Shown piece after piece: positions 1 through 64,000 of a DNA stretch of 64,000 bases. Source of the DNA: an uncultured bacterium (GTDB lineage: Bacteria; Bacillota_I; Bacilli_A; RFN20; CAG-826); the NCBI GenBank assembly GCA_949290395.1, contig CASERQ010000003.1, forward strand, positions 62,001-126,000, written 5' to 3'. The notes beneath the pieces are model-generated. The model was not told the origin of the DNA. It searched no databases and was given only the letters and a program-made list of their open reading frames with translations. Both the position numbers and the translations under genes were made by a program. The first letter of the stretch is position 1; each line of letters begins with the position of its first letter.

Positions 1-135
1 AGGGCAAAGAGTATAATATTGATTTTCTAATTCTTACAACAAACAGAAATTATCCTGCTTTTAGTTTTTGTAAAAATATTGGTTTTGTTTAAATGAAGAT
101 GATGTAATGCTTTATAAAAAGCTAAAGTAATTTTA

Positions 136-157
136 AAGGCTATAAGCCTTATTTTTA
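136..157 (+). terminator. weak hairpin with T-rich tail
   Basis: Arms AAGGCT (136-141) and AGCCTT (145-150) flank an ATA loop and are followed by ATTTTT. The stem is only 6 bp. It may end a gene that lies left of the window. Positions 1-264 are otherwise AT-rich sequence in which I see no convincing gene; a minus-strand frame across 27-221 looks like chance. Confidence 0.35.
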
Positions 158-264
158 ATAATTTTTTATTTAAGCTTATTAATTTTTTATTAAAATTCGA
201 GAAATATATAAGAAAATACATAATTAATTAATTAAGATTTATCAACATAGGGAGAGATTTTTAT

Positions 265-3200
265 ATGAAGAACAAAAAAATTTTTGTACTTGCTGCAGCA
301 ATGTTGACAATGGCTGTAACAGGTTGTGCACCTGAAGCTCAATCATATAAATTAACAATTGATGCCGATCAAGGTGTAGAAAGTGTTGAAATTTATAATG
401 GTGAAACTGAGGTTAGTGATCTTACTCATATCGCAGAAGGAACTGAACTTAGCGCTGTTATCACATTAAAAGATGATTATGAAACAACTGCCGTTACTTT
501 AGGAGATGCAGATCTTCTTTTAGAAGATGGTAGATATGATTTTATTATGCCTTCAATGGATGCAACTTTAGAAGTTGTTACCGCCGAAATTATTAATTCC
601 TATAAATTAACTGTTACAAAAGATGATGGAATTGATAGCGTAAAAGTATTTAATGGTACAACTGAAATTACTGATTTCTCAAAAATTGCAGAAGGCACTG
701 AGCTTACAGTTGAGGTAACTGCAAAAGAGGGTTATGGCGTAAGTGAAGTTAAAGTTGGAAGCGCTGTTTTAACGGCAAAAGATGGAAAATATTCATTTGC
801 AATGCCTGAAAAAGATGAAACTTTATCAGTTACTTCTTTAAGAACTGTTGCAACAATTACAGTTACAAATGATGATACAAAAGGAAGTGTTGCTCTTACA
901 GCAGGAGGCTCAGCTATAACAGATGGTAAAGTTAACATTGGAACAAAAGTTAAACTTGTTGTTACAGTTACTGCTGAACATACTTTTGTTAAAGATTTAA
1001 CAGTAAATGGCGAAACTGTTGCTTATCCAGAAGGCGGTTATGAATTTGATGTAACAGCTAATGCTTATGAAATTACTGTAAATTATGCTGAGGAGCATGC
1101 GGTTAACTATAGCGTTGTTGGCCTTCAAGCTCAATATATGTTTACAATGAGTGTAGTTGACGCAGAAGGCGAAGCTATTGCCGATGGCGCCTATGTTTTA
1201 CCAGGCAGTGATTATGATTTAGTTTTAACTGCATCAAGTGGAGCACCAGCTTTCTCTGATCAATATTTAAGTCAACTTTATATTCATGTTGGTGATACTG
1301 TAATTCGTGGCGAAGATGAAAAAGCTGTAGTCGCTGCAGATGGTTCCACATTAACATATACATTCGCTGTTGAAGATGAAGATGTTGATATTTACGCTTT
1401 ATACAATTCTTCAAAAGATACGACAGGAACTGGAGTTGGAGTTAGTTTTGTTGAAAACGAAAATATTAAAGTCTTAGGTTTTGTAGAAGGTGATAAATAT
1501 TCTGCAAATTATTTACAAATTCCTTTTGTAAAATTAAATTTAGGATATGTTGTTACTGGAGTTAGCCTTGAATTTAGTGATGGCACTACAAAAGATTTAA
1601 CTATTCAAAGTGAATTTTATGTTAATGATAATGGAGCTGATGGAATTATTGGCATTCAAGCACATTTAACAGGTGATGTAAAAATAACAATTAAAGGTGA
1701 AGTGAAAGCTGTTCATAAAATTACTTATGAAGGAGCTGAAAATGTTACTGTTGGATATGGATCATTACCAGAATCGGCTATTGTTGACAGTCAAGTGAGC
1801 TGCAGTTCAATTACAGCTAAGGATTCAAGTAAAACATTAGTTGACATTGAAATCACTGGTGTCCCAGAAAGTGATTACTATGTTAGTGGTTATGATGGAA
1901 GCTGTAGTTTCACGATTAGAAAAATGCCAGATAACGATGTCACAATTAAATTTGTTTTTGTTGATAACGGAACATTGACAGTTGAACATGATGAGCATGT
2001 TACTGGTTATAAAGTTACTAATGCTAGTGGAACAGAGATTGAATCTTTAGCCCCAGGTGCATCAATTCAAGTCCATTTCACTCTTGAAGAAGGTTATTTA
2101 ATCGAAAGCGTAGTTGACGCAGATGGAACTTCTTATAGTGTAATTGATAGAATGGAGGAAGTTTATTATCCAGTTAGAGAAACAGTTAGAAGAACTTTTA
2201 TTGCTTTAACAATGCCTGAGGATGGCGCAGATGTTGCTTTTACCGTTAAAACAGTAAAAGGTACAGTTCTTAAAGTTCAAGAAAGTGCAGATTACACTGC
2301 TACTATTGGAAGTGGATTAGGAATTTATATTCCTGCAACAACTGTAGAATTCAGCGGATCTGTAACAAATAAGGCCAAAACCGTTGAATCTATTGCTTTA
2401 GTTGATGCAGATGGTGGACGTACCAATATTGAATTTACATTAAGCGGATCAAGTTTCAGAGGACAATTTGTGGTTCCTGCAGGCGATGCAACTTTAGTAG
2501 TTACATTAAAAGATATTGCTAGTAAAGAAGTTGGAATTGAAGTTGTTAATAATTCAACCGCAGACGATTTAAGTGCTATATTTAGTACTTTCTCAATCAA
2601 CAATAGAAATAGTTCTGTAAGTATTTATCAATATAAAGAAGAATTTGAAAAAGTAAAATTGCTTGAAAATTCTCAAACTACCTTATCGTTTGGTGTTAAA
2701 GGTAATTATTCTGTAAGTGCTTGCTTTGTTAAAGAAGACGGAAGTGTAGTAGAGTTCCCATTAACAAATATTTCATCCTCTGGAGAATCACGTTACTTTG
2801 CTTATAGCCCTTTAAACTTCTCATTAGATTACAAGACACTTAGAATTACTGTTTCAGATATGGAAGCTTTAGATTTTGCAGTGAACACTGATAAAGCATC
2901 TGATGTTACACAAGATGAAATTTCTCTTGCTGTAAACGGCGGAGAGGCAACTGCTATTACCTCACCAGATTTAAAAATATATGCAGGTGATTCTGTTAGT
3001 GTAAATATTACTAAGGAAGCAGAAGCTGGTTATGCTTATGTTGTTACTTTATTAGATGCTGATGGTGAAGAAATTAGTCAATATAATGGACGTTATACTA
3101 TATTAGGTTATTTCACTATCGTTGTTGAAAAGGTTCAAGCTTATAAAGTAAATATTGACATTGATTCAACTTTATCAAGAGTATATGTAAATCTTTTCAG

Positions 3201-3432
3201 TAATGGAGGAGACACCTATCGCGATGATCAACTTTTCTACAAAGCATTCGATGGTTATATTAATGTCAATAGTTGGGTAAGCGATATTGATTTAGTAGTT
3301 AAAGTAGGCGGAACGGATGTACTTAAAACCACTGTAACAGGAGGTGAAGAGTATTATTCTGAGACAATTAACTTTAATGGAGATATTGAAATTACTGTAA
3401 CTCCTCATGTTGCAGATGAAGCAGCTGAATAA
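265..3432 (+). CDS. InlB-like repeat surface lipoprotein
   Basis: A 1,055-residue protein predicted to be anchored by lipid on the outer face of the membrane. The signal peptide ends in a V-T-G-C lipobox (Cys21). Three tandem units of about 80 residues follow (roughly 28-106, 113-191 and 195-273). They resemble divergent InlB B-repeat / Flg_new_2 domains: a short beta opening, an E-G-T-E-L core in the first two, and an F-x-M-P close. The first two are close copies. Related but diverged M-P-(E/D) turns recur near residues 553 and 650, so much of the remainder is probably the same fold. No enzyme motif was seen; binding or adhesion is only a guess from the fold. The ATG has GGGAGAG 8 nt upstream. 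A strong terminator follows, so the gene is probably monocistronic. Confidence 0.85.
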   Translation: MKNKKIFVLAAAMLTMAVTGCAPEAQSYKLTIDADQGVESVEIYNGETEVSDLTHIAEGTELSAVITLKDDYETTAVTLGDADLLLEDGRYDFIMPSMDATLEVVTAEIINSYKLTVTKDDGIDSVKVFNGTTEITDFSKIAEGTELTVEVTAKEGYGVSEVKVGSAVLTAKDGKYSFAMPEKDETLSVTSLRTVATITVTNDDTKGSVALTAGGSAITDGKVNIGTKVKLVVTVTAEHTFVKDLTVNGETVAYPEGGYEFDVTANAYEITVNYAEEHAVNYSVVGLQAQYMFTMSVVDAEGEAIADGAYVLPGSDYDLVLTASSGAPAFSDQYLSQLYIHVGDTVIRGEDEKAVVAADGSTLTYTFAVEDEDVDIYALYNSSKDTTGTGVGVSFVENENIKVLGFVEGDKYSANYLQIPFVKLNLGYVVTGVSLEFSDGTTKDLTIQSEFYVNDNGADGIIGIQAHLTGDVKITIKGEVKAVHKITYEGAENVTVGYGSLPESAIVDSQVSCSSITAKDSSKTLVDIEITGVPESDYYVSGYDGSCSFTIRKMPDNDVTIKFVFVDNGTLTVEHDEHVTGYKVTNASGTEIESLAPGASIQVHFTLEEGYLIESVVDADGTSYSVIDRMEEVYYPVRETVRRTFIALTMPEDGADVAFTVKTVKGTVLKVQESADYTATIGSGLGIYIPATTVEFSGSVTNKAKTVESIALVDADGGRTNIEFTLSGSSFRGQFVVPAGDATLVVTLKDIASKEVGIEVVNNSTADDLSAIFSTFSINNRNSSVSIYQYKEEFEKVKLLENSQTTLSFGVKGNYSVSACFVKEDGSVVEFPLTNISSSGESRYFAYSPLNFSLDYKTLRITVSDMEALDFAVNTDKASDVTQDEISLAVNGGEATAITSPDLKIYAGDSVSVNITKEAEAGYAYVVTLLDADGEEISQYNGRYTILGYFTIVVEKVQAYKVNIDIDSTLSRVYVNLFSNGGDTYRDDQLFYKAFDGYINVNSWVSDIDLVVKVGGTDVLKTTVTGGEEYYSETINFNGDIEITVTPHVADEAAE

Positions 3433-3455
3433 CAATAAACACATATTATGCATTT

Positions 3456-3487
3456 AAAATTAGGGGTGGAAACATCCCTAATTTTAT
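3456..3487 (+). terminator. strong intrinsic terminator
   Basis: A 13-bp stem (3456-3468 with 3473-3485, including one G-T wobble) closes on a GAAA tetraloop. The right arm ends in TTTT. It separates the lipoprotein gene at 265 from the protease operon. Confidence 0.85.
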
Positions 3488-3490
3488 GCT

Positions 3491-3496
3491 TATAAT
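3491..3496 (+). promoter_or_regulatory. possible -10 element (TATAAT)
   Basis: A consensus TATAAT lies 28 nt before the protease start codon and just after the terminator. The expected -35 position overlaps the terminator hairpin and shows no good match to TTGACA, so this is tentative. Confidence 0.3.
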
Positions 3497-3524
3497 ATAA
3501 AGATTTTATGGAGAAAGAGAGCGT

Positions 3525-5279
3525 ATGAAGAAAAAGAGGTATATTTTATTAGCTATCCCATTTCTTAGTTTGATGTCTTGTTCTAACCCACCAGAAGACA
3601 TTCCAACTGAGAATCTTTTTTTAACAAAAGATGATAATGGAACAGCTACTATTAAAATTGTTAAAGATGAATCTGCTACCGCTACCGAAAGATACATTTC
3701 CCCAAAAAATGTTGAGATTAGCATGACTTATAATACATTAAGCGGTACTTTATCAAACAATGAAAACGTCTGTCCTTCAACGGGAGACGTTAATTTACTC
3801 GTAATTCCTGTCCATTTACCTGGAAGTACAATGAATACAGAAGCAGTAAAAGAAGACATTGAAACTGCCTTTTTTGGAAAAGAGAACTCAGAAAATGGCT
3901 ACATGTCTTTAAGCGAATATTATTATGAATCTAGTTTTGGAAAACTTAATTTCCAAGGTTTTGTCACTGACTGGTTTGACGTTTCTAAAAACACAAATAT
4001 TAAAAGTTTAGCTGACATAACAATGGGAACTGAAGGAACTATTGTTACAGAAATTTTAAGAAAAGCTGTTGACTGGGCTTTTTCAAACCCATCTTATAAC
4101 TTAAATAGAAAAGACTATGATCAAAATAATGATGGTAGTATAGATGGCGTCTGGCTCGTTTATGATCATTATAACTTTTTTAATGAAGCATCTTTAAATC
4201 CAGATGCAAGTGAAGAAGATCTTAACCAAGCTTTTTGGAACTTTACAAGCTGGGATTGGTATGGCGATACACCAAATCTAGAAGAACCTACTACAAGTGG
4301 CTTCTCTTGGTCAAGTTTTGATCAACTTTATTCAGCTTATGCTCCTTATAAAGATGTAACAATTAATGAACAAGTTATTGAAGTTCCTGATTTTTCTAAT
4401 TTAGATTCAATTAAACTTGATTCTCACACTTATATTCATGAAACTGGTCACTTACTTGGGCTTGATGATTTATATACAAGTGATTCAAGAAGACCAACTG
4501 GTTCTTCTAATATGATGGATCAAAATATCGGAGATTTTGATCCATATTCAAAACTCGCTTTAGGTTGGATTACACCTTATGTTGTTTATGGAAGTAGCGA
4601 AATCTTACTTCCATACAATACCTATAATGACCATAGCGTAATTGTTATTCCTTCAAATTGGGATGAAATCTCTGCTGAAATTGAAAGATTAAGCGAAGTT
4701 GAAAAAGAAAACTATGTTTATGAATTTAATCCATTTAGCGAATATATCTTAATTGATTTATATTCTCCTCTTGGCGTCAACTATAAAGACGTTTATGGAA
4801 ATGATGATGGAAATTTAGTTTACGGTAGAGGAGCCTGTGTTGCAGATACTGGCGTTAGAATCTTCCACGTTGATTCAAGAATCTTTAAATGCCGTGTTGT
4901 AAATTCTGATTTAGGACAAAGTTTATATTGGGACTACAATAATCTTGAATGGGATGGCGAAGAGCTTGAAAACGACGAAGCTATCATCATGGCTATATCA
5001 AACGAAAGAAACGAAGCAAATACTTTCAATTTAAATGAAGAATATGATTACTTTGAAAGATGTAGATTAATTGAAGCAGGTGGCACAAATACATTTGATT
5101 TAAGTGGATTAACTTCACAATATGCAACCCGTGATACTTTATGGAATATTGATACTCAAAGTTTTGATATTTATAGATTTGGTTATCAATTCTTTAATGG
5201 AAAGTATACATATAACGATGGTAATCAATTACCATTTAAAATCAGTGTTTCAACACTTAAAGGAGTAAGTTTAAGATGA
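3525..5279 (+). CDS. M6-family metalloprotease lipoprotein
   Basis: A 584-residue, lipid-anchored (Cys19, lipobox L-M-S-C) zinc protease of the M6 / immune-inhibitor-A type. The zinc site reads H-E-T-G-H-L-L-G-L-D-D at 305-315: His305 and His309 as ligands, Glu306 as catalytic base, and Asp315 as the likely third ligand. A Met-turn N-M-M-D follows about 20 residues later. A Ca-binding-like D-x-N-x-D-G-x-x-D-G lies near residue 204. The early P-S-T-G-D-V segment and the Y-Y-x-E-S-S-(F/Y)-G-K-L segment typical of M6 catalytic domains are present. It should degrade extracellular protein; the substrate is unknown. It is first in a tight operon and its TGA stop overlaps the next ATG by 4 nt. GGAGAAAGAGAG precedes the start. 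Confidence 0.9.
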   Translation: MKKKRYILLAIPFLSLMSCSNPPEDIPTENLFLTKDDNGTATIKIVKDESATATERYISPKNVEISMTYNTLSGTLSNNENVCPSTGDVNLLVIPVHLPGSTMNTEAVKEDIETAFFGKENSENGYMSLSEYYYESSFGKLNFQGFVTDWFDVSKNTNIKSLADITMGTEGTIVTEILRKAVDWAFSNPSYNLNRKDYDQNNDGSIDGVWLVYDHYNFFNEASLNPDASEEDLNQAFWNFTSWDWYGDTPNLEEPTTSGFSWSSFDQLYSAYAPYKDVTINEQVIEVPDFSNLDSIKLDSHTYIHETGHLLGLDDLYTSDSRRPTGSSNMMDQNIGDFDPYSKLALGWITPYVVYGSSEILLPYNTYNDHSVIVIPSNWDEISAEIERLSEVEKENYVYEFNPFSEYILIDLYSPLGVNYKDVYGNDDGNLVYGRGACVADTGVRIFHVDSRIFKCRVVNSDLGQSLYWDYNNLEWDGEELENDEAIIMAISNERNEANTFNLNEEYDYFERCRLIEAGGTNTFDLSGLTSQYATRDTLWNIDTQSFDIYRFGYQFFNGKYTYNDGNQLPFKISVSTLKGVSLR

Positions 5280-6844
5280 GAAAAATTGTTAAATTACCTT
5301 TAATTAGTCTTGGTTTTGTTTTAGGATTAACTCTTTCAGCATGTAACCCTGAAGTAAATCCTGATGACCCTTCCTCAATTTATAAAAGCGTTGCTCAAAT
5401 TAGTATTTCAAGTTCAACCACAAATGAAGGTACTGTCTTTAATCCAAGTGATGTTACTTTAACAATGGACATGATGGATTATGAAGCAAATGGCTACTAT
5501 AACACACAAGTTATGCCTTCAACGGGTGACGTTAACGTTTTAGTTGTTCCTGTTTTAATTCCAGAATATGAATTAATTGATGTCAATAGAGATGGACAAG
5601 ATGATAAAGACAAAGTTAGAGAAGATATTAATACAGTCTTTTTTGGCGATCCAAATACTGATGATCGTTTAAGATTTGGTAGCGTTGCTTCTTTCTATGA
5701 AGAATCAAGTTATGGCAAACTTCATCTTAAAGGTACCGTAACTGATTGGTTTAATGTTGAAGAAGAACTTGGTTATACAAAAGCAAATCAAATTACAAGT
5801 GATGTTACAACTGAAATCATGTTAAAGGCTGTTGAAAATTATCGTACAACTCAAAGCGATAAATTAACTTCCTTTGACTCTGATGAAGATGGCTTTATTG
5901 ATGCTGTTTGGCTTGTTTATGGTGCCCCAGATTATACAAATGGCGGACCAAATTTAGAGGATAATAACTACTGGGCATATACATCCTGGGCAAACCAAGA
6001 TAAGAGTGGAAACAAAAACGAACCAGTCGCTAATGTTTATGGCTGGGCAAGTTATGATTTTATGTACGAAGGATATCAAACAAGTTCTTTAGATTCTCAT
6101 ACTTTTATCCATGAAACTGGTCACTTTTTAGGTTTACAAGATTATTACTCAACTGATGGGAACCCAACTTATTCACCTTTAGGAAAGGTTGATATGATGG
6201 ATAATAACATCATTGATCATAACTCTTATACAAAGTTACTTCTTGGTTGGACAAAACCATATCTTGTTTATGGAAATGCCTCAATTGATTTAAAATCCAT
6301 GCAAAACGAGAACGCTTGTATTGTTTTACAAGGTGATGATGCTGATGTTTCGAATGAATTCAATCCATTTAGTGAATATATTTTAATCGAATTTTATACT
6401 AATGAAGGTTTAAACGAAATTGATAGTTATGAACAATATGAACACGTTTTAGCTCCTCAAGGGAAAGGCGTTAGAATTTATCATATTGATAAACGTTTAT
6501 TCTCAATTACAGTTGATGAAAGAAACGATACTCGATCAATAGAACTTTATACTGGTAACAACAAAAATGATGGACTTGTTGTTCCTATTACTAACTCTTT
6601 AGATAGTGATGTCTTTAACTCAATTTTTGGTTTAGATATTGACTATAACTTATTTGATGAAATCAGACTAATTGAAGCTAGCGGAAGAGATACTTTTACA
6701 AATGGCGGTTACCAAAGATTAAGTAGCTATTTTAGAAGTGGTAGTTCTTTTTCAATGGAAACACATAGTGCTTTCTTTACTGATTCTAAATTAAATAATG
6801 GAGATTCATTCTCATATAGTGTAGGAGTAGCTTATGAAGAATAA
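5276..6844 (+). CDS. M6-family metalloprotease lipoprotein (paralogue)
   Basis: A 522-residue paralogue of the upstream protease. The lipobox L-S-A-C places the anchor at Cys23. The zinc motif H-E-T-G-H-F-L-G-L-Q-D is at 279-289, followed by a M-M-D-N-N Met-turn and the same L-G-W segment after it. A D-S-D-E-D-G-F-I-D acidic loop stands at the place of the Ca-like site in the first copy. The shared order of blocks points to a tandem duplication, with differences mainly in the C-terminal third. The ribosome binding site AAAGGAG lies inside the end of the upstream gene, so translation is probably coupled. The 3' end overlaps the next gene by 11 nt. Confidence 0.9.
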   Translation: MRKIVKLPLISLGFVLGLTLSACNPEVNPDDPSSIYKSVAQISISSSTTNEGTVFNPSDVTLTMDMMDYEANGYYNTQVMPSTGDVNVLVVPVLIPEYELIDVNRDGQDDKDKVREDINTVFFGDPNTDDRLRFGSVASFYEESSYGKLHLKGTVTDWFNVEEELGYTKANQITSDVTTEIMLKAVENYRTTQSDKLTSFDSDEDGFIDAVWLVYGAPDYTNGGPNLEDNNYWAYTSWANQDKSGNKNEPVANVYGWASYDFMYEGYQTSSLDSHTFIHETGHFLGLQDYYSTDGNPTYSPLGKVDMMDNNIIDHNSYTKLLLGWTKPYLVYGNASIDLKSMQNENACIVLQGDDADVSNEFNPFSEYILIEFYTNEGLNEIDSYEQYEHVLAPQGKGVRIYHIDKRLFSITVDERNDTRSIELYTGNNKNDGLVVPITNSLDSDVFNSIFGLDIDYNLFDEIRLIEASGRDTFTNGGYQRLSSYFRSGSSFSMETHSAFFTDSKLNNGDSFSYSVGVAYEE

Positions 6845-8543
6845 GTCTTTATTATTACTTTCTAGTGCTTTGCTTTTAGGAGTTTTAGCTTCTTGCTCTC
6901 CTGAAGTTGCTCCAGATCCAAATCCTGGAGATGATACCCAAATAGATTCTCCAAGTTATGATGGTGGACTCGCAGGAAACGAAGATGAGGATAGCTTTGA
7001 TAATATTAACAATACAAACGTTGAAAAAATTCTTGAAGACGCCTCAAAACTTACAAAATATAGCTATGAAGTTACTGTAAATGTTGGCAACACAAACGAA
7101 ACATTTACTCAATATTTCACTCCAAATGCTTGGTATACAAAAAACGAAGTTAATAGTGCTAATGATTTTGGCTATGCACAAACTAAAGATAAACACGAAC
7201 TTTTTAAATATTATATTGATGAAACTAAAAAGGAAGTTTATCCATCAGTTTATGAATACAGTGGTTACTATAATAACGAAATTACAACGGAACTTTATAG
7301 TCCTTTAACTATTGCTAATATTGGTCTATTAATTGATACTTTAGATTCTTTAAAGGATGAAGGTTATCAAGCGCTTGGCGGCAATCGCTACATTATTTTA
7401 GACAGTGAAACCATGTCAGTTTTCCAATATATGTCCACTTATGGTTCATCAATTGGAAATTTTATTAATGCATTTTATATTCAAATTGTTGATCTTGAAG
7501 GAACAGTTTTTGAAACAACTTTAGATTTAGGAGCAAATGGAACAATTAAAGGAAGATTTTCTCCACTTTCTGAAACTCCAATTGATTTTGTTAATGATGC
7601 TATTTTAAATGATGGACTTAAAGGCGTTAATGAATATTCAGAAATTAGAGAAATTTCTAATTTAATTAATGAAAATAACTTCACTTTAAGTGGAATTATT
7701 TTAGAAGAAAATAATGGTCAAGTTTCTTCGGCTACAGCAACAGTTTATTGTGCAAATGATTACTTCTTATATGATTTTGTAAGTGAAAAATATAGAGATT
7801 TTGGCTTTGCTTTTATTAAAGCAAACACTGAAGTCCCAGTTTATTTTTATAACGAACTTGGCCAAATGGCTGAAACAGCAACTCTAACAACATATGCTTA
7901 TGATGCTTGTTATGAATTTGAAAGAATGAATGATGGCAGCATTCGTTTTGTTGATTTTATTGGACCTGTTGAAAATGAATCAACACATTATGTTTATGTA
8001 GATACTCTTCCTGAAAAAGGTGAAACTGGTTATTTATATATCACAAAAGACCCAGAAACTGGCGTTACTAACGTTTACGAATATGTTGAAGTAAATGGTC
8101 AATATAGATGGAACGTATATTCAGAATGGTACGATACAGTTGGCGATTTTTATGTTTATAACTATGGAGCAACTTTCTATTTAGGAAGCACAGCCTTTAC
8201 AGCTCTTGCTCCTCAACTTTTTGAAAAAGCAGTTCCAGGTGACCCAAATTCTTATGAATTTAAAACTGCAAATATGGATATTACTTCAGCCTTAGCAAAT
8301 GGTTTATTTGGCTGGGGATTCCAAGGTACAACAACTTGGATGGATTATATTACTAACGCTTATCTTTCAATTAATTATACAGAAAACAAAACTCTTGAAT
8401 CCTTTGACTTAGGACTTGGAGTTATGGCTTCAGTTGGTGGTGGAATAAGTGGTGAACAAAAAATTCACTACAATTTCTCAAATTTTGGATCAACAAGCGT
8501 TAAAGAAGTAGAAGATCTCTTATCTTCACTTTATGGAGAATAA
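6834..8543 (+). CDS. lipoprotein with NNYT/GTTSV-type modules
   Basis: A 569-residue lipoprotein (Cys21 after L-A-S) followed by a Pro/Asp/Gly-rich linker. I do not recognise a named family. Two halves can be seen, each starting with a short helix and a Tyr/Phe-rich strand (from about nt 7030, and E-N-N-F-T at about nt 7670). The second ends F-G-S-T-S-V-K-E-V-E at the C-terminus. This opening and closing pattern recurs in many lipoproteins in the window (see findings). It may be a beta half-barrel ligand-binding or scaffold domain, which is inference only. AGGAG at 6822-6826 precedes the start, which lies inside the end of the protease gene. No catalytic signature was seen. Confidence 0.8.
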   Translation: MKNKSLLLLSSALLLGVLASCSPEVAPDPNPGDDTQIDSPSYDGGLAGNEDEDSFDNINNTNVEKILEDASKLTKYSYEVTVNVGNTNETFTQYFTPNAWYTKNEVNSANDFGYAQTKDKHELFKYYIDETKKEVYPSVYEYSGYYNNEITTELYSPLTIANIGLLIDTLDSLKDEGYQALGGNRYIILDSETMSVFQYMSTYGSSIGNFINAFYIQIVDLEGTVFETTLDLGANGTIKGRFSPLSETPIDFVNDAILNDGLKGVNEYSEIREISNLINENNFTLSGIILEENNGQVSSATATVYCANDYFLYDFVSEKYRDFGFAFIKANTEVPVYFYNELGQMAETATLTTYAYDACYEFERMNDGSIRFVDFIGPVENESTHYVYVDTLPEKGETGYLYITKDPETGVTNVYEYVEVNGQYRWNVYSEWYDTVGDFYVYNYGATFYLGSTAFTALAPQLFEKAVPGDPNSYEFKTANMDITSALANGLFGWGFQGTTTWMDYITNAYLSINYTENKTLESFDLGLGVMASVGGGISGEQKIHYNFSNFGSTSVKEVEDLLSSLYGE

Positions 8544-8545
8544 TT

Positions 8546-10567
8546 ATGAAGAAAAAAGTTTTATTATTATTAAGTTTTTCATTTTTAGTTCTTGGAAGTG
8601 CTTCATGTAGTACTCCTGAAAATCCAGGAAATGATGATCCAAGTATAAACGAACCTGCTGTTAAACCAGTTGGCGCTCTTCAAGAATTTTTCTATTCTTT
8701 AAGAGAAAATAATTTCACTATTTCTTATACTGATTATTACGTGAACCAAGGTTTAAGCCGTTCACAAATGAGCTATTACACTCCTTATTCTTTACAAAGT
8801 GAAGGCGATTTAGGTTTTAATGGCTACGCTAAAAACGATGATTGCGTATTTTCTTATAATCTTGAAGATGGCGAAATAGTAAGTGGACTTCCTGTTGTTG
8901 ATTATAATAGCGGCGTCATGATTTATGACATCTATGATTATCGTGATGGCATGGATGAATTTGATTATACTGCATTACCAGAAGACTATGAAGCAGGATC
9001 AACTTTTAATTACGTTTTCGGAGAAAACGCTAAAAACGATGAACTCCTTCTTAGTGTCTTTTTAAGAAAGAATTATAATCCAGATGTTCTTCCTAAATCT
9101 TTAACTCTTTCTCTTGTTCAAGATACTTTAAGAATTGAATCAGTTAATCTTGATTATGGTGATGCTGGACAAGATACAATAAATGCCGTTATTTATGATG
9201 TTGGGAAAACAGAAAACACAGAAATCAAAAATTTCTTAGAAACCGGAAAAACATCAAAAACCCCGCTAAACCGCGATTTTTATAGATTAATTGCTCCTTA
9301 TCTTGAAAGCAATAACTATAAAGTTAGACTTGATGCAACAGGATATAGAGATAATAGCGGCGCTTATAGCACTTTCGTAGAAGATGATTATTATTTAGAA
9401 AATGCTGTTATTTATGACACAATTAGCAGCAAAACTGTAACTGGTCATTTACAAACACCAGGCACTGTTGCGACCTTTAAACTTGATAGCATTGATGATA
9501 CTGAACTTGAAATTACAGGAACTCCTTCAAATCAAGGTGATGGTTTTTATAGTTATTTATATGGAGAATATTTAAGCTATGTATTCTCATCAATGGGATT
9601 CTCTAACTTTATAGGTTATCGTGATGAAACAAAAGAAAATTCTTATTACATTACTGATAGCCAAGCTCAAAGCATGCTTGCTTATATGGTTAAATTTGAG
9701 CTTGATAGCATCGAAAGAAGTTTAAGAAGCTTAAGACTCGAAGTCGATAACTTTGAAAAACATGAATTTACTCTTTATTTTGAAGTTTATAACCCAACAA
9801 CATATCAAGATTTAGGTGTTTATAAAGCTTCATTTAGTAACGTTAATGAAATTTCTTTCCCAGCAGTTGATAGATATTTAAATATTGGTGAAAGTGCAGA
9901 AGGACAAGATAAGAGTGAACTTGAAAGTGTCTTAAATAAATTTAAAGAACACAATTATTCAATGGATGTTTATTCTGATGCAGGTCTTGCAAAAGTTTAT
10001 TACACTCCAAATTATTACTTTATTCAAACTTATGGAAATCCAAATTCTAATGAAGGATACATTAAACTTGGCGAAGCGATTTATGAATTTAATCTTGTCT
10101 ATAACGATCTTGGAGTAATTACTTCAATTAACGTTAATAAAGACAAAGATTACTCTCAATCAATGAAACTTCCAGGATGTGGAAGTTATAATGGAGCTGA
10201 TGACGATTTATTCTATTTTTCTACTTTTGATGATGTAATCTACGATTACACAAAATATTCACCAACGTCCTTTATGGGATATTCATATTGGAAAAATACT
10301 GGAAACTTAGTTTCTGATCCAAGTAAACTTTTCTCAGCTGGTGTTTTAAGTTATTTCTATTGGAATAACTCAACAGGCGCTTTACCTCAAGGAGCTGGCT
10401 TTATGGTTTCAGATGGAGGTGAAGAGCCTTACGATACAAGGTTAAGCTTATTCTTAGCTTACTCTTCAGCAGATGGTCTACAATTTGGTGGCCAATATAC
10501 AACATTCTATGATATTGGTGGCACAAGTTTTGACTATCTTGATGACTATGTCGCAGAAAATAATTAA
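8546..10567 (+). CDS. lipoprotein with three tandem NNYT/GTTSV modules
   Basis: A 673-residue lipoprotein (Cys21) starting 2 nt after the previous stop, in the same operon. It shows the clearest tandem form of the shared module. Openings at about nt 8690 (E-N-N-F-T), 9305 (S-N-N-Y-K) and 9945 (E-H-N-Y-S) are each followed by Tyr-rich strands. Closings are at about nt 9195, 9830 and 10509; the last reads D-I-G-G-T-S-F-D-Y-L. Each unit is about 200 residues. A Y-Y-T-P-N-Y-Y-F strand is prominent in unit three. No known enzyme or binding motif was recognised. Its place behind two proteases suggests a surface role in the same process, but nothing in the sequence proves it. Confidence 0.8.
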   Translation: MKKKVLLLLSFSFLVLGSASCSTPENPGNDDPSINEPAVKPVGALQEFFYSLRENNFTISYTDYYVNQGLSRSQMSYYTPYSLQSEGDLGFNGYAKNDDCVFSYNLEDGEIVSGLPVVDYNSGVMIYDIYDYRDGMDEFDYTALPEDYEAGSTFNYVFGENAKNDELLLSVFLRKNYNPDVLPKSLTLSLVQDTLRIESVNLDYGDAGQDTINAVIYDVGKTENTEIKNFLETGKTSKTPLNRDFYRLIAPYLESNNYKVRLDATGYRDNSGAYSTFVEDDYYLENAVIYDTISSKTVTGHLQTPGTVATFKLDSIDDTELEITGTPSNQGDGFYSYLYGEYLSYVFSSMGFSNFIGYRDETKENSYYITDSQAQSMLAYMVKFELDSIERSLRSLRLEVDNFEKHEFTLYFEVYNPTTYQDLGVYKASFSNVNEISFPAVDRYLNIGESAEGQDKSELESVLNKFKEHNYSMDVYSDAGLAKVYYTPNYYFIQTYGNPNSNEGYIKLGEAIYEFNLVYNDLGVITSINVNKDKDYSQSMKLPGCGSYNGADDDLFYFSTFDDVIYDYTKYSPTSFMGYSYWKNTGNLVSDPSKLFSAGVLSYFYWNNSTGALPQGAGFMVSDGGEEPYDTRLSLFLAYSSADGLQFGGQYTTFYDIGGTSFDYLDDYVAENN

Positions 10568-10584
10568 GATTTGTGAGGTTTTTT

Positions 10585-13458
10585 ATGAAAAAAAGATTTA
10601 TTGCGTTAAGTTTATTAAGTGTAGCACTTGTTAGCGGAAGCTTAGCTTCCTGCAGCAACGAGCCAGAACCAGACCCTACAGTTGATGGGATAACTGGAGT
10701 TACAATTACAGGACCTCTTAGTGTAAGAGTAAACGAAAAGATTACTTTAAGAGCTGATGTTGTTGGTAGTGATAACGACTCAGTCACTTGGGAAAGTTCA
10801 AATCCTGAAATTGCAACAGTTGATAGTAGTGGTGTAGTAACTGGCTTAGATGTTGGAGAAACAACAATTAAAGCAACTTCAACTGAAGATCCTAATTTCT
10901 CAGCAACTTATAGAGTCATGGTTTCAGCAATTTATGCTAATAACATTAGTTTAACTATTGATTTAAGAGATGATATTACTCTTACTGATGGCGTTTATAA
11001 CGTACCAGGTGGCGCAACTTTTAAAGTTAATTATGCTTTGAAACCAGATAATGCAACTCGCCCTGATTCAATTGCTTATTCTTTTATTAGAGAAGATGGA
11101 AATCAAGCAATTGCTAGTGAATGTTTAATTGAACCAACAGAAGACGGCGGAGCCAATGTTACTTTCTATTCAACAATGAAAGGTAACTTAAGAGTTTCAG
11201 CAAGTTATAAATCAAGCGTTTCAGGTAGAATTAATACCTCAATCATGCTCAACGTTTACGACAAAAACGAGGAAAACGTTACTAAATTAGCTACTATTAT
11301 TAATAATATTAAAGCAAAAGAAATTTCATCCCTTACAGGCGCAACTCATACTTATAAGAGTGGGAGTTTAACAGAAACTTCTAACTTTAGATCTTATAAA
11401 AACGCAACCTATAAGAGCTTAGTTAGTGAAGAAGTTGTTGATGGCTCAACTGCAAAAGAAACCATTAATTCTTATTCAACAATTGATGAAAAAGCTAATG
11501 CTTTCTATCTTTTTGCTTATGATGAAGATAAGAAAATCAAGGAAATGTATGTAAACGATACTTTATATTCTTCAACAATTTCTGATTATCGCAATTTTGC
11601 AGCCCTTCCTAACTTTACGGTAGACGGTTTACCTGTTTATGGCTTTGGAACTTTACTTGATACAATTGCTGATCAAGGTGAATTTAGAGGAAATCCAACA
11701 CTTGGTAACTTCATCGCAAGAGGAAACGCAACTTATACATTCACAGATACAAGCGTTAAAGTTGAGACAACATTTAGAAATGATTATGAACTTTTAAGCT
11801 CTATCGCTTTTGATTTTACATATAACGCAAACTATGAATTATCTAGTTTTAATTATGTTTATCAAGAAGGTGAAGATGAAAATAGTTTAGTAACTCTTTT
11901 TGAAGATCATGGAAGTAACTTTGTATATGGTGAAAAATCAGATGATACTCAAAAAGAAATTGACATTAATTCTTATTATATAGAAGAATTTAATGTCGAA
12001 TACGTCGACAACTATTCTGAAATTGCAACAGGTAGTGATGAAGGTAGTTACCGTTACGAAATTGAAAAAGAAGAAGTTGTTGATGGCGTGCAAACCTTCA
12101 CTTTAACTTATGACCACTCTTTACCTGTTAGAATTACTGATTTTGTTCCAGAAACTGCATCAACTTTAATTGATATTGCTTCAGTTAGTGTAACAAATGA
12201 ACAAACAGGAAGTAGGAATATTGGAATTTATAGCGATGGAATCGCTGTAATTGGTGGACCTAAAAAAGAAGATGGAAACTTCATTGAAGTAGTTGAAACT
12301 GTAACTATTACAACAAGAGGTGGCGCTACAAAACGATTCAAGATCGATTGGAAAGCACCAACTTTAACTGGAATTAAATTTGATTGTCCAAATGATCAAG
12401 ATGTTAATACAAGCTTAAAGTTTGATAACATTAGAATTTATGAAGAAACTCCATATTTCTGGCTTAACCCAATTCCAGATGATGGTAATTATACTTTTGG
12501 AATGGATATTTTAAGTGGACCAGAAGATGGACTTACTTTATTAGGTCATGAAGGAGACACCGACAAAGAGGTACCTACAGGAGCTTATACATTAGTTGCT
12601 AATAAAGTTGGAACTTATACCTTTAATTTCTATGTTATAGGTCATACTGATATCAGAACAGAAACTTATACACTTGTCGTCGAAGAAGGTATTACTAAAG
12701 CTGAATATGAAAAGAATCTTGTAGGAAAGACCTTTGAATATGCTAGTGATACAATGTCTCACTCAATTACTTTCACATCAAATTCAATTATTACCTTAAA
12801 GACTGGCGTCACAACTGGAGATAGAGAAGATGGTGGAGAAATTGGAGGCAATACTGGTGATATAGTATCGATTGACATTCGCTACGAAATTGCTGATGGA
12901 AGAGTAACTATTCTTACAGATGGCGAAGATAAAGTTAACCAAATCTTTAATAGCGAGAACTCATATTTTGAATCTATCTATGGAGGAAATATTGAAGTTA
13001 GTGATGATTTTAAGAGTGTAACTTTACAACTTAGAACACGTGCTGAAGCAGTTAACGATCCATATAATTATTGTTATGCTGGATATACATTTACACAAGC
13101 TGCTGATATTTCTAATTTAGTGGGGAAAACTTTTAAAGGAGAAGAATCTCTTGGTTCATTACAAATGCATACCTTAAGAATTACTTTTGAAAACGAAACT
13201 TCAGGAAAATTTGTAATCACAAGTAACGCGACTGGTAAAGAAGCTGCATCATTTACATTTGATTATGTTGCAAATGCTCAAACTGGTGAAGTTACTTTGA
13301 GTAACGTAACGCTTATTCAATCTTCTGTTGATGGTTTAGTTTTTAAATCGTCATCAATGGGTAGAGACAACATCCTTAATATTGTAATTACAGTTCCTAC
13401 AAACTTTGGCTATTCACTTGACTATACATTTGAAGTTGATCTTAGAGTTGAAGCATAA
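10585..13458 (+). CDS. Ig-like (BIG2) lipoprotein with LVGKTF modules
   Basis: A 957-residue lipoprotein (Cys23, lipobox L-A-S-C) and last gene of the run that begins at 3525. I chose the ATG at 10585 because the GTGAGG at 10573-10578 is better read as its ribosome binding site than as an upstream GTG start. Residues about 34-114 form a textbook bacterial Ig-like group 2 domain (V-T-W-x-S-S-N-P-E-I-A-T-V, then G-x-T-T-I-K-A). The middle is unassigned beta-rich sequence. The C-terminal quarter has two units of about 95-120 residues, each opening L-V-G-K-T-F (near nt 12718 and 13117), also found in the gene at 13672. A terminator follows. Confidence 0.85.
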   Translation: MKKRFIALSLLSVALVSGSLASCSNEPEPDPTVDGITGVTITGPLSVRVNEKITLRADVVGSDNDSVTWESSNPEIATVDSSGVVTGLDVGETTIKATSTEDPNFSATYRVMVSAIYANNISLTIDLRDDITLTDGVYNVPGGATFKVNYALKPDNATRPDSIAYSFIREDGNQAIASECLIEPTEDGGANVTFYSTMKGNLRVSASYKSSVSGRINTSIMLNVYDKNEENVTKLATIINNIKAKEISSLTGATHTYKSGSLTETSNFRSYKNATYKSLVSEEVVDGSTAKETINSYSTIDEKANAFYLFAYDEDKKIKEMYVNDTLYSSTISDYRNFAALPNFTVDGLPVYGFGTLLDTIADQGEFRGNPTLGNFIARGNATYTFTDTSVKVETTFRNDYELLSSIAFDFTYNANYELSSFNYVYQEGEDENSLVTLFEDHGSNFVYGEKSDDTQKEIDINSYYIEEFNVEYVDNYSEIATGSDEGSYRYEIEKEEVVDGVQTFTLTYDHSLPVRITDFVPETASTLIDIASVSVTNEQTGSRNIGIYSDGIAVIGGPKKEDGNFIEVVETVTITTRGGATKRFKIDWKAPTLTGIKFDCPNDQDVNTSLKFDNIRIYEETPYFWLNPIPDDGNYTFGMDILSGPEDGLTLLGHEGDTDKEVPTGAYTLVANKVGTYTFNFYVIGHTDIRTETYTLVVEEGITKAEYEKNLVGKTFEYASDTMSHSITFTSNSIITLKTGVTTGDREDGGEIGGNTGDIVSIDIRYEIADGRVTILTDGEDKVNQIFNSENSYFESIYGGNIEVSDDFKSVTLQLRTRAEAVNDPYNYCYAGYTFTQAADISNLVGKTFKGEESLGSLQMHTLRITFENETSGKFVITSNATGKEAASFTFDYVANAQTGEVTLSNVTLIQSSVDGLVFKSSSMGRDNILNIVITVPTNFGYSLDYTFEVDLRVEA

Positions 13459-13478
13459 AAAAAGAACTATAAAAAACT

Positions 13479-13507
13479 AAACCTAGAGGCGAGTCTTCTA
13501 GGTTTTT
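13479..13507 (+). terminator. intrinsic terminator
   Basis: Arms AAACCTAGA (13479-13487) and TCTAGGTTT (13497-13505) pair perfectly and are followed by T residues. It ends the operon that started at 3525. Confidence 0.8.
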
Positions 13508-13562
13508 AATTTAGTATAAAACTTAAAAAAACTGTCTTAGTTATTAAGAATTTAACTTTAAA

Positions 13563-13590
13563 AAATGCGATAACTATCGCATTTATTTTC
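13563..13590. terminator. AAATGCGAT hairpin
   Basis: A perfect 9-bp stem (13563-13571 with 13576-13584) has an AACT loop and is followed by ATTTTC. It could be a second terminator, or part of the leader of the gene at 13672. A related AAAAATGCG hairpin lies at 19708-19733. Confidence 0.5.
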
Positions 13591-13671
13591 TTGATATTAA
13601 GATTAATTTGTTTGAGATTGTTCTTTTTATTTTTTTTAATAAAATTAAAAAGTTATTTTTGAGGAGAGGTT

Positions 13672-16600
13672 ATGAAAAAGAAAATAATAATGACTTTAAG
13701 CCTCGCAACTCTTTTATGTTTAGCAGGAACTATGAGTTTAGTTTCTTGCAACGGGGGGAGCGAGACTAGCGAAAATTTAAGACATTCTGTAACTTTAGAA
13801 AATAGTACTGACGTTACAATTAGTGGCTTAAACGAAGACGGGTATAATGCAGGAGACATAGTTACATTTACAGTTGCTCCTAACGATCCAGAAAAATCTA
13901 TTAGTGAAGTTAGTGCAAATGGCACACTTTTAACAAAAACTTATGATGGAAGTTATTCGTTTAGAATCGGAAACGAAGACGTTGTAATCAGTGTTAAACT
14001 TGCTGATGATGTTCCTGAAACTGGTGTTGGTACTTTAAGTGTAAAAGCAGGTATTCAAAATGGAACAGTAACTTTATCAAAAACTGGCAAAGCTCTTGTT
14101 GGTAGTGTTGTATCAATTATTGCCATTCCTAACGAAGGCTTTGAAGTTGATAAATATTATCTTAATGATGATGAAATTAGTGGCAGTACTTTTACTGTTG
14201 TTGAAGGAAAGAATGAAGTTAATGTTACTTTCAAAGCTCTTGATCCTTATGTGATTTACGGAAGCGTAAGAGTTATTGAAGAAGAAGTAATAAATGGAAC
14301 AATAGTAGCAACTTTAGAAGATGGAACCGAATTAACTAACGATAATAGACGTCAACCAGTTGGTACAAAAGTTAATCTTACATTAACTCCAGTTGATGAA
14401 TGTCATGAAGTTAAAAAGGTTTATTTAAATGATAATGAAATTACACCAGATGAAAGCGGACATTTCTCGTTCTTAGTTGTGGAAGGTAAAAACTTTATTA
14501 CCGCAGAATTCGGTTTAATTAATCCAGGTCAAGGTTTAGTTAAATTTGAAGTGGGTTCAGTTACAAACGCAACTGTAACTTTTGACAAAGAGGTTAATAA
14601 ATACTACGCAGTTGATGAAGTGATTACTGTTACAGTTACACCTAACACAAACTATACAGTTAAAGAAATTTCATTAAATGGTACTCCTGTTGCCGAAACA
14701 GAAACTGCAAATGTCTATTCTTTTAAAGTTGTTGAAGGGTTAAATACGCTTGTTATTAGTGTTGTTTCAGAAGCAGAAGGCGTTGAAATTTTAGCGGATG
14801 AAACTTGGATTCCTGCTGAAAGCGAAGATGCTTGGTTTGATTACTATGTAGAAGTAGGTAAAGAGTATCAACTTCAAACTAAGTTAACTCCTGAAGGAAG
14901 CTATGATGAACTTGTTTGGAGTGTTAGTGAATTTGATGCCGAGTTTATTGAAGTTACGCCAGAAGGTCTTTTAAAAGTTAAAGAAGTTAATTATGGTAGC
15001 AATATGTATGTAGAAGTTGCTTTAAAGAGCAACCCTGACGTAACAGACTCTATTAGAATTCGTTCTGTTTCAACTGCTGAATTTAATTTAATGCAAATTA
15101 AAGAACTGCTAGTTGAAGCACAAGCTAAAGAAGCAAGTGGTGCAAATAAAACAGAACTTATAATAGAAGAAAAAGCAGAAGGCGAAACAACTAGTGACAA
15201 AACTACTTATAATTTTGAAACCTATGCTGATAAACATTCAGTTACTGAAGTAAAAAATAGTGATGGGACAACTGATCTTTATTATAGAACCATTAAAGAT
15301 AATGTTTTCTATGGCTTAGAAAGAATCGGTGGAGAAACAAGCGTTTCTACATATAATGGCGGTCCAACGGAAGTTACATCTGAAAATGAAGCCGAAATGA
15401 ACACTATGCTTAACACTATGGGCGCCATAGAATTTGGTTATAACGGAGTTAAAAATGGTGTAATTGATTATTTCTATGATTATACATTAGGTGACTACAC
15501 AATTTATGACCACGAAAGTGAAGAATTTGACCCATTCGAAAACACAACAATTGTTACTGATATAACAGGAACTGTTTTTGATATCTATACCGAGGTTAAA
15601 TATGAAGATACTTTCTGGAATGAAATAGTTGCCTTTACTATTAATTTACATCTTGACTTCAATTTTAGTGGGGAATTAACAACTGCAACATACGAAAGAA
15701 AAGATTATACATTAACAAGTTTAGATGAGTCTTTAGATGGAAAAGATTATGAACTTCAAAAATATGTAGTTAATCTTACTTATGAAGAAAAAGGTGTTGA
15801 TCAAAATAACTATTTTGATATTAATGATTATTTTTATAAGGACTTCACACCTGAAGTTTATAATTCAAATACATTTATTGAAGAAAATAAATTAAAGAAA
15901 AATGCCTCAAATAAATATGAAATCAATGCAGAAACTACATATTATATTAATCTTGAAAATGTTGTTCCTACTGAAGCTATGATGGATGTAGATGAAATTA
16001 CAATTGCTTCATCAAACGAAGACATCGTTAGTCGAACGGGAAGTGCTAACGGCTATTTATACTTTGAGACTTTACAAGCTGAGGGCGAAGTTACCTTGAC
16101 TTTGAAATCAAAGAAGATTACAAAGACGCTTGATTTTGTAGTTAGTTTTGCTGATGTTGAAAAAGTTGAGTTCACGACGAGCGTGGCTGATTCTTTAATG
16201 GTTGGGGGAGAAACTATCTTAGAGGCTGAAGTTACTCCTGATACAGGAATTGCAACAACTGATATAAAATATGAAATTATTAGTGATGGGACCGGAGGAG
16301 CTAAAATCGAAGAAAGACCTGATAGATGGGGCATTAGTACTGATTACTACTTAATTGCTGGACCAAATGCCGGTGAAATCAATGTTAGGGCTACTTCATT
16401 AGCTGATGAAACAGTATTCGTTGAAAAGACAATTGTTGTTAATGCAGCACCTAGTGTATTGGGCGATTTAGTCGGCAAAACATTTAAGGCAACAAATAGT
16501 GTATTTAATATGTCTACCTATGGGACAGATGTTTATAATTACACAATTACATTTGAAAGCAATAATAAAGCCCGTGTAGAATATGAAATTTCAGTAGAAA

Positions 16601-17175
16601 GTTATATGGGAGATCAAACAGTAACAAAAGGTACATATACTGCTGATGTTGCCCAAGAAGGTGAAAGAATAGAACTTAGTAACATAACGAGTGTTGGCAC
16701 AAGCGATATCGAAACAAGTGAAGTTCCTTCAACTATCCAAGTTGTTTATACGGATACTTTTGAATTTGAAGGCTTAAGCATTTATCTTGGCGATGAAGAT
16801 GTTACTTTCGAAGAGTATGTTCCTATTGATTTAACTTCGGTTAAAGAAAAACTTATCGGATCCACTCAAACATTTTCGTGGTCTGATAGTTATGGCGGAA
16901 CCTATAATTTAACTATGGTTTTCTCCGGAACAGTTGATGCTATAAAAGTTGATATTGATTGTGAATATTCTAGTTATTACAGTACATCAACGGGTAAATT
17001 TAACGCCGATGTAACAGTTACAGAAGAAGCAATTACCCTAAGTAATAAAACACTTACTGAAGGTAACATCATGACTTATGATTACCCACCTAACGATTAC
17101 TTATATGAAGTAGACACCGATGGTAATGTTCGAGTTTATCATGAAGATGAAGCCGGTGGCGGATGGGATTATTAA
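13672..17175 (+). CDS. InlB-like repeat and Ig-like lipoprotein
   Basis: An 1,167-residue lipoprotein (Cys26, lipobox L-V-S-C). Residues about 38-365 contain four tandem divergent InlB B-repeat / Flg_new_2 units; units two to four share a V-V-E-G-(K/L)-N close. An Ig-like stretch follows (about 370-465, with L-V-W-S-V), then a long unassigned beta-rich middle, a second Ig-like stretch near residue 835, and two C-terminal units of the LVGKTF type also seen in the gene at 10585. Such architectures are typical of cell-surface binding proteins, but the ligand is unknown. GAGGAGAGG precedes the ATG. The next gene starts 17 nt after the stop with its own AGGAGG, so the two probably share a transcript. 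Confidence 0.85.
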   Translation: MKKKIIMTLSLATLLCLAGTMSLVSCNGGSETSENLRHSVTLENSTDVTISGLNEDGYNAGDIVTFTVAPNDPEKSISEVSANGTLLTKTYDGSYSFRIGNEDVVISVKLADDVPETGVGTLSVKAGIQNGTVTLSKTGKALVGSVVSIIAIPNEGFEVDKYYLNDDEISGSTFTVVEGKNEVNVTFKALDPYVIYGSVRVIEEEVINGTIVATLEDGTELTNDNRRQPVGTKVNLTLTPVDECHEVKKVYLNDNEITPDESGHFSFLVVEGKNFITAEFGLINPGQGLVKFEVGSVTNATVTFDKEVNKYYAVDEVITVTVTPNTNYTVKEISLNGTPVAETETANVYSFKVVEGLNTLVISVVSEAEGVEILADETWIPAESEDAWFDYYVEVGKEYQLQTKLTPEGSYDELVWSVSEFDAEFIEVTPEGLLKVKEVNYGSNMYVEVALKSNPDVTDSIRIRSVSTAEFNLMQIKELLVEAQAKEASGANKTELIIEEKAEGETTSDKTTYNFETYADKHSVTEVKNSDGTTDLYYRTIKDNVFYGLERIGGETSVSTYNGGPTEVTSENEAEMNTMLNTMGAIEFGYNGVKNGVIDYFYDYTLGDYTIYDHESEEFDPFENTTIVTDITGTVFDIYTEVKYEDTFWNEIVAFTINLHLDFNFSGELTTATYERKDYTLTSLDESLDGKDYELQKYVVNLTYEEKGVDQNNYFDINDYFYKDFTPEVYNSNTFIEENKLKKNASNKYEINAETTYYINLENVVPTEAMMDVDEITIASSNEDIVSRTGSANGYLYFETLQAEGEVTLTLKSKKITKTLDFVVSFADVEKVEFTTSVADSLMVGGETILEAEVTPDTGIATTDIKYEIISDGTGGAKIEERPDRWGISTDYYLIAGPNAGEINVRATSLADETVFVEKTIVVNAAPSVLGDLVGKTFKATNSVFNMSTYGTDVYNYTITFESNNKARVEYEISVESYMGDQTVTKGTYTADVAQEGERIELSNITSVGTSDIETSEVPSTIQVVYTDTFEFEGLSIYLGDEDVTFEEYVPIDLTSVKEKLIGSTQTFSWSDSYGGTYNLTMVFSGTVDAIKVDIDCEYSSYYSTSTGKFNADVTVTEEAITLSNKTLTEGNIMTYDYPPNDYLYEVDTDGNVRVYHEDEAGGGWDY

Positions 17176-17192
17176 TTTAGGAGGTAAATATA

Positions 17193-18362
17193 ATGAAAAA
17201 TAGAAGATTTATTTTTGGTTTATCTTTATTAATTCTTGGTGTAACCGGAATTACATCTTGCACAGATTATAGTTCTTTACCTCCTGTTACTGATTTGGGT
17301 AATGGAGGAGAAGAAGGAGTAGAAAGTTTTGTTAATATAAACGAAATTACAAATGAAGTTACCACTCTTCATCCAGGAGAGTCTATACAATTAACAGGTC
17401 CTGAAAATGTTACATGGTCTGTTAGTAATAGCCTTGCAACTATTGATGAAAACGGTCTTTTAAAAGCTGGCGAAACAGATGGAGAATTTATTGTTACTGC
17501 AACAAGTAAATTTGACTCTTCTTTTACAGTGAACAAAGCCTTTAAAATCTACACCATGAATACTAAAGATTTAGCTAATAATCTTTATAAATGGGCTGAA
17601 GGCTATAACTACACCATGAATCGGACAGGTAGATTCTTAAAAGAAGACGGAAGTGAAGTTAGTAAAGCTGATATTATTGCTACCGATGGAGAAGACGCTG
17701 AATCCGTTCTTGTTTATGAAGATTTTGTAGAAAAAGGCAACCAAGTTAAGTACATGGAAGAAGCTTTCTATGTTAAATATGGTGTAACAGGAGATGGCAC
17801 AACGTATGAAGGCGGAAGCTATAACTCTCCTTTGGGTGGTGGTTCTGTTTGGGACTACGATATCGTTGATGGAAAAGCCGTAAGAGGAATGCCAGATTAT
17901 TTTGATGGCTATCTTGGATATGGCGATTATAAAGCATACTATACTTCTGATCTTACTTTCTTTATGAGAGACGAATTTAAAGTTGAAGATTCTAATTTAA
18001 CTTTAAAAGCAGATAAGTCTGCCTTAGTATACGATGCTTTAAAAGATCAAAATGATTTTAGAAATAAGTCTCAATATAATACAGATTACTCTATTCCTAT
18101 TACTCTTTGGGGAATCATTGATTCTACTTATGCTTTACAATTCTTTGACTATGGATATGATTTGTCGACAAAAGGCGAAATTGTATTTGATGATCATTCA
18201 TTAACTGGAACATTTATTTTTGAAAACGTATATTTAAGCGATAATAGTGTTTATGATTATGAAGCAACGTTCACAATTAGAGATATTGGTACAACTGTAA
18301 TTGATGGCATTGCTGAATTAATTGCACAAGACGCGGAAGAAGAAGCAGCGAGCGAAAAATAA
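17193..18362 (+). CDS. Ig-like lipoprotein with one NNYT/GTTSV module
   Basis: A 389-residue lipoprotein (Cys23, I-T-S-C). A short Ig-like BIG2 domain lies at about 47-125 (V-T-W-S-V-S-N, then I-D-E-N-G-L-L). It is followed by one copy of the shared module: opening G-Y-N-Y-T-M near nt 17600 and closing D-I-G-T-T-V-I-D-G-I near nt 18283. It is the smallest member of the module family here and so the simplest view of its minimal form. AGGAGG stands 7 nt before the ATG. A strong terminator lies 26 nt after the stop. Confidence 0.85.
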   Translation: MKNRRFIFGLSLLILGVTGITSCTDYSSLPPVTDLGNGGEEGVESFVNINEITNEVTTLHPGESIQLTGPENVTWSVSNSLATIDENGLLKAGETDGEFIVTATSKFDSSFTVNKAFKIYTMNTKDLANNLYKWAEGYNYTMNRTGRFLKEDGSEVSKADIIATDGEDAESVLVYEDFVEKGNQVKYMEEAFYVKYGVTGDGTTYEGGSYNSPLGGGSVWDYDIVDGKAVRGMPDYFDGYLGYGDYKAYYTSDLTFFMRDEFKVEDSNLTLKADKSALVYDALKDQNDFRNKSQYNTDYSIPITLWGIIDSTYALQFFDYGYDLSTKGEIVFDDHSLTGTFIFENVYLSDNSVYDYEATFTIRDIGTTVIDGIAELIAQDAEEEAASEK

Positions 18363-18387
18363 CTTTTTCATATACTCTTTCTCAGAA

Positions 18388-18415
18388 AATCTCTGCAATT
18401 TGCAGGGATTTTTTT
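18388..18415 (+). terminator. strong intrinsic terminator
   Basis: A 9-bp stem (18388-18396 with 18402-18410, one wobble) has an AATTT loop and runs into seven T residues. Confidence 0.85.
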
Positions 18416-18573
18416 GTGATTTTTGTTTTAATGTCGCTTAAAAAACTTTTCTTCAAGTTAATTAATATGTTGAAAAATTCTGTAGTATTTAAATTAGGTT
18501 TTGGTTTGCTAGACTTTATTTAAAATGTTATATATGTAAAAAAGAAGATAAATTATGAATCTGACAGATTTTT

Positions 18574-18717
18574 ATGGTGCCTTTCGAGATAAATAATGAA
18601 AATAGTGAACTCCGAGAAGGCGATTTTGAACTTTCGTTTGAGTATGAATTTAGAGTTGGCCGTAAAATTTGGTTTATGCCATATTATCAAACCTTTAAAG
18701 AATATAAAAACTTTTGA
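18574..18717 (+). CDS. short frame, possible gene remnant
   Basis: A 47-codon frame encodes an acidic then aromatic-rich peptide (G-R-K-I-W-F-M-P-Y-Y-Q). Its composition looks more like protein than random AT-rich sequence, but no ribosome binding site precedes the ATG and other frames across the same bases are also open. It lies directly before the broken regulator gene, so it may be a relic of a neighbouring gene. I do not recognise a family. Confidence 0.2.
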   Translation: MVPFEINNENSELREGDFELSFEYEFRVGRKIWFMPYYQTFKEYKNF

Positions 18718-18739
18718 TATTTTTAAGAGGTTATAAAAA

Positions 18740-19338
18740 ATGAAAATAAACGAGATAATTAAAAAAGAAATGGAAAAACAGAACATAGCAATTGAAACTT
18801 TAGTTTCGAAACTAAATTTTTCTAAGGAAACTCTACTAGATATTGAAAGTGGGAGAGTAATTCCTAGCGATGAACTAATTAAAGAAATTTATAATGCATT
18901 AAATGTTTAGAGTGATAGAACTAGTACCAATTTGTCTAATGATGAAGTAATAGACGAAGTGAAATTCAATAAAATTGTTGCAGCCAAAAACAAGGCTTAA
19001 TAATTGGATCGTTCTTCATCTCACTTTCTCTTCTTTTTGCGCTACTAAGTTTATTTGCGTGGCTAATGTACCATATAGAACTTGCAGATAAAGCCGCTAA
19101 CTATTCTTATATGGCACTATTTAGTTTAGTGTTCTTGTTCGTTGGCGGAGCTATTGATATCTATGCAATGAGTAAATTCAACTTTTTCATAAGAGATGAA
19201 GAAATTGGTGAAGGAATTATTAATTACAATAAAAAATTACATATTATTCATGGTTTAATATTTGGCGCTGTTGCTCTGATTAATATACTTATTATTCTTG
19301 TTGCACCTGAATTTAATTATTTAATTCGTAATTTATAG
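18740..19338 (+). pseudogene. broken XRE-type HTH regulator with membrane tail
   Basis: The ATG at 18740, behind AAGAGG, opens a 56-codon frame with a recognisable XRE/Cro helix-turn-helix (L-N-F-S-K-E-T-L-L-D-I-E-S-G near residues 25-38), stopped by TAG at 18908. Translation past that TAG in the same frame stays protein-like to a TAA near 19000. Shifting by one base then gives a continuous frame to 19338 with a hydrophobic segment (about 19005-19068), a second around 19100-19170 and a third near 19245-19310. The most economical reading is one HTH plus multi-helix membrane protein, a known layout for Firmicutes regulators, disabled by a nonsense codon and a frameshift. The C-terminal piece alone could be read from the ATG at 19066 but has no ribosome binding site. 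Sequencing error cannot be excluded. Confidence 0.65.
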
Positions 19339-19858
19339 TTTGTTTGACAACAAAAGTAAGATTGATTCACATAACTTTTGTTAATTTTCATATTAATTCA
19401 AAAAGATTAAGCGATTAAGTATTAAATTTAATAATGGAATTTTAAATTTATTTCCAATTAGAAAAATTAATTGATTTCAATTTATTTCTAAAAATCACTT
19501 GTTAGAAAAATCTCTTAGTTTTGTGGAGTTTTTTCTTATTTAGCACCTTTTTAGATAATGCTTAGCAATTTAAAAAACATTGTTTTATTTTTTTTGGACT
19601 CTATAAGAATTTATTTTTTCGAACAGAATTTTGCATATTTATAAAGGTATATGTAAAATACGGCACCACTTAAATTATCAGCTTATGTCTTAATGATGTT
19701 TAATAAGAAAAATGCGATAAAATGCGCATTTTTAAGTCTAATATTAGTTTAAGATTAAAATCCAGTAGTTTGAGCCAACAATTTCGTTCGAAAGTAATAA
19801 CATATCTTCATACCAAGTTCGTACCGAATTGGACGAGAAATTTCAAGGAGTAAATAAA
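19339..19858. other. 520-nt non-coding, AT-rich stretch
   Basis: No gene was seen. It holds two hairpins. One has 10-nt arms at 19505-19514 and 19526-19535 with one mismatch and a T-rich right arm. The other is a perfect 9-bp AAAAATGCG/CGCATTTTT stem at 19708-19716 and 19725-19733. A bulged inverted repeat (CCAAGTTCG/CGAATTGG, 19813-19832) lies just before the ribosome binding site of the gene at 19859. Together with the broken regulator upstream, the stretch looks like a decayed junction between operons. Confidence 0.5.
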
Positions 19859-22800
19859 ATGAAGAAGAGATTTTTTAATGCACTCATTTTGAGCTTTTTG
19901 TTAAGCGGTGTTGTCTTTGCTACAGCAACTGCTTGCTCAAATGAAGACCCTCAAAACCAAGAAAATCCTGGCGGGGAAGAAGGAAAGTCTGAAAACTTTA
20001 CTGGTGTTGGCGCACCAAGTGCTGATTTAGGTAAAGATGGTGATACTTATACTGACACTAGTACAGGCGATACTTACAAAAAACAAGATGGTGTTTGGGT
20101 TAAAAACACAGTCGCAGCAAAAGAATATGAAGGGGTTGGTGCTCCTGTTGCTGAATTAGGTGTAGATGGAGATACTTACACTAATACAGAAACAGGGGAT
20201 GTTTATACTAAACAAGGTGGTGTTTGGATTCTTACAAAAGAAGGAGATAAAGTACAAAAACATGTTGTTCAATTTGATTTAGCTGGTGGCATGATTGGCA
20301 ATGATATTACCTATGGACCAGTTGAAGTTGTACATGGTGAATTATTACCTCAACCTCCAAACCCAACTATTCAAAATGGAACATTTGATGGATGGTATGA
20401 TGCAAGTGGTGAGAAGTGGAACTTCTTAAAAGATATGGTTTTAACTGATCTCACCTTGACTGCAAGATATCATTCAAATGAAGATACAAAACTTGTTTTA
20501 TTTGTTGATCCAAATAATGGTCAAGAAAAATATTCAGTTGATACTTTTGATGGTGATTATGTTTCAACAAAAATTGAAATCCCATCCAACCAAGGCTATG
20601 ACTTTGTAGGTTGGTATTTCGAAGGCGATGAAGATAATAGATTCACCGGCACAATGAGAGCCGAATATAATAATATGACTATCGTTGCTCGCTGGGAAAA
20701 AGCACAATTTAATTTCACCTATGTAGTAGAAGATGATAATTCAGTTACAATTACTGGTTTAAGAAATATTGAAGCAATCAATGTTACAATTCCAAACGAA
20801 ATCAACGGCTATCCAGTTAAAAGATTATCACCATCTGCTTTCCAAAGTAGAATTTATTTACAAAATGTAGTTTTACCAACAACACTTGAAGAATTTATTC
20901 CAAATTCATTCCTTGGTTGTAGAGCTCTTGAAAGTATATCTTTCGCAGGTTCTCATCCAAACTATGTTAGTGTAGATGGTGTAGTTTATAGTAAAGATAT
21001 GAAGACCATTCTCTTCGTACCTGCAAAAAACACAGTTGGAACTTTTGAAATTCCAGAAGGCGTTACAAAAGTAGGACCTTATGCTTTCTATAATCATGGT
21101 AGTGAAGGTGTCACTGCAGTAAACTTCCCAAGCACACTTGTTGAAATTGGTAGTCACGCTTTCTATGGAAACGCATTTACAACATTAACATTCCCAAATT
21201 CTCTTACAACAATTGCTGATCACGCATTTAGTTGTTTAGTTGAAGGCTATATTCAAGATGTTAAATGGGGTACTGGTCTTAAAACAATTGGTGATTTTGC
21301 TTTCACAGGAATTTATTTAAAAGAAACATTTAAAGTTCCGGATGGTGTTGAATCAATTGGATCATATGCATTTGCAAATGCTACAGCATTTAAGGCTCTT
21401 GTACTTCCTGCATCTTTAAAGAATTTAGCTCCTGCTGCATTTAATGGATGTACTGGAATCTTAACTGTTACTGTTGATAGCGCAAATGAAACATATGTTT
21501 CAGAAAGTAATATTGTTTATACAAAAGATTTCAAGACTGCAGTCTTCTGTCCAAGTGGATATCGTGGAGAAACAGTTGATGGAAAAGAGAATGTAATCGT
21601 AATTAAAGAAGGAGTTGAAGAAATTGCTCGCTGCGCCTTCTATATGGTTGATAATTGTCATGAATTTAGAATTCCTAATACTGTTACAAAAATCGGCGAA
21701 GAAGCCTTTGCTCATTGTTATGAATTACCTGAAATTTCTATTCCTGATAGCGTAATAGAAATGGGAGAAAGCGTATTTGCTTCTTGTAATAATTTAAGTA
21801 AAGTTACAATTGGTAAAGGTTTAAAGAAGATTCCAGTTTATGGCTTTGACTCAGCAAAAGCATTAAAATCAATTGAAATCCCTGCAAATATCGAGGAAAT
21901 TGAAGAAAACGCATTCTGGGGTTGTGGATTTGAAACAATTACTTTTGCTAAAGATAGTAAACTCAAAAAGATTGGTGCTGGTGCATTCTATTTCTACGGA
22001 AGTTTCGATGAAGATTATGGAATGGCGTTTGGCGATAAATCATCAGCTCTTGAAGAAATCGTTCTTCCAGATTCACTTGAAGAAATCGGAGATAGAGCAT
22101 TCTCTAATAATACAAATTTAAGAAAAGTTGTAGTCGGAGCTGGTTTAAAAACTTTCAATGCTAGAGCATTTGATACAACTGTTGTTAAAGATATTGAAGT
22201 AAGTGCTGATAACCCATACTTAATGGTTGAAAGCGACATCGTTTATAGCAAAGACAAGACAGTAATTTATTATTCAACAGATGAAGTTAATCCAAATGTT
22301 GTAATCCCAGATACTGTTAAAACAATTGAAGATTATGCTTTCTATGCTGGATCAGTTTATGGATATGATGATACTGGCTACTACACTAATTTATCAGAAA
22401 AATCTATTCAATCTGTTAAGTTTGGCGCAGCAGTTGAAACAATTGGAGACTATGCATTCTATTACACAGATCTTCCTAAAGTTGAATTGCCTTCAACTGT
22501 TAAAACAATTGGAGAAGGTGCTTTCTATTCACTTGATGCATGTACAACTATTACTTTGAATGAAGGACTTGAAAAGATTGGTGAAGGAGCATTTACATTC
22601 TGTTCTAAAGTTGAATCAATCGCAATTCCTGATACTGTTACAGAAATTGGCGAAGGTGCATTCTCAATGTGCTCCGCACTTAAGACACTTGATTTAGGAA
22701 GTGGTGTTAAAGTAATTGGTGATCAAGCATTTAGAAGTACAAATATTGAAGGTGTTATTACTCTTCCAGATGCTCTTGAATCATTTGGTTTAGAAGTCTT

Positions 22801-23281
22801 CAATCCAGCAAATTACTCGACAGCTTCTAAGATTACAGATTTTGTAATTAGTGCAAACAATCCTAACTTTGTTACAGAAAATGGTTTATTAATGGATAAA
22901 GGAAAAACAGTAGTTTATGCTTACGCTGCAGGGCACGCGCAAACTGAACTCACTCTTCCAACAACCGTTAAAACAATTAAATCATATGCGTTCCAAGGTG
23001 CTGTTAATCTTACAAAACTTACTCTACCAGAAGGACTTGAAAGAATTGAAGAATCTGCATTTGAAGGAATGTCAAACGTTAGTGAATTTGTAATTCCTTC
23101 TTCTGTTAAATATATTGGAAAAGAAGCTTTTGCCGGATTTAGAGCTGCTTCAACTGTTAGATTAAACTGCTCAGAAAGCTATGCTATTCAATACTTTGAT
23201 GAATATTTCGATGGTGGATGTCTTGCTGAGATTGTTTATTTAACTGAAGGCACTGCTCCTAGTGTAGAAGAAAGTAAATAA
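19859..23281 (+). CDS. BspA-like leucine-rich repeat lipoprotein
   Basis: An 1,141-residue surface lipoprotein (Cys26, lipobox A-T-A-C). I chose the ATG at 19859 because AAGGAG lies 9 nt upstream and the signal peptide starts there; an earlier ATG at 19829 has no such site. After the anchor come two near-identical units of about 35 residues (about 45-80 and 88-122) with a G-D-x-Y-T-x-T-x-T-G-D core. Two Listeria-Bacteroides (Flg_new) repeats follow (about 130-280), each with a G-W-Y/F motif. From about 285 on it is an array of BspA-type LRR_5 repeats (I-x-x-x-A-F-x-x-C/N, then L-x-x-I-x-L-P). BspA-like proteins of host-associated bacteria and protists often bind host or matrix proteins; that role is inferred here. 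Confidence 0.9.
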   Translation: MKKRFFNALILSFLLSGVVFATATACSNEDPQNQENPGGEEGKSENFTGVGAPSADLGKDGDTYTDTSTGDTYKKQDGVWVKNTVAAKEYEGVGAPVAELGVDGDTYTNTETGDVYTKQGGVWILTKEGDKVQKHVVQFDLAGGMIGNDITYGPVEVVHGELLPQPPNPTIQNGTFDGWYDASGEKWNFLKDMVLTDLTLTARYHSNEDTKLVLFVDPNNGQEKYSVDTFDGDYVSTKIEIPSNQGYDFVGWYFEGDEDNRFTGTMRAEYNNMTIVARWEKAQFNFTYVVEDDNSVTITGLRNIEAINVTIPNEINGYPVKRLSPSAFQSRIYLQNVVLPTTLEEFIPNSFLGCRALESISFAGSHPNYVSVDGVVYSKDMKTILFVPAKNTVGTFEIPEGVTKVGPYAFYNHGSEGVTAVNFPSTLVEIGSHAFYGNAFTTLTFPNSLTTIADHAFSCLVEGYIQDVKWGTGLKTIGDFAFTGIYLKETFKVPDGVESIGSYAFANATAFKALVLPASLKNLAPAAFNGCTGILTVTVDSANETYVSESNIVYTKDFKTAVFCPSGYRGETVDGKENVIVIKEGVEEIARCAFYMVDNCHEFRIPNTVTKIGEEAFAHCYELPEISIPDSVIEMGESVFASCNNLSKVTIGKGLKKIPVYGFDSAKALKSIEIPANIEEIEENAFWGCGFETITFAKDSKLKKIGAGAFYFYGSFDEDYGMAFGDKSSALEEIVLPDSLEEIGDRAFSNNTNLRKVVVGAGLKTFNARAFDTTVVKDIEVSADNPYLMVESDIVYSKDKTVIYYSTDEVNPNVVIPDTVKTIEDYAFYAGSVYGYDDTGYYTNLSEKSIQSVKFGAAVETIGDYAFYYTDLPKVELPSTVKTIGEGAFYSLDACTTITLNEGLEKIGEGAFTFCSKVESIAIPDTVTEIGEGAFSMCSALKTLDLGSGVKVIGDQAFRSTNIEGVITLPDALESFGLEVFNPANYSTASKITDFVISANNPNFVTENGLLMDKGKTVVYAYAAGHAQTELTLPTTVKTIKSYAFQGAVNLTKLTLPEGLERIEESAFEGMSNVSEFVIPSSVKYIGKEAFAGFRAASTVRLNCSESYAIQYFDEYFDGGCLAEIVYLTEGTAPSVEESK

Positions 23282-23298
23282 TTAGGAGGAAGAGACAA

Positions 23299-24390
23299 GT
23301 GAAAAAGAAATCTTTAATCATTTTGCCTCTTCTTTCCTTTCTTGCTTTTACCTCTTGTGGGCAAAATGAAGAGCCAGGAGAAGAGAATAAAGATGGTCAT
23401 AAGTATTCAATTGTAACTTATGATTATAACTATGAAGGAGCCACTGATTCAAAATTCGTTGTTAATGAAGGAGCAAATTTACCTGCTCCAAAAGATCCTA
23501 TAAGAAGCGATTATGTTTTTGAAGGTTGGTATACGGATGAAGCCTGTCAAAGTGCCTTTGATGGATTTGATAAAGCTTTAACTGAAGACATCACTTTATA
23601 CGCTAAATGGAGTGAATTTGCTTCATTAACTGATTCAGAAAAAGTTGAATATTTCTTAAATCAAATTAAAGGATATGAAGGAAACACAAATAACGCTTAT
23701 GTTAAATCGACTGTAGCTTATGCCCCATTATTCTTAACAGAAGAAGTATATTATCTTTATTTAGAATCAGATTATACTCGTTATATTGATCTTGTAACCA
23801 TTGAAGATTATGCTTATTTAGATGAAGCAAGTACAGAGGTTGCTCCAACAGGCGTTACTCAGCTTTTTAAAGAAGGTGACACCTATTATGAACTTTATAA
23901 ATCTTTAGAAAATGACGCTGATAATTACAAAAGGTCTGCAAAAGAGGCAGATATTGATGAAAATCAGTTCTTCGAAATTGGAGTTAGTAATCTAGAACTT
24001 GGAAGCTTAACTAGCCTTAAAGATTTATTAGATAACTCACCTGATAACATCTATGATGACCCCGAAGTTTATGATTTAAGTGGATTAAATATAACTTCAT
24101 TTGATTCAAGTAAAGAAACATCAATTGTATTTTCATTTAGATATAGCACTATCTATAGTGGAAATGATGGAACTTTACTTCAAGAGTTATATGATGTTGC
24201 TGGTAATATTCAAATATTAAATGGCAAGGTTCATCGTTCAACAATATCAACTATGACTACAACAGCGATGGATGGAGCAGCCTATCTAACTGTTTTAGAA
24301 GAAAATGTTATTGAATATCAAACTGGAGAATTTGCTTCATTTACTGGAGAAAAATTTAATCCAAGTGATTTTAAGGAAGCGGAGCAATAA
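23299..24390 (+). CDS. lipoprotein with Listeria-Bacteroides repeat
   Basis: A 363-residue lipoprotein (Cys20, F-T-S-C). The start is GTG, supported by AGGAGG 9 nt upstream and by the signal peptide beginning at once. Residues about 32-110 are one Listeria-Bacteroides (Flg_new) repeat (F-E-G-W-Y-T-D-E, then I-T-L-Y-A-K-W). The remaining 250 residues are Tyr-rich and beta-like. They may be a divergent copy of the module shared by other lipoproteins here, but the closing motif is not clear. It lies 17 nt after the BspA-like gene, in the same orientation, and 5 nt before the next gene. Confidence 0.8.
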   Translation: MKKKSLIILPLLSFLAFTSCGQNEEPGEENKDGHKYSIVTYDYNYEGATDSKFVVNEGANLPAPKDPIRSDYVFEGWYTDEACQSAFDGFDKALTEDITLYAKWSEFASLTDSEKVEYFLNQIKGYEGNTNNAYVKSTVAYAPLFLTEEVYYLYLESDYTRYIDLVTIEDYAYLDEASTEVAPTGVTQLFKEGDTYYELYKSLENDADNYKRSAKEADIDENQFFEIGVSNLELGSLTSLKDLLDNSPDNIYDDPEVYDLSGLNITSFDSSKETSIVFSFRYSTIYSGNDGTLLQELYDVAGNIQILNGKVHRSTISTMTTTAMDGAAYLTVLEENVIEYQTGEFASFTGEKFNPSDFKEAEQ

Positions 24391-24395
24391 TTAAT

Positions 24396-25871
24396 ATGAA
24401 AAAGTTTAAAAAATTAGCTTTTCTTCCTCTTGTGCTTTTAATGGGAATTTCTTCTTGCACAACACCTGAAACTCCAAAAGAAGATGATCCAGGTCAAACA
24501 GAAGAAGAAAAACCAGATAATCCAAATGAACCAGAAGATCCAGAAGAGCCTGAAAAGCCTGAAGAAGAAAAGATTGATTCATTATCTTCTTTAATTAAAA
24601 ACATTGATAAGTTTGAAGATTATTCAATTGAAGTTACAGGGAGCGTAAATAATTCATATCAAGGAAAAGTTGAAATTAAAAAGACCATCGACTTTTCAGA
24701 AAACGCTTATGTATATAAAGAGTATATTGGTAATGAATATTTATCGAGTGGCTTAATTAATAAAGATAGTTATGTTGGCGCTTTTAACGCCAACAATGGA
24801 AGAATTGAACCAATTGGAATTAAAGATAAAGAAAGCTCTGATTATCATGAAACTTTAATTCATCTAGGTGATATTATTGATACTCCATTTTTGACTTATC
24901 CTAATAACGCATATTATTTTGATTTTATGATGTATGAAGATGGAACATACGTAAATCAATATGATTATATTAATTTTACGATATTAGCTAATGTCTTAAA
25001 TCTAGGAACATATCAACAAATGATTAATTCTTGTACATTAACTTATGACGAAGAATATAGTTCATTAGTTGTTGATATGAAAGGCACAACTTCAATGTCG
25101 GTCGGGGGAAGACCTGTAATCAGTTTATCTGCGACAATTGATTTTGATACAGATGCTACTTTAGAAATTGAAAATCATTTTAAAGATTATACTTTTGTAG
25201 AACCAGTTGTTAATGAAGAAGTCAAAGGTATGATCGAAAAAATCGAAACAGGCTTCATGGTTGAAAATATCGAGATGAGCGCGACTGATGGCTCAACTTT
25301 ATCAGGAAACGTATATTCAAATAAAGATTATATTGTTTTTGATTATAGCGATAAAATCGCTGATAAAATTCAAGGTTATGCCGAGAAAAATGGTGCTTTA
25401 TATAGTGTAACACCAACTGTTACCGGTCCTAACTTTGAAAAAGTATTTACAAAAAATGATCTTGCACAAGTCAACGAAGAAATGGGAACAAATTATTCAG
25501 CAATAGATCTAGGCAAAGTAATGTTTGCTCAAAGTATTGGCTTATTTGTTCCTGAAGCAACAACTGCCTTAAATGCACCTTTCCTTTATAAAAATAATGG
25601 AGGTGGCGTTTATATGGCAGGAGATTCAGCTAACCTTTATGGACTTCGTAATGATTCAGATAGTTATTTCTCAGTAAGTGCAAGTCAAGGACTTGTCCCT
25701 GCAGGATATTATCTACAATATGCAGATACACAAAAATCTAAAATAAACTTTGGCTATTATTGTTATGGAAATACTAACAATAAGGCTACAGCTTATAGTG
25801 GAAAACTTATAACAATGTCGTCGTTTGGAAGTAGAAATAAGACAATGGATATTTTACTTTCAAGATTATAA
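24396..25871 (+). CDS. lipoprotein with acidic Pro-rich linker
   Basis: A 491-residue lipoprotein (Cys21, I-S-S-C). A Pro/Glu/Asp-rich linker (about 24-60) should hold the folded part away from the membrane. Two halves can be made out, opening with D-Y-S-I-E-V near nt 24620 and V-E-N-I-E-M-S near nt 25260, probably divergent copies of the shared module. No enzyme signature or named family was recognised. GGAG inside the end of the upstream gene serves as ribosome binding site, with a rather long spacer. It is the third gene of the 19859-30093 run. Confidence 0.75.
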   Translation: MKKFKKLAFLPLVLLMGISSCTTPETPKEDDPGQTEEEKPDNPNEPEDPEEPEKPEEEKIDSLSSLIKNIDKFEDYSIEVTGSVNNSYQGKVEIKKTIDFSENAYVYKEYIGNEYLSSGLINKDSYVGAFNANNGRIEPIGIKDKESSDYHETLIHLGDIIDTPFLTYPNNAYYFDFMMYEDGTYVNQYDYINFTILANVLNLGTYQQMINSCTLTYDEEYSSLVVDMKGTTSMSVGGRPVISLSATIDFDTDATLEIENHFKDYTFVEPVVNEEVKGMIEKIETGFMVENIEMSATDGSTLSGNVYSNKDYIVFDYSDKIADKIQGYAEKNGALYSVTPTVTGPNFEKVFTKNDLAQVNEEMGTNYSAIDLGKVMFAQSIGLFVPEATTALNAPFLYKNNGGGVYMAGDSANLYGLRNDSDSYFSVSASQGLVPAGYYLQYADTQKSKINFGYYCYGNTNNKATAYSGKLITMSSFGSRNKTMDILLSRL

Positions 25872-25929
25872 ATTAACGATAATTTGTAAAAAAGAATGGG
25901 GCAATTATATTGCTAGTGGGAGACAAATT

Positions 25930-28900
25930 ATGAAAAAAAGAAAAAGTTTAGCATTTTACTTACTCCTTGGTAGTCTTGTTGCAACTACTGGGCTTGTGCT
26001 CAGTAGTTGCCAGGGCAATGAAATCCAAGAAGAGGATCCGGGAGATAACCCAGGCGAAAATCCAGGAGAAAATCCAGGTGGTGAACCAGGAGAAAATCCA
26101 GGGGAAGATCCAACTCCAACTCCAGATCCTGAAGAAAAAGCGTATAAAGTTTCGTTTACTGCAAATGAAGAAGTAGAAATGAAAACTGATAAGAGTGAAT
26201 ATAAAAAAGGTGAAACCGTTACAATCACTCTTAACATTAAAAATGTTGATAAAACAGTTGGTTTAGTTGAAGTTTCAAGTAAAGCGCAAGTTACAGTTGT
26301 TGAAATTGACAAGACATATACGTTTGTAATGTCAGAAGAAGATGTAACTGTGACAGTTACTCTTAAAGATAGAGAATATGGACAAAAAGCTTTAACCGTT
26401 AACGAAGTTGAAGGATTTAGTGTCAAATTCTTTGTTAACGAACAACAAGTTACAAGCGCCAAAAAATATGATGTAGTTACAGTTAAACTTGAAGTAACAA
26501 GTGTTACAAAACGCTTTAAATCACTAACTTCTGCGGGGATTTCTCTTGAAGAAGTTAAAAAAGGTGAAGAATATCGATTCACCATGGTTGATAACGAGGT
26601 TAACTTTGTTTTAGAAGTTGAAGATATTCCTTCAAGAACTTTATCTGCTCCTAGCGGGGAAGGTTTCTCAGCAGTTTTTAAAGTCGGAGATGATGTTGTA
26701 ACAACTGCTTTAGAAGGAACAAGCGTAACTCTTGAAATTACTCTTGAAGAAGATTACTTCTTTGTTGGAATTAACTGGACTGGAGTTGCTTTAGATGATG
26801 TAACTGAAGTCCAAAAAGGAGTCGAATATAGTTTTGTTGTTGGCTTAGAAAATATTGTTGCAACAATTGATGTTGATCCTGTTCCAACTTATGATATTAA
26901 AATCAATGCAATTGATGGATTTACTACATCTTTTAAAGTTGATGGCGTTGAAATTCAAAAAGCTAAGGAAGGAGAGGAAATTACTTTATCAATTACCTAC
27001 GATAAAGAAATTTATCGACTTGATTCTAAAGAAGTTTCAGCTAAATTTGGTGAAGATATAGTTACTCTTATTGAAAAGAAAGATTCAGTTGAAGGCGCAA
27101 AATTATTCACATTTGTTATGCCTGCAGGTCAAGTTGATATTGAATTTAAAGGTGAATCAATTCCTTCTCATTCTTTATCTTTAGTAGGAGAAAATATTAC
27201 ACGTTCTTATTTCCAAGTTGATGGAGAAGAAGTAACAAGTGCTAAAGAAGGGCAAGAAGTTACTTTGTACATGGAATACGATGATGATAACTATATTTTC
27301 AAAGAAATCTCCGCAGAAGGCGCAGATTTAGTTGAACAATATCATGGATATGGTGCTGCTAGATATACATTTATTATGGGAACAAGTGACGTTGTAGTTA
27401 CTGCTCTTATTGAAAGAATTCCTGATTATAATCTTACTTATAATGAAGTAAATGGTGCAGATATTTCTTTCTTAGTAAATGGAAAAGAAGGCGCAGGCAC
27501 TGCTAGAGAAGGCGACGAAGTTATTGTCGTTATAAGTATTGAAAAAGGTTATGAATTAGCTAAATTCAGTATTAATGATGATGCTATTAAATATGAACCT
27601 GCTCCTAATGGACCAAATTCATATAAATTTGTAATGCCAGCTGAAGATGCAAACGTTTATGTTGAAGTTGCTCAAAAAGAAAAATATGAGATTGTCTCAA
27701 TTGTTTCTTATTCTCAAAGTATATCTGAAACATCAATTAAACAAGGTGATGCTATTTATGTTGGCGAAGAAGTAACATTTACTTTTGTTTATTCTGGTGA
27801 ATCGGGCGTTACTGAAAACCTAGATGTAAGTGTGAATGGGAAAATCTACGATGCGACTTATGAAAGTACGGATCCAGATTCCTCATACAAGAAAACTTAT
27901 TCTGCTTCGTTCATAATGCCTGAAGATGATGTTGAAATTGCAGTTTCTGAAGAACTTGCGGAAGTAACAGATGGAACTGGATTTACATTTAATGTTAATG
28001 AGGGTGAGAATTTTAATATTTTAGGTGCAAAGAACGGCTCTCAATATAGTAAAGATAATTTTGTTTTTACAATCATTCCAGACGATGGCTATAAAGTAAG
28101 CTCATTCACTTATGTAATTGATGGCGATACCGCTAACCCTAATACATTAGAACTTGATGGTGAATATAATGTTAATATGAGTAGCTGGGGTTCTTCAATT
28201 TATTGGAAAGATAATTTAATTGAAAACGTAACCTCATCTTTAGATGTTACTATCGAGACAGAATATGTAGGTTCTTATGATGTCAAATTAGGCAACGAAT
28301 TTGGTGTTAAAATGGATGGACGCAGCAAAAAGATTCTTGCGGGAAATGAAGTTGAATTAACTCCTGTAGCTTTAGAAGGTTATAGACTCAGTGATCCACT
28401 TGCAGCAACAATTACTTATTTAAATGAGAATGGCGAACAAGTTGAAGAACGAAAAGTTGAAAGTTATAGCAATCCTGGAAAAATAACGTTCGAAATGCCA
28501 GCAAGTAATGTTATCATTAACTTTGAAATTGAAGAATGTTACGGCTTAAGTGTTGAAGAGAATGAGTTTGCCAGTGTTAAACTTACAAATAGTTCTAGCG
28601 TTCCAGGTGAGTATACGGACTCATTGACCGAAGCGGTTGAAGATGAATTGATTTGGATTCACGCTAAACCTGTCGAAGGCTATATTGTTACTGGTATTGA
28701 AGTAGTTGATCATCCAGAGGTTAGTGTAACTGCTTATGGAGAAACTTCAGGGTATTATCAATTTAGAATGGATATGCCAGCTCATGAAGTTAAACTTAGA
28801 GTAATTGTCGAGAAAATTTATACTTTAGCTTATGACACTGAAAAACTTTATGTTTCTTTAAAACAAGACGGAAGTAGTGCTGATTTAAGTGAAATTGTTG

Positions 28901-30093
28901 CTGGAGAAGAATATACATTAGAAATTGAAGCTCTTAGAGGCTATGAAATTGTAGATAAACCTCGTCTTGTTTATCTAGAAGAAGGAGTAGAAAAAGAAGT
29001 AGCTTTAACAGAAGGTGAAGTTAGTGGGGAATATACATTTATAGCTCCTGCTTCTGATATAAATCTTATTCTTGAACCTAAGGAACTTCCAAAACACACG
29101 GTAACATACAATTTTAGTGTCCCTGGTTATAGTGGTTACCCTTCTTTAAAAAATGAAGAGAATGATACTGTTTCTAGCGGTTCAGAAGTTATTGAAGGAG
29201 AGACGCTTAACATTAATAGTTTCTATCCTGATTCATCATATTACTGGGAGACTGGTTACATATATGACGGAATCTATCTTGTATATAACGATGGCGAAAA
29301 AGAAGTAGAAGAAAAAGTTGAAGGTACATCGTTTGTTGTACCGGCATATGATTTTGAAATTCAAATTCGCGTAACTGAGCTAGAAAAAAATACGATGTCA
29401 TTTGATGTACCAGATGGTGTAAGTACAAGCGTTGAAATGTGTGAAACAAATTCATCCTCTAGTTATGATTGGGATAGCGCTGATCAAGATTATTACACTG
29501 GTACTTATGAAGTACTTAATGGCTATTATGCTAAAGTTACTTTAACCTCTGATGAAGCCGATGACTTTAAATTATTAGATCTTAGTACTTTAAAAGTATT
29601 AAATGGTGAAAATGAGGTAGAATTCACTATGAATAATAATGGTGAAAATAATGTAGAAGAAGTAGAAATTATTTTCCAAGTTAGTGGAGACACAACAATT
29701 AGTTTAGGTGAACTTTATCAAGCACCATCTGCTACATTTGAATTTGATGAAAGTAATTTACCAAGTGAAATTGATAGCTTTTATTTAGAAACAAGATTAG
29801 ATAATTATAAGGATGGCGATGAAATTTATTCTTATAATCGTGTAAAAGAAGGTACTAAAGTTTATATTGTTTATGCTCCCGATAGTGAACTTACTAACTT
29901 CAGTGATTATGAAGTTGAACTATGGTCACTAGATGGAACAAGAAAACTCAACAGTTATAAACTTACAGATGGAAGCTATGAAGAATATTATTGGGGAGAT
30001 CTCCTATATAATTATGCATATTACTGCGAAGTCGAAGCTCCTGCAGAAGATGTTTTAGTTAAGATTGTATATAACGGAAGTGTAGTTGCTTAA
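25930..30093 (+). CDS. giant InlB-like repeat lipoprotein
   Basis: A 1,388-residue lipoprotein (Cys27, L-S-S-C). The ATG at 25930 is preferred to an in-frame ATG at 25825 because GGGAG lies 7 nt upstream and the signal peptide begins there. A Gly/Pro/Glu/Asn linker built on a P-G-E-N repeat (about 33-60) follows the anchor. The rest is a long array of divergent InlB B-repeat / Flg_new_2 units of about 70-90 residues, each with an E-G-x-x-V/I-x-L core and an F-x-M-P or equivalent end. I estimate more than ten copies. This suggests a stiff extended surface rod. Compared with the 265 and 13672 proteins, it is the purest repeat array. A terminator ends the transcript. Confidence 0.85.
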   Translation: MKKRKSLAFYLLLGSLVATTGLVLSSCQGNEIQEEDPGDNPGENPGENPGGEPGENPGEDPTPTPDPEEKAYKVSFTANEEVEMKTDKSEYKKGETVTITLNIKNVDKTVGLVEVSSKAQVTVVEIDKTYTFVMSEEDVTVTVTLKDREYGQKALTVNEVEGFSVKFFVNEQQVTSAKKYDVVTVKLEVTSVTKRFKSLTSAGISLEEVKKGEEYRFTMVDNEVNFVLEVEDIPSRTLSAPSGEGFSAVFKVGDDVVTTALEGTSVTLEITLEEDYFFVGINWTGVALDDVTEVQKGVEYSFVVGLENIVATIDVDPVPTYDIKINAIDGFTTSFKVDGVEIQKAKEGEEITLSITYDKEIYRLDSKEVSAKFGEDIVTLIEKKDSVEGAKLFTFVMPAGQVDIEFKGESIPSHSLSLVGENITRSYFQVDGEEVTSAKEGQEVTLYMEYDDDNYIFKEISAEGADLVEQYHGYGAARYTFIMGTSDVVVTALIERIPDYNLTYNEVNGADISFLVNGKEGAGTAREGDEVIVVISIEKGYELAKFSINDDAIKYEPAPNGPNSYKFVMPAEDANVYVEVAQKEKYEIVSIVSYSQSISETSIKQGDAIYVGEEVTFTFVYSGESGVTENLDVSVNGKIYDATYESTDPDSSYKKTYSASFIMPEDDVEIAVSEELAEVTDGTGFTFNVNEGENFNILGAKNGSQYSKDNFVFTIIPDDGYKVSSFTYVIDGDTANPNTLELDGEYNVNMSSWGSSIYWKDNLIENVTSSLDVTIETEYVGSYDVKLGNEFGVKMDGRSKKILAGNEVELTPVALEGYRLSDPLAATITYLNENGEQVEERKVESYSNPGKITFEMPASNVIINFEIEECYGLSVEENEFASVKLTNSSSVPGEYTDSLTEAVEDELIWIHAKPVEGYIVTGIEVVDHPEVSVTAYGETSGYYQFRMDMPAHEVKLRVIVEKIYTLAYDTEKLYVSLKQDGSSADLSEIVAGEEYTLEIEALRGYEIVDKPRLVYLEEGVEKEVALTEGEVSGEYTFIAPASDINLILEPKELPKHTVTYNFSVPGYSGYPSLKNEENDTVSSGSEVIEGETLNINSFYPDSSYYWETGYIYDGIYLVYNDGEKEVEEKVEGTSFVVPAYDFEIQIRVTELEKNTMSFDVPDGVSTSVEMCETNSSSSYDWDSADQDYYTGTYEVLNGYYAKVTLTSDEADDFKLLDLSTLKVLNGENEVEFTMNNNGENNVEEVEIIFQVSGDTTISLGELYQAPSATFEFDESNLPSEIDSFYLETRLDNYKDGDEIYSYNRVKEGTKVYIVYAPDSELTNFSDYEVELWSLDGTRKLNSYKLTDGSYEEYYWGDLLYNYAYYCEVEAPAEDVLVKIVYNGSVVA

Positions 30094-30116
30094 TAATAAG
30101 TTCTATTAATCAGATT

Positions 30117-30149
30117 AAGGATAAGTGGAAAATCTGCTTATCCTTTTTT
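30117..30149 (+). terminator. intrinsic terminator
   Basis: AAGGATAAG (30117-30125) pairs with CTTATCCTT (30137-30145), followed by TTTT. A CAGATT/AATCTG pairing (30111-30116 with 30131-30136) overlaps the loop and could compete, but this may be chance. Confidence 0.8.
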
Positions 30150-30183
30150 AATGAAAAAAAGTTTATTTTATAAAAAGAAGTAG

Positions 30184-30199
30184 GTTTTGCGAGGATTTT
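30184..30199 (+). repeat. GTTTTGC element, copy 1
   Basis: GTTTTGCGAGGATTTT, 35 nt after a terminator. Two close matches lie at 40873-40888 and 63445-63460. Confidence 0.4.
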
Positions 30200-30224
30200 A
30201 TTTTTTTCTCCAACAAAATACGAA

Positions 30225-30241
30225 TTAAAATTGTATTAATA
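30225..30241 (+). promoter_or_regulatory. degenerate TTAAGA-type double box
   Basis: TTAAAA-N5-TTAATA. With its flanks it is nearly a copy of the better box 57 bp downstream, sharing the ATTGTATTAA core. It may be an upstream auxiliary site of the same regulator. Confidence 0.35.
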
Positions 30242-30281
30242 TTAAAGTTTCGAAGTTGCTTTTTTCAATTCTTCACAAAAA

Positions 30282-30298
30282 TTAAGATTGTATTAAGA
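30282..30298 (+). promoter_or_regulatory. tandem TTAAGA-N5-TTAAGA box
   Basis: Two perfect TTAAGA half-sites, 11 bp apart start to start, with TTCACA four bases before them. It ends 68 bp before the ATG at 30366. The 11-bp direct-repeat geometry is that of OmpR/PhoP-family operators (Bacillus PhoP: TT-[ATC]-ACA repeats). TTTCGTT and a TATAAA follow within 20 bp. Confidence 0.55.
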
Positions 30299-30365
30299 GA
30301 CTTTCGTTCAATATAAATTAATTTACGAATGAAACTATAATTTTCTTATTCGTGGGGTGAAGAAA

Positions 30366-32603
30366 ATGCAGAAGAGAAAATATAAAATTCCGGTATTTGT
30401 GCTTTTTTCTATTTTAACTTTAGGGGCACCTGTGGGATGTTCTCCAAATGGCGGCGAAGAAACAAATTACTCATCTGTTAGAATTAGTTTCGACGCTATA
30501 AATATAGAATTAAGTTTAAATTCAGTTCAAACAATCGTGCCAACAATTGAAGGCGCAAAATTAGATGATTTCGAAGTTAGTGCTAGTAGTGATGCGGTTG
30601 AAGTTAGTTTAGGAGATGGTGTCGTGATTGTCCGTGCTAACAAAGAAGGACAGGCAGTTGTAACTCTTAAACATAAAAAAGCGAATATAAGTGATTCATT
30701 CTTGGTGTATGTATTAGAAGGGACAGACCTTGCTGATTATGAACTCGAAATTAATTTAGAAAATACTAAAACTAAATATTTGCTAAACGAAACTTTCGAT
30801 TTAAGTGGATTAGAGATCTACGCTTATGAAACTCATGATGGAACAAAGGATGAAAATTCAAAAATCTATGTTTCTAATTATGAAGTTGAGGTTGAAGGAG
30901 GAACAAATCTAAATAGTTTAGGTAGAAGAAAAGTACATATCAAAACAGAATTATTTGGTGAAACAAGTTTTGATATAGAAGTAGTAAATGAAATCACTGA
31001 ATCAAGTTTATCTATAAATACTATAAATGCTCCTATTAAGTTTAAAAAAGGCACAACTTTCTCTTCAAGTGGATTAGAAGTTTACGAGAATTCAATCGTT
31101 TACTCTTTAGATAATGAAGGGAATCGAATCAGTAGAGAAGAAAGAAAGGCTGTAACTGATTATAAACTCAATTATTCAGTTCAAGATGTCTTAAGCGAAT
31201 CTGGAATATATGAAGTTATAGTCTCTAAAGATGGCTTGGATGATGTAAGTTATGAAATTTACGTCGAAAGAGATGATGCAGAATTTAAAACTTTAGCTCA
31301 TGATTCGATTAATACACGTGATATTGCTTTAGAGATTAATTCTTCTATACCTTCGCCTGTAAGTTACTTTGGTGAACATTATATTCTTAAGTTTAAACCT
31401 AATTACCTTGCAAAAATTAACTATAAAAAGAGTTTAAGCTTAGATGAATCTTTAGAAGAAGTAACTTCTAAGGAAGGTATGTTAATTGACAAAAACAAAA
31501 ACATATTTTCCTTTAGTGTAAATGGTGAAAATGTTGTAGCAGAAGATTTAATTAAAACTAACGCAACGTCGATTTGGGATTACCTTAAATATGGTGGATA
31601 CGCTAGTTTTAAAGAATTTAATGAAAATGATTTTCCGCTAGTTAGTTATTCTGATTCTGAAGGATACTATAAAGAAGTAGTAAATCCGGTTGAAGGAACT
31701 GATGACTACCTCACAAGTTTAGCTTCTTATCCTGTTGTAAAAGGGGCAATGGAAATCGCAAATATTGATAAAGGTATCTTTAAATATTGCGAAGAATATG
31801 AAGTAACTCATTTTGAAGGAAAACTTGGAATTAGACTTTATTTTAAAGGTTTAGGAGAAGTTTCAGTCAAAGTCTTAGATTCTACTTCAAATGCAGACGA
31901 AGAAATTATCTCAAAAGCTCAAAAAGAAAATGATTTTGTAGTTTCTAAAGATGTAGTTGCTCCTATGAAAGAAGCAATAAGTGCAATTAATAAGAATAAT
32001 TATTCAGTTAATGGAAGTTACGGAACAACTTATTACCATCCTAAATATATTTATTCTTATTACGAGCCAATTGCAATCTTAGCAGGATTAAAATCATCTG
32101 GTTACGTTTCTTATAAAGATCCTAATTCTGAATATGGCGGTGCTGGAATATATTATTTCGAAGCAAATGATGGCGGAGATAATGTAATTACTAGTGTTAG
32201 AACAGATACAGTTCAATCAGTATATCTTGACACAGCACAAATTAAATATAGTGATTTGTTTGTTTCAGCATTAGGTAATAATTACTTATCCAATGAATTT
32301 AAAGATATATTTGAAAAAGATGATGTAATGGCAACTTTTGAAGAAGTAAGTGGAACTACTTTATATCTATCTAAAAACGCAGATGTCAGTGAAGTGTTCT
32401 TAAGGCATTTTGGAGGAAGCGATCCATCAACATTAATAGAAAGTGGCTACATATATGGAGGCTTCCAACTTCAATATGATGCTAGTGAAATAAGTGGAAT
32501 TAATTTATTTCTCGTTGATGATAACTTATATGGTTACACCCAAGCTATTGAAAATATTGGGCACGTAGAAATAAAAGCAATCGAAGACTATTTTAACTTA
32601 TAG
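30366..32603 (+). CDS. Ig-like lipoprotein with NNYT/GTTSV module
   Basis: A 745-residue lipoprotein (Cys25, P-V-G-C). I chose the ATG at 30366 with GGGGTG 6 nt upstream; a GTG at 30357 lies inside that site. After the anchor comes a BIG2-like domain (about 35-125), then two Big_3-type Ig-like domains, the first at about 128-220, with the F-D-L-S-G-L-E and F-S-S-S-G-L-E signatures of that group. The C-terminal part holds one clear copy of the shared module (K-N-N-Y-S near nt 31990, closing N-I-G-H-V-E-I-K-A-I-E-D-Y at the very end). It heads a five-gene run to 40800, behind a tandem TTAAGA box. Confidence 0.85.
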   Translation: MQKRKYKIPVFVLFSILTLGAPVGCSPNGGEETNYSSVRISFDAINIELSLNSVQTIVPTIEGAKLDDFEVSASSDAVEVSLGDGVVIVRANKEGQAVVTLKHKKANISDSFLVYVLEGTDLADYELEINLENTKTKYLLNETFDLSGLEIYAYETHDGTKDENSKIYVSNYEVEVEGGTNLNSLGRRKVHIKTELFGETSFDIEVVNEITESSLSINTINAPIKFKKGTTFSSSGLEVYENSIVYSLDNEGNRISREERKAVTDYKLNYSVQDVLSESGIYEVIVSKDGLDDVSYEIYVERDDAEFKTLAHDSINTRDIALEINSSIPSPVSYFGEHYILKFKPNYLAKINYKKSLSLDESLEEVTSKEGMLIDKNKNIFSFSVNGENVVAEDLIKTNATSIWDYLKYGGYASFKEFNENDFPLVSYSDSEGYYKEVVNPVEGTDDYLTSLASYPVVKGAMEIANIDKGIFKYCEEYEVTHFEGKLGIRLYFKGLGEVSVKVLDSTSNADEEIISKAQKENDFVVSKDVVAPMKEAISAINKNNYSVNGSYGTTYYHPKYIYSYYEPIAILAGLKSSGYVSYKDPNSEYGGAGIYYFEANDGGDNVITSVRTDTVQSVYLDTAQIKYSDLFVSALGNNYLSNEFKDIFEKDDVMATFEEVSGTTLYLSKNADVSEVFLRHFGGSDPSTLIESGYIYGGFQLQYDASEISGINLFLVDDNLYGYTQAIENIGHVEIKAIEDYFNL

Positions 32604-32615
32604 GAGGGAATAGAA

Positions 32616-34493
32616 ATGAAGGGAAAATTCTATAAAAAACTAACTTTTGCAGGGATTTTGGTTTTTTCAGCTGGAATGGTTCTTACGAGTTGTGGTGGCG
32701 ACACTGTAATTCAAAGTAGCTATTTAACTGGCGATGTTCATGTAAAAGTTAATGAAACTACGCAGCTTACGCTTGCTAATGCAAAAGAAGGAGCCGAATA
32801 CCTTTGGGTTAGTGCTAATGAAGCAATAGCAACTGTCGATCAAACTGGTTTAGTAACTGGCGTAAAAGAAGGCACAACAAAAATTAGTTGTTATCAAAAA
32901 GATGATTTTACAGTCGTTAGTACGTTAGAAATTGTCGTTTATGAAGGGGATATAAAAGATACAACAGCTCTTCTCGAACTTGACACAACTCAAGTTAAAA
33001 CTGTTTTTAAACAAGGTGAAGTTTTTACTTCAAGCGGACTTATTGTTAAAAAAGATGGTGTAGAAATTACTGATTTCTATACAAACCCAGCTGAAGGAAC
33101 TTATCTTCTTGATTTAGGAACATTTGATGTTTATGTCTCTTCTTTTGGAGCAGAAAGTGTAAGTTATCAAATAACTGTCGAACCTGTTGAAGAAGATTTA
33201 TCTTTAGTAGAGTTTGTTGAAGATCTCTCGATTGCTGCGAGCTATCAATATGACATTACTATTGAAGGTCAAATTGATTATGGTGGAGAAGCAATGGCTA
33301 GTGAAGTAACATATGCCTACACTTTCGGTGACGATGACTATTATTATGAAATTAGAGCTGATGGCGTAGTACTTGAAGGACAAAATTATGGTTACACAAA
33401 AACTTCAAAGGGTGTAATGAAGTTTAGACTTGATGATGAAGTAGTTCAACCAATTTGCTACTCTTCAATTGAAGCAGATAGCACTTATCGTGATTTTGTT
33501 TCTTCAAGTTTATATAACGATTTAAATGCTGACAAAATGCCTCGCAGGCTTGTTAATGGAGAGTTTACAATTACAGATCAAGATTTAATTTCTTCGATAA
33601 TCTCAAATACAAATCTTGCTACAACCAATATTTATCAAAATTTAGAAAAGGTAGTCGCTTATTTTGAAAATGATGCACTTACCTTCGAAATTGATTGCGG
33701 CCTAATGGGAACAATCAAAGAAACTTATTCTAAAGTTGGTACAGCAAGTGTTCCTTATATTGATGAATATATAGAAACAAATGGAGAAGATATCGCAATT
33801 GCTGGAGACCTTACTTCGATTATTTCATTAGTTAAAAGCCATAACTATTCAATGTCTTTAGGAAGAATTCAACTTGATGATACTGAAATCGATGTTGGAA
33901 CAGCATATTATGCTCCAAATTACGTTGTTTATGATTACACAAGCGATTATATCGAAGTAATGAGAGCAAACGGTGAAGAAGTTAAAGATTATGGTCTTGT
34001 TTATATCGAAGGAGAAAATTACCCATATACGTTTAATTTTGTTGGTGAACCTTTAGGTGAAACTACAACAATTGATGAAACTAGCATTGCTCAAGATAGA
34101 ACAAAATATTCTAGAGATATCGAAACTTTCAGAGAAAAAGCTTCTTACCCATCTCAACTTGAAGCTTATGATCATCCTGAAATGTATGAATATCGTTTTG
34201 TAAGTGAATTTGGGGCTAATCTTTATTTAAATCAAGGCGATGATTATCCAACTGAAATTTATGATTTCTTAGGCTTAAGTTTAGAAACTACTGGACTCTT
34301 CCCTTATGGAATTGGATTATATGGAAATCTTCATGATACTTTAGATGCATTATCTCAAGTTTATGTAATTGCTTATGTATTTGATATGAGCGGAACAAAC
34401 TATTGTTTGGGTTTAACTTTAACTGGATTTGGAGCTACAAATGTTCCATCTGTTGAAACCTATTTAGAGTCTTTAGCAGGGGAGGCAAACTAA
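32616..34493 (+). CDS. Ig-like lipoprotein with two NNYT/GTTSV modules
   Basis: A 625-residue lipoprotein (Cys26, L-T-S-C). A BIG2 domain lies at about 35-112 (L-W-V-S-A-N-E-A-I-A-T-V) and a Big_3-like domain at about 115-195 (F-T-S-S-G-L-I-V). Two copies of the shared module follow. The first opens near nt 33235 and closes V-G-T-A-S-V-P-Y-I-D-E-Y near nt 33733. The second opens S-H-N-Y-S-M near nt 33838 and closes F-G-A-T-N-V-P-S-V-E near nt 34429. AGGAGGG precedes the ATG. The gap to the gene before is 12 nt, and to the next only 1 nt, so all belong to one transcript. Confidence 0.85.
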   Translation: MKGKFYKKLTFAGILVFSAGMVLTSCGGDTVIQSSYLTGDVHVKVNETTQLTLANAKEGAEYLWVSANEAIATVDQTGLVTGVKEGTTKISCYQKDDFTVVSTLEIVVYEGDIKDTTALLELDTTQVKTVFKQGEVFTSSGLIVKKDGVEITDFYTNPAEGTYLLDLGTFDVYVSSFGAESVSYQITVEPVEEDLSLVEFVEDLSIAASYQYDITIEGQIDYGGEAMASEVTYAYTFGDDDYYYEIRADGVVLEGQNYGYTKTSKGVMKFRLDDEVVQPICYSSIEADSTYRDFVSSSLYNDLNADKMPRRLVNGEFTITDQDLISSIISNTNLATTNIYQNLEKVVAYFENDALTFEIDCGLMGTIKETYSKVGTASVPYIDEYIETNGEDIAIAGDLTSIISLVKSHNYSMSLGRIQLDDTEIDVGTAYYAPNYVVYDYTSDYIEVMRANGEEVKDYGLVYIEGENYPYTFNFVGEPLGETTTIDETSIAQDRTKYSRDIETFREKASYPSQLEAYDHPEMYEYRFVSEFGANLYLNQGDDYPTEIYDFLGLSLETTGLFPYGIGLYGNLHDTLDALSQVYVIAYVFDMSGTNYCLGLTLTGFGATNVPSVETYLESLAGEAN

Positions 34494-34494
34494 T

Positions 34495-36999
34495 ATGAAA
34501 AGAAAATTTTTAAGTGTACTTGCTTTATCAAGTGTTCTTGCTTTTAGTGGGATAGCTATCACATCTTGTTCTAATGATACAACAAGTGAAACAGAACAAA
34601 ATGCTACTAATGTTGTTATTAGCGGAGCAAAAGATATGATGGTTGGCGACACATTACAACTTGTTGCAAATTTTGATAGAGAAGGGGAAATAACTGTTTC
34701 ATGGGCATCCACTAATCAAATAGTTGCTAGTGTAAGTCAAACTGGTATTGTCACTGCACATGACACTGGAAAAACTACTATCATTGCTCAAGTTCAAGGT
34801 ACAGAAGAGTTAGTTCAAGCAAGTGTTACAATTGAAGTTAGAAGAGTTGATGAAGTTGCTCCTGAATATGTAAAAGCAACTTTCGTAGATGAAGACGGAA
34901 CAGTTCTTTTTGAAGATATTGTTGAGTACGGTGGAACCCCTGCTTATACAGTAAAAAACCCACAAAAAGTCTCTGATTCTCAAAATTCTTATGCTTTCTC
35001 TGGATGGGATAAAGAAATAGGGCCAATTACAGCTGACACAACTTATAAAGCAATTTATGAGGCTATACCTTTAACAAATTTTGCTTTTGAAGTTGATCTT
35101 CCTAATGGCGGATATCGCGTTGCTGGATATAATGGAACAGGGGATTTAGTTGAAATTCCTGAAACATTCTCATTCAGAAAAGTTGTTTCTATCGGAGAAG
35201 AAGCTTTCTTAGAAAATTTAACAATTAAAGAAGTTAAGCTACCTGAAACAATAGTTGAAATTGGCGCAAGTGCCTTTATGTCCTGCGCTAATTTAGAAAC
35301 AATTAATTTGCCTAAATCAATCAGAAGTTTTGGAGTTGACGCCTTTAATGGCTGTTCAAGTTTAAGAGGCGATTTTGTTTTAGGTGATGAAGTAACCATA
35401 ATTCCTGAAAATTGTTTCTATGCTTGTTATAACTTACAAGGAATAAGCGGAAACAACATTAAAGAAATTCATAGAGCAGCTTTTACTAATTGTCACTCTT
35501 TAGTATTTGACTTTAAAAACGGATTAGAAAGAATTGAAGGATTTGCTTTCCAACATAATAAAGTTATGTCTGATATTATTCTTCCAGATTCCGTTACTTT
35601 CTTGGGCCAAAGTGTGTTTTGTCATTGTACAACATTATCAACACTTACTTTGCCTCGCAATTTAGAAACTATCGAATGTTCAAATGATGTTTATGGTTTT
35701 CAATCTCTTACTTTAGGATGTACAAGTTTATATGAAGTAAATATTGCAGATGATGCTCCTAACTTTAAGGTAGATGAAAATAAACAAGCCGTTTATAGCA
35801 AAGATGGAAAGTTCTTATACTTTGTCGTTGCAAATAGATTTGGCGATTATGAAATATTAGAAGGCACAGAAGTAATTGGGCCAACTGCTTTTTATGGAGT
35901 CAATGGCAAAAACGTAGTTATTCCAGGTAGCGTTATTGATGTTCAATATAATGCGTTCTGGACAGCTAATATAACTGGTATAACTTTTGAAGAAGGTGAA
36001 AAAGATATTACATTAGGTTATCAATTATTTAATGATTGTAAAAATCTTAAAACAATGGTTGTTAATAGAAATATCCCTGCAACTCCTTCATATTTTTGTC
36101 AAAATTTAGAAAGTTTAACAACAGTTGTATTGCCAGAAGGTGTTGAAAAAATTGCGGATTATTCTTTCCAAAATTGTTCTAGTTTAACCGAACTTATTAT
36201 TCCTTCTACAGTTAAAGAAATTGGACAATATGCATTATCTGGAACTGGTATTACTAGATTTGCTTTACCAGAAGGTGTAGAAAAATTAGGTAATTTATGT
36301 TTTGGCTATTCTCCTAATTTAGAAGAGATAATTCTTCCTTCGACTTTAAAAGAAATTGGAACTTCTTGTTTTATCTATGATTCAGGATTAACAAGTATTA
36401 ATCTTCCTGAAGGCTTAGAAATTATTGGTCAAAGAGCTTTTAGAGGAACAAATATTAAAAATTTAAAGATTCCAGGAAGTGTTAAATTTGGAACTTCTCA
36501 TACTTATGCTTTTCAAGAAACAGAAAGTTTAGAAGAAGTTATAATTGATGAAGGTGTGACTTTAATTCCTAATTATACTTTCCAAGATAGTGCAGTTAAA
36601 AAAGTTACAATGGGCAATACAGTTACTAAACTTGGAACTTATGTATTTAGTGGATGTGCAGGTTTAGAAGAAATTACTTTATCTAGCGCGTTAAGTGGAA
36701 CTAGTAATATTGGAAATTATTGTTTCCAAGAATGTACAGCTTTAAAAACAATTACATTTGGCCCTGGTTTAAGTGATACAGAACTTGACGCCTCATGGAC
36801 TTTAAAATTTGGAACAAATGCATTAAGAGACGTTAAGCCAACAGTTATCAATTTTAGAGGAAGTGAAGCAACGTTTGCAAAAGTTGATTTTAATAACAAA
36901 GCTTTTGAAGATTATTTAAAAGAAGGAACAGTAACCATTAATTATAATTATGGAATGGAAGTTGATCCTACTGTTCCGGTTGAAGAAGGCACACTTTAA
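34495..36999 (+). CDS. BspA-like LRR lipoprotein with Ig-like domain
   Basis: An 834-residue lipoprotein (Cys25, I-T-S-C). Domain order: BIG2 Ig-like (about 35-118; V-S-W-A-S-T-N-Q-I-V-A), one Listeria-Bacteroides repeat (about 122-185; F-S-G-W-D-K-E-I), then BspA-type LRR_5 repeats to near residue 800. Compared with the BspA-like protein at 19859 it lacks the 35-residue G-D-x-Y repeats and has an Ig-like domain in their place. The ribosome binding site GGGGAGG lies inside the end of the upstream gene. The next gene follows 13 nt later and has the same domain order, so the two are probably a tandem duplication. Confidence 0.9.
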   Translation: MKRKFLSVLALSSVLAFSGIAITSCSNDTTSETEQNATNVVISGAKDMMVGDTLQLVANFDREGEITVSWASTNQIVASVSQTGIVTAHDTGKTTIIAQVQGTEELVQASVTIEVRRVDEVAPEYVKATFVDEDGTVLFEDIVEYGGTPAYTVKNPQKVSDSQNSYAFSGWDKEIGPITADTTYKAIYEAIPLTNFAFEVDLPNGGYRVAGYNGTGDLVEIPETFSFRKVVSIGEEAFLENLTIKEVKLPETIVEIGASAFMSCANLETINLPKSIRSFGVDAFNGCSSLRGDFVLGDEVTIIPENCFYACYNLQGISGNNIKEIHRAAFTNCHSLVFDFKNGLERIEGFAFQHNKVMSDIILPDSVTFLGQSVFCHCTTLSTLTLPRNLETIECSNDVYGFQSLTLGCTSLYEVNIADDAPNFKVDENKQAVYSKDGKFLYFVVANRFGDYEILEGTEVIGPTAFYGVNGKNVVIPGSVIDVQYNAFWTANITGITFEEGEKDITLGYQLFNDCKNLKTMVVNRNIPATPSYFCQNLESLTTVVLPEGVEKIADYSFQNCSSLTELIIPSTVKEIGQYALSGTGITRFALPEGVEKLGNLCFGYSPNLEEIILPSTLKEIGTSCFIYDSGLTSINLPEGLEIIGQRAFRGTNIKNLKIPGSVKFGTSHTYAFQETESLEEVIIDEGVTLIPNYTFQDSAVKKVTMGNTVTKLGTYVFSGCAGLEEITLSSALSGTSNIGNYCFQECTALKTITFGPGLSDTELDASWTLKFGTNALRDVKPTVINFRGSEATFAKVDFNNKAFEDYLKEGTVTINYNYGMEVDPTVPVEEGTL

Positions 37000-37012
37000 G
37001 GAGGGAAGTTAT

Positions 37013-39037
37013 ATGAAAAAAAGATTTTTTAAAGGAACATTATTAGTTCTCTCTCTTGGAATTCTAACAGGTTGTTCAACTTATCAAAATAGTGATCGAA
37101 CTATTTTAAAAAGTGCCAATACAGAAACGGGTGAAGCAAGTTTATTAACCGTTAGATTAGAAGATTCAACCTTAGAAGTTGGTGAGAAAACCCAAGTTAT
37201 CGTTAATGTCAATTTTAAAACAAATGGCGAGTTCATTTACGAGTCATCAGATACTTCAATAGCAAGAGTTTCAGAAACCGGAGAAATTACAGCTTTAAAA
37301 GCAGGAGAAGTTGTAATTAAGGTCATTGATAGAAATGATTTAACTAGATCAAATAGTACAAGTTTAAAAGTTGTAGATGATATTGATCAAAAATTTAAAG
37401 TTACTTTCTTAAATTATGATGACTCTTTGCTTTATGAAACTGTAGTTGAAGCTGGAAAAGAAGCTGAATTTAAGGGCAAAGAACCGGTAAGGGCAAATTC
37501 TCATAGTACTATTTACAAATTTAATGGTTGGGATAAAGATATTTCAGCTATTAATGGCGACACTATAGTTCGTGCAACTTATGCTGAAAGTGATTTTGGC
37601 GATTATTTCTTTGAAGGTGTAAATGGTTTTTATAAACTTGTTGGCTATTCAGGAACTGATGAAGTTTTAACTATTCCTACTAGTTTTAATGGTGGTATTG
37701 TAAATGGAATTGGGGAGAGAGTTCTTGAAGGAAATACACACGTTAAGAAAGTTATTGTTCCTAATGGAATAGAATACATTGATAATTACGCTTTTGCTGA
37801 AAATGATTATATAGAAGAAGCGGAGATTTCAGGAAGTGTCTTAACTTTTGGCAGTCATATGTTCTATAGATGCGACGCACTTAAAAAAGTTGCTTTCCAT
37901 GAAGGCGTTGTTGAAATCCCTACTCATTGTTTTAACCAAGCAACCGCAATTGAAGAAGTAGCTATGCCTTCGACTTTAAAAAGAGTTGGCGATTATGCTT
38001 TCTTTATGTCGGGTTTAGCAAAGATTGAACTCCCTGCAAGTGTAACAAGTATTGGAACAACAGCTTTTAGTAGCTGCCCAAATTTGACTGAAGTAATAAT
38101 AAATGGAAATATTGAAACCAAAGAAACTGATACATCTTGGTTCTCTTCATGTCCTTTATTAACAAAAGTTGAGTTTAAAGGAACGGTTGAAAGTTTTGAA
38201 ATGGCTTGTTTCTTAGGATGTACATCTTTAACTGAAATTTCAATTCCAGATTCTGTTGTTACTTTAGGTGCAAGATGCTTTAGTGATTGTGAAAATTTAG
38301 CAACAATTTGGTTAGGAGAAAATACTTCTAACTTCCAAGAAGATTGCTTCCAAGGGACACCTGCTTTAGAAAACGGTGGAATTAAACTTAAAGAAACTGA
38401 TAAAAAACATAATATTGTTAATGGAATCTTATACTCTGATGAAGGCAAAACAGTCTCTTACATAATGGATGCAACAAAAGTGCCAGAAGCCTTAAACTTT
38501 GCTTCAATGGGGAGTGGCGTAACTAAAATTGGTGATTATGCTTTTTATGAAAACGAAAACGTTAAAAGTATTGATTTAACAGGAGTTACTTCAGTTGGTG
38601 TAAGTGCATTTGATAGCTGCGAAAATATTGTTCAAGATCTTGTAATACCTAGTTCTGTTACAAGTATTGGCGCTTCATCCTTTGCATATTTAGGAATTAC
38701 TTCTTTAAAATTAGAAACAACTTTAGATGGAATTATTCCAAAAGAATGTTTTAGAAACTGTCGTTCATTAGTAAGCGCTAGAATTCCTAGTGGCATTACT
38801 CGCCTTGGGTATGGTGCATTTGGTTGGTGTAACAACAATTTTGTTGAATGTTATTTACCATTAACTGTTACATATTTAGAAGAATATGCTTTCCAAATGG
38901 ACAATAAACTCGTTGTTAAATATGAAGGAACAGAAGAAGATTGGAAGAAAATTACAATAGAAAATGGTAATGCTGGAAAGTTCACTGTTGAATATAGTAT
39001 TCCTCAAACAAATACAAGTGAAACTCCAGCTGAATAG
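37013..39037 (+). CDS. BspA-like LRR lipoprotein (paralogue)
   Basis: A 674-residue lipoprotein (Cys21, L-T-G-C). I place the start at the ATG 37013, 7 nt after GGAGGG; an in-frame ATG at 36950 lies inside the upstream gene and has no signal peptide behind it. An Ig-like domain (about 45-120; Y-E-S-S-D-T-S-I-A-R-V), a Listeria-Bacteroides repeat (about 125-190; F-N-G-W-D-K-D-I) and LRR_5 repeats to about 655 repeat the plan of the gene before it. The end has the usual BspA-type cap (Y-E-G-T-E-E-D-W-K-K-I). Differences in repeat number suggest divergence by repeat gain or loss. Confidence 0.9.
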   Translation: MKKRFFKGTLLVLSLGILTGCSTYQNSDRTILKSANTETGEASLLTVRLEDSTLEVGEKTQVIVNVNFKTNGEFIYESSDTSIARVSETGEITALKAGEVVIKVIDRNDLTRSNSTSLKVVDDIDQKFKVTFLNYDDSLLYETVVEAGKEAEFKGKEPVRANSHSTIYKFNGWDKDISAINGDTIVRATYAESDFGDYFFEGVNGFYKLVGYSGTDEVLTIPTSFNGGIVNGIGERVLEGNTHVKKVIVPNGIEYIDNYAFAENDYIEEAEISGSVLTFGSHMFYRCDALKKVAFHEGVVEIPTHCFNQATAIEEVAMPSTLKRVGDYAFFMSGLAKIELPASVTSIGTTAFSSCPNLTEVIINGNIETKETDTSWFSSCPLLTKVEFKGTVESFEMACFLGCTSLTEISIPDSVVTLGARCFSDCENLATIWLGENTSNFQEDCFQGTPALENGGIKLKETDKKHNIVNGILYSDEGKTVSYIMDATKVPEALNFASMGSGVTKIGDYAFYENENVKSIDLTGVTSVGVSAFDSCENIVQDLVIPSSVTSIGASSFAYLGITSLKLETTLDGIIPKECFRNCRSLVSARIPSGITRLGYGAFGWCNNNFVECYLPLTVTYLEEYAFQMDNKLVVKYEGTEEDWKKITIENGNAGKFTVEYSIPQTNTSETPAE

Positions 39038-39060
39038 GAGGAGCTAATAGCTATAAATTT

Positions 39061-40800
39061 ATGAAAAAGTCCGCAAAACCATTATTATTTATATCTTTAT
39101 TACTTTTATCTCCACTTGCAAGTTTAGTTAGTTGTGGTGACTCAATAAGCGCCACAACTAAAATTAAATTAGAATCTAATTTCGTCGAATTAGAGGCAAA
39201 TGAGTCAAAAACTATCAAAGGAGAAGGCATAAATTCTAACACTAAATTTAAATTAGAGGTTGGTTCAATTGTTGGTGTTAGTATAAAAGAAAATGAGATT
39301 ACTCTTATTGCTTCTCAAAATGGAATCGAAAAGATTAAATTTTATAATGAAACCGAAAATCAAAGTTTTAATTTGATTGTTGTTGTTAAAGATAAAGAGA
39401 ATATTACTGAGCTTGAAGTAGCTTCTGAAACAAAGAAAACTTATGCTTTAGATGAAAGCTTTTATTATTCTGATGCAATTATTAATCTTGTTACAAAGGA
39501 TGAAGATGGAAACGTAATTAATTTAGTCGAATTAGATCCAAATAACTTATATTTTTCTTTAGCAAACGGGTATACTTTTGATGAAAGTGGCACTATAAAG
39601 GTCTTAGTTACTGCTTTTGAAGGGGAAAAATATACCATAAGTTATGACGTTACAGTTCTTGATGATTCTTTATCTTTAATTAAAAGAAATTTATCTAAAT
39701 TAAGAGAAACAAAAGAATACGAAATTACTTATAAAGCCACAATGAATTCGGTTTTAACTATAGATGGCGACACGATTTTTAACCCTAACTATTATATAAA
39801 TAATTATTCGGAACAATATTTTGCAAAAGATAAAAATGGCGTCTTTAAATTTGATTACACGCTAGATGATAGTGGAAAGAAAAATGGAATTACTACTCAA
39901 AATGGTTATTTTACTCTTAAAGGAGAAAAAACATCAGATTTAGAAAATGTAGTTGAGATTTTTTCTAGTGCCACAGGAATTAGTGAATTTAGCGACGATT
40001 ATTTATCTTTAGCTAAAAAAGATGGAGATGTTTATGTTTTTAACGATGCGAAGTTATTGTCATTATTTTGGAACAAAACTTTAGTATTAAACGGTAGTGC
40101 AAAAGAACTTGCACTTGCTCCAGTTGGTGATGCAATATCTTTTCGACTAGTTGGCAATTTAACTAATGGCACCGAACTAGCTTTTAGAGGTTCTATTATT
40201 AATATTGGGAACGCAAAAGAAGCATTTATCGAAGATTTTTTAGCAAATAATAGTAGAGTTACTACAAATCCAAGTAGCGAACTAGCCGACTTATTTTCTT
40301 TAATAGATAGTGGCAATTACACTTTATCTTCTGGTGATTTAAATATCCTTGTTGATAAATCATATATTTTTATCGAAGAAGATGAAGAAAATGGAAGTGG
40401 CATTATTGAAAAAGATGGCAAGCTATATAATTTTATTTTAGAAAATGGCACATTAACTTTAACTAGTGAAATTAGTGATTATAAAGAAGTGGAAAAAGCG
40501 TCTTATTATTTATCAAACTACACACCTTTTAAAGTCGATACAATCGGAAGTTATTATTATACGACTTATTATGGTGGTTATACTATTTTTGATACAACTT
40601 TACGGAATGATTATTGGTTATTCACTCAATCTGAAGCTAACGCAAAACCATTTGTTTTTACTTTAGCTATTGAGGAAGGCACAGTTACAGTTTATGAATA
40701 TTACTATTCTTCAAGAGGTTCATTAAGAGGAATGAGTAGTGTAATCAAAAACTTTGGAATAACTAATAATGCACATATTGAAAGCTTTTTGGTTTCTTAA
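39061..40800 (+). CDS. lipoprotein with two NNYT/GTTSV modules
   Basis: A 579-residue lipoprotein (Cys25, L-V-S-C) that ends the 30366 run. A short Ig-like region (about 30-110) and a second beta domain (about 115-205) precede two module copies. The first opens T-K-E-Y-E-I near nt 39710 and closes I-G-N-A-K-E-A-F-I near nt 40204. The second opens S-G-N-Y-T-L near nt 40309 and closes F-G-I-T-N-N-A-H-I-E at the C-terminus. The spacing between AGGAGGAG and the only possible start is about 17 nt, unusually long. Codon use looks more AT-rich than in the neighbours. No enzyme motif was seen. Confidence 0.8.
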   Translation: MKKSAKPLLFISLLLLSPLASLVSCGDSISATTKIKLESNFVELEANESKTIKGEGINSNTKFKLEVGSIVGVSIKENEITLIASQNGIEKIKFYNETENQSFNLIVVVKDKENITELEVASETKKTYALDESFYYSDAIINLVTKDEDGNVINLVELDPNNLYFSLANGYTFDESGTIKVLVTAFEGEKYTISYDVTVLDDSLSLIKRNLSKLRETKEYEITYKATMNSVLTIDGDTIFNPNYYINNYSEQYFAKDKNGVFKFDYTLDDSGKKNGITTQNGYFTLKGEKTSDLENVVEIFSSATGISEFSDDYLSLAKKDGDVYVFNDAKLLSLFWNKTLVLNGSAKELALAPVGDAISFRLVGNLTNGTELAFRGSIINIGNAKEAFIEDFLANNSRVTTNPSSELADLFSLIDSGNYTLSSGDLNILVDKSYIFIEEDEENGSGIIEKDGKLYNFILENGTLTLTSEISDYKEVEKASYYLSNYTPFKVDTIGSYYYTTYYGGYTIFDTTLRNDYWLFTQSEANAKPFVFTLAIEEGTVTVYEYYYSSRGSLRGMSSVIKNFGITNNAHIESFLVS

Positions 40801-40804
40801 AAAT

Positions 40805-40829
40805 TATATTACTTGCGGACAGTAATATA
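40805..40829. repeat. perfect 9-bp inverted repeat
   Basis: TATATTACT (40805-40813) and AGTAATATA (40821-40829) directly after the stop codon, without a T tail. It probably protects the mRNA 3' end or helps the terminator that follows 5 nt later. Confidence 0.5.
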
Positions 40830-40833
40830 GATT

Positions 40834-40860
40834 AGACGGTCAACTGTGATCGTCTTTTTT
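40834..40860 (+). terminator. strong intrinsic terminator
   Basis: AGACGGTCA pairs with TGATCGTCT (one wobble) around an ACTG loop and runs into six T residues. It ends the five-gene run that starts at 30366. Confidence 0.85.
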
Positions 40861-41076
40861 CAAAAAAGTGAAGTTTTGCAACGTTTTTAAATATTTAAAT
40901 AATCTTGCAAAAATTAACTTAATTTTCGAATTCATAAAAAAACTTTGCAAAAACTAAATGTTTTATTTGATTTATATTTTTAACTTTGTTATATTGTTTG
41001 CACCTTAAAAAGTTTTCATATATTTTTATGTTTAATTTCATCTTGAATTTGTCATCGTTTAGGCAAAATCTAAGTT
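40861..41076. other. non-coding leader region
   Basis: AT-rich sequence with no gene seen. It contains the short GTTTTGC element at 40873-40888 and two further TTGCAAAAA stretches near 40905 and 40945. It leads into the tandem box at 41077. Confidence 0.5.
40873..40888 (+). repeat. GTTTTGC element, copy 2
   Basis: GTTTTGCAACGTTTTT, 13 nt after a terminator. Confidence 0.4.
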
Positions 41077-41104
41077 TTGACAACACATTAAGATAGTATT
41101 AAGA
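41077..41104 (+). promoter_or_regulatory. triple half-site TTGACA/TTAAGA/TTAAGA
   Basis: Half-sites start at 41077, 41088 and 41099, an exact 11-bp period. The last ends 89 bp before the ATG at 41193, and TATAAA lies 9 bp further on (41114-41119). A PhoP/OmpR-type activator bound here would sit just upstream of that -10. TTGACA could instead be a plain -35 with TAAGAT (41100-41105) as a poor -10, 17 bp apart. Confidence 0.55.
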
Positions 41105-41192
41105 TTTTATGGTTATAAATTAAAGAAAAGATTACGACATATATTATATATGAGTATTTTTCTTAGAAAGAAATAAGGAGGTAAATATAGAT

Positions 41193-43511
41193 ATGAAAAG
41201 AAATGTTAAAGCTCTCGCTATCTTATCACTCTTCGGTTTAGGATTAGCTAGCGTTACAAGCTGTGGCCCTCAAGGGCCATCAATTACTATTTCTGTCGAT
41301 GGCGAAGAAGTAGAAAATGGCGGAATTGCCACTGTTTCCCAAGGTATTGATTTTAAATTATCCGCTAATATTTATGGTGGCGCTGAAGGCGAAACAGTTA
41401 GATGGAGTACAAACGCAACTTCTGTTTTTACATTCAGTTCAACAACAGAAAACGATGTAACTGCTAGTGCTAATGAAGCAACAAATCAAGGCTATACAAT
41501 AAGAGCAACTTTAGCTTCTGATTCTAGCATAACTGCAAGTATTACTCTTATGGTCAATCCTAGTGAAATGAGCTATAAGATTTATGTTGATACAACAGAT
41601 GCTCAAGTAAATTACGGTACTGGAGAATCATTCACAAGTGATGGATTAGTAGTTGGCGTTCAACAATATGCTGGAGATACACCAACTTCAAATCGTTATG
41701 ATTTAGGTGAAGAAGAATATTATTTCCAAGATGAAGATGGAAACATTATTCAAGACGGTTATGTATTCAGAGAAGAAGGAAGATTTAATATCAGTGTTGT
41801 TGCAGCAGATTCTGAAGCAGGCTATGAATCAGCAGCATTTACTGTAACTGTTGAATTTGATGCAACTTATCTTGTCGAAGAAATTCTTGATACATTTGAT
41901 AGAAATGGTTCTAACTTTACAAATATCGTTTATGGATTAAATGATGCACAAACTGAATTAGTTGCTTTAGGTTATGACACTAACGTTTCAATTTGGGGCG
42001 ATTATGTTTTAGATCAAAGTACATTTGCTCCATATTTATACCATGAAACAAGTAACGGCATTGAAAAATTTGGAGTTGATATCAAACAAGACGATAATGG
42101 TACTCCAAATAATAAAGATGATGATACAGTTGATATTTCATTAAACAAACTTGAAGATCAAATCTATTTCACTTATGAACCGTTAACAGATCTTTCTAGA
42201 TTAATTAGTTTAAATTCAATCCCTTCTCACAGAGACTTTAGTGATTCATTAGTTGATGCTTTACAACCTTATCAAATGGATCAACAACAAGGAATTTATA
42301 CATTTGTTGTTAATGGAAATTCCGAGGTTGCTAATACATTAGTTAATATGTCTGGCATCCCTTATGACGATCTTGTTTATGGATTAAGATTGCAAAACTA
42401 CAATGTTTCTTACGAAACTATTTGTGTCGTTCAAGATGGTGGTATTGTATTTGACGTCGCTGCACTAGTTCCATATGGAACTTCATACTCTGTAGTCGGT
42501 GAAAGAGTTATGTTCTTTACTCCAGTTGACAATACCTCTCCTGATTCTGACTTCCTTATGCTTGAAGAGATGGTTGCTGACTATGATGGAGAAGTTGCTG
42601 CAGATCCAGAATTATTTGAAACATCCATTCAAAAAATTAGAGATCTAAACTTTGACGCAACTTATGGAACAGGATTGTTCAGTAATTTAAGTGCTGAACT
42701 TCATGCAACTCCTAATTATATTGCTAATGAAGTTTATGTTGATGAATATAATGCACAAAATGAACTTATTGGAACGACTGTTGTTTCTAATGGTATTGTA
42801 ACTCTTCCTGGAGGCACAATTACAACTGAAACAGATGAAGTTGAAGTGGGTGCTGGCGATTATCAATTTGTACATATTTCTCCTGTTACTCGTGATGTTG
42901 ATGAAGAGACAGGTTTACCAACAACAACTTACGAAAGACCATTACAATTTATTCAAAATCCAACTGAGAACGATTATTCTTCATTTAGAGCAACCGATTT
43001 TAGTGCCGCTGAATCAAATTTAAATCTTTCACTTATTGATGGCTTCTTAGATTATACAAACTTAGAACCACATAACGAATATTGGGAAACTGAATATGAA
43101 GTTACTGAGCAAGTAGATCTTGATGGAGACAAAGTAAAAGAATCAACAATTACTCAAGGGTCTTTCAATTTCTATGGAACAGGTGATAATCCATTATTTG
43201 CTTACTTTATAGCTGTTTTAGGTGAAGATTATTGGAATCAATTTGTTGAAGCCGCTGGCTTACCAAATACTCTTGATCAATGTAAGATGAACCTTGTTTA
43301 TAACCTTACTAATAACGACTGGAGTCATCCAAATAGCTTCATTAGATTATCAACTTATATCTCTGATTGGTCTAGTGAAGAAAGCGCTTATGTTAGCATG
43401 GGCGCAATCGATCAAATGAGTATTTATAATATTGGTAAAGGTGGTAGTGATTTATTAGATACATTTATTGCTTCTATCGTTCCCACTGATACACCTACAG
43501 TAAGTGCTTAA
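41193..43511 (+). CDS. Ig-like lipoprotein (772 aa)
   Basis: A lipoprotein with Cys24 (V-T-S-C). A BIG2-like domain (about 28-125; V-R-W-S-T-N-A-T) is followed by a Big_3-like domain (about 127-225; F-T-S-D-G-L-V-V). Two large Tyr/Asp-rich units follow, the first from about nt 41870. The second opens L-N-F-D-A-T-Y near nt 42647 and closes N-I-G-K-G-G-S-D-L-L-D near nt 43430. They fit the shared module but are more diverged and acidic. AGGAGG precedes the ATG. The next gene has the same length and plan, suggesting a pair of paralogues that may act together; function unknown. Confidence 0.85.
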   Translation: MKRNVKALAILSLFGLGLASVTSCGPQGPSITISVDGEEVENGGIATVSQGIDFKLSANIYGGAEGETVRWSTNATSVFTFSSTTENDVTASANEATNQGYTIRATLASDSSITASITLMVNPSEMSYKIYVDTTDAQVNYGTGESFTSDGLVVGVQQYAGDTPTSNRYDLGEEEYYFQDEDGNIIQDGYVFREEGRFNISVVAADSEAGYESAAFTVTVEFDATYLVEEILDTFDRNGSNFTNIVYGLNDAQTELVALGYDTNVSIWGDYVLDQSTFAPYLYHETSNGIEKFGVDIKQDDNGTPNNKDDDTVDISLNKLEDQIYFTYEPLTDLSRLISLNSIPSHRDFSDSLVDALQPYQMDQQQGIYTFVVNGNSEVANTLVNMSGIPYDDLVYGLRLQNYNVSYETICVVQDGGIVFDVAALVPYGTSYSVVGERVMFFTPVDNTSPDSDFLMLEEMVADYDGEVAADPELFETSIQKIRDLNFDATYGTGLFSNLSAELHATPNYIANEVYVDEYNAQNELIGTTVVSNGIVTLPGGTITTETDEVEVGAGDYQFVHISPVTRDVDEETGLPTTTYERPLQFIQNPTENDYSSFRATDFSAAESNLNLSLIDGFLDYTNLEPHNEYWETEYEVTEQVDLDGDKVKESTITQGSFNFYGTGDNPLFAYFIAVLGEDYWNQFVEAAGLPNTLDQCKMNLVYNLTNNDWSHPNSFIRLSTYISDWSSEESAYVSMGAIDQMSIYNIGKGGSDLLDTFIASIVPTDTPTVSA

Positions 43512-43527
43512 TTAATCATAAATAATC

Positions 43528-43552
43528 AAAGAACCGTGATTCACGGTTCTTT
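43528..43552 (+). terminator. perfect 11-bp hairpin
   Basis: AAAGAACCGTG and CACGGTTCTTT pair perfectly around ATT. Only three T residues end the arm, so it may be a partial terminator or an RNA processing hairpin that lets some transcription reach the gene at 43592. Confidence 0.65.
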
Positions 43553-43591
43553 GTGCGTCTATAACTATTTAATAAAAGGAGGAAAAAGGAT

Positions 43592-45910
43592 ATGAAAAGA
43601 AGAAAAACTGTGTTATTAGCTTTTTCTTTATTAACCCTTACCGCACTGGGGACTTCTGGATTAACTTCTTGTTCTTGTGGAGATCAATCTAATGTTGTAC
43701 CAAAAGTCATTATCCAAGGAGTTAAAAATGGTGCAGTTGGCCAAACTATTCAACTTAGTGCAATCGTTACAAATGATAGTTCTAATGATGTTACATGGTC
43801 TTCAAGCGATGTTTCAATCGCAAGAGTTGATGAAAACGGTTTAGTAACTTTAGTTAAATCTGGCAGCGTTGAAATTATTGCAACTAGTGTTAAAGATCCA
43901 AGTGTTCAATCATCCCCTGCTCATATTACAGTTTATGCAGAAGGAGAAAAAAGACTTGAAGTTGTTTCTTTACCAACAAAAACAAAATATAAAGTTGGCG
44001 AAGCTTTAACTTATGATGGTCTTAACGTCATGGGATTCTCTTATTTCAATGGCGTAAAAGACAATACAACTGGTGAAGAAATCGCTCTTTCTCAACTTAC
44101 ATTTTCAAGAGCTGCCGGAAGTACATTAGATACAGCCGGAACTGTTAGTATTACTATTTCTGCAAGCGGTTATAAATCAGTATCTTTTACAGTTACAGCT
44201 GGGGAAAATGTTGTAGAAAGAAAACTTTACATTTCTAAAATGCCAAATACCACAACCTATACTCTTAAAGCAGATTCAAGTGGTATTAAAACTGCAACTT
44301 TCTCAAGTAGAGGTCTTGAAGTTACTGAATTAACTTATGTTGATGGTGAACTTGATAGTAGAAGTAAACTCAGTCAAGGCGAATATACTCTTTCTTTAAG
44401 AGATGGTGTCGCTTTAACTACAGAAGGAACTCATACAGTTGAAGTTACTTCTAATACACGTGGCGTTACTGGAACAAGCTTTAATATCATGGTTTATACA
44501 GAAGATACTTCAGCTTATGATATTATTAAAACTCTCCAAGAAACAAAAAATTTCACCGCAGAAGTTAAAAATAATGTTGGAACTACAAACGATACAACTG
44601 GTTTCCATTATTTAAGAAGATATACTGAAAATTATTACGATGAAATTGAATATCAAAATGTAAATAACGGAACTGAAATTGAATTTGATACAACTTCTCA
44701 AAAATCCCATATCGGTTATACAACTTATAACGATAATGGTGAAACTGGCATCATGGAATATGGCTATGACGATTTAAATATGGTCGTTCCTGGAAGAATT
44801 GTTGCAACAAACAAAACATCATGGTGGGATAAAGCAAGTTCACTTTCTCGCCAATTTACTTTATTTAATTTAAGTGATATTCCAACAAATACATTAAATG
44901 GAAGATATTTAACTACCGTTATTGAAGTAGTTGAAAATGATGATGATCAAGGCACACAAACTGCTGCTAAGTATCCTCTTGTTGCTAGCTTTTTAGAGTA
45001 TGTTGGTTGGTCAAGTTCACTTATTACAATTATGAATCGTTTTACAATTAGCTTTAATGACGACCATGAACTTACAATGAGAGCAGATTTTGGAAGTTAT
45101 GGTTTCACTGAATTAATTGTTAGCGATATTGGTACAACAAGTGTTCCAGATGTTGATTGGGCTCTTGAAAATTCAAATCTTGTTCCAGTTAGAACTGTTT
45201 TACCAGAAGTTACAACATTTGCTAACGTTTTAAGAAAAAATAACTATACAAGAGTCAACTATAGTAGTGAAATTGGCGCTGATAAAAATAGTCCAATTGC
45301 ATTCTATACTGAAGATTATATGTATAGCGATACAGATAATGTTGGCTATGGTAAAGTCACAGTCAACGGAGCACTAATGGTTCAAAAATTTAAATCAAAT
45401 AGTAAAGATGAATTTATTGTTGATGGCGAACCAACTGCTCTTCCAGCAAACAAAACATTTGTTCAATATGTTACTGATCAAATGGCTTCAGAAAATGTAA
45501 AAGGTTACTTAACAACTGGAATGTCGACTATCTTTGGAGATGGTTCAACAAATACTGGTTTACTTAATACCTTTAACAAAAATAATGCAATGACTATTGG
45601 AACAATGGCCACATATCAATCATTTGATGATAATGCACTTCAATCTCTCATTGATTATATTGGTGCTGGCACAATTCAAGATCAATCGTTCTGGGTAATG
45701 ATTACTCATGAATTATATGAAGATTCTAATAGTTATTTAGATGAAAACAATTTCCGAACTATAGAATTATGGAACATGAATGCTGTTAGCTTATCAGGAT
45801 ATGTTATGGCATTTATGAATTTCGGAACAACAAGTGTTGATTGGATTGAAGCAGGGTTATCTCAAGTAGAGACAACTGCAAATGCTCAAGAAGCACTTGC
45901 TTTAAATTAA
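43592..45910 (+). CDS. Ig-like lipoprotein with two NNYT/GTTSV modules
   Basis: A 772-residue lipoprotein (Cys27, L-T-S-C, with a second Cys two residues later). A BIG2 domain (about 35-118; V-T-W-S-S-S-D-V-S-I-A-R-V) is followed by two Big_3-like domains (about 122-210 and 213-305). Two module copies give the clearest form of the closing motif: D-I-G-T-T-S-V-P-D-V-D near nt 45125 and F-G-T-T-S-V-D-W-I-E near nt 45822. The openings are T-K-N-F-T near nt 44547 and K-N-N-Y-T near nt 45237. It lies 18 nt before the subtilisin-like protease gene and probably shares its mRNA. No catalytic motif was seen. Confidence 0.85.
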   Translation: MKRRKTVLLAFSLLTLTALGTSGLTSCSCGDQSNVVPKVIIQGVKNGAVGQTIQLSAIVTNDSSNDVTWSSSDVSIARVDENGLVTLVKSGSVEIIATSVKDPSVQSSPAHITVYAEGEKRLEVVSLPTKTKYKVGEALTYDGLNVMGFSYFNGVKDNTTGEEIALSQLTFSRAAGSTLDTAGTVSITISASGYKSVSFTVTAGENVVERKLYISKMPNTTTYTLKADSSGIKTATFSSRGLEVTELTYVDGELDSRSKLSQGEYTLSLRDGVALTTEGTHTVEVTSNTRGVTGTSFNIMVYTEDTSAYDIIKTLQETKNFTAEVKNNVGTTNDTTGFHYLRRYTENYYDEIEYQNVNNGTEIEFDTTSQKSHIGYTTYNDNGETGIMEYGYDDLNMVVPGRIVATNKTSWWDKASSLSRQFTLFNLSDIPTNTLNGRYLTTVIEVVENDDDQGTQTAAKYPLVASFLEYVGWSSSLITIMNRFTISFNDDHELTMRADFGSYGFTELIVSDIGTTSVPDVDWALENSNLVPVRTVLPEVTTFANVLRKNNYTRVNYSSEIGADKNSPIAFYTEDYMYSDTDNVGYGKVTVNGALMVQKFKSNSKDEFIVDGEPTALPANKTFVQYVTDQMASENVKGYLTTGMSTIFGDGSTNTGLLNTFNKNNAMTIGTMATYQSFDDNALQSLIDYIGAGTIQDQSFWVMITHELYEDSNSYLDENNFRTIELWNMNAVSLSGYVMAFMNFGTTSVDWIEAGLSQVETTANAQEALALN

Positions 45911-45928
45911 TGAAAGGAGGAGAAACGT

Positions 45929-48900
45929 ATGAAAAGAAATAAATTAGGTTTATCTTTATTAGCCGTTGGTGCTGCTGGATTCCTCGCTTCTTTAACAGCA
46001 GGAGAAGTAAATTACGTACCAAGCGAATTATTATCTCAAAATACTGAATTTTTAGTTTCTTTACCTGGAACTACTTTAGGCTCTTCCGTTCAAGAAATTA
46101 AGAAAATGCAAAATGATTTCTATCAAGAATTAAATCATACAATTGGTAGAGATAACTATACGGTTTTAGATACTTTTGACCACATTAACGTCGTAAAAAT
46201 CAAGGCAAATGAAGGATATCAAGATTTAATTGCTTCTATTAATGGAGTAAGAACTGTAGCTAAAAACCAAACATATCGTTTTAGTGAAGTAAGTGGTACT
46301 GCTCAAACTGAAGCTCAAAAAGAAGAAGGTTATGAAGTTTATGCTGATGTTGCTCAAGATGCAACAGAGGCTAGCTTAGAAGATCAAAACACTTCAGCTG
46401 TTTCAATGAAAGTTGATCAAATTGAGAATAATGCTGGTGGCGCTGGAAGCTTTGTTGCTATCTTAGACTCTGGTTTCTATTTAGAGCACAATTACTATGC
46501 TAACTTTGAAGCTGGCACGGCAAGAGATATGGCAAATGCTAGATTCAATTATGACAAACTTTTAGAAGTTGAACCTGAGCTTAATGCTGAAGCTACAAAA
46601 ACTTTGTCTGGCGTTACTCCTGAATATCAAAGTACAGATCGCGCAGATGGTTCTTTATATTGGAACTTAAAGATCCCATTCTATTACGATTATGGTGCAA
46701 GTAGTGAAAGTTCAACAAATGATCCTGATGTTTTATCACTTTGGTCAAACCATGGTAACCATGTTGCTTCTATCACTGGCGCAAATGGTACTTATGATGG
46801 TATCGCTCCAAACGCACAACTTGCTTTAATGAAAGTTTTCTATGAATCTATTCCTAAGGATAGAACTTCTATGGGTGGCGTTTATGCAATGGACGAAGAT
46901 ATCCTTGAAGCATTAGAAGATTGTGTTGTTTTAGGAATTGATGCGCTCAATATGTCTCTTGGTACCGACCTTGATGACTTTACAAATAAATCCGCTGGAA
47001 TGGACGTCATTGATAAGCTCGAAGCAGATGGTATTAACTGTAACATTGCTGCTGGTAACGCAGGCAAAACAATGTTCTCCTCCATGGGACTTTATAAAGA
47101 CTGGTCAACTGATATGGTTGATACAGGTATTTTAGGAAGTTACTCTAACTCCACTAGTGCAAATATTATTGCAAGTAGCACAAACCCTACTCAATATTAT
47201 GAAACTGGTCTTCAATATTCTTATAGTGATGAAACAGGTACACATAAATCCATTTTTGCTTATAGTGACCAAGTCGACTACACAAATGGTGCAGATGGTG
47301 TTACTCAAGATAAAGAAAAATTACTTTATGAAGAAGTTTATAAAGCTTTAGGTGGAGATTTCTCTAAATTGCAACTTGTTACTCCAGGAACTGGAGCCCA
47401 AACATCTGGCAATATTTATGGAACAGATGCTGATTATTCACAAGTTGAAGCTCAAAAGGGTAATGATTACTTTAGAAACAAAATTGCTGTTGTTGATAGA
47501 GGTAGTAATTCTTTCGTTGATAAAGCAAATGCCGCTCAAGATCATGGTTGCGCTGCTTTAATTGTTATTAATAATGACCCTACAGCTTATGAATTTAATT
47601 TTGGTATGAGCTGGGCAAGTGGTGACACTTCTCAATCCTATCAAATTCCAGAAATTCCTGTTGTTTTCGTTCTTTTTAGAGATAGAGAAACAATTATGGG
47701 TTCAATGAATGAAGTTAAAGGTGATAATGATCAAAATCTTTGCTATGAATCTCCTTTAGGTGCTTATTCAATCATCAAAGATGAAGAAGCTGAAAATCCA
47801 AATGCTAATGAACTTAGTGATTTCTCTAGTGAAGGCGCAACTTCTCGTCTAGATTTAACTCCAACAATTACTGCTCCAGGTACATCAATTAGAGGTGCTA
47901 CACTTGGAGAAGCAACAGCTCAAGGCAACGTTCCTGAAGAAGATCTTGATGAAGATGCAGTTGGTTATTTAAGTGGGACCTCCATGGCTACCCCTAACTA
48001 TACTGGTATTTCCGCAATTCAAGTTGGTCAAAAACAACAAGAGATTTGGGAAAAAGAACATAGATTAATGACAGAAGAAGAAAGAATTGCTTTCTTAAAA
48101 ACCTCTATCTTAAGAACTATGTCAACCGCTGATCAATATGAATATGAAAATCAAATTATTGAAGGCGTAACTCCAGAAGATGCTGTAACAGATGATGATT
48201 ACCATACTCCAGTTACTATTTATAAACCAATAAACGGCGAAGTTGATAAAGCTCCATATTCACCAAGAAAACAAGGCGCTGGTGTTGTTAACGCAAAAGA
48301 CGCTGTTGAAACTGAAGTCTATTTAGAAGGTTTAATTCCTGATGAAAAAACTGGTGATTATCCAACAGATTTAGGTTCGGCTGATGGCAATAGATTTGCT
48401 AAAGTTGAATTAAGAAATAATGCTAAAGTTGCTAGTGGCAACATTTCGCTTGGTGTAAGATTCCACAATGAAGGAACAACAACTAAAAAATATAGAGTCA
48501 AATTAAAAGTAATGGCTCCTCTCATTAACAAATATCATAACCATGATAATGAGCTTGCTAATTATGTTGCAGCTGATGCTAAATATGAGGGTGCTGATCT
48601 TCAAACTGCTTATGATACTGTTTTAGAGGAAGTTACTTTAGATGAAGATCTTACTGTTGCTCCTGGAGATTCTGAACAAGTTTTCAATCATACAATAACT
48701 GAAGAATCTAAAGCATACTTATCAAGATTCCAAAATGGTACATGGCTTGAAGGTTATATTGTTTTTGAAGATTTAAGTTCAGAAAACAAAATTGATCTTT
48801 CAATGCCTTATATGGGATTCTATGGAGATTATGCTCAAGCTGATGCAACAGAGCCATTTGAATTCGAAAAAGAAGAAAGATACAACATCGAAGAAGGCAA

Positions 48901-50290
48901 AACTGATGGTAGATTATATGGTAGCGACCTTATTAATTACCTTGGTGAACATTCTTATAGTAGAACCTTCATTAACACAAGTTCAATGATTACTGGTGAC
49001 AGTTACGATAACTATAATAGTATGAATAGAAGAGCTGGTATCCAAACTAACTCAACTAACCCATCAGACTTTGGAAACGAACTCGTTTATACAAAAGATG
49101 GCGACAATGTAACTTTATACGTTGGTAGCGATACAACCGATGTCTTATACATTCAAGAATTCGTCTATCGTTCACTTCAAAGTGAAAGAGTCGATATTGT
49201 TGATGAAGGCGGTAAAAAAGTTATCACAAGTTACGTAACAGACGTTATTACTAACACAAGAACTTTATACAAATCTCACGTTAGTAGTAGTTATATTTCT
49301 GATTACTCTTTAGCTCATAGAGGCCTTGTCGAGTTACCATTATACACAACAACAGGAGAAAAAATTCCTGATGGAGAATACACAATTAGATTTACTTACA
49401 ATCTTGTTTACGGTTCCACTCAAGTAAAGGAATTTAAACTTGTTGTTGATTCAAAAGCTCCTGCATTAACTTCTAAATCAGTTTATAAAGATGCTAATGG
49501 AAATGAATATTTGAGACTTAAATTTAATGAACTTTATATCCCTAATAACGATGATATTGTTATTAACGCTGGCGCAATTGCTAACTACAAAGTTGTTAAA
49601 ACAAGCGATGGATATTTAGTTGATATTCCTCTTGCGGGAGTTAGTGGAGATAAGATCTTTGTTAATATCTCTGATAGCACAAGTAATACTAGCTTGATTG
49701 CAATCAACATTAATGACATTAGAAGAGGATTAGTTATTGAAAGTGATTCACTTACTTTTGGTTCAACATATTCTTATACAAAAGTTGATGAAGGAACTGC
49801 AAATAATATTTCTGAACGCTATACCGTTAGTATAAAAGACTATACTGGCGCTGAAGTTAATGCCGAATATACTGCTTACTTATCATTTGATAAGAGAGTT
49901 AATTCTTCAGTTAGAGTTTATGGAATTGATAGCAAAGGAAAGAGATCACAAATCAATGTTACTTTAGTTGATAATACAACAATTAAATTCACAACTACTT
50001 ATAAAGAATTCATTGTTGAAGATAATGGAAGAACACAAAATTCAATCTCAACAAGCGATAATGCTACTGTGTCATTCGAGGGAACTGTCACTGGTGGACA
50101 AGTTTACGTGGATAAAGTAAGTGGCATTGCTGGAGAAGTTTCAACAATCTATGCTATTCCAGAAAATGGATATAGAGTAGAAAGTGTTACAGTAAATGGC
50201 AAAACCATTGCTCCTGATTTACAAGGCAACTATCAATTTGTTCTTGAAACTGGCGTGAATACTGTTGTTGTTACCTTTGCTCAAAACTAA
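45929..50290 (+). CDS. secreted S8 subtilisin-like protease
   Basis: A 1,453-residue serine protease of the lactocepin / C5a-peptidase type. A signal peptide without a lipobox Cys leads into a propeptide region (to about 155). The catalytic triad is Asp180 (A-I-L-D-S-G), His275 (H-G-N-H-V-A) and Ser685 (G-T-S-M-A-T-P); the oxyanion Asn is Asn377 (A-A-G-N-A-G). A PA domain is inserted before the Ser segment (core near 515-560, V-V-D-R-G). An Fn3_5-like beta domain follows at about 815-930, then further beta domains and one InlB-like repeat at the C-terminus (about 1365-1453). No LPXTG or clear membrane anchor is present, so it is secreted or held by its C-terminal repeat. It should cut extracellular proteins to peptides. 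AAAGGAGGAG gives a strong start. Confidence 0.95.
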   Translation: MKRNKLGLSLLAVGAAGFLASLTAGEVNYVPSELLSQNTEFLVSLPGTTLGSSVQEIKKMQNDFYQELNHTIGRDNYTVLDTFDHINVVKIKANEGYQDLIASINGVRTVAKNQTYRFSEVSGTAQTEAQKEEGYEVYADVAQDATEASLEDQNTSAVSMKVDQIENNAGGAGSFVAILDSGFYLEHNYYANFEAGTARDMANARFNYDKLLEVEPELNAEATKTLSGVTPEYQSTDRADGSLYWNLKIPFYYDYGASSESSTNDPDVLSLWSNHGNHVASITGANGTYDGIAPNAQLALMKVFYESIPKDRTSMGGVYAMDEDILEALEDCVVLGIDALNMSLGTDLDDFTNKSAGMDVIDKLEADGINCNIAAGNAGKTMFSSMGLYKDWSTDMVDTGILGSYSNSTSANIIASSTNPTQYYETGLQYSYSDETGTHKSIFAYSDQVDYTNGADGVTQDKEKLLYEEVYKALGGDFSKLQLVTPGTGAQTSGNIYGTDADYSQVEAQKGNDYFRNKIAVVDRGSNSFVDKANAAQDHGCAALIVINNDPTAYEFNFGMSWASGDTSQSYQIPEIPVVFVLFRDRETIMGSMNEVKGDNDQNLCYESPLGAYSIIKDEEAENPNANELSDFSSEGATSRLDLTPTITAPGTSIRGATLGEATAQGNVPEEDLDEDAVGYLSGTSMATPNYTGISAIQVGQKQQEIWEKEHRLMTEEERIAFLKTSILRTMSTADQYEYENQIIEGVTPEDAVTDDDYHTPVTIYKPINGEVDKAPYSPRKQGAGVVNAKDAVETEVYLEGLIPDEKTGDYPTDLGSADGNRFAKVELRNNAKVASGNISLGVRFHNEGTTTKKYRVKLKVMAPLINKYHNHDNELANYVAADAKYEGADLQTAYDTVLEEVTLDEDLTVAPGDSEQVFNHTITEESKAYLSRFQNGTWLEGYIVFEDLSSENKIDLSMPYMGFYGDYAQADATEPFEFEKEERYNIEEGKTDGRLYGSDLINYLGEHSYSRTFINTSSMITGDSYDNYNSMNRRAGIQTNSTNPSDFGNELVYTKDGDNVTLYVGSDTTDVLYIQEFVYRSLQSERVDIVDEGGKKVITSYVTDVITNTRTLYKSHVSSSYISDYSLAHRGLVELPLYTTTGEKIPDGEYTIRFTYNLVYGSTQVKEFKLVVDSKAPALTSKSVYKDANGNEYLRLKFNELYIPNNDDIVINAGAIANYKVVKTSDGYLVDIPLAGVSGDKIFVNISDSTSNTSLIAININDIRRGLVIESDSLTFGSTYSYTKVDEGTANNISERYTVSIKDYTGAEVNAEYTAYLSFDKRVNSSVRVYGIDSKGKRSQINVTLVDNTTIKFTTTYKEFIVEDNGRTQNSISTSDNATVSFEGTVTGGQVYVDKVSGIAGEVSTIYAIPENGYRVESVTVNGKTIAPDLQGNYQFVLETGVNTVVVTFAQN

Positions 50291-50297
50291 TCATTCT

Positions 50298-50333
50298 AAT
50301 TCAGGACAAGGAAACTTGTCCTGAATTATTTTT
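50298..50333 (+). terminator. strong intrinsic terminator
   Basis: A perfect 13-bp stem (50298-50310 with 50315-50327) around a GAAA loop, extended by one T-A pair, and followed by TTTTT. The T tail lies 7 nt before the next start codon. Confidence 0.9.
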
Positions 50334-50339
50334 AAAAAA

Positions 50340-50768
50340 ATGGAAATTCAAAAGAAAAAGTTTAATTTTAAAAGGTTTTTTAACTTATATTTATCCCGTT
50401 TCTTAATTAGCGGGGTAGTTATAACTTTGATTTTTATATCAATTTATGTACCAAGAGAAATGAATTTAATTGCTGCTTTAGATGGAACATTTTATGGAAC
50501 TGTTATTGCAGGGATTTTGGTTTTTGGTTCTATTGCAACGAACATGGGATTTTTTGATATCATTGCTTATAACGCAGTTAGGATTAGTAAAAGATTCTAT
50601 GGCGGGAAAAAAGATTCTGCAAAAAGTGATTTTTATGGAACCTATGATTACACAAAAAGTAAAGAAGAGAAAAGAAAAGATATGCGTTATGTTTTTCTCT
50701 CTTACCTTGCAGTATTTGTGATTTATCTTGTTACAACCTTAATTTTATATTCGTTATATTTAAACTAA
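50340..50768 (+). CDS. DUF3899-like small membrane protein
   Basis: A 142-residue membrane protein. Hydrophobic helices lie at about 20-37, 50-72 (overlapping the conserved-looking N-M-G-F-F-D-I segment) and 119-140; a charged loop with G-G-K-K and K-S-K-E-E-K-R-K sits between the last two. The D-x-x-F-Y-G-T-x-x-A-G then N-x-G-F-F-D pattern resembles the DUF3899 family of Firmicutes, whose function is unknown. The start codon lies just after the terminator T tail, and no ribosome binding site is visible in the run of A residues. It may be translated from a leaderless or weak start. It shares no obvious operon with its neighbours. Confidence 0.7.
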   Translation: MEIQKKKFNFKRFFNLYLSRFLISGVVITLIFISIYVPREMNLIAALDGTFYGTVIAGILVFGSIATNMGFFDIIAYNAVRISKRFYGGKKDSAKSDFYGTYDYTKSKEEKRKDMRYVFLSYLAVFVIYLVTTLILYSLYLN

Positions 50769-50779
50769 ATTTAATCGCT

Positions 50780-50813
50780 AATCTTAATCCATTTCTGGCG
50801 ATATTAAGATTTT
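50780..50813 (+). terminator. hairpin before oppA region
   Basis: AATCTTAAT (50780-50788) and ATTAAGATT (50803-50811) pair perfectly, with T residues following. The stem is AT-only with a 14-nt loop, so it is weak. The right arm is also part of the TTAAGA box. Confidence 0.4.
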
Positions 50814-50830
50814 ATTAATGCGTATTAATA
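50804..50830 (+). promoter_or_regulatory. degenerate TTAAGA-type box upstream of oppA
   Basis: TTAAGA-N5-TTAATG-N4-TTAATA, ending 17 bp before a good TTGACA. The first two half-sites keep the 11-bp period of the boxes at 30282, 41088 and 61224. Because TTAA is common in such AT-rich sequence, this one is less certain. Confidence 0.35.
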
Positions 50831-50846
50831 TTTCATATATTAATTA

Positions 50847-50874
50847 TTGACAAAAATTAATCCTTATATATTAT
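50847..50874 (+). promoter_or_regulatory. sigma-A type promoter of oppA
   Basis: TTGACA (50847-50852), a 16-bp spacer and TATTAT (50869-50874), 45 bp before the ATG. It is the best housekeeping-type promoter in the window. Confidence 0.65.
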
Positions 50875-50919
50875 TTACATGCGTTTTAGGGGTGGATTAG
50901 TACGAAAGGAGACTAATTT

Positions 50920-53900
50920 ATGAAGAAAAGAAGAGTTATATATGGACTAAGTTCGTTATTGTTACTTGGTGGTTTAGTAGGAGTTGTCTCATGTCAACCT
51001 GAACCTACACCAGAACCAACACCTGATCCAAAACCAGATCCAGATAAGAAACCAGGTGTTGAAAGTTTTACTGTTGAACTTTCTGGAAGCAATTCGATCT
51101 CGATTGGTGAAACTGTCAATATTGTCGCAACATCAAATACAGATGGATATGAAGGTATTTTCGGTTTTACTGTTATTGAAGGCGAAAATTTTATTGACGT
51201 TAATGATAACGGAACTGTTACTGGAATTGCAGCAGGAACTGCTAAAGTTCAAGTCGAATGCTTTAATATGAGTTCAGATTTTGCTGATAGCTCAACTCAA
51301 ACTGTTGATATTACTGTTACTGGTGAAGCTACACAAGCCGTTGGTGCTGCTAACTTTGTTGGTAAAACTTACGAAGAAAAACTTGATATTTTAGGAAAAC
51401 TCGAAAAATATGCTATTGATAATCACTTAACTGGTATTACCCTTTTTGAAAATGGTGGTTATGTAATGTATAGCAGCCGTATTCAAAAACCAACTAACAA
51501 TTATATTACCGGATATGGTTTAGGTGTACTTTCTGAAGGTTCAATTACTGCACCAATGGAATCGGAATCTAATCCTAACTGGCAAATGTATTATCATACA
51601 TTTGGTGGAGCAAATAACAAGCAAAACTTTAACTATTTAGACGATACTGGTAGTGAATCCGCTTCTCTTTTTGGCTATATTTCTTCAACCTACTATGGCC
51701 AAAAAATGAACGCTTCTAAAAATGGTTATGATTGGTATCCAGTTTTAGCACTTGAAAATCCAGAAACAGGAGATTTTAAACCACAAGCCTTAAATACTAA
51801 CCCAGCTACTGGTTTAGCTACCAAATATAAAGTTTATGTTAGAAGTGGTGAAAAAGGCGGCGTTAAATATAGTACCTTATCAACAAAAGAAGGTAGAGCT
51901 GCTTATAACGATAGATATGTCGAACTTGAAGATTATCGCACACCATTTATGCTTCTTTTAAATGGCAAAATTGGACTTGCAAGAAATGCTGACTATATTT
52001 CAGATTCAAGTAACTCTACATTAAGAGGTGCTAGAGCATTCTCTGATATGACAAAGAACGCTTCAAATGGAGGAGACGTTAAAACATACATCCCTCAATT
52101 TGAAAAACTTGTTGGCATGGAATTAAACAAAGAAGAAAGTTCAATAACTTTTACATTTAATACACCTGTTAACCAATTCACTGCGATGACCAACCTTTCT
52201 TTAACTCTTAACTCACCAATTCCTTTAGATTTCATTGAGTTATTAGGAAAAGAATGTAAGGATACAAATCCAAGTACAATGTATGGAAAAGCAATGAAAG
52301 ATGCTTATGGTACAAGAAATGCTATTGATAAAAACTTTACTCCAGTAGACAATATTCTTTCAGTCGCACCTTATACATTAGAAGAAGTTAACGATACTGC
52401 AGTTGTTTATAAGAGAAATCCATCTTGGTTTGAATTTAGTAGTAGTGATCCAACAATTAAAAACAGATACAGCATCGAAGGTATTAAAATTGTATATGAT
52501 CAAGCTGCTGCAAGTGATACAACAGCTGCTTTCCAAAGTTTCTTAGATGGAACACTCGATTCCGCTTCCATTCCTAAGGAATATATGGCTGAATATGTAA
52601 ATAATCCACTTACAACAACAACACAAGGTGATGCTACATTTAAACTTAACTTAAATACGGCAACACAAAAAGAGTGGGATAAGTTATTCGAGGATACAAA
52701 AGCTCAATTTAACTGGGAATGTGAACCATTAATGAGTAATGACAACTTTGTTAATGCTTTAAGCTTTGCAATCGACAGAAAAACATACGCTCAAACAAGA
52801 GGTAGTGTTGCTTCACAAAGTTACTTTGCCCCTGCTTATCTTTGGGAACCAGAAAAAGGTTTATCATACAATGATACAGCACAACATAAAGCAGCTATTG
52901 CTGAATACTCTCCAGATACAAACGGCTATAACTTTGATTTAGCAGTCCAACTCTTTGACAGGGCAATTAGTGAAGAAATTTTCAAAGGTAGTTATTCTTC
53001 TTACAATACAACAGTTGATATTGATATTTTCTGGATGAATACTACTGATACAAAAGAGTATGGAAACGAACTTGTTTCATATTTCAATAAAGCTTTTGAA
53101 GCTACTAATGCTTATGCAAGTGGTTTTAGAATCAACTTTAATAACCACGATGGTACAACAAACTATCAAGATGTTTACGATAAGATGAAGAGAGGTCAAT
53201 TCGATATGGGTTTCGGTTCTATTAGTGGTATGCAACTTGACCCACTTGGATTTATGGAAGTCTTAAAGAGCGATAACTCTTCTGGATTTACTCTTAACTG
53301 GGGTATTGATACTTCATCTATCGTAGAAGATTCTATTTACTATGATGGAAGAGAATGGAGCTTTGATGGTTTGTGGACTGCAGCTACAAAAGGCGCAATT
53401 ATTGAAAATGACGCTGGTGTTAATAGACAACCTGTTAAACTTAATAGAAATACTACAAGTAGCAATATTATTTCTGAGAATGTTCAAGTAGGTAGTGCAC
53501 AAGTAGAAGCTTGGAGAATTGCTTACGAATTCTCGACAGAAGTCGCAACAAGTGGCGTTTCCTTCAAAGCTTTTGCTGATGCTCAAGCAAGAAATGAAGA
53601 ATATGTAACTGTTACAATTAGTTATACAATGCCAGGAAGCAGTGCAGTAACTCAATCTGTAGCGTTTAACGCAACTCTTGATGGTCTTTTCAAGATTCCA
53701 GGCAACCAAGTAACAGAAGATGGCACATTTAATGCAGGAAGTGGTGCTAATAAGAGAGCTGGCTTCTATATCTACATTCCTAAAGTATTAAATGAAACAT
53801 CTACCGACAAACAAGTTGTTACTCCAGTTGATTTAAGTCAAGCTACAACATTAACTGTTTCAATTTATGCAACTTACTATATGACAATTGAAAATATTCC

Positions 53901-53943
53901 AGTTGCAACTACACTCACAAATAGTGGTTTTGTAATTAAATAG
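50920..53943 (+). CDS. oppA: oligopeptide ABC importer, binding lipoprotein
   Basis: A 1,007-residue substrate-binding lipoprotein (Cys25, V-V-S-C) for a peptide importer. A Pro/Asp/Glu linker (P-E-P-T-P-E-P-T-P-D-P) is followed by an Ig-like BIG2 domain (about 46-135). The SBP_bac_5 fold then shows A-L-S-F-A-I-D-R-K near residue 613 and the K-R-G-Q-F-D-M-G-F segment near 756. It is far longer than usual OppA proteins (about 540-600 residues) because of the Ig-like front and extra C-terminal beta sequence. It should capture peptides and pass them to OppBC. It has its own promoter and a strong terminator before oppB, which fits higher expression of the binding protein than of the rest. Confidence 0.92.
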   Translation: MKKRRVIYGLSSLLLLGGLVGVVSCQPEPTPEPTPDPKPDPDKKPGVESFTVELSGSNSISIGETVNIVATSNTDGYEGIFGFTVIEGENFIDVNDNGTVTGIAAGTAKVQVECFNMSSDFADSSTQTVDITVTGEATQAVGAANFVGKTYEEKLDILGKLEKYAIDNHLTGITLFENGGYVMYSSRIQKPTNNYITGYGLGVLSEGSITAPMESESNPNWQMYYHTFGGANNKQNFNYLDDTGSESASLFGYISSTYYGQKMNASKNGYDWYPVLALENPETGDFKPQALNTNPATGLATKYKVYVRSGEKGGVKYSTLSTKEGRAAYNDRYVELEDYRTPFMLLLNGKIGLARNADYISDSSNSTLRGARAFSDMTKNASNGGDVKTYIPQFEKLVGMELNKEESSITFTFNTPVNQFTAMTNLSLTLNSPIPLDFIELLGKECKDTNPSTMYGKAMKDAYGTRNAIDKNFTPVDNILSVAPYTLEEVNDTAVVYKRNPSWFEFSSSDPTIKNRYSIEGIKIVYDQAAASDTTAAFQSFLDGTLDSASIPKEYMAEYVNNPLTTTTQGDATFKLNLNTATQKEWDKLFEDTKAQFNWECEPLMSNDNFVNALSFAIDRKTYAQTRGSVASQSYFAPAYLWEPEKGLSYNDTAQHKAAIAEYSPDTNGYNFDLAVQLFDRAISEEIFKGSYSSYNTTVDIDIFWMNTTDTKEYGNELVSYFNKAFEATNAYASGFRINFNNHDGTTNYQDVYDKMKRGQFDMGFGSISGMQLDPLGFMEVLKSDNSSGFTLNWGIDTSSIVEDSIYYDGREWSFDGLWTAATKGAIIENDAGVNRQPVKLNRNTTSSNIISENVQVGSAQVEAWRIAYEFSTEVATSGVSFKAFADAQARNEEYVTVTISYTMPGSSAVTQSVAFNATLDGLFKIPGNQVTEDGTFNAGSGANKRAGFYIYIPKVLNETSTDKQVVTPVDLSQATTLTVSIYATYYMTIENIPVATTLTNSGFVIK

Positions 53944-53972
53944 TTAAAAATAAAAGAGAATTAAAAAAACGA

Positions 53973-54010
53973 GAAATTAACGCTTAATGGCGTTAATTTC
54001 TTTGTTTTTA
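53973..54010 (+). terminator. strong intrinsic terminator between oppA and oppB
   Basis: GAAATTAACGC and GCGTTAATTTC form a perfect 11-bp stem with a TTAATG loop, then TTTGTTTTT. It may let only part of the transcripts continue into oppB. Confidence 0.85.
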
Positions 54011-54016
54011 TAAAGA

Positions 54017-54038
54017 TTAATATTTGATAAAATATTAA
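54017..54038. promoter_or_regulatory. perfect 9-4-9 palindrome before oppB
   Basis: TTAATATTT and AAATATTAA around GATA, 18 bp before the oppB start and just ahead of its AGAGG site. It could be an operator or an mRNA hairpin that affects initiation. A TTTGATA inside it is the only -35-like sequence seen. Confidence 0.4.
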
Positions 54039-54056
54039 CGTTAGAGGTTTTAAGAA

Positions 54057-55115
54057 ATGGGAAAATATGTAGTTAAAAGACTAGTACTTGCGCTTATAAC
54101 CGCCTTTATTATTTTGAGTGCTACTTTCATGCTCATGAGATTACTTCCTTTCACTCCACCAGCTGGTTTTCCGGTTGATATGTATCGTTATTTTGAGGAT
54201 CAGGTGGAGCAAGGGTTTGTTATCAGATTTAACCAGCCAACTGAAGGCTATGGCGATTGCTTGTGGGACAGCACAAAAACAGATTTATTCCAAGGTGGAG
54301 CTGCTCAAGTTTACTACTATCAAAGACCAATTATTGAACAATATTTTGGTTGGTTAAGAAATATTTTTACTGAATGGAACTGGGGCACCTCTGTTCAAAT
54401 TCAAGTCAATGCTAGTGCTATCGATATTATCGGTTCAAGACTTCCAGTATCTATGGGAATTAATATCATTTCTGTAATTATTAGTGTTCCTATTGGCATT
54501 GCTTTAGGAATTTGGGCTGCTTTAAAAAAGAACAAGTTAACAGATCATATTATTTCTACACTTGTTATGATTTTTATTTCTGTTCCAAGTTTTATTATCA
54601 TCTCGCTTTTAATTAAATGGTTAGCCAGAGATTTAGGCGTTTTACCATTAAGATGGCCAGATGCAAGTTCAACTGGAGTAGATAAAGCTTTAGGTTATGT
54701 TATACCTGTAATTTCACTCTGTTTTGGATCAATTTGTGGTTATTGCAGATTTACAAGAGCAGAACTTTGTGAAGTTATGAGTAGTGATTATTTGCTTTTA
54801 GCAAGAACAAAAGGTTTAACTAAGAGTCAATGTATTACACGTCACGCTTTAAGAAACGCAATGGTTCCAATTGTTCCATCAATCTTGGCTGAATTTATTG
54901 GAATTTTAAGCGGTTCGATGATTCTAGAAAATTTATATAATATTCCTGGGATTGGTGGCTTATTCTTTAAAGCCATAAGTCAAAAGGATTACAACGTTTT
55001 AATGGTTGATATGGCTATTTTTACACTTATCAGTTTAAGTGCGAGTGTATTCTTAGACATATCATATGGTTTTATAGACCCACGTATTAGAATGGGGGCA
55101 AAGAACAATGGCTAA
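54057..55115 (+). CDS. oppB: oligopeptide importer permease
   Basis: A 352-residue inner membrane permease of the BPD_transp_1 (DppB/OppB) family. TM1 (about 9-28) is followed by an extracytoplasmic loop of about 90 residues that is longer than usual and contains a W-N-W-G-T-S segment like the G-D-x-G-T-S of family members. The other five helices follow. The cytoplasmic EAA-type loop (L-A-R-T-K-G-L, then H-A-L-R-N-A) that docks on the ATPase lies near residues 255-275. With OppC it forms the peptide channel. Its stop overlaps the oppC start by 8 nt, so they are translationally coupled. Confidence 0.95.
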   Translation: MGKYVVKRLVLALITAFIILSATFMLMRLLPFTPPAGFPVDMYRYFEDQVEQGFVIRFNQPTEGYGDCLWDSTKTDLFQGGAAQVYYYQRPIIEQYFGWLRNIFTEWNWGTSVQIQVNASAIDIIGSRLPVSMGINIISVIISVPIGIALGIWAALKKNKLTDHIISTLVMIFISVPSFIIISLLIKWLARDLGVLPLRWPDASSTGVDKALGYVIPVISLCFGSICGYCRFTRAELCEVMSSDYLLLARTKGLTKSQCITRHALRNAMVPIVPSILAEFIGILSGSMILENLYNIPGIGGLFFKAISQKDYNVLMVDMAIFTLISLSASVFLDISYGFIDPRIRMGAKNNG

Positions 55116-57312
55116 CGAAATCAAAGAATATGTTTATACTGATAGTAGTGAAGTAGAACACAAAATTCATATCTATGATAATTCTTTTGATTTTGCTCAG
55201 AAGGATAAAGCCATTCATGATACGAAATTTTTAACAAAACCTACTACATTCTTAAAAGATGCTTTTAGAAGATTTTGTAAGAATAAATCTTCTGTTGCAG
55301 GCGCTATCATTTTAGGAATTTTACTTTTGGGAAGTTTAATCATACCTCTTGCTGTTCCATATGACATTAATGTTAACCACCCAACAGAAACATTCTTGGA
55401 ACCAAAACTATTCCCAGCCGGAACTGGTTTCTGGGATGGAACAAAGAGAATGGAAAACATTCCAGTTGACCCTGCAACAATCGAAATAGATGAAGCAACC
55501 GGAGTAATGACAGGAACTCCATATGCTTCACAATATCCAGCACGAGCTATATCGAATGTTTCAGAAGTTCGTTATGGTTATGTTACAAGCGCATCAAACG
55601 CAACTAGTGGCGGTTTTGTAAATATTACTAATGGTAATTCAATATTAACAGCTGATGAAGAAAGTTATGAATTAAACAAAGTAACATTTAAAAGTGCTAA
55701 TTATAACTTTGATTTAACAAGTGAAGATTATTCATTAGATATTGTCTTACTTAATGAAGAAGTTGAAGACTATCCAATTGGTGATTATCGTGTTTACTTA
55801 AGTTATGATTACACTGAAGTAGTCGATAATGAAGAAAATGCAGACGAAGAAACTTCGACAACTGAAACAGTCACTTCAAAGCGTGAGATTGTTTTATTAG
55901 ATTATGACGAAACACCTCAATATATTGCTAGTGAAGAAGAAGATGCCGCTGGTAATGTAAATCGTTTAAATACTTTACATTTTGATGATATTACAGCAGG
56001 CTTCAGAGATGAAAGTATTGTTCAAGAAAATGTTTCAAATATTGCTTTGGCAATAGACTTAAGACCTAACATTGACTCAAGTAGTTCTTTGTTTATTGAA
56101 AATATATCTGTTAAAAATGTGGAAAAAGAAGTCGGTGAATTATCTTGGAAAAGTGCTAACGATTTCATTTTAGGACCTACATGGACTACAACTCATACAA
56201 ATGGTGATCCTAAAAAAGTTTCAACTTCTCTATATAACGGCGTAACTTATGTTTGTGATTTTACCTTAGACACATACGCTATTCCTTATGGCGTTCAAAC
56301 TAAAACTTTGAGTAAAACAGAGTTAAGTCAATATGCAAAAAATGGTTGGATTGCTGGTGAATTAGCTGATGATGTACAAAGTAAAGAAATTTTGGATCGT
56401 TGGTTTAACTACACAAGAGCAGGAGGTGGAACTCCTAGCAGTGCAATTGCAGAAAGAATTCAACCTGAACTTGATGAACTTAAAACACCATTAAGTGAAA
56501 CTAAGCTTCCTATTATTTCTATTCAAGGTGTTATAAGAACCAGTTTTACAGATCCATCAACAAATGATGTATTGTATTCCTATACAATTACAGCAACTGT
56601 TTATGGTTATAAATATTTAGGTTATGATTCGATGCCAATTTATCTTATGGGAACTGATAATTTTGGATACGACATGCTTAAGAGAACTTTTGCTGGACTT
56701 GCAACATCTCTTGGATTAGGCATTCTCATCTTCTTAATCTGTTTCTCATTTGGTTTAATTTATGGTGCTATCTGTGGATACTTTGGTGGAGCAATTGATA
56801 TTATTCTCCAAAGATTCTGTGATCTTTTAAGTGGCGTCCCTTGGATTGTTATCATGACTTTATGTATCTTAAATCTTGGTAGTAACTTTGGTACCTTTAT
56901 TCTTGCTATGTGTTTAACTGGTTGGATTGGTACAGCTAGCTTAACTAGAACCCAATTCTATAGATTTAGAGATAGAGAATATACTCTTGCAAGTAGAACA
57001 CTTGGTGCTTCAAACTTTAGACTTATCTTTAAACATATTTTACCTAATGCAATGGGTACAATTATTACAAGTGCGGTCTTAATGATTCCTAGTGTTATCT
57101 TCTCTGAAGCAAGTATCTCTTATTTAGGTCTTGGATTCCAAGATATGCAATCACTTGGTGTTGTTTTAAGTGATAATCAAGCTTATTTACAAACTTATCC
57201 TTACTTAATTTTCTTCCCAAGTGTCATCATGGCTTTAATCATGATTAGTTTCAACTTATTTGGTAATGGCTTAAGAGATGCCTTTAACCCATCATTGAAA
57301 GGGAGTGATTAA
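55108..57312 (+). CDS. oppC: oligopeptide importer permease with giant insert
   Basis: A 734-residue OppC-type permease, about twice the usual length. The N-terminal cytoplasmic tail and TM1 (about 62-85) are normal. About 410 residues of acidic, Thr/Ser/Asn-rich, beta-like sequence (about 95-505) then stand where OppC proteins have a short loop before the G-T-D-N-x-G-x-D motif, here at 515-522. The remaining five helices follow, with the EAA loop (L-A-S-R-T-L-G-A-S). By topology the insert should lie outside the cell, next to the binding protein. The frame is open throughout, so this is one polypeptide. I do not recognise the insert; it may help dock OppA or bind substrate. Confidence 0.92.
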   Translation: MANEIKEYVYTDSSEVEHKIHIYDNSFDFAQKDKAIHDTKFLTKPTTFLKDAFRRFCKNKSSVAGAIILGILLLGSLIIPLAVPYDINVNHPTETFLEPKLFPAGTGFWDGTKRMENIPVDPATIEIDEATGVMTGTPYASQYPARAISNVSEVRYGYVTSASNATSGGFVNITNGNSILTADEESYELNKVTFKSANYNFDLTSEDYSLDIVLLNEEVEDYPIGDYRVYLSYDYTEVVDNEENADEETSTTETVTSKREIVLLDYDETPQYIASEEEDAAGNVNRLNTLHFDDITAGFRDESIVQENVSNIALAIDLRPNIDSSSSLFIENISVKNVEKEVGELSWKSANDFILGPTWTTTHTNGDPKKVSTSLYNGVTYVCDFTLDTYAIPYGVQTKTLSKTELSQYAKNGWIAGELADDVQSKEILDRWFNYTRAGGGTPSSAIAERIQPELDELKTPLSETKLPIISIQGVIRTSFTDPSTNDVLYSYTITATVYGYKYLGYDSMPIYLMGTDNFGYDMLKRTFAGLATSLGLGILIFLICFSFGLIYGAICGYFGGAIDIILQRFCDLLSGVPWIVIMTLCILNLGSNFGTFILAMCLTGWIGTASLTRTQFYRFRDREYTLASRTLGASNFRLIFKHILPNAMGTIITSAVLMIPSVIFSEASISYLGLGFQDMQSLGVVLSDNQAYLQTYPYLIFFPSVIMALIMISFNLFGNGLRDAFNPSLKGSD

Positions 57313-57314
57313 TA

Positions 57315-60300
57315 ATGGAAAACAAAGTAAACAAAATCGATTATTCAAGCGCTCCTAAAGTTCTTGAAGTTAAAAATTTAAGAATTAATTTCTCTAGTGA
57401 TTCTGGAACAGTTTATGCTGTTCGTGGTGTCTCTTTCGACCTTTATAAAGGCGAAACTTTATGTATCGTTGGTGAATCAGGTAGTGGTAAATCTGTTACC
57501 TCCAAAACGATCATGGGTATTTTAGCAAATAACGCTATTATCGAAAGTGGTCAAATTTTATATGAAGGTGAAGATTTAGTTAGAATTTCTGAAGAAGAAT
57601 TTCATCGTATTAGAGGACATAAAATTGGAATGATCTTCCAAGATCCTCTTTCATCTTTAAACCCTATCTGTAGAGTTGGTAAACAAATCACTGAAGCAAC
57701 TCTTATTAACAAAAACATTTTAAAAAGACATTATAACGATTTAATTTCTCGTGAACTTGTTGCTTATCGTAACGCTGAAGCAAACAAAGAATTTGAATTA
57801 AATAGAATTAAAAATGAAATCTCTAAAGTTGAAGAATTCATCAAGTTTATTACTGGAAAAGATATTAAAGAAACTGATGAAAAATCAATTGAAGAGAAAA
57901 ACGAAAAAATTCTTGAACAATCTTATTTATTCAAGAAAGATTTAGAAAGAGTAATTGAAGAATTAAATAACGAAATTGACTCTTTAAAAAGAAAAGAAGA
58001 TTTCAATGAAAAATATTTTGAAAAAGAAATAAACGAAGCAAAACTCAACTATTCTTCTAAAAAAATCGATTTATTTAAGAACTCATTAGCATCAATTAAA
58101 GAAGATGATTTGCAAGCTATTTTAAACTGCATGTCAGAGTTCTATGATAACTATAAAAAATTCATTAAAGACGAATTTAAAACCATTAGACCTCTTCTTA
58201 AAAAAGCACTTAATGCTCGTAAAAAAGATGCTAAAAAAGAAAATGCTGATTATGCTTTATCTTTAAAAACTAAGAGAGACGAAAGTGTTGCTAAACTTGA
58301 AGTAGAACTTGAAGAAGCAAATAATTCATTAAATGCTTTACTTGCTAATGCTAGTGAAGAAGTTATTAAAAACGTTGAAGAATTAAAAGCTCAAAGAAAA
58401 CCAAAGAAAAAGAGTTTATTAGATTTCTTCAAAAAACAAAAACAAGAAGAAATCAATATTTCAAAGCTTGGTAAACAAGATGAAAAACTTTCTTCAAGTG
58501 GTGATGAAGATATCGATAACGCTTTATTTAAGGTTTTTGAAATTGAAGATGAAATCTTTAAAGTAAAAGAAGAATACATTAACTCAACTAAAGTAACTAA
58601 AAAAGAAGCTAAGAGAATGGCACTTGAGGTTATGAGAGAAGTTGGTATTCCTCTTCCTGAAAAACGTTTCAGACAATATCCATTTGAATTCTCAGGTGGT
58701 ATGAGACAAAGAATTGTTATCGCAATTGCTTTAACTGCAAATCCAGATATCTTAATTTGTGATGAGCCAACAACAGCACTTGATGTTACAATTCAAGCTC
58801 AAATCTTAGAATTAATTAATAAACTTAAACGTGAAAGACATCTTAGCTGTATTTTCATTACGCACGACTTAGGTGTTGTTGCAAATATGGCTGATAGAGT
58901 TGCTGTTATGTATGCTGGTAAGATTGTTGAATTTGGTACAGCTTATGAAATCTTCTATAATCCAAAGCATCCATATACATGGGCACTTTTATCTTCAATT
59001 CCAGATATTGATTCAAAAGAAAAACTTGATGCAATCCCTGGAACTCCTCCAGATATGAGATTCCCTCCTAAGGGAGATGCATTTGCATTAAGGAGTAAGT
59101 ATGCTTTAGAAATTGATTTTAAACATGAACCTCCTTTCTTTAAAGTAAGTGATACACACTATGCAGCAACTTGGTTACTCCATCCAGATGCACCAAAAGT
59201 TGAAATGCCTAGAATTGTTGAAACTCGTATTGCTAACTCTATTAAACAATATGAAGAAAGCTCTAAAGAAAATAAGGAAGAAATCCTAAAAGAAGTTCCT
59301 CAAGAAAGCTTTGAAATCGCTAATAACTATAAAGATGATGATTATAGTTTAAGAGGTGCAAAACAAGCTTTAATTTCAAAAAATATTGAAGCTTATAGAA
59401 GTGTTGAAGAAGGAAAAGCTTCTTTCTCAAAAGAAGACAATTCTATCTTAGTTAGCGAAACAACAGTATCAAGTGATGAACTTGCTGGCGTTAAAGAAGA
59501 AAATGTCGAAGATAAATTAGAAGAAATTAGACAAAAATGTAAATTTAAGGAAGAATACGTTAAAGACAACATTATTCTTAGCGTTAATCATTTAAAACAA
59601 TATTTCTTCTTTGGATCAGGACCAAATAGATACAAATTAAAAGCTGTTCACGATGTATCTTTCCAAGTTAAAGAAGGTGAATGCTTTGGTATCGTTGGTG
59701 AATCAGGTTGTGGTAAAACAACAACTGGGAGATCAATTATTAGACTTTATCATATTACTTCTGGATCTATCTATTATAAGGGCGTAAGAATTGGCGCTGG
59801 AAGTAGATGGAACGAAAAAGAAATTAAATATACTAAGATTAGATATAACGCTAAAGTTAAAGAACTTAAGGCTAAACTTAAAAATGGTGAAATTACAAAA
59901 GATAGTTTTGATCAATCTGTTGAAGCACTTAAGAACTTTAAAAACAATGTCGTTCGTGTCCAAACTGAAAAGATTAGACAAATTAAACACGATGATAAAC
60001 ATGCTCCACGTGAACTCTTAAATGAGATTCAAATGATCTTCCAAGACCCTATTGATTCTCTTGACCCAAGAATGACGGTTGAAGATATCATTCAAGAAGG
60101 TCTTAGAATTCAAGGATTTACAAATAAAGCTGAAAATCACGAAAAAGTTGTTAACGTTTTAGAAAAAGTTGGTTTAATTGCTGATTATTGTAACCGTTAT
60201 CCTCATGAATTCTCTGGTGGACAAAGACAAAGAATTGGTATTGCTCGTGCCCTCATCATGAATCCTAAATTACTTATTTGTGATGAACCTATCTCTGCAC

Positions 60301-61166
60301 TTGACGTTTCAATTCGTGCTCAAATCATCAACTTATTAAATCAACTTAAAGAAGAAATGGGCTTAACAATTATGTTTATTGCTCATGACTTATCAGTTGT
60401 TAAATATTTCTGTGATAGAATTGCTGTTATGTATTTTGGTGAAATTGTTGAACTTGCAAGTAGTGATGAGCTCTTCAAACATCCTCTTCACCCATATACA
60501 AGATCACTTTTAAGTGCAATTCCTAAACCAAATCCATTAACAGAAAAAGAAAGAGTAAGAATTGTCTATAACCCACGTGAAGTTCACGATTATAGTGTCG
60601 ATAAACCAGAATTTGTTGAAATTAGACCAGGCCACTTTGTTTTAGCAAATAAAGTTGAAGTTGAAAAATACAATAAAGAAATGGAAGAAATCGATGCTAA
60701 ATTAGCTGAAGAAGAAAAGGTTATAAATGAAGAGTTAGTTAAAGAAGAAGAAACTCAAAATCATGAAGATACTCAAAATAACGAAGTAAATCATGATGAA
60801 ACTAATTCTTCAAATAACGAAACCTCTTTAGAAAAACCTGAAGAAAAAGTTGAAGAAGCTAAAGAAGAAACAACTGAAAAAGAAATTTCAGAAACAAAAG
60901 TTGAAGAAGAAGAAAAGGCATCTAAAAGAGAAGAACCATCCGAAACTTTACTTAAACAACGTTCGGGTGAATTTAAAAAAGTTTACCACGTTAAAAAAGT
61001 TGGCGATAAATGGGAAATCCGTCTTAAAGATGGCTTAAAGGCAATTAAAACTTTTGATACAAAAGTTGAAGCTATGAATTACGCTAATTCCTTAGCTAAA
61101 TCACAAAACGGAACAATCTTAGTTCATGCTTCAAAAGGCAAAAATAAAGGTAAATTTATAAAATAA
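57315..61166 (+). CDS. oppD-oppF: fused OppD-OppF ATPase with coiled insert
   Basis: A 1,283-residue protein with two complete ABC ATPase domains. NBD1 (OppD-like): Walker A G-E-S-G-S-G-K-S 53-60, Q-loop Gln109, signature S-G-G-M-R-Q 460-465, Walker B Asp483/Glu484, H-loop His517. NBD2 (OppF-like): Walker A 795-802, Gln910, signature S-G-G-Q-R-Q 967-972, Walker B Asp990/Glu991. About 290 Lys/Glu-rich, probably coiled-coil residues (about 135-425) interrupt the helical part of NBD1 between Q-loop and signature. NBD2 has a smaller charged insert (about 825-905) before its Q-loop. An acidic tail and a DUF2188-like domain (about 1221-1283, Y-H-V-K-K to L-V-H-A-S) close it. It should power OppBC. 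GGGAGTGA precedes the start, 2 nt after oppC. Confidence 0.93.
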   Translation: MENKVNKIDYSSAPKVLEVKNLRINFSSDSGTVYAVRGVSFDLYKGETLCIVGESGSGKSVTSKTIMGILANNAIIESGQILYEGEDLVRISEEEFHRIRGHKIGMIFQDPLSSLNPICRVGKQITEATLINKNILKRHYNDLISRELVAYRNAEANKEFELNRIKNEISKVEEFIKFITGKDIKETDEKSIEEKNEKILEQSYLFKKDLERVIEELNNEIDSLKRKEDFNEKYFEKEINEAKLNYSSKKIDLFKNSLASIKEDDLQAILNCMSEFYDNYKKFIKDEFKTIRPLLKKALNARKKDAKKENADYALSLKTKRDESVAKLEVELEEANNSLNALLANASEEVIKNVEELKAQRKPKKKSLLDFFKKQKQEEINISKLGKQDEKLSSSGDEDIDNALFKVFEIEDEIFKVKEEYINSTKVTKKEAKRMALEVMREVGIPLPEKRFRQYPFEFSGGMRQRIVIAIALTANPDILICDEPTTALDVTIQAQILELINKLKRERHLSCIFITHDLGVVANMADRVAVMYAGKIVEFGTAYEIFYNPKHPYTWALLSSIPDIDSKEKLDAIPGTPPDMRFPPKGDAFALRSKYALEIDFKHEPPFFKVSDTHYAATWLLHPDAPKVEMPRIVETRIANSIKQYEESSKENKEEILKEVPQESFEIANNYKDDDYSLRGAKQALISKNIEAYRSVEEGKASFSKEDNSILVSETTVSSDELAGVKEENVEDKLEEIRQKCKFKEEYVKDNIILSVNHLKQYFFFGSGPNRYKLKAVHDVSFQVKEGECFGIVGESGCGKTTTGRSIIRLYHITSGSIYYKGVRIGAGSRWNEKEIKYTKIRYNAKVKELKAKLKNGEITKDSFDQSVEALKNFKNNVVRVQTEKIRQIKHDDKHAPRELLNEIQMIFQDPIDSLDPRMTVEDIIQEGLRIQGFTNKAENHEKVVNVLEKVGLIADYCNRYPHEFSGGQRQRIGIARALIMNPKLLICDEPISALDVSIRAQIINLLNQLKEEMGLTIMFIAHDLSVVKYFCDRIAVMYFGEIVELASSDELFKHPLHPYTRSLLSAIPKPNPLTEKERVRIVYNPREVHDYSVDKPEFVEIRPGHFVLANKVEVEKYNKEMEEIDAKLAEEEKVINEELVKEEETQNHEDTQNNEVNHDETNSSNNETSLEKPEEKVEEAKEETTEKEISETKVEEEEKASKREEPSETLLKQRSGEFKKVYHVKKVGDKWEIRLKDGLKAIKTFDTKVEAMNYANSLAKSQNGTILVHASKGKNKGKFIK

Positions 61167-61189
61167 ATTTGCATTTATAAGTGAGTTTT

Positions 61190-61219
61190 AAGGGCTTCTT
61201 ATAAATAAGAAGCCCTTTT
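61190..61219 (+). terminator. strong intrinsic terminator
   Basis: AAGGGCTTCTT and AAGAAGCCCTT form a perfect 11-bp stem around ATAAAT, then TT. It ends the oppBC-oppDF transcript. Confidence 0.85.
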
Positions 61220-61223
61220 CATA

Positions 61224-61240
61224 TTAAGAGAATATTAAGA
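61224..61240 (+). promoter_or_regulatory. tandem TTAAGA-N5-TTAAGA box
   Basis: Two perfect half-sites with the same 11-bp period, ending 68 bp before the ATG at 61309, the same distance as for the gene at 30366. TTTTTCGTTAAA follows, similar to the CTTTCGTTCAA after the box at 30282. Confidence 0.55.
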
Positions 61241-61308
61241 TTTTTCGTTAAACATTTTTTATTTTTAATGCGTTCTTTTATCATTAATTTCATCAGGGAG
61301 AGAGACGT

Positions 61309-63378
61309 ATGAAAAGAAAATCTTTTTTATTAATAAGTGCTTGTGCACTTTTAGCATTCGGAGGCTTAGCATCTTGTAGTAGTCCTGAAGTTGCACCTGA
61401 AATTTATACTGTTAGTGATAACGCTCCAACTGATTATTCAATAGTTGGTTTAGATTCAGAAGGATATGAAGCAGGCGAAAAAGTACTATTTGGTGTTGTT
61501 AGTAAAGATGGCACAAAGGATGTTGATTTAGCTGAAGTTAGAGTTGAGGGAGCTAGTGTAACTCACGAAGGAGGAAATCTTTATTCCTTTGTTATGCCGG
61601 CAACTAACGTCAAAATTGAAGTAACTTTAGGACTAGATGCAGCTTTAGCAAAAGCACAGACTGGTGCGGCTTTTGATTCTATATTTACTGAAAAACAAAC
61701 TTATATTGATAATAGTGGAGAAATTTCTTCTAAGAGTAGATATGCTCGTAGGGTAACAGCCACTGCTACAAATGAATATAACCTAGTCACTCGTTATAAA
61801 TCTGTCTATGATTATGACGAAGCTAATTTTGACAATAATGTACCAATTGATGTAAGCAAAACTGAAGCAGATACAGTTTACATGTTTGCTAAAAAACCAG
61901 AAACAACCCATTTAGCAACCACTGCTTTAGATATGAATAACACTTTAGCTTATTCAGATGTTTTAGATTCTGCAACTGAAGCAAATTTAGATTGGTATTC
62001 TACCTTTAACAATCCATTTAGCTTATTAGATGCCGATGATTTTGAAGCTGATGCAACAGAAGTTGGTGTTTATCATTTAAAAACAGGTGATCCAAGCTTA
62101 AACCCTGTTAAAACTTCACTTGCACAAATTATTTTTGGCGATATCCAACTTGGATATAAAGTTGATGAATTTAGTGTAAAAGTAGTTAATGGTGAATTTA
62201 CTGAATATTCTGGAACATTTGCAGATCCTGCTTTTGAAATGTATAAATCCGAAGTCTCCTTTACTGGAACATTTACTGGATTCGGAGAAACTGTTTTTGA
62301 AACACCAACCACTTTAGAGGGCGAAGTTGATGAAGATTTAGAAGATGCACTTGCAGATCTTAGAAAAGGAAATTATACAGTTACTGTTACAGAGAAATAT
62401 ACAAACTCATTTACACAAAAAACTACAGTTGATGTAACAAGAGGTAGAAGCGATGGTGGTGAACATTTCTTACAAGAGATCTTTGCAACTGACGCTGATA
62501 TTGCAACAGCCGAACCTGCTGAAACTTATTTCTATAATCAATTAACAGTTTATGATGACTTTATGGAAAGAGATGAATATAGCGTAGAACAAGCTGTTAA
62601 GATTAGAAATGAATACTTCAAATTTAGTAGCGATAGAGAAGATGTAAGAATTTTAACAAACATGCTTCCTCAATTTAATTTCTCTTCGTTATTCTTCAAA
62701 AAAGATGGCGATAAATATGTTTTAAAAACTGCTGAAGAACTTCCTTATTATGCAGTTTTCGGAACTGAAGAGTTATTCTCACCATTTACAACTTTATCAT
62801 TAAGAAACTTAGAAATTACTATCGGAGATGATGCGGTTACTTTCGTTACTGATGATACATATGGAACAATTACAACAGTTTCTTACACAAATATTGGATC
62901 AACAACAATTGAAGAAATCACCATTAATGAAACAACTGAAAAATTGACAAAATGGGAGGATTTCTTCAAAAATGATGCAATAACTACTCAAGCAACAAGT
63001 ACAATTCCTAGTGAAATTATTAACCTTGTACCAGTTCCAAGAGTTAGTTATGGTGGAAGTGTTGCTAATGTTACCCCAGCTTATTTTGAAGTTGATGAAG
63101 AAGCTGGAACAAGAAGTATGCAAATTGTTTGTGCATTAGACTCATTCGGAGATATGGTCGATCTTCAATATGATGACTTACTTGTTTTATTCTCTCAAGG
63201 ACTAAGCGCACAAGGATTCGATTATGATGAATCTGATACTTCTCAATATTTATTTAGAAAGAGAATGAATGTTTTAGGAGTGGACAGTGATGTAGAGATC
63301 TCGCTTGGTGGATATGGTACTTACTTCGTTGTTGAGTATAATATCGAAAAGCACGTTGAACCAACACCAGAAGCATAA
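61309..63378 (+). CDS. lipoprotein with InlB-like repeat and shared module
   Basis: A 689-residue lipoprotein (Cys23, L-A-S-C). One divergent InlB-like repeat (about 32-108; ends F-V-M-P-A-T-N-V-K-I) is followed by two long Thr/Asp/Glu-rich units. The second opens K-G-N-Y-T-V near nt 62370 and closes N-I-G-S-T-T-I-E-E-I near nt 62890. The first closes less clearly near nt 62279 (F-G-E-T-V-F). A further C-terminal stretch of about 150 residues follows. No enzyme motif was seen. GGGAGAGAG precedes the ATG. It forms a single-gene unit between two terminators, behind a tandem TTAAGA box. Confidence 0.85.
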   Translation: MKRKSFLLISACALLAFGGLASCSSPEVAPEIYTVSDNAPTDYSIVGLDSEGYEAGEKVLFGVVSKDGTKDVDLAEVRVEGASVTHEGGNLYSFVMPATNVKIEVTLGLDAALAKAQTGAAFDSIFTEKQTYIDNSGEISSKSRYARRVTATATNEYNLVTRYKSVYDYDEANFDNNVPIDVSKTEADTVYMFAKKPETTHLATTALDMNNTLAYSDVLDSATEANLDWYSTFNNPFSLLDADDFEADATEVGVYHLKTGDPSLNPVKTSLAQIIFGDIQLGYKVDEFSVKVVNGEFTEYSGTFADPAFEMYKSEVSFTGTFTGFGETVFETPTTLEGEVDEDLEDALADLRKGNYTVTVTEKYTNSFTQKTTVDVTRGRSDGGEHFLQEIFATDADIATAEPAETYFYNQLTVYDDFMERDEYSVEQAVKIRNEYFKFSSDREDVRILTNMLPQFNFSSLFFKKDGDKYVLKTAEELPYYAVFGTEELFSPFTTLSLRNLEITIGDDAVTFVTDDTYGTITTVSYTNIGSTTIEEITINETTEKLTKWEDFFKNDAITTQATSTIPSEIINLVPVPRVSYGGSVANVTPAYFEVDEEAGTRSMQIVCALDSFGDMVDLQYDDLLVLFSQGLSAQGFDYDESDTSQYLFRKRMNVLGVDSDVEISLGGYGTYFVVEYNIEKHVEPTPEA

Positions 63379-63394
63379 AATCTCTCTTCTCATA

Positions 63395-63431
63395 AAATAA
63401 AAGATGGAGCCTATGGTTCCATCTTTTATTT
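63395..63431. terminator. bidirectional terminator between convergent genes
   Basis: A long stem (63395-63411 with 63415-63431, one wobble) with a TAT loop. A-rich and T-rich arm ends make it work in both directions, which fits its place between the 3' ends of the + gene at 61309 and the minus-strand gene at 63476. Confidence 0.9.
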
Positions 63432-63444
63432 GATTTTAATTAGG

Positions 63445-63460
63445 GTTTTGCAAGGTTTTT
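63445..63460 (+). repeat. GTTTTGC element, copy 3
   Basis: GTTTTGCAAGGTTTTT, 14 nt after the bidirectional terminator. It differs from copy 2 at one base. Confidence 0.4.
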
Positions 63461-63475
63461 AGAAATTTTAGTTAG

Positions 63476-64000
63476 TTAAATGCTTTCTAAATCACCATCA
63501 CTACAATGAATAACAGAACCTTCAATTGTTGTTCCTTCGTGCCAATTTTGGAGTGAAATTTTACTAAATTCTTCCATTGTACCTAAGTAATTTACTTTAA
63601 GCTGTGGTTTATTTTCGTCTTCGATTTCACTATACATAGATCTAAAAGCTTCTTTGATACTTGTTATTGAAGTAGGTAAAGTAACTTCAACTAAATTAGA
63701 AACGTAGCAGAATGAATCAGCGGATAATTCTGTTGTTCCATCTGGTACAACAAAAGAAGTATTTTGTTTACCATAAGGATAAGAAATTAAACGGTGATCA
63801 GCTTTAGAATATAAAACATCATCAACAATTTCAAAATATTCATTTTTTGCATCAATTGTGAAGTTATTGGTTCCATTTCCAAGTTTCACTAATCCACTAA
63901 AAGGATTAATGCCAATATTTTTAATAGTACTTGGAAGATTAATAGAAGTGATATTGTTAGCTCTAGTAAAAGCAACATCATCGATAGTTTCTAGTCCTTC
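63476..64000 (-). CDS. BspA-like LRR protein, 5' part missing
   Basis: The only clear minus-strand gene. The frame is open to the window edge, so the 174 residues seen are the C-terminal end and the true start lies beyond 64000; a GTG at 63889 is an internal codon. BspA-type LRR_5 repeats are visible (L-E-T-I-D-D-V-A-F, then I-N-L-P-S-T-I-K-N-I-G). They are followed by an irregular segment with V-L-Y-S-K, another repeat, and the usual cap (Y-L-G-T-M-E-E-F-S-K-I) ending near V-I-H-C-S-D-G-D-L. It is a relative of the LRR proteins at 19859, 34495 and 37013, probably also a surface lipoprotein, though its N-terminus is not in view. Confidence 0.85.
   Translation of the reverse strand, partial: EGLETIDDVAFTRANNITSINLPSTIKNIGINPFSGLVKLGNGTNNFTIDAKNEYFEIVDDVLYSKADHRLISYPYGKQNTSFVVPDGTTELSADSFCYVSNLVEVTLPTSITSIKEAFRSMYSEIEDENKPQLKVNYLGTMEEFSKISLQNWHEGTTIEGSVIHCSDGDLESI

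Follow-up and report, generated by a model that had tools for sequence, protein, structure and literature searches.

The OppC permease subunit of a peptide ABC importer from an uncultured member of the Bacilli_A carries a large insert between its first transmembrane segment (TM1) and the GTDN motif. The insert is placed outside the cell by topology, is modular, and is shared by a clade of OppCs that spans many families. On balance, we favor the interpretation that it acts as an outward platform of the importer that would aid the docking of the binding protein OppA. The window, that is, the whole stretch of 64,000 nucleotides that was analyzed, contains the importer operon, and the coordinates of its relevant features are given in Table 1.

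The product of oppC is an OppC-type permease. Both expected Pfam domains score above their curated cut-offs (OppC_N at residues 47-95, 44.5 bits vs. 23.9; BPD_transp_1 at 549-731, 101 bits vs. 26.4), the gene sits in an operon with those for OppA, OppB and OppD/OppF, and residues 512-729 match the OppC chain 8z21_B in the PDB (1.6e-39). It is also the sole OppC_N-bearing permease found in the window's genome. The loop from the end of TM1 to the GTDNFGYD motif measures 428 residues. Ten OppC-type permeases of the short kind have 18-64 residues there, and the other sampled OppCs have 143-837. The original prediction of an insert of about 410 residues at 55390-56625 has the coordinates right: they correspond to OppC residues 95-506, and the insert is one open frame. 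Its composition is rich in Thr, Asp, Glu and Ser, as had largely been anticipated (T 10.3, S 8.9, E 8.6, D 7.4, N 6.2%), and it is acidic, with a net charge of -38 (the whole TM1-TM2 loop has 31 K/R vs. 71 D/E).

Table 1. Coordinates of the importer genes, of the protein segments within oppC, and of the adjoining protease gene in the window.
Feature	Position	Strand	Description
subtilase	45929..50290	+	Large, secreted; S8, PA and fn3_5 domains; 5′ of oppA; conserved neighbor in the genus
oppA	50920..53943	+	1007 aa lipoprotein; divergent family-5 solute-binding protein; C-terminal extension of ~180 aa
oppB	54057..55115	+	352 aa; BPD_transp_1 2.4e-38; TM1-TM2 loop ~109 residues
oppC	55108..57312	+	734 aa; permease subunit with large insert; OppC_N 1.4e-11, BPD_transp_1 8.5e-29
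TM1 of OppC	55294..55350	+	Residues 63-81; from hydropathy and charge count; K/R-bearing N-terminus ahead taken as cytoplasmic
N-arm of insert	55360..55557	+	Residues 85-150; near-invariant LxPKLFxxGTGFWDGT at 97-112; from conservation over 49 inserts
D1 module	55558..56217	+	Residues 151-370; predicted jelly-roll fold at 171-338; AlphaFold2 pLDDT mostly 65-90 over 171-338
D2 module	56218..56637	+	Residues 371-510; predicted alpha/beta, adjoins membrane part; AlphaFold2 pLDDT 75-89 over 391-501
GTDNFGYD motif	56650..56673	+	Start of conserved permease core; residue 515
oppDF	57315..61166	+	Fused OppD and OppF ATPases, 1283 aa; ABC_tran, oligo_HPY and DUF2188

The claim that the insert belongs to no recognised family stands. 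Searches with the insert alone found no match in NCBIfam and none past the cut-off among PDB sequences, and the residues between OppC_N and BPD_transp_1 have no Pfam match above cut-off. A weak Pfam match to BT_3044-like_C (E 0.036 to 0.089, below cut-off) appears in one member only and was discarded.

Hydropathy reports no hydrophobic helix or transmembrane segment within the insert. Five transmembrane segments of OppC pass the threshold, and a sixth is probably contained in residues 589-647, before the cytoplasmic coupling loop, which is rich in K/R. Given an N-terminus that lies inside, the order of the segments places the insert outside, so that by topology it would be extracytoplasmic, in agreement with the original prediction.

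Structure prediction was informative for parts of the insert. AlphaFold2 on the full-length OppC is poor (pLDDT 45, four usable sequences), while the insert alone gives a usable model (pLDDT 60.7) from few sequences; viral contigs searched for additional sequences provided none. In that model, residues ~171-338 fold as a jelly-roll-like beta-sandwich and residues 391-501 as an alpha/beta domain, but the N-arm and residues ~339-394 have no confident model. The beta-like character ascribed to the whole segment is right for the former region, the latter being modeled as alpha/beta. In VIA structure comparisons, where Z < 8 may reflect merely a common arrangement, the D1 sandwich matches InhA2 (Z 8.6, rmsd 3.4, 141 aligned residues), the ligand-binding domain of EphA4 (7.6) and CBM4 (6.2), and Foldseek with the insert reports no match at E 0.001 or better. 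For these two reasons we assign the predicted D1 to the jelly-rolls at the level of fold class only.

Conservation is distributed very unevenly along the insert. Among 49 inserts, positions conserved at 80% or more number 11 in the N-arm, 11 in D2, and three in D1, the longest part (G169, Y208 and W364). The conserved positions of D2 are F385..D388.Y390....G395, G413 and Y501..LGY..MP510. A candidate conserved disulfide in D2, C383-C467, was rejected: both cysteines are present in just 20 of the 49 inserts.

These results bear on a first alternative, that the jelly-roll is no dock for OppA but a module that binds glycan or peptide ligands, by which substrate is concentrated or the importer tethered to a surface. 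The structural matches to carbohydrate-binding modules and to InhA2 (Z 5-8.6) point that way. But the fold is very common, the Z values are at a level that unrelated models also reach, and with so few conserved positions D1 has no obvious conserved binding site. Neither a carbohydrate-binding-module family nor an InhA2 MAM-like family was found in the 49 inserts, either with Pfam (isolated weak matches elsewhere) or in a search of PDB sequences. We regard this alternative as unlikely.

The insert is not a peculiarity of one genome. Homologous inserts are present in dozens of genomes, and a profile built from the 49 inserts finds them in several other families of the class. All matches of the profile sit in OppC-sized frames, and no free-standing protein form was seen. 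The OppC frames of the family and order are of two classes, one short (~320-390 aa) and one long (~440-870 aa), and some genomes have both; across a phylum sample, in which the search yielded members of the same class only, frame lengths go from about 290 to 1149 aa. In a tree of 91 permease cores constructed with the insert excluded, 79 insert-bearing OppCs form one strongly supported group (100/98), with loops of 143-616 residues, and the next to join it are short-loop OppCs (45-46 residues). A single origin of the insert-bearing OppCs is supported rather than proven by this tree, which is midpoint-rooted and has several long branches.

The inserts were compared with one another by hhalign. 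Homology between the long inserts extends from one end to the other, in near as well as distant families (E 1e-28), and medium inserts share with the long ones the N-arm alone (E 6e-11) plus, weakly, the last 21 columns. The OppC of L081 (6898-8226) keeps the N-arm and D2 while D1 is absent as an exact unit. Because L081 sits among jelly-roll bearers in the tree, the absence is a loss. Taken together, the homology pattern and this loss identify D1 as a removable, faster-evolving module on a conserved base, close to the membrane, made of the N-arm and D2. What had been described as one domain in one genome is indeed domain-sized, but it is modular and clade-wide. Size changes of other kinds are also seen. 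Three very long OppCs (L064:1637-4246:-, L066:2757-5360 and L067:5000-7519) have a medium insert inside which ~350 more residues are nested, and for these scans of L064 and L067 report no Pfam match. The OppC of L079 (2046-4796, minus strand; 917 aa) has a loop of 616 residues, and is nested among relatives with loops of ~340.

The same loop has been filled in another way in OppCs that fall outside the main clade. Those of L095 (5558-7408) and L080 (5857-9288) carry RCC1-like beta-propeller repeats between TM1 and TM2 (RCC1_2 E-values of 2e-34 and 2.7e-22, respectively). When the L095 insert is used as the query, nearly its whole length is matched in frames of 597-627 aa from five further genomes in three families, and three of those five frames are also among the OppC matches of the phylum search. 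These propellers belong to a separate OppC lineage, and unrelated beta-rich domains have thus entered the OppC TM1-TM2 loop at least twice.

Evolutionary rates provide a further view of the insert. In closely related pairs, dN/dS is 0.07-0.42 for the insert vs. at most 0.16 for the core; comparing the window with the relatives nearest to it gives insert values of 0.45-0.56, with synonymous change near saturation. By these estimates the insert is under purifying selection, yet it changes at several times the rate of the permease core. Values well below 1, together with homologs in dozens of genomes, confirm that the insert is not a chance open frame. A second alternative is that the distal part is mainly surface decoration (a shield, an adhesin, or a domain made variable by phage or host) and takes no part in transport. 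The rapid evolution, the repeated changes in size and the fact that the part can be lost are what one would expect of it; the purifying selection on pairs of inserts, the close to invariant motifs of the base, and the occurrence of the long-type insert in OppC-sized frames only are not. We find this alternative unlikely too.

The neighborhood of oppC is that of a peptide importer. An oversized OppA does stand beside the insert, as the original prediction had noticed (Table 1). Profile comparison relates it to AliD of the pneumococcal Ami system (1.1e-10), and SBP_bac_5 is found in 10 of 23 relatives. In the insert-bearing clade, a gene for an OppA-like lipoprotein lies 5′ of oppB wherever the upstream sequence is long enough, with the caveat that in the medium-insert group OppA is called from position and a lipoprotein start only. 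The C-terminal extension of OppA mostly accompanies the long insert type, and several OppAs are without it. A strict coupling of D1 to the extension does not hold: the OppAs of L057, L059, L061 and L075 have no extension while their OppCs have the long insert, and L081 seems to be the converse. D1 and the extension look alike by eye, but profile comparison detects no homology between them. In distance matrices the insert covaries with the OppA core, but by partial correlation it follows OppA no more than it follows a cytosolic ATPase control, and this comparison therefore does not single out OppA. Downstream, the OppD part of the fused ATPase includes a long extra stretch, coiled-coil in appearance (about residues 140-420), and its DUF2188 is C-terminal.

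One can also ask whether the insert is itself a solute-binding protein that has become part of the permease, a fusion that some other importers have. It is extracytoplasmic and near a binding protein in size, but hhalign gives D1, D2 and the N-arm a probability of 0.1% or less against the OppA core, the insert has no solute-binding-protein match in Pfam or the PDB, the model is a jelly-roll plus a small alpha/beta domain, and a separate OppA exists; we consider such a fusion very improbable. A misassembly or gene-fusion artifact, in favor of which nothing was found, can be practically discounted, because dozens of genomes, each assembled separately, show this arrangement without interruption.

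The cargo can be approached from the gene upstream of oppA. Related subtilases lie 5′ of OppA in nine other loci (L004, L005, L056, L058, L060, L061, L063, L074 and L075), and a small DUF3899 protein is encoded at 50340-50768, between the subtilase and oppA. Lactic acid bacteria pair a proteinase with Opp, and the locus resembles that pairing, with a lactocepin-like protease. Because such a protease adjoins the importer, the cargo probably consists of peptides released from extracellular protein.

How does the insert compare with outer elements of other importers? The window OppC agrees with the Opp3C/Opp4C-type permeases (NF045475, NF045476) in core domain, OppC_N, GTD motif and operon setting, and scores 262.6 bits against the Opp3C equivalog NF045475, below the curated cut-off of 450; the loops of those permeases are tens of residues long, as opposed to 428 here. 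MalF belongs to a different permease family, with its P2 loop at a different position of the permease, and both that loop and the OppC insert are outer-loop domains of importer permeases. P2 of E. coli MalF is a periplasmic domain that engages the binding protein at all stages of the catalytic cycle (work cited in PMC3328499). The scoop motif of E. coli DppB lies in the periplasm between TM1 and TM2, where it touches the binding protein and closes off the substrate cavity (PMC12136057). It is made up of a loop and two short helices and belongs to the B subunit, whereas the window insert is multi-domain and in the C subunit. AmiC of Streptococcus pneumoniae has two extracellular domains (31-278), proposed from published AlphaFold-Multimer models to hold the binding protein like a clamp, in the roles of wedge and platform (PMC11192437). 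AmiC and the window OppC are alike in being permease subunits of peptide importers that have grown by domains on the outer face; the difference is that AmiC is an OppB-type subunit, and the window insert belongs to the OppC-type subunit and is the longer of the two (the OppB loop has ~109 residues). In searches of open-access literature, we found no description of large OppC inserts.

In AlphaFold-Multimer models of the Ami system, the homologous loop of the OppC-type subunit AmiD (residues 64-99) is placed against lobe 2 of the binding protein (PMC11192437). This placement makes docking the natural guess for the OppC insert; no result pointed to the capture of larger substrates, the other role that the original prediction had suggested. 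By analogy with these models we judge a contact of the conserved base with OppA to be moderately probable. The base (N-arm and D2) would lie against lobe 2 of OppA and the mouth of the translocation path. Through this contact OppA could be docked, held or released more effectively, or sealing could be assisted. D1, further out, might make lineage-specific contacts with OppA, with neighboring surface proteins or with substrate. A more general proposal is that the OppC TM1-TM2 loop is a docking port into which the phylum has time and again placed large domains of unrelated kinds (arm with jelly-roll and alpha/beta, nested extra domains, RCC1-like beta-propellers), the outcome being a family of peptide importers whose permease would itself help to capture or select cargo or binding proteins; we offer this tentatively, as a rather doubtful extension.

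Peptide uptake is probably central to these small-genome gut bacteria. If the annex docks OppA, then a whole phylum would have remodeled the side of the importer contributed by the permease, which is usually seen as a plain pore. And the variants that nature provides (a short loop, arm plus D2, the jelly-roll, the nested insertion and the beta-propeller) form a series with which the role of the outer loop may be tested by removing or exchanging modules.
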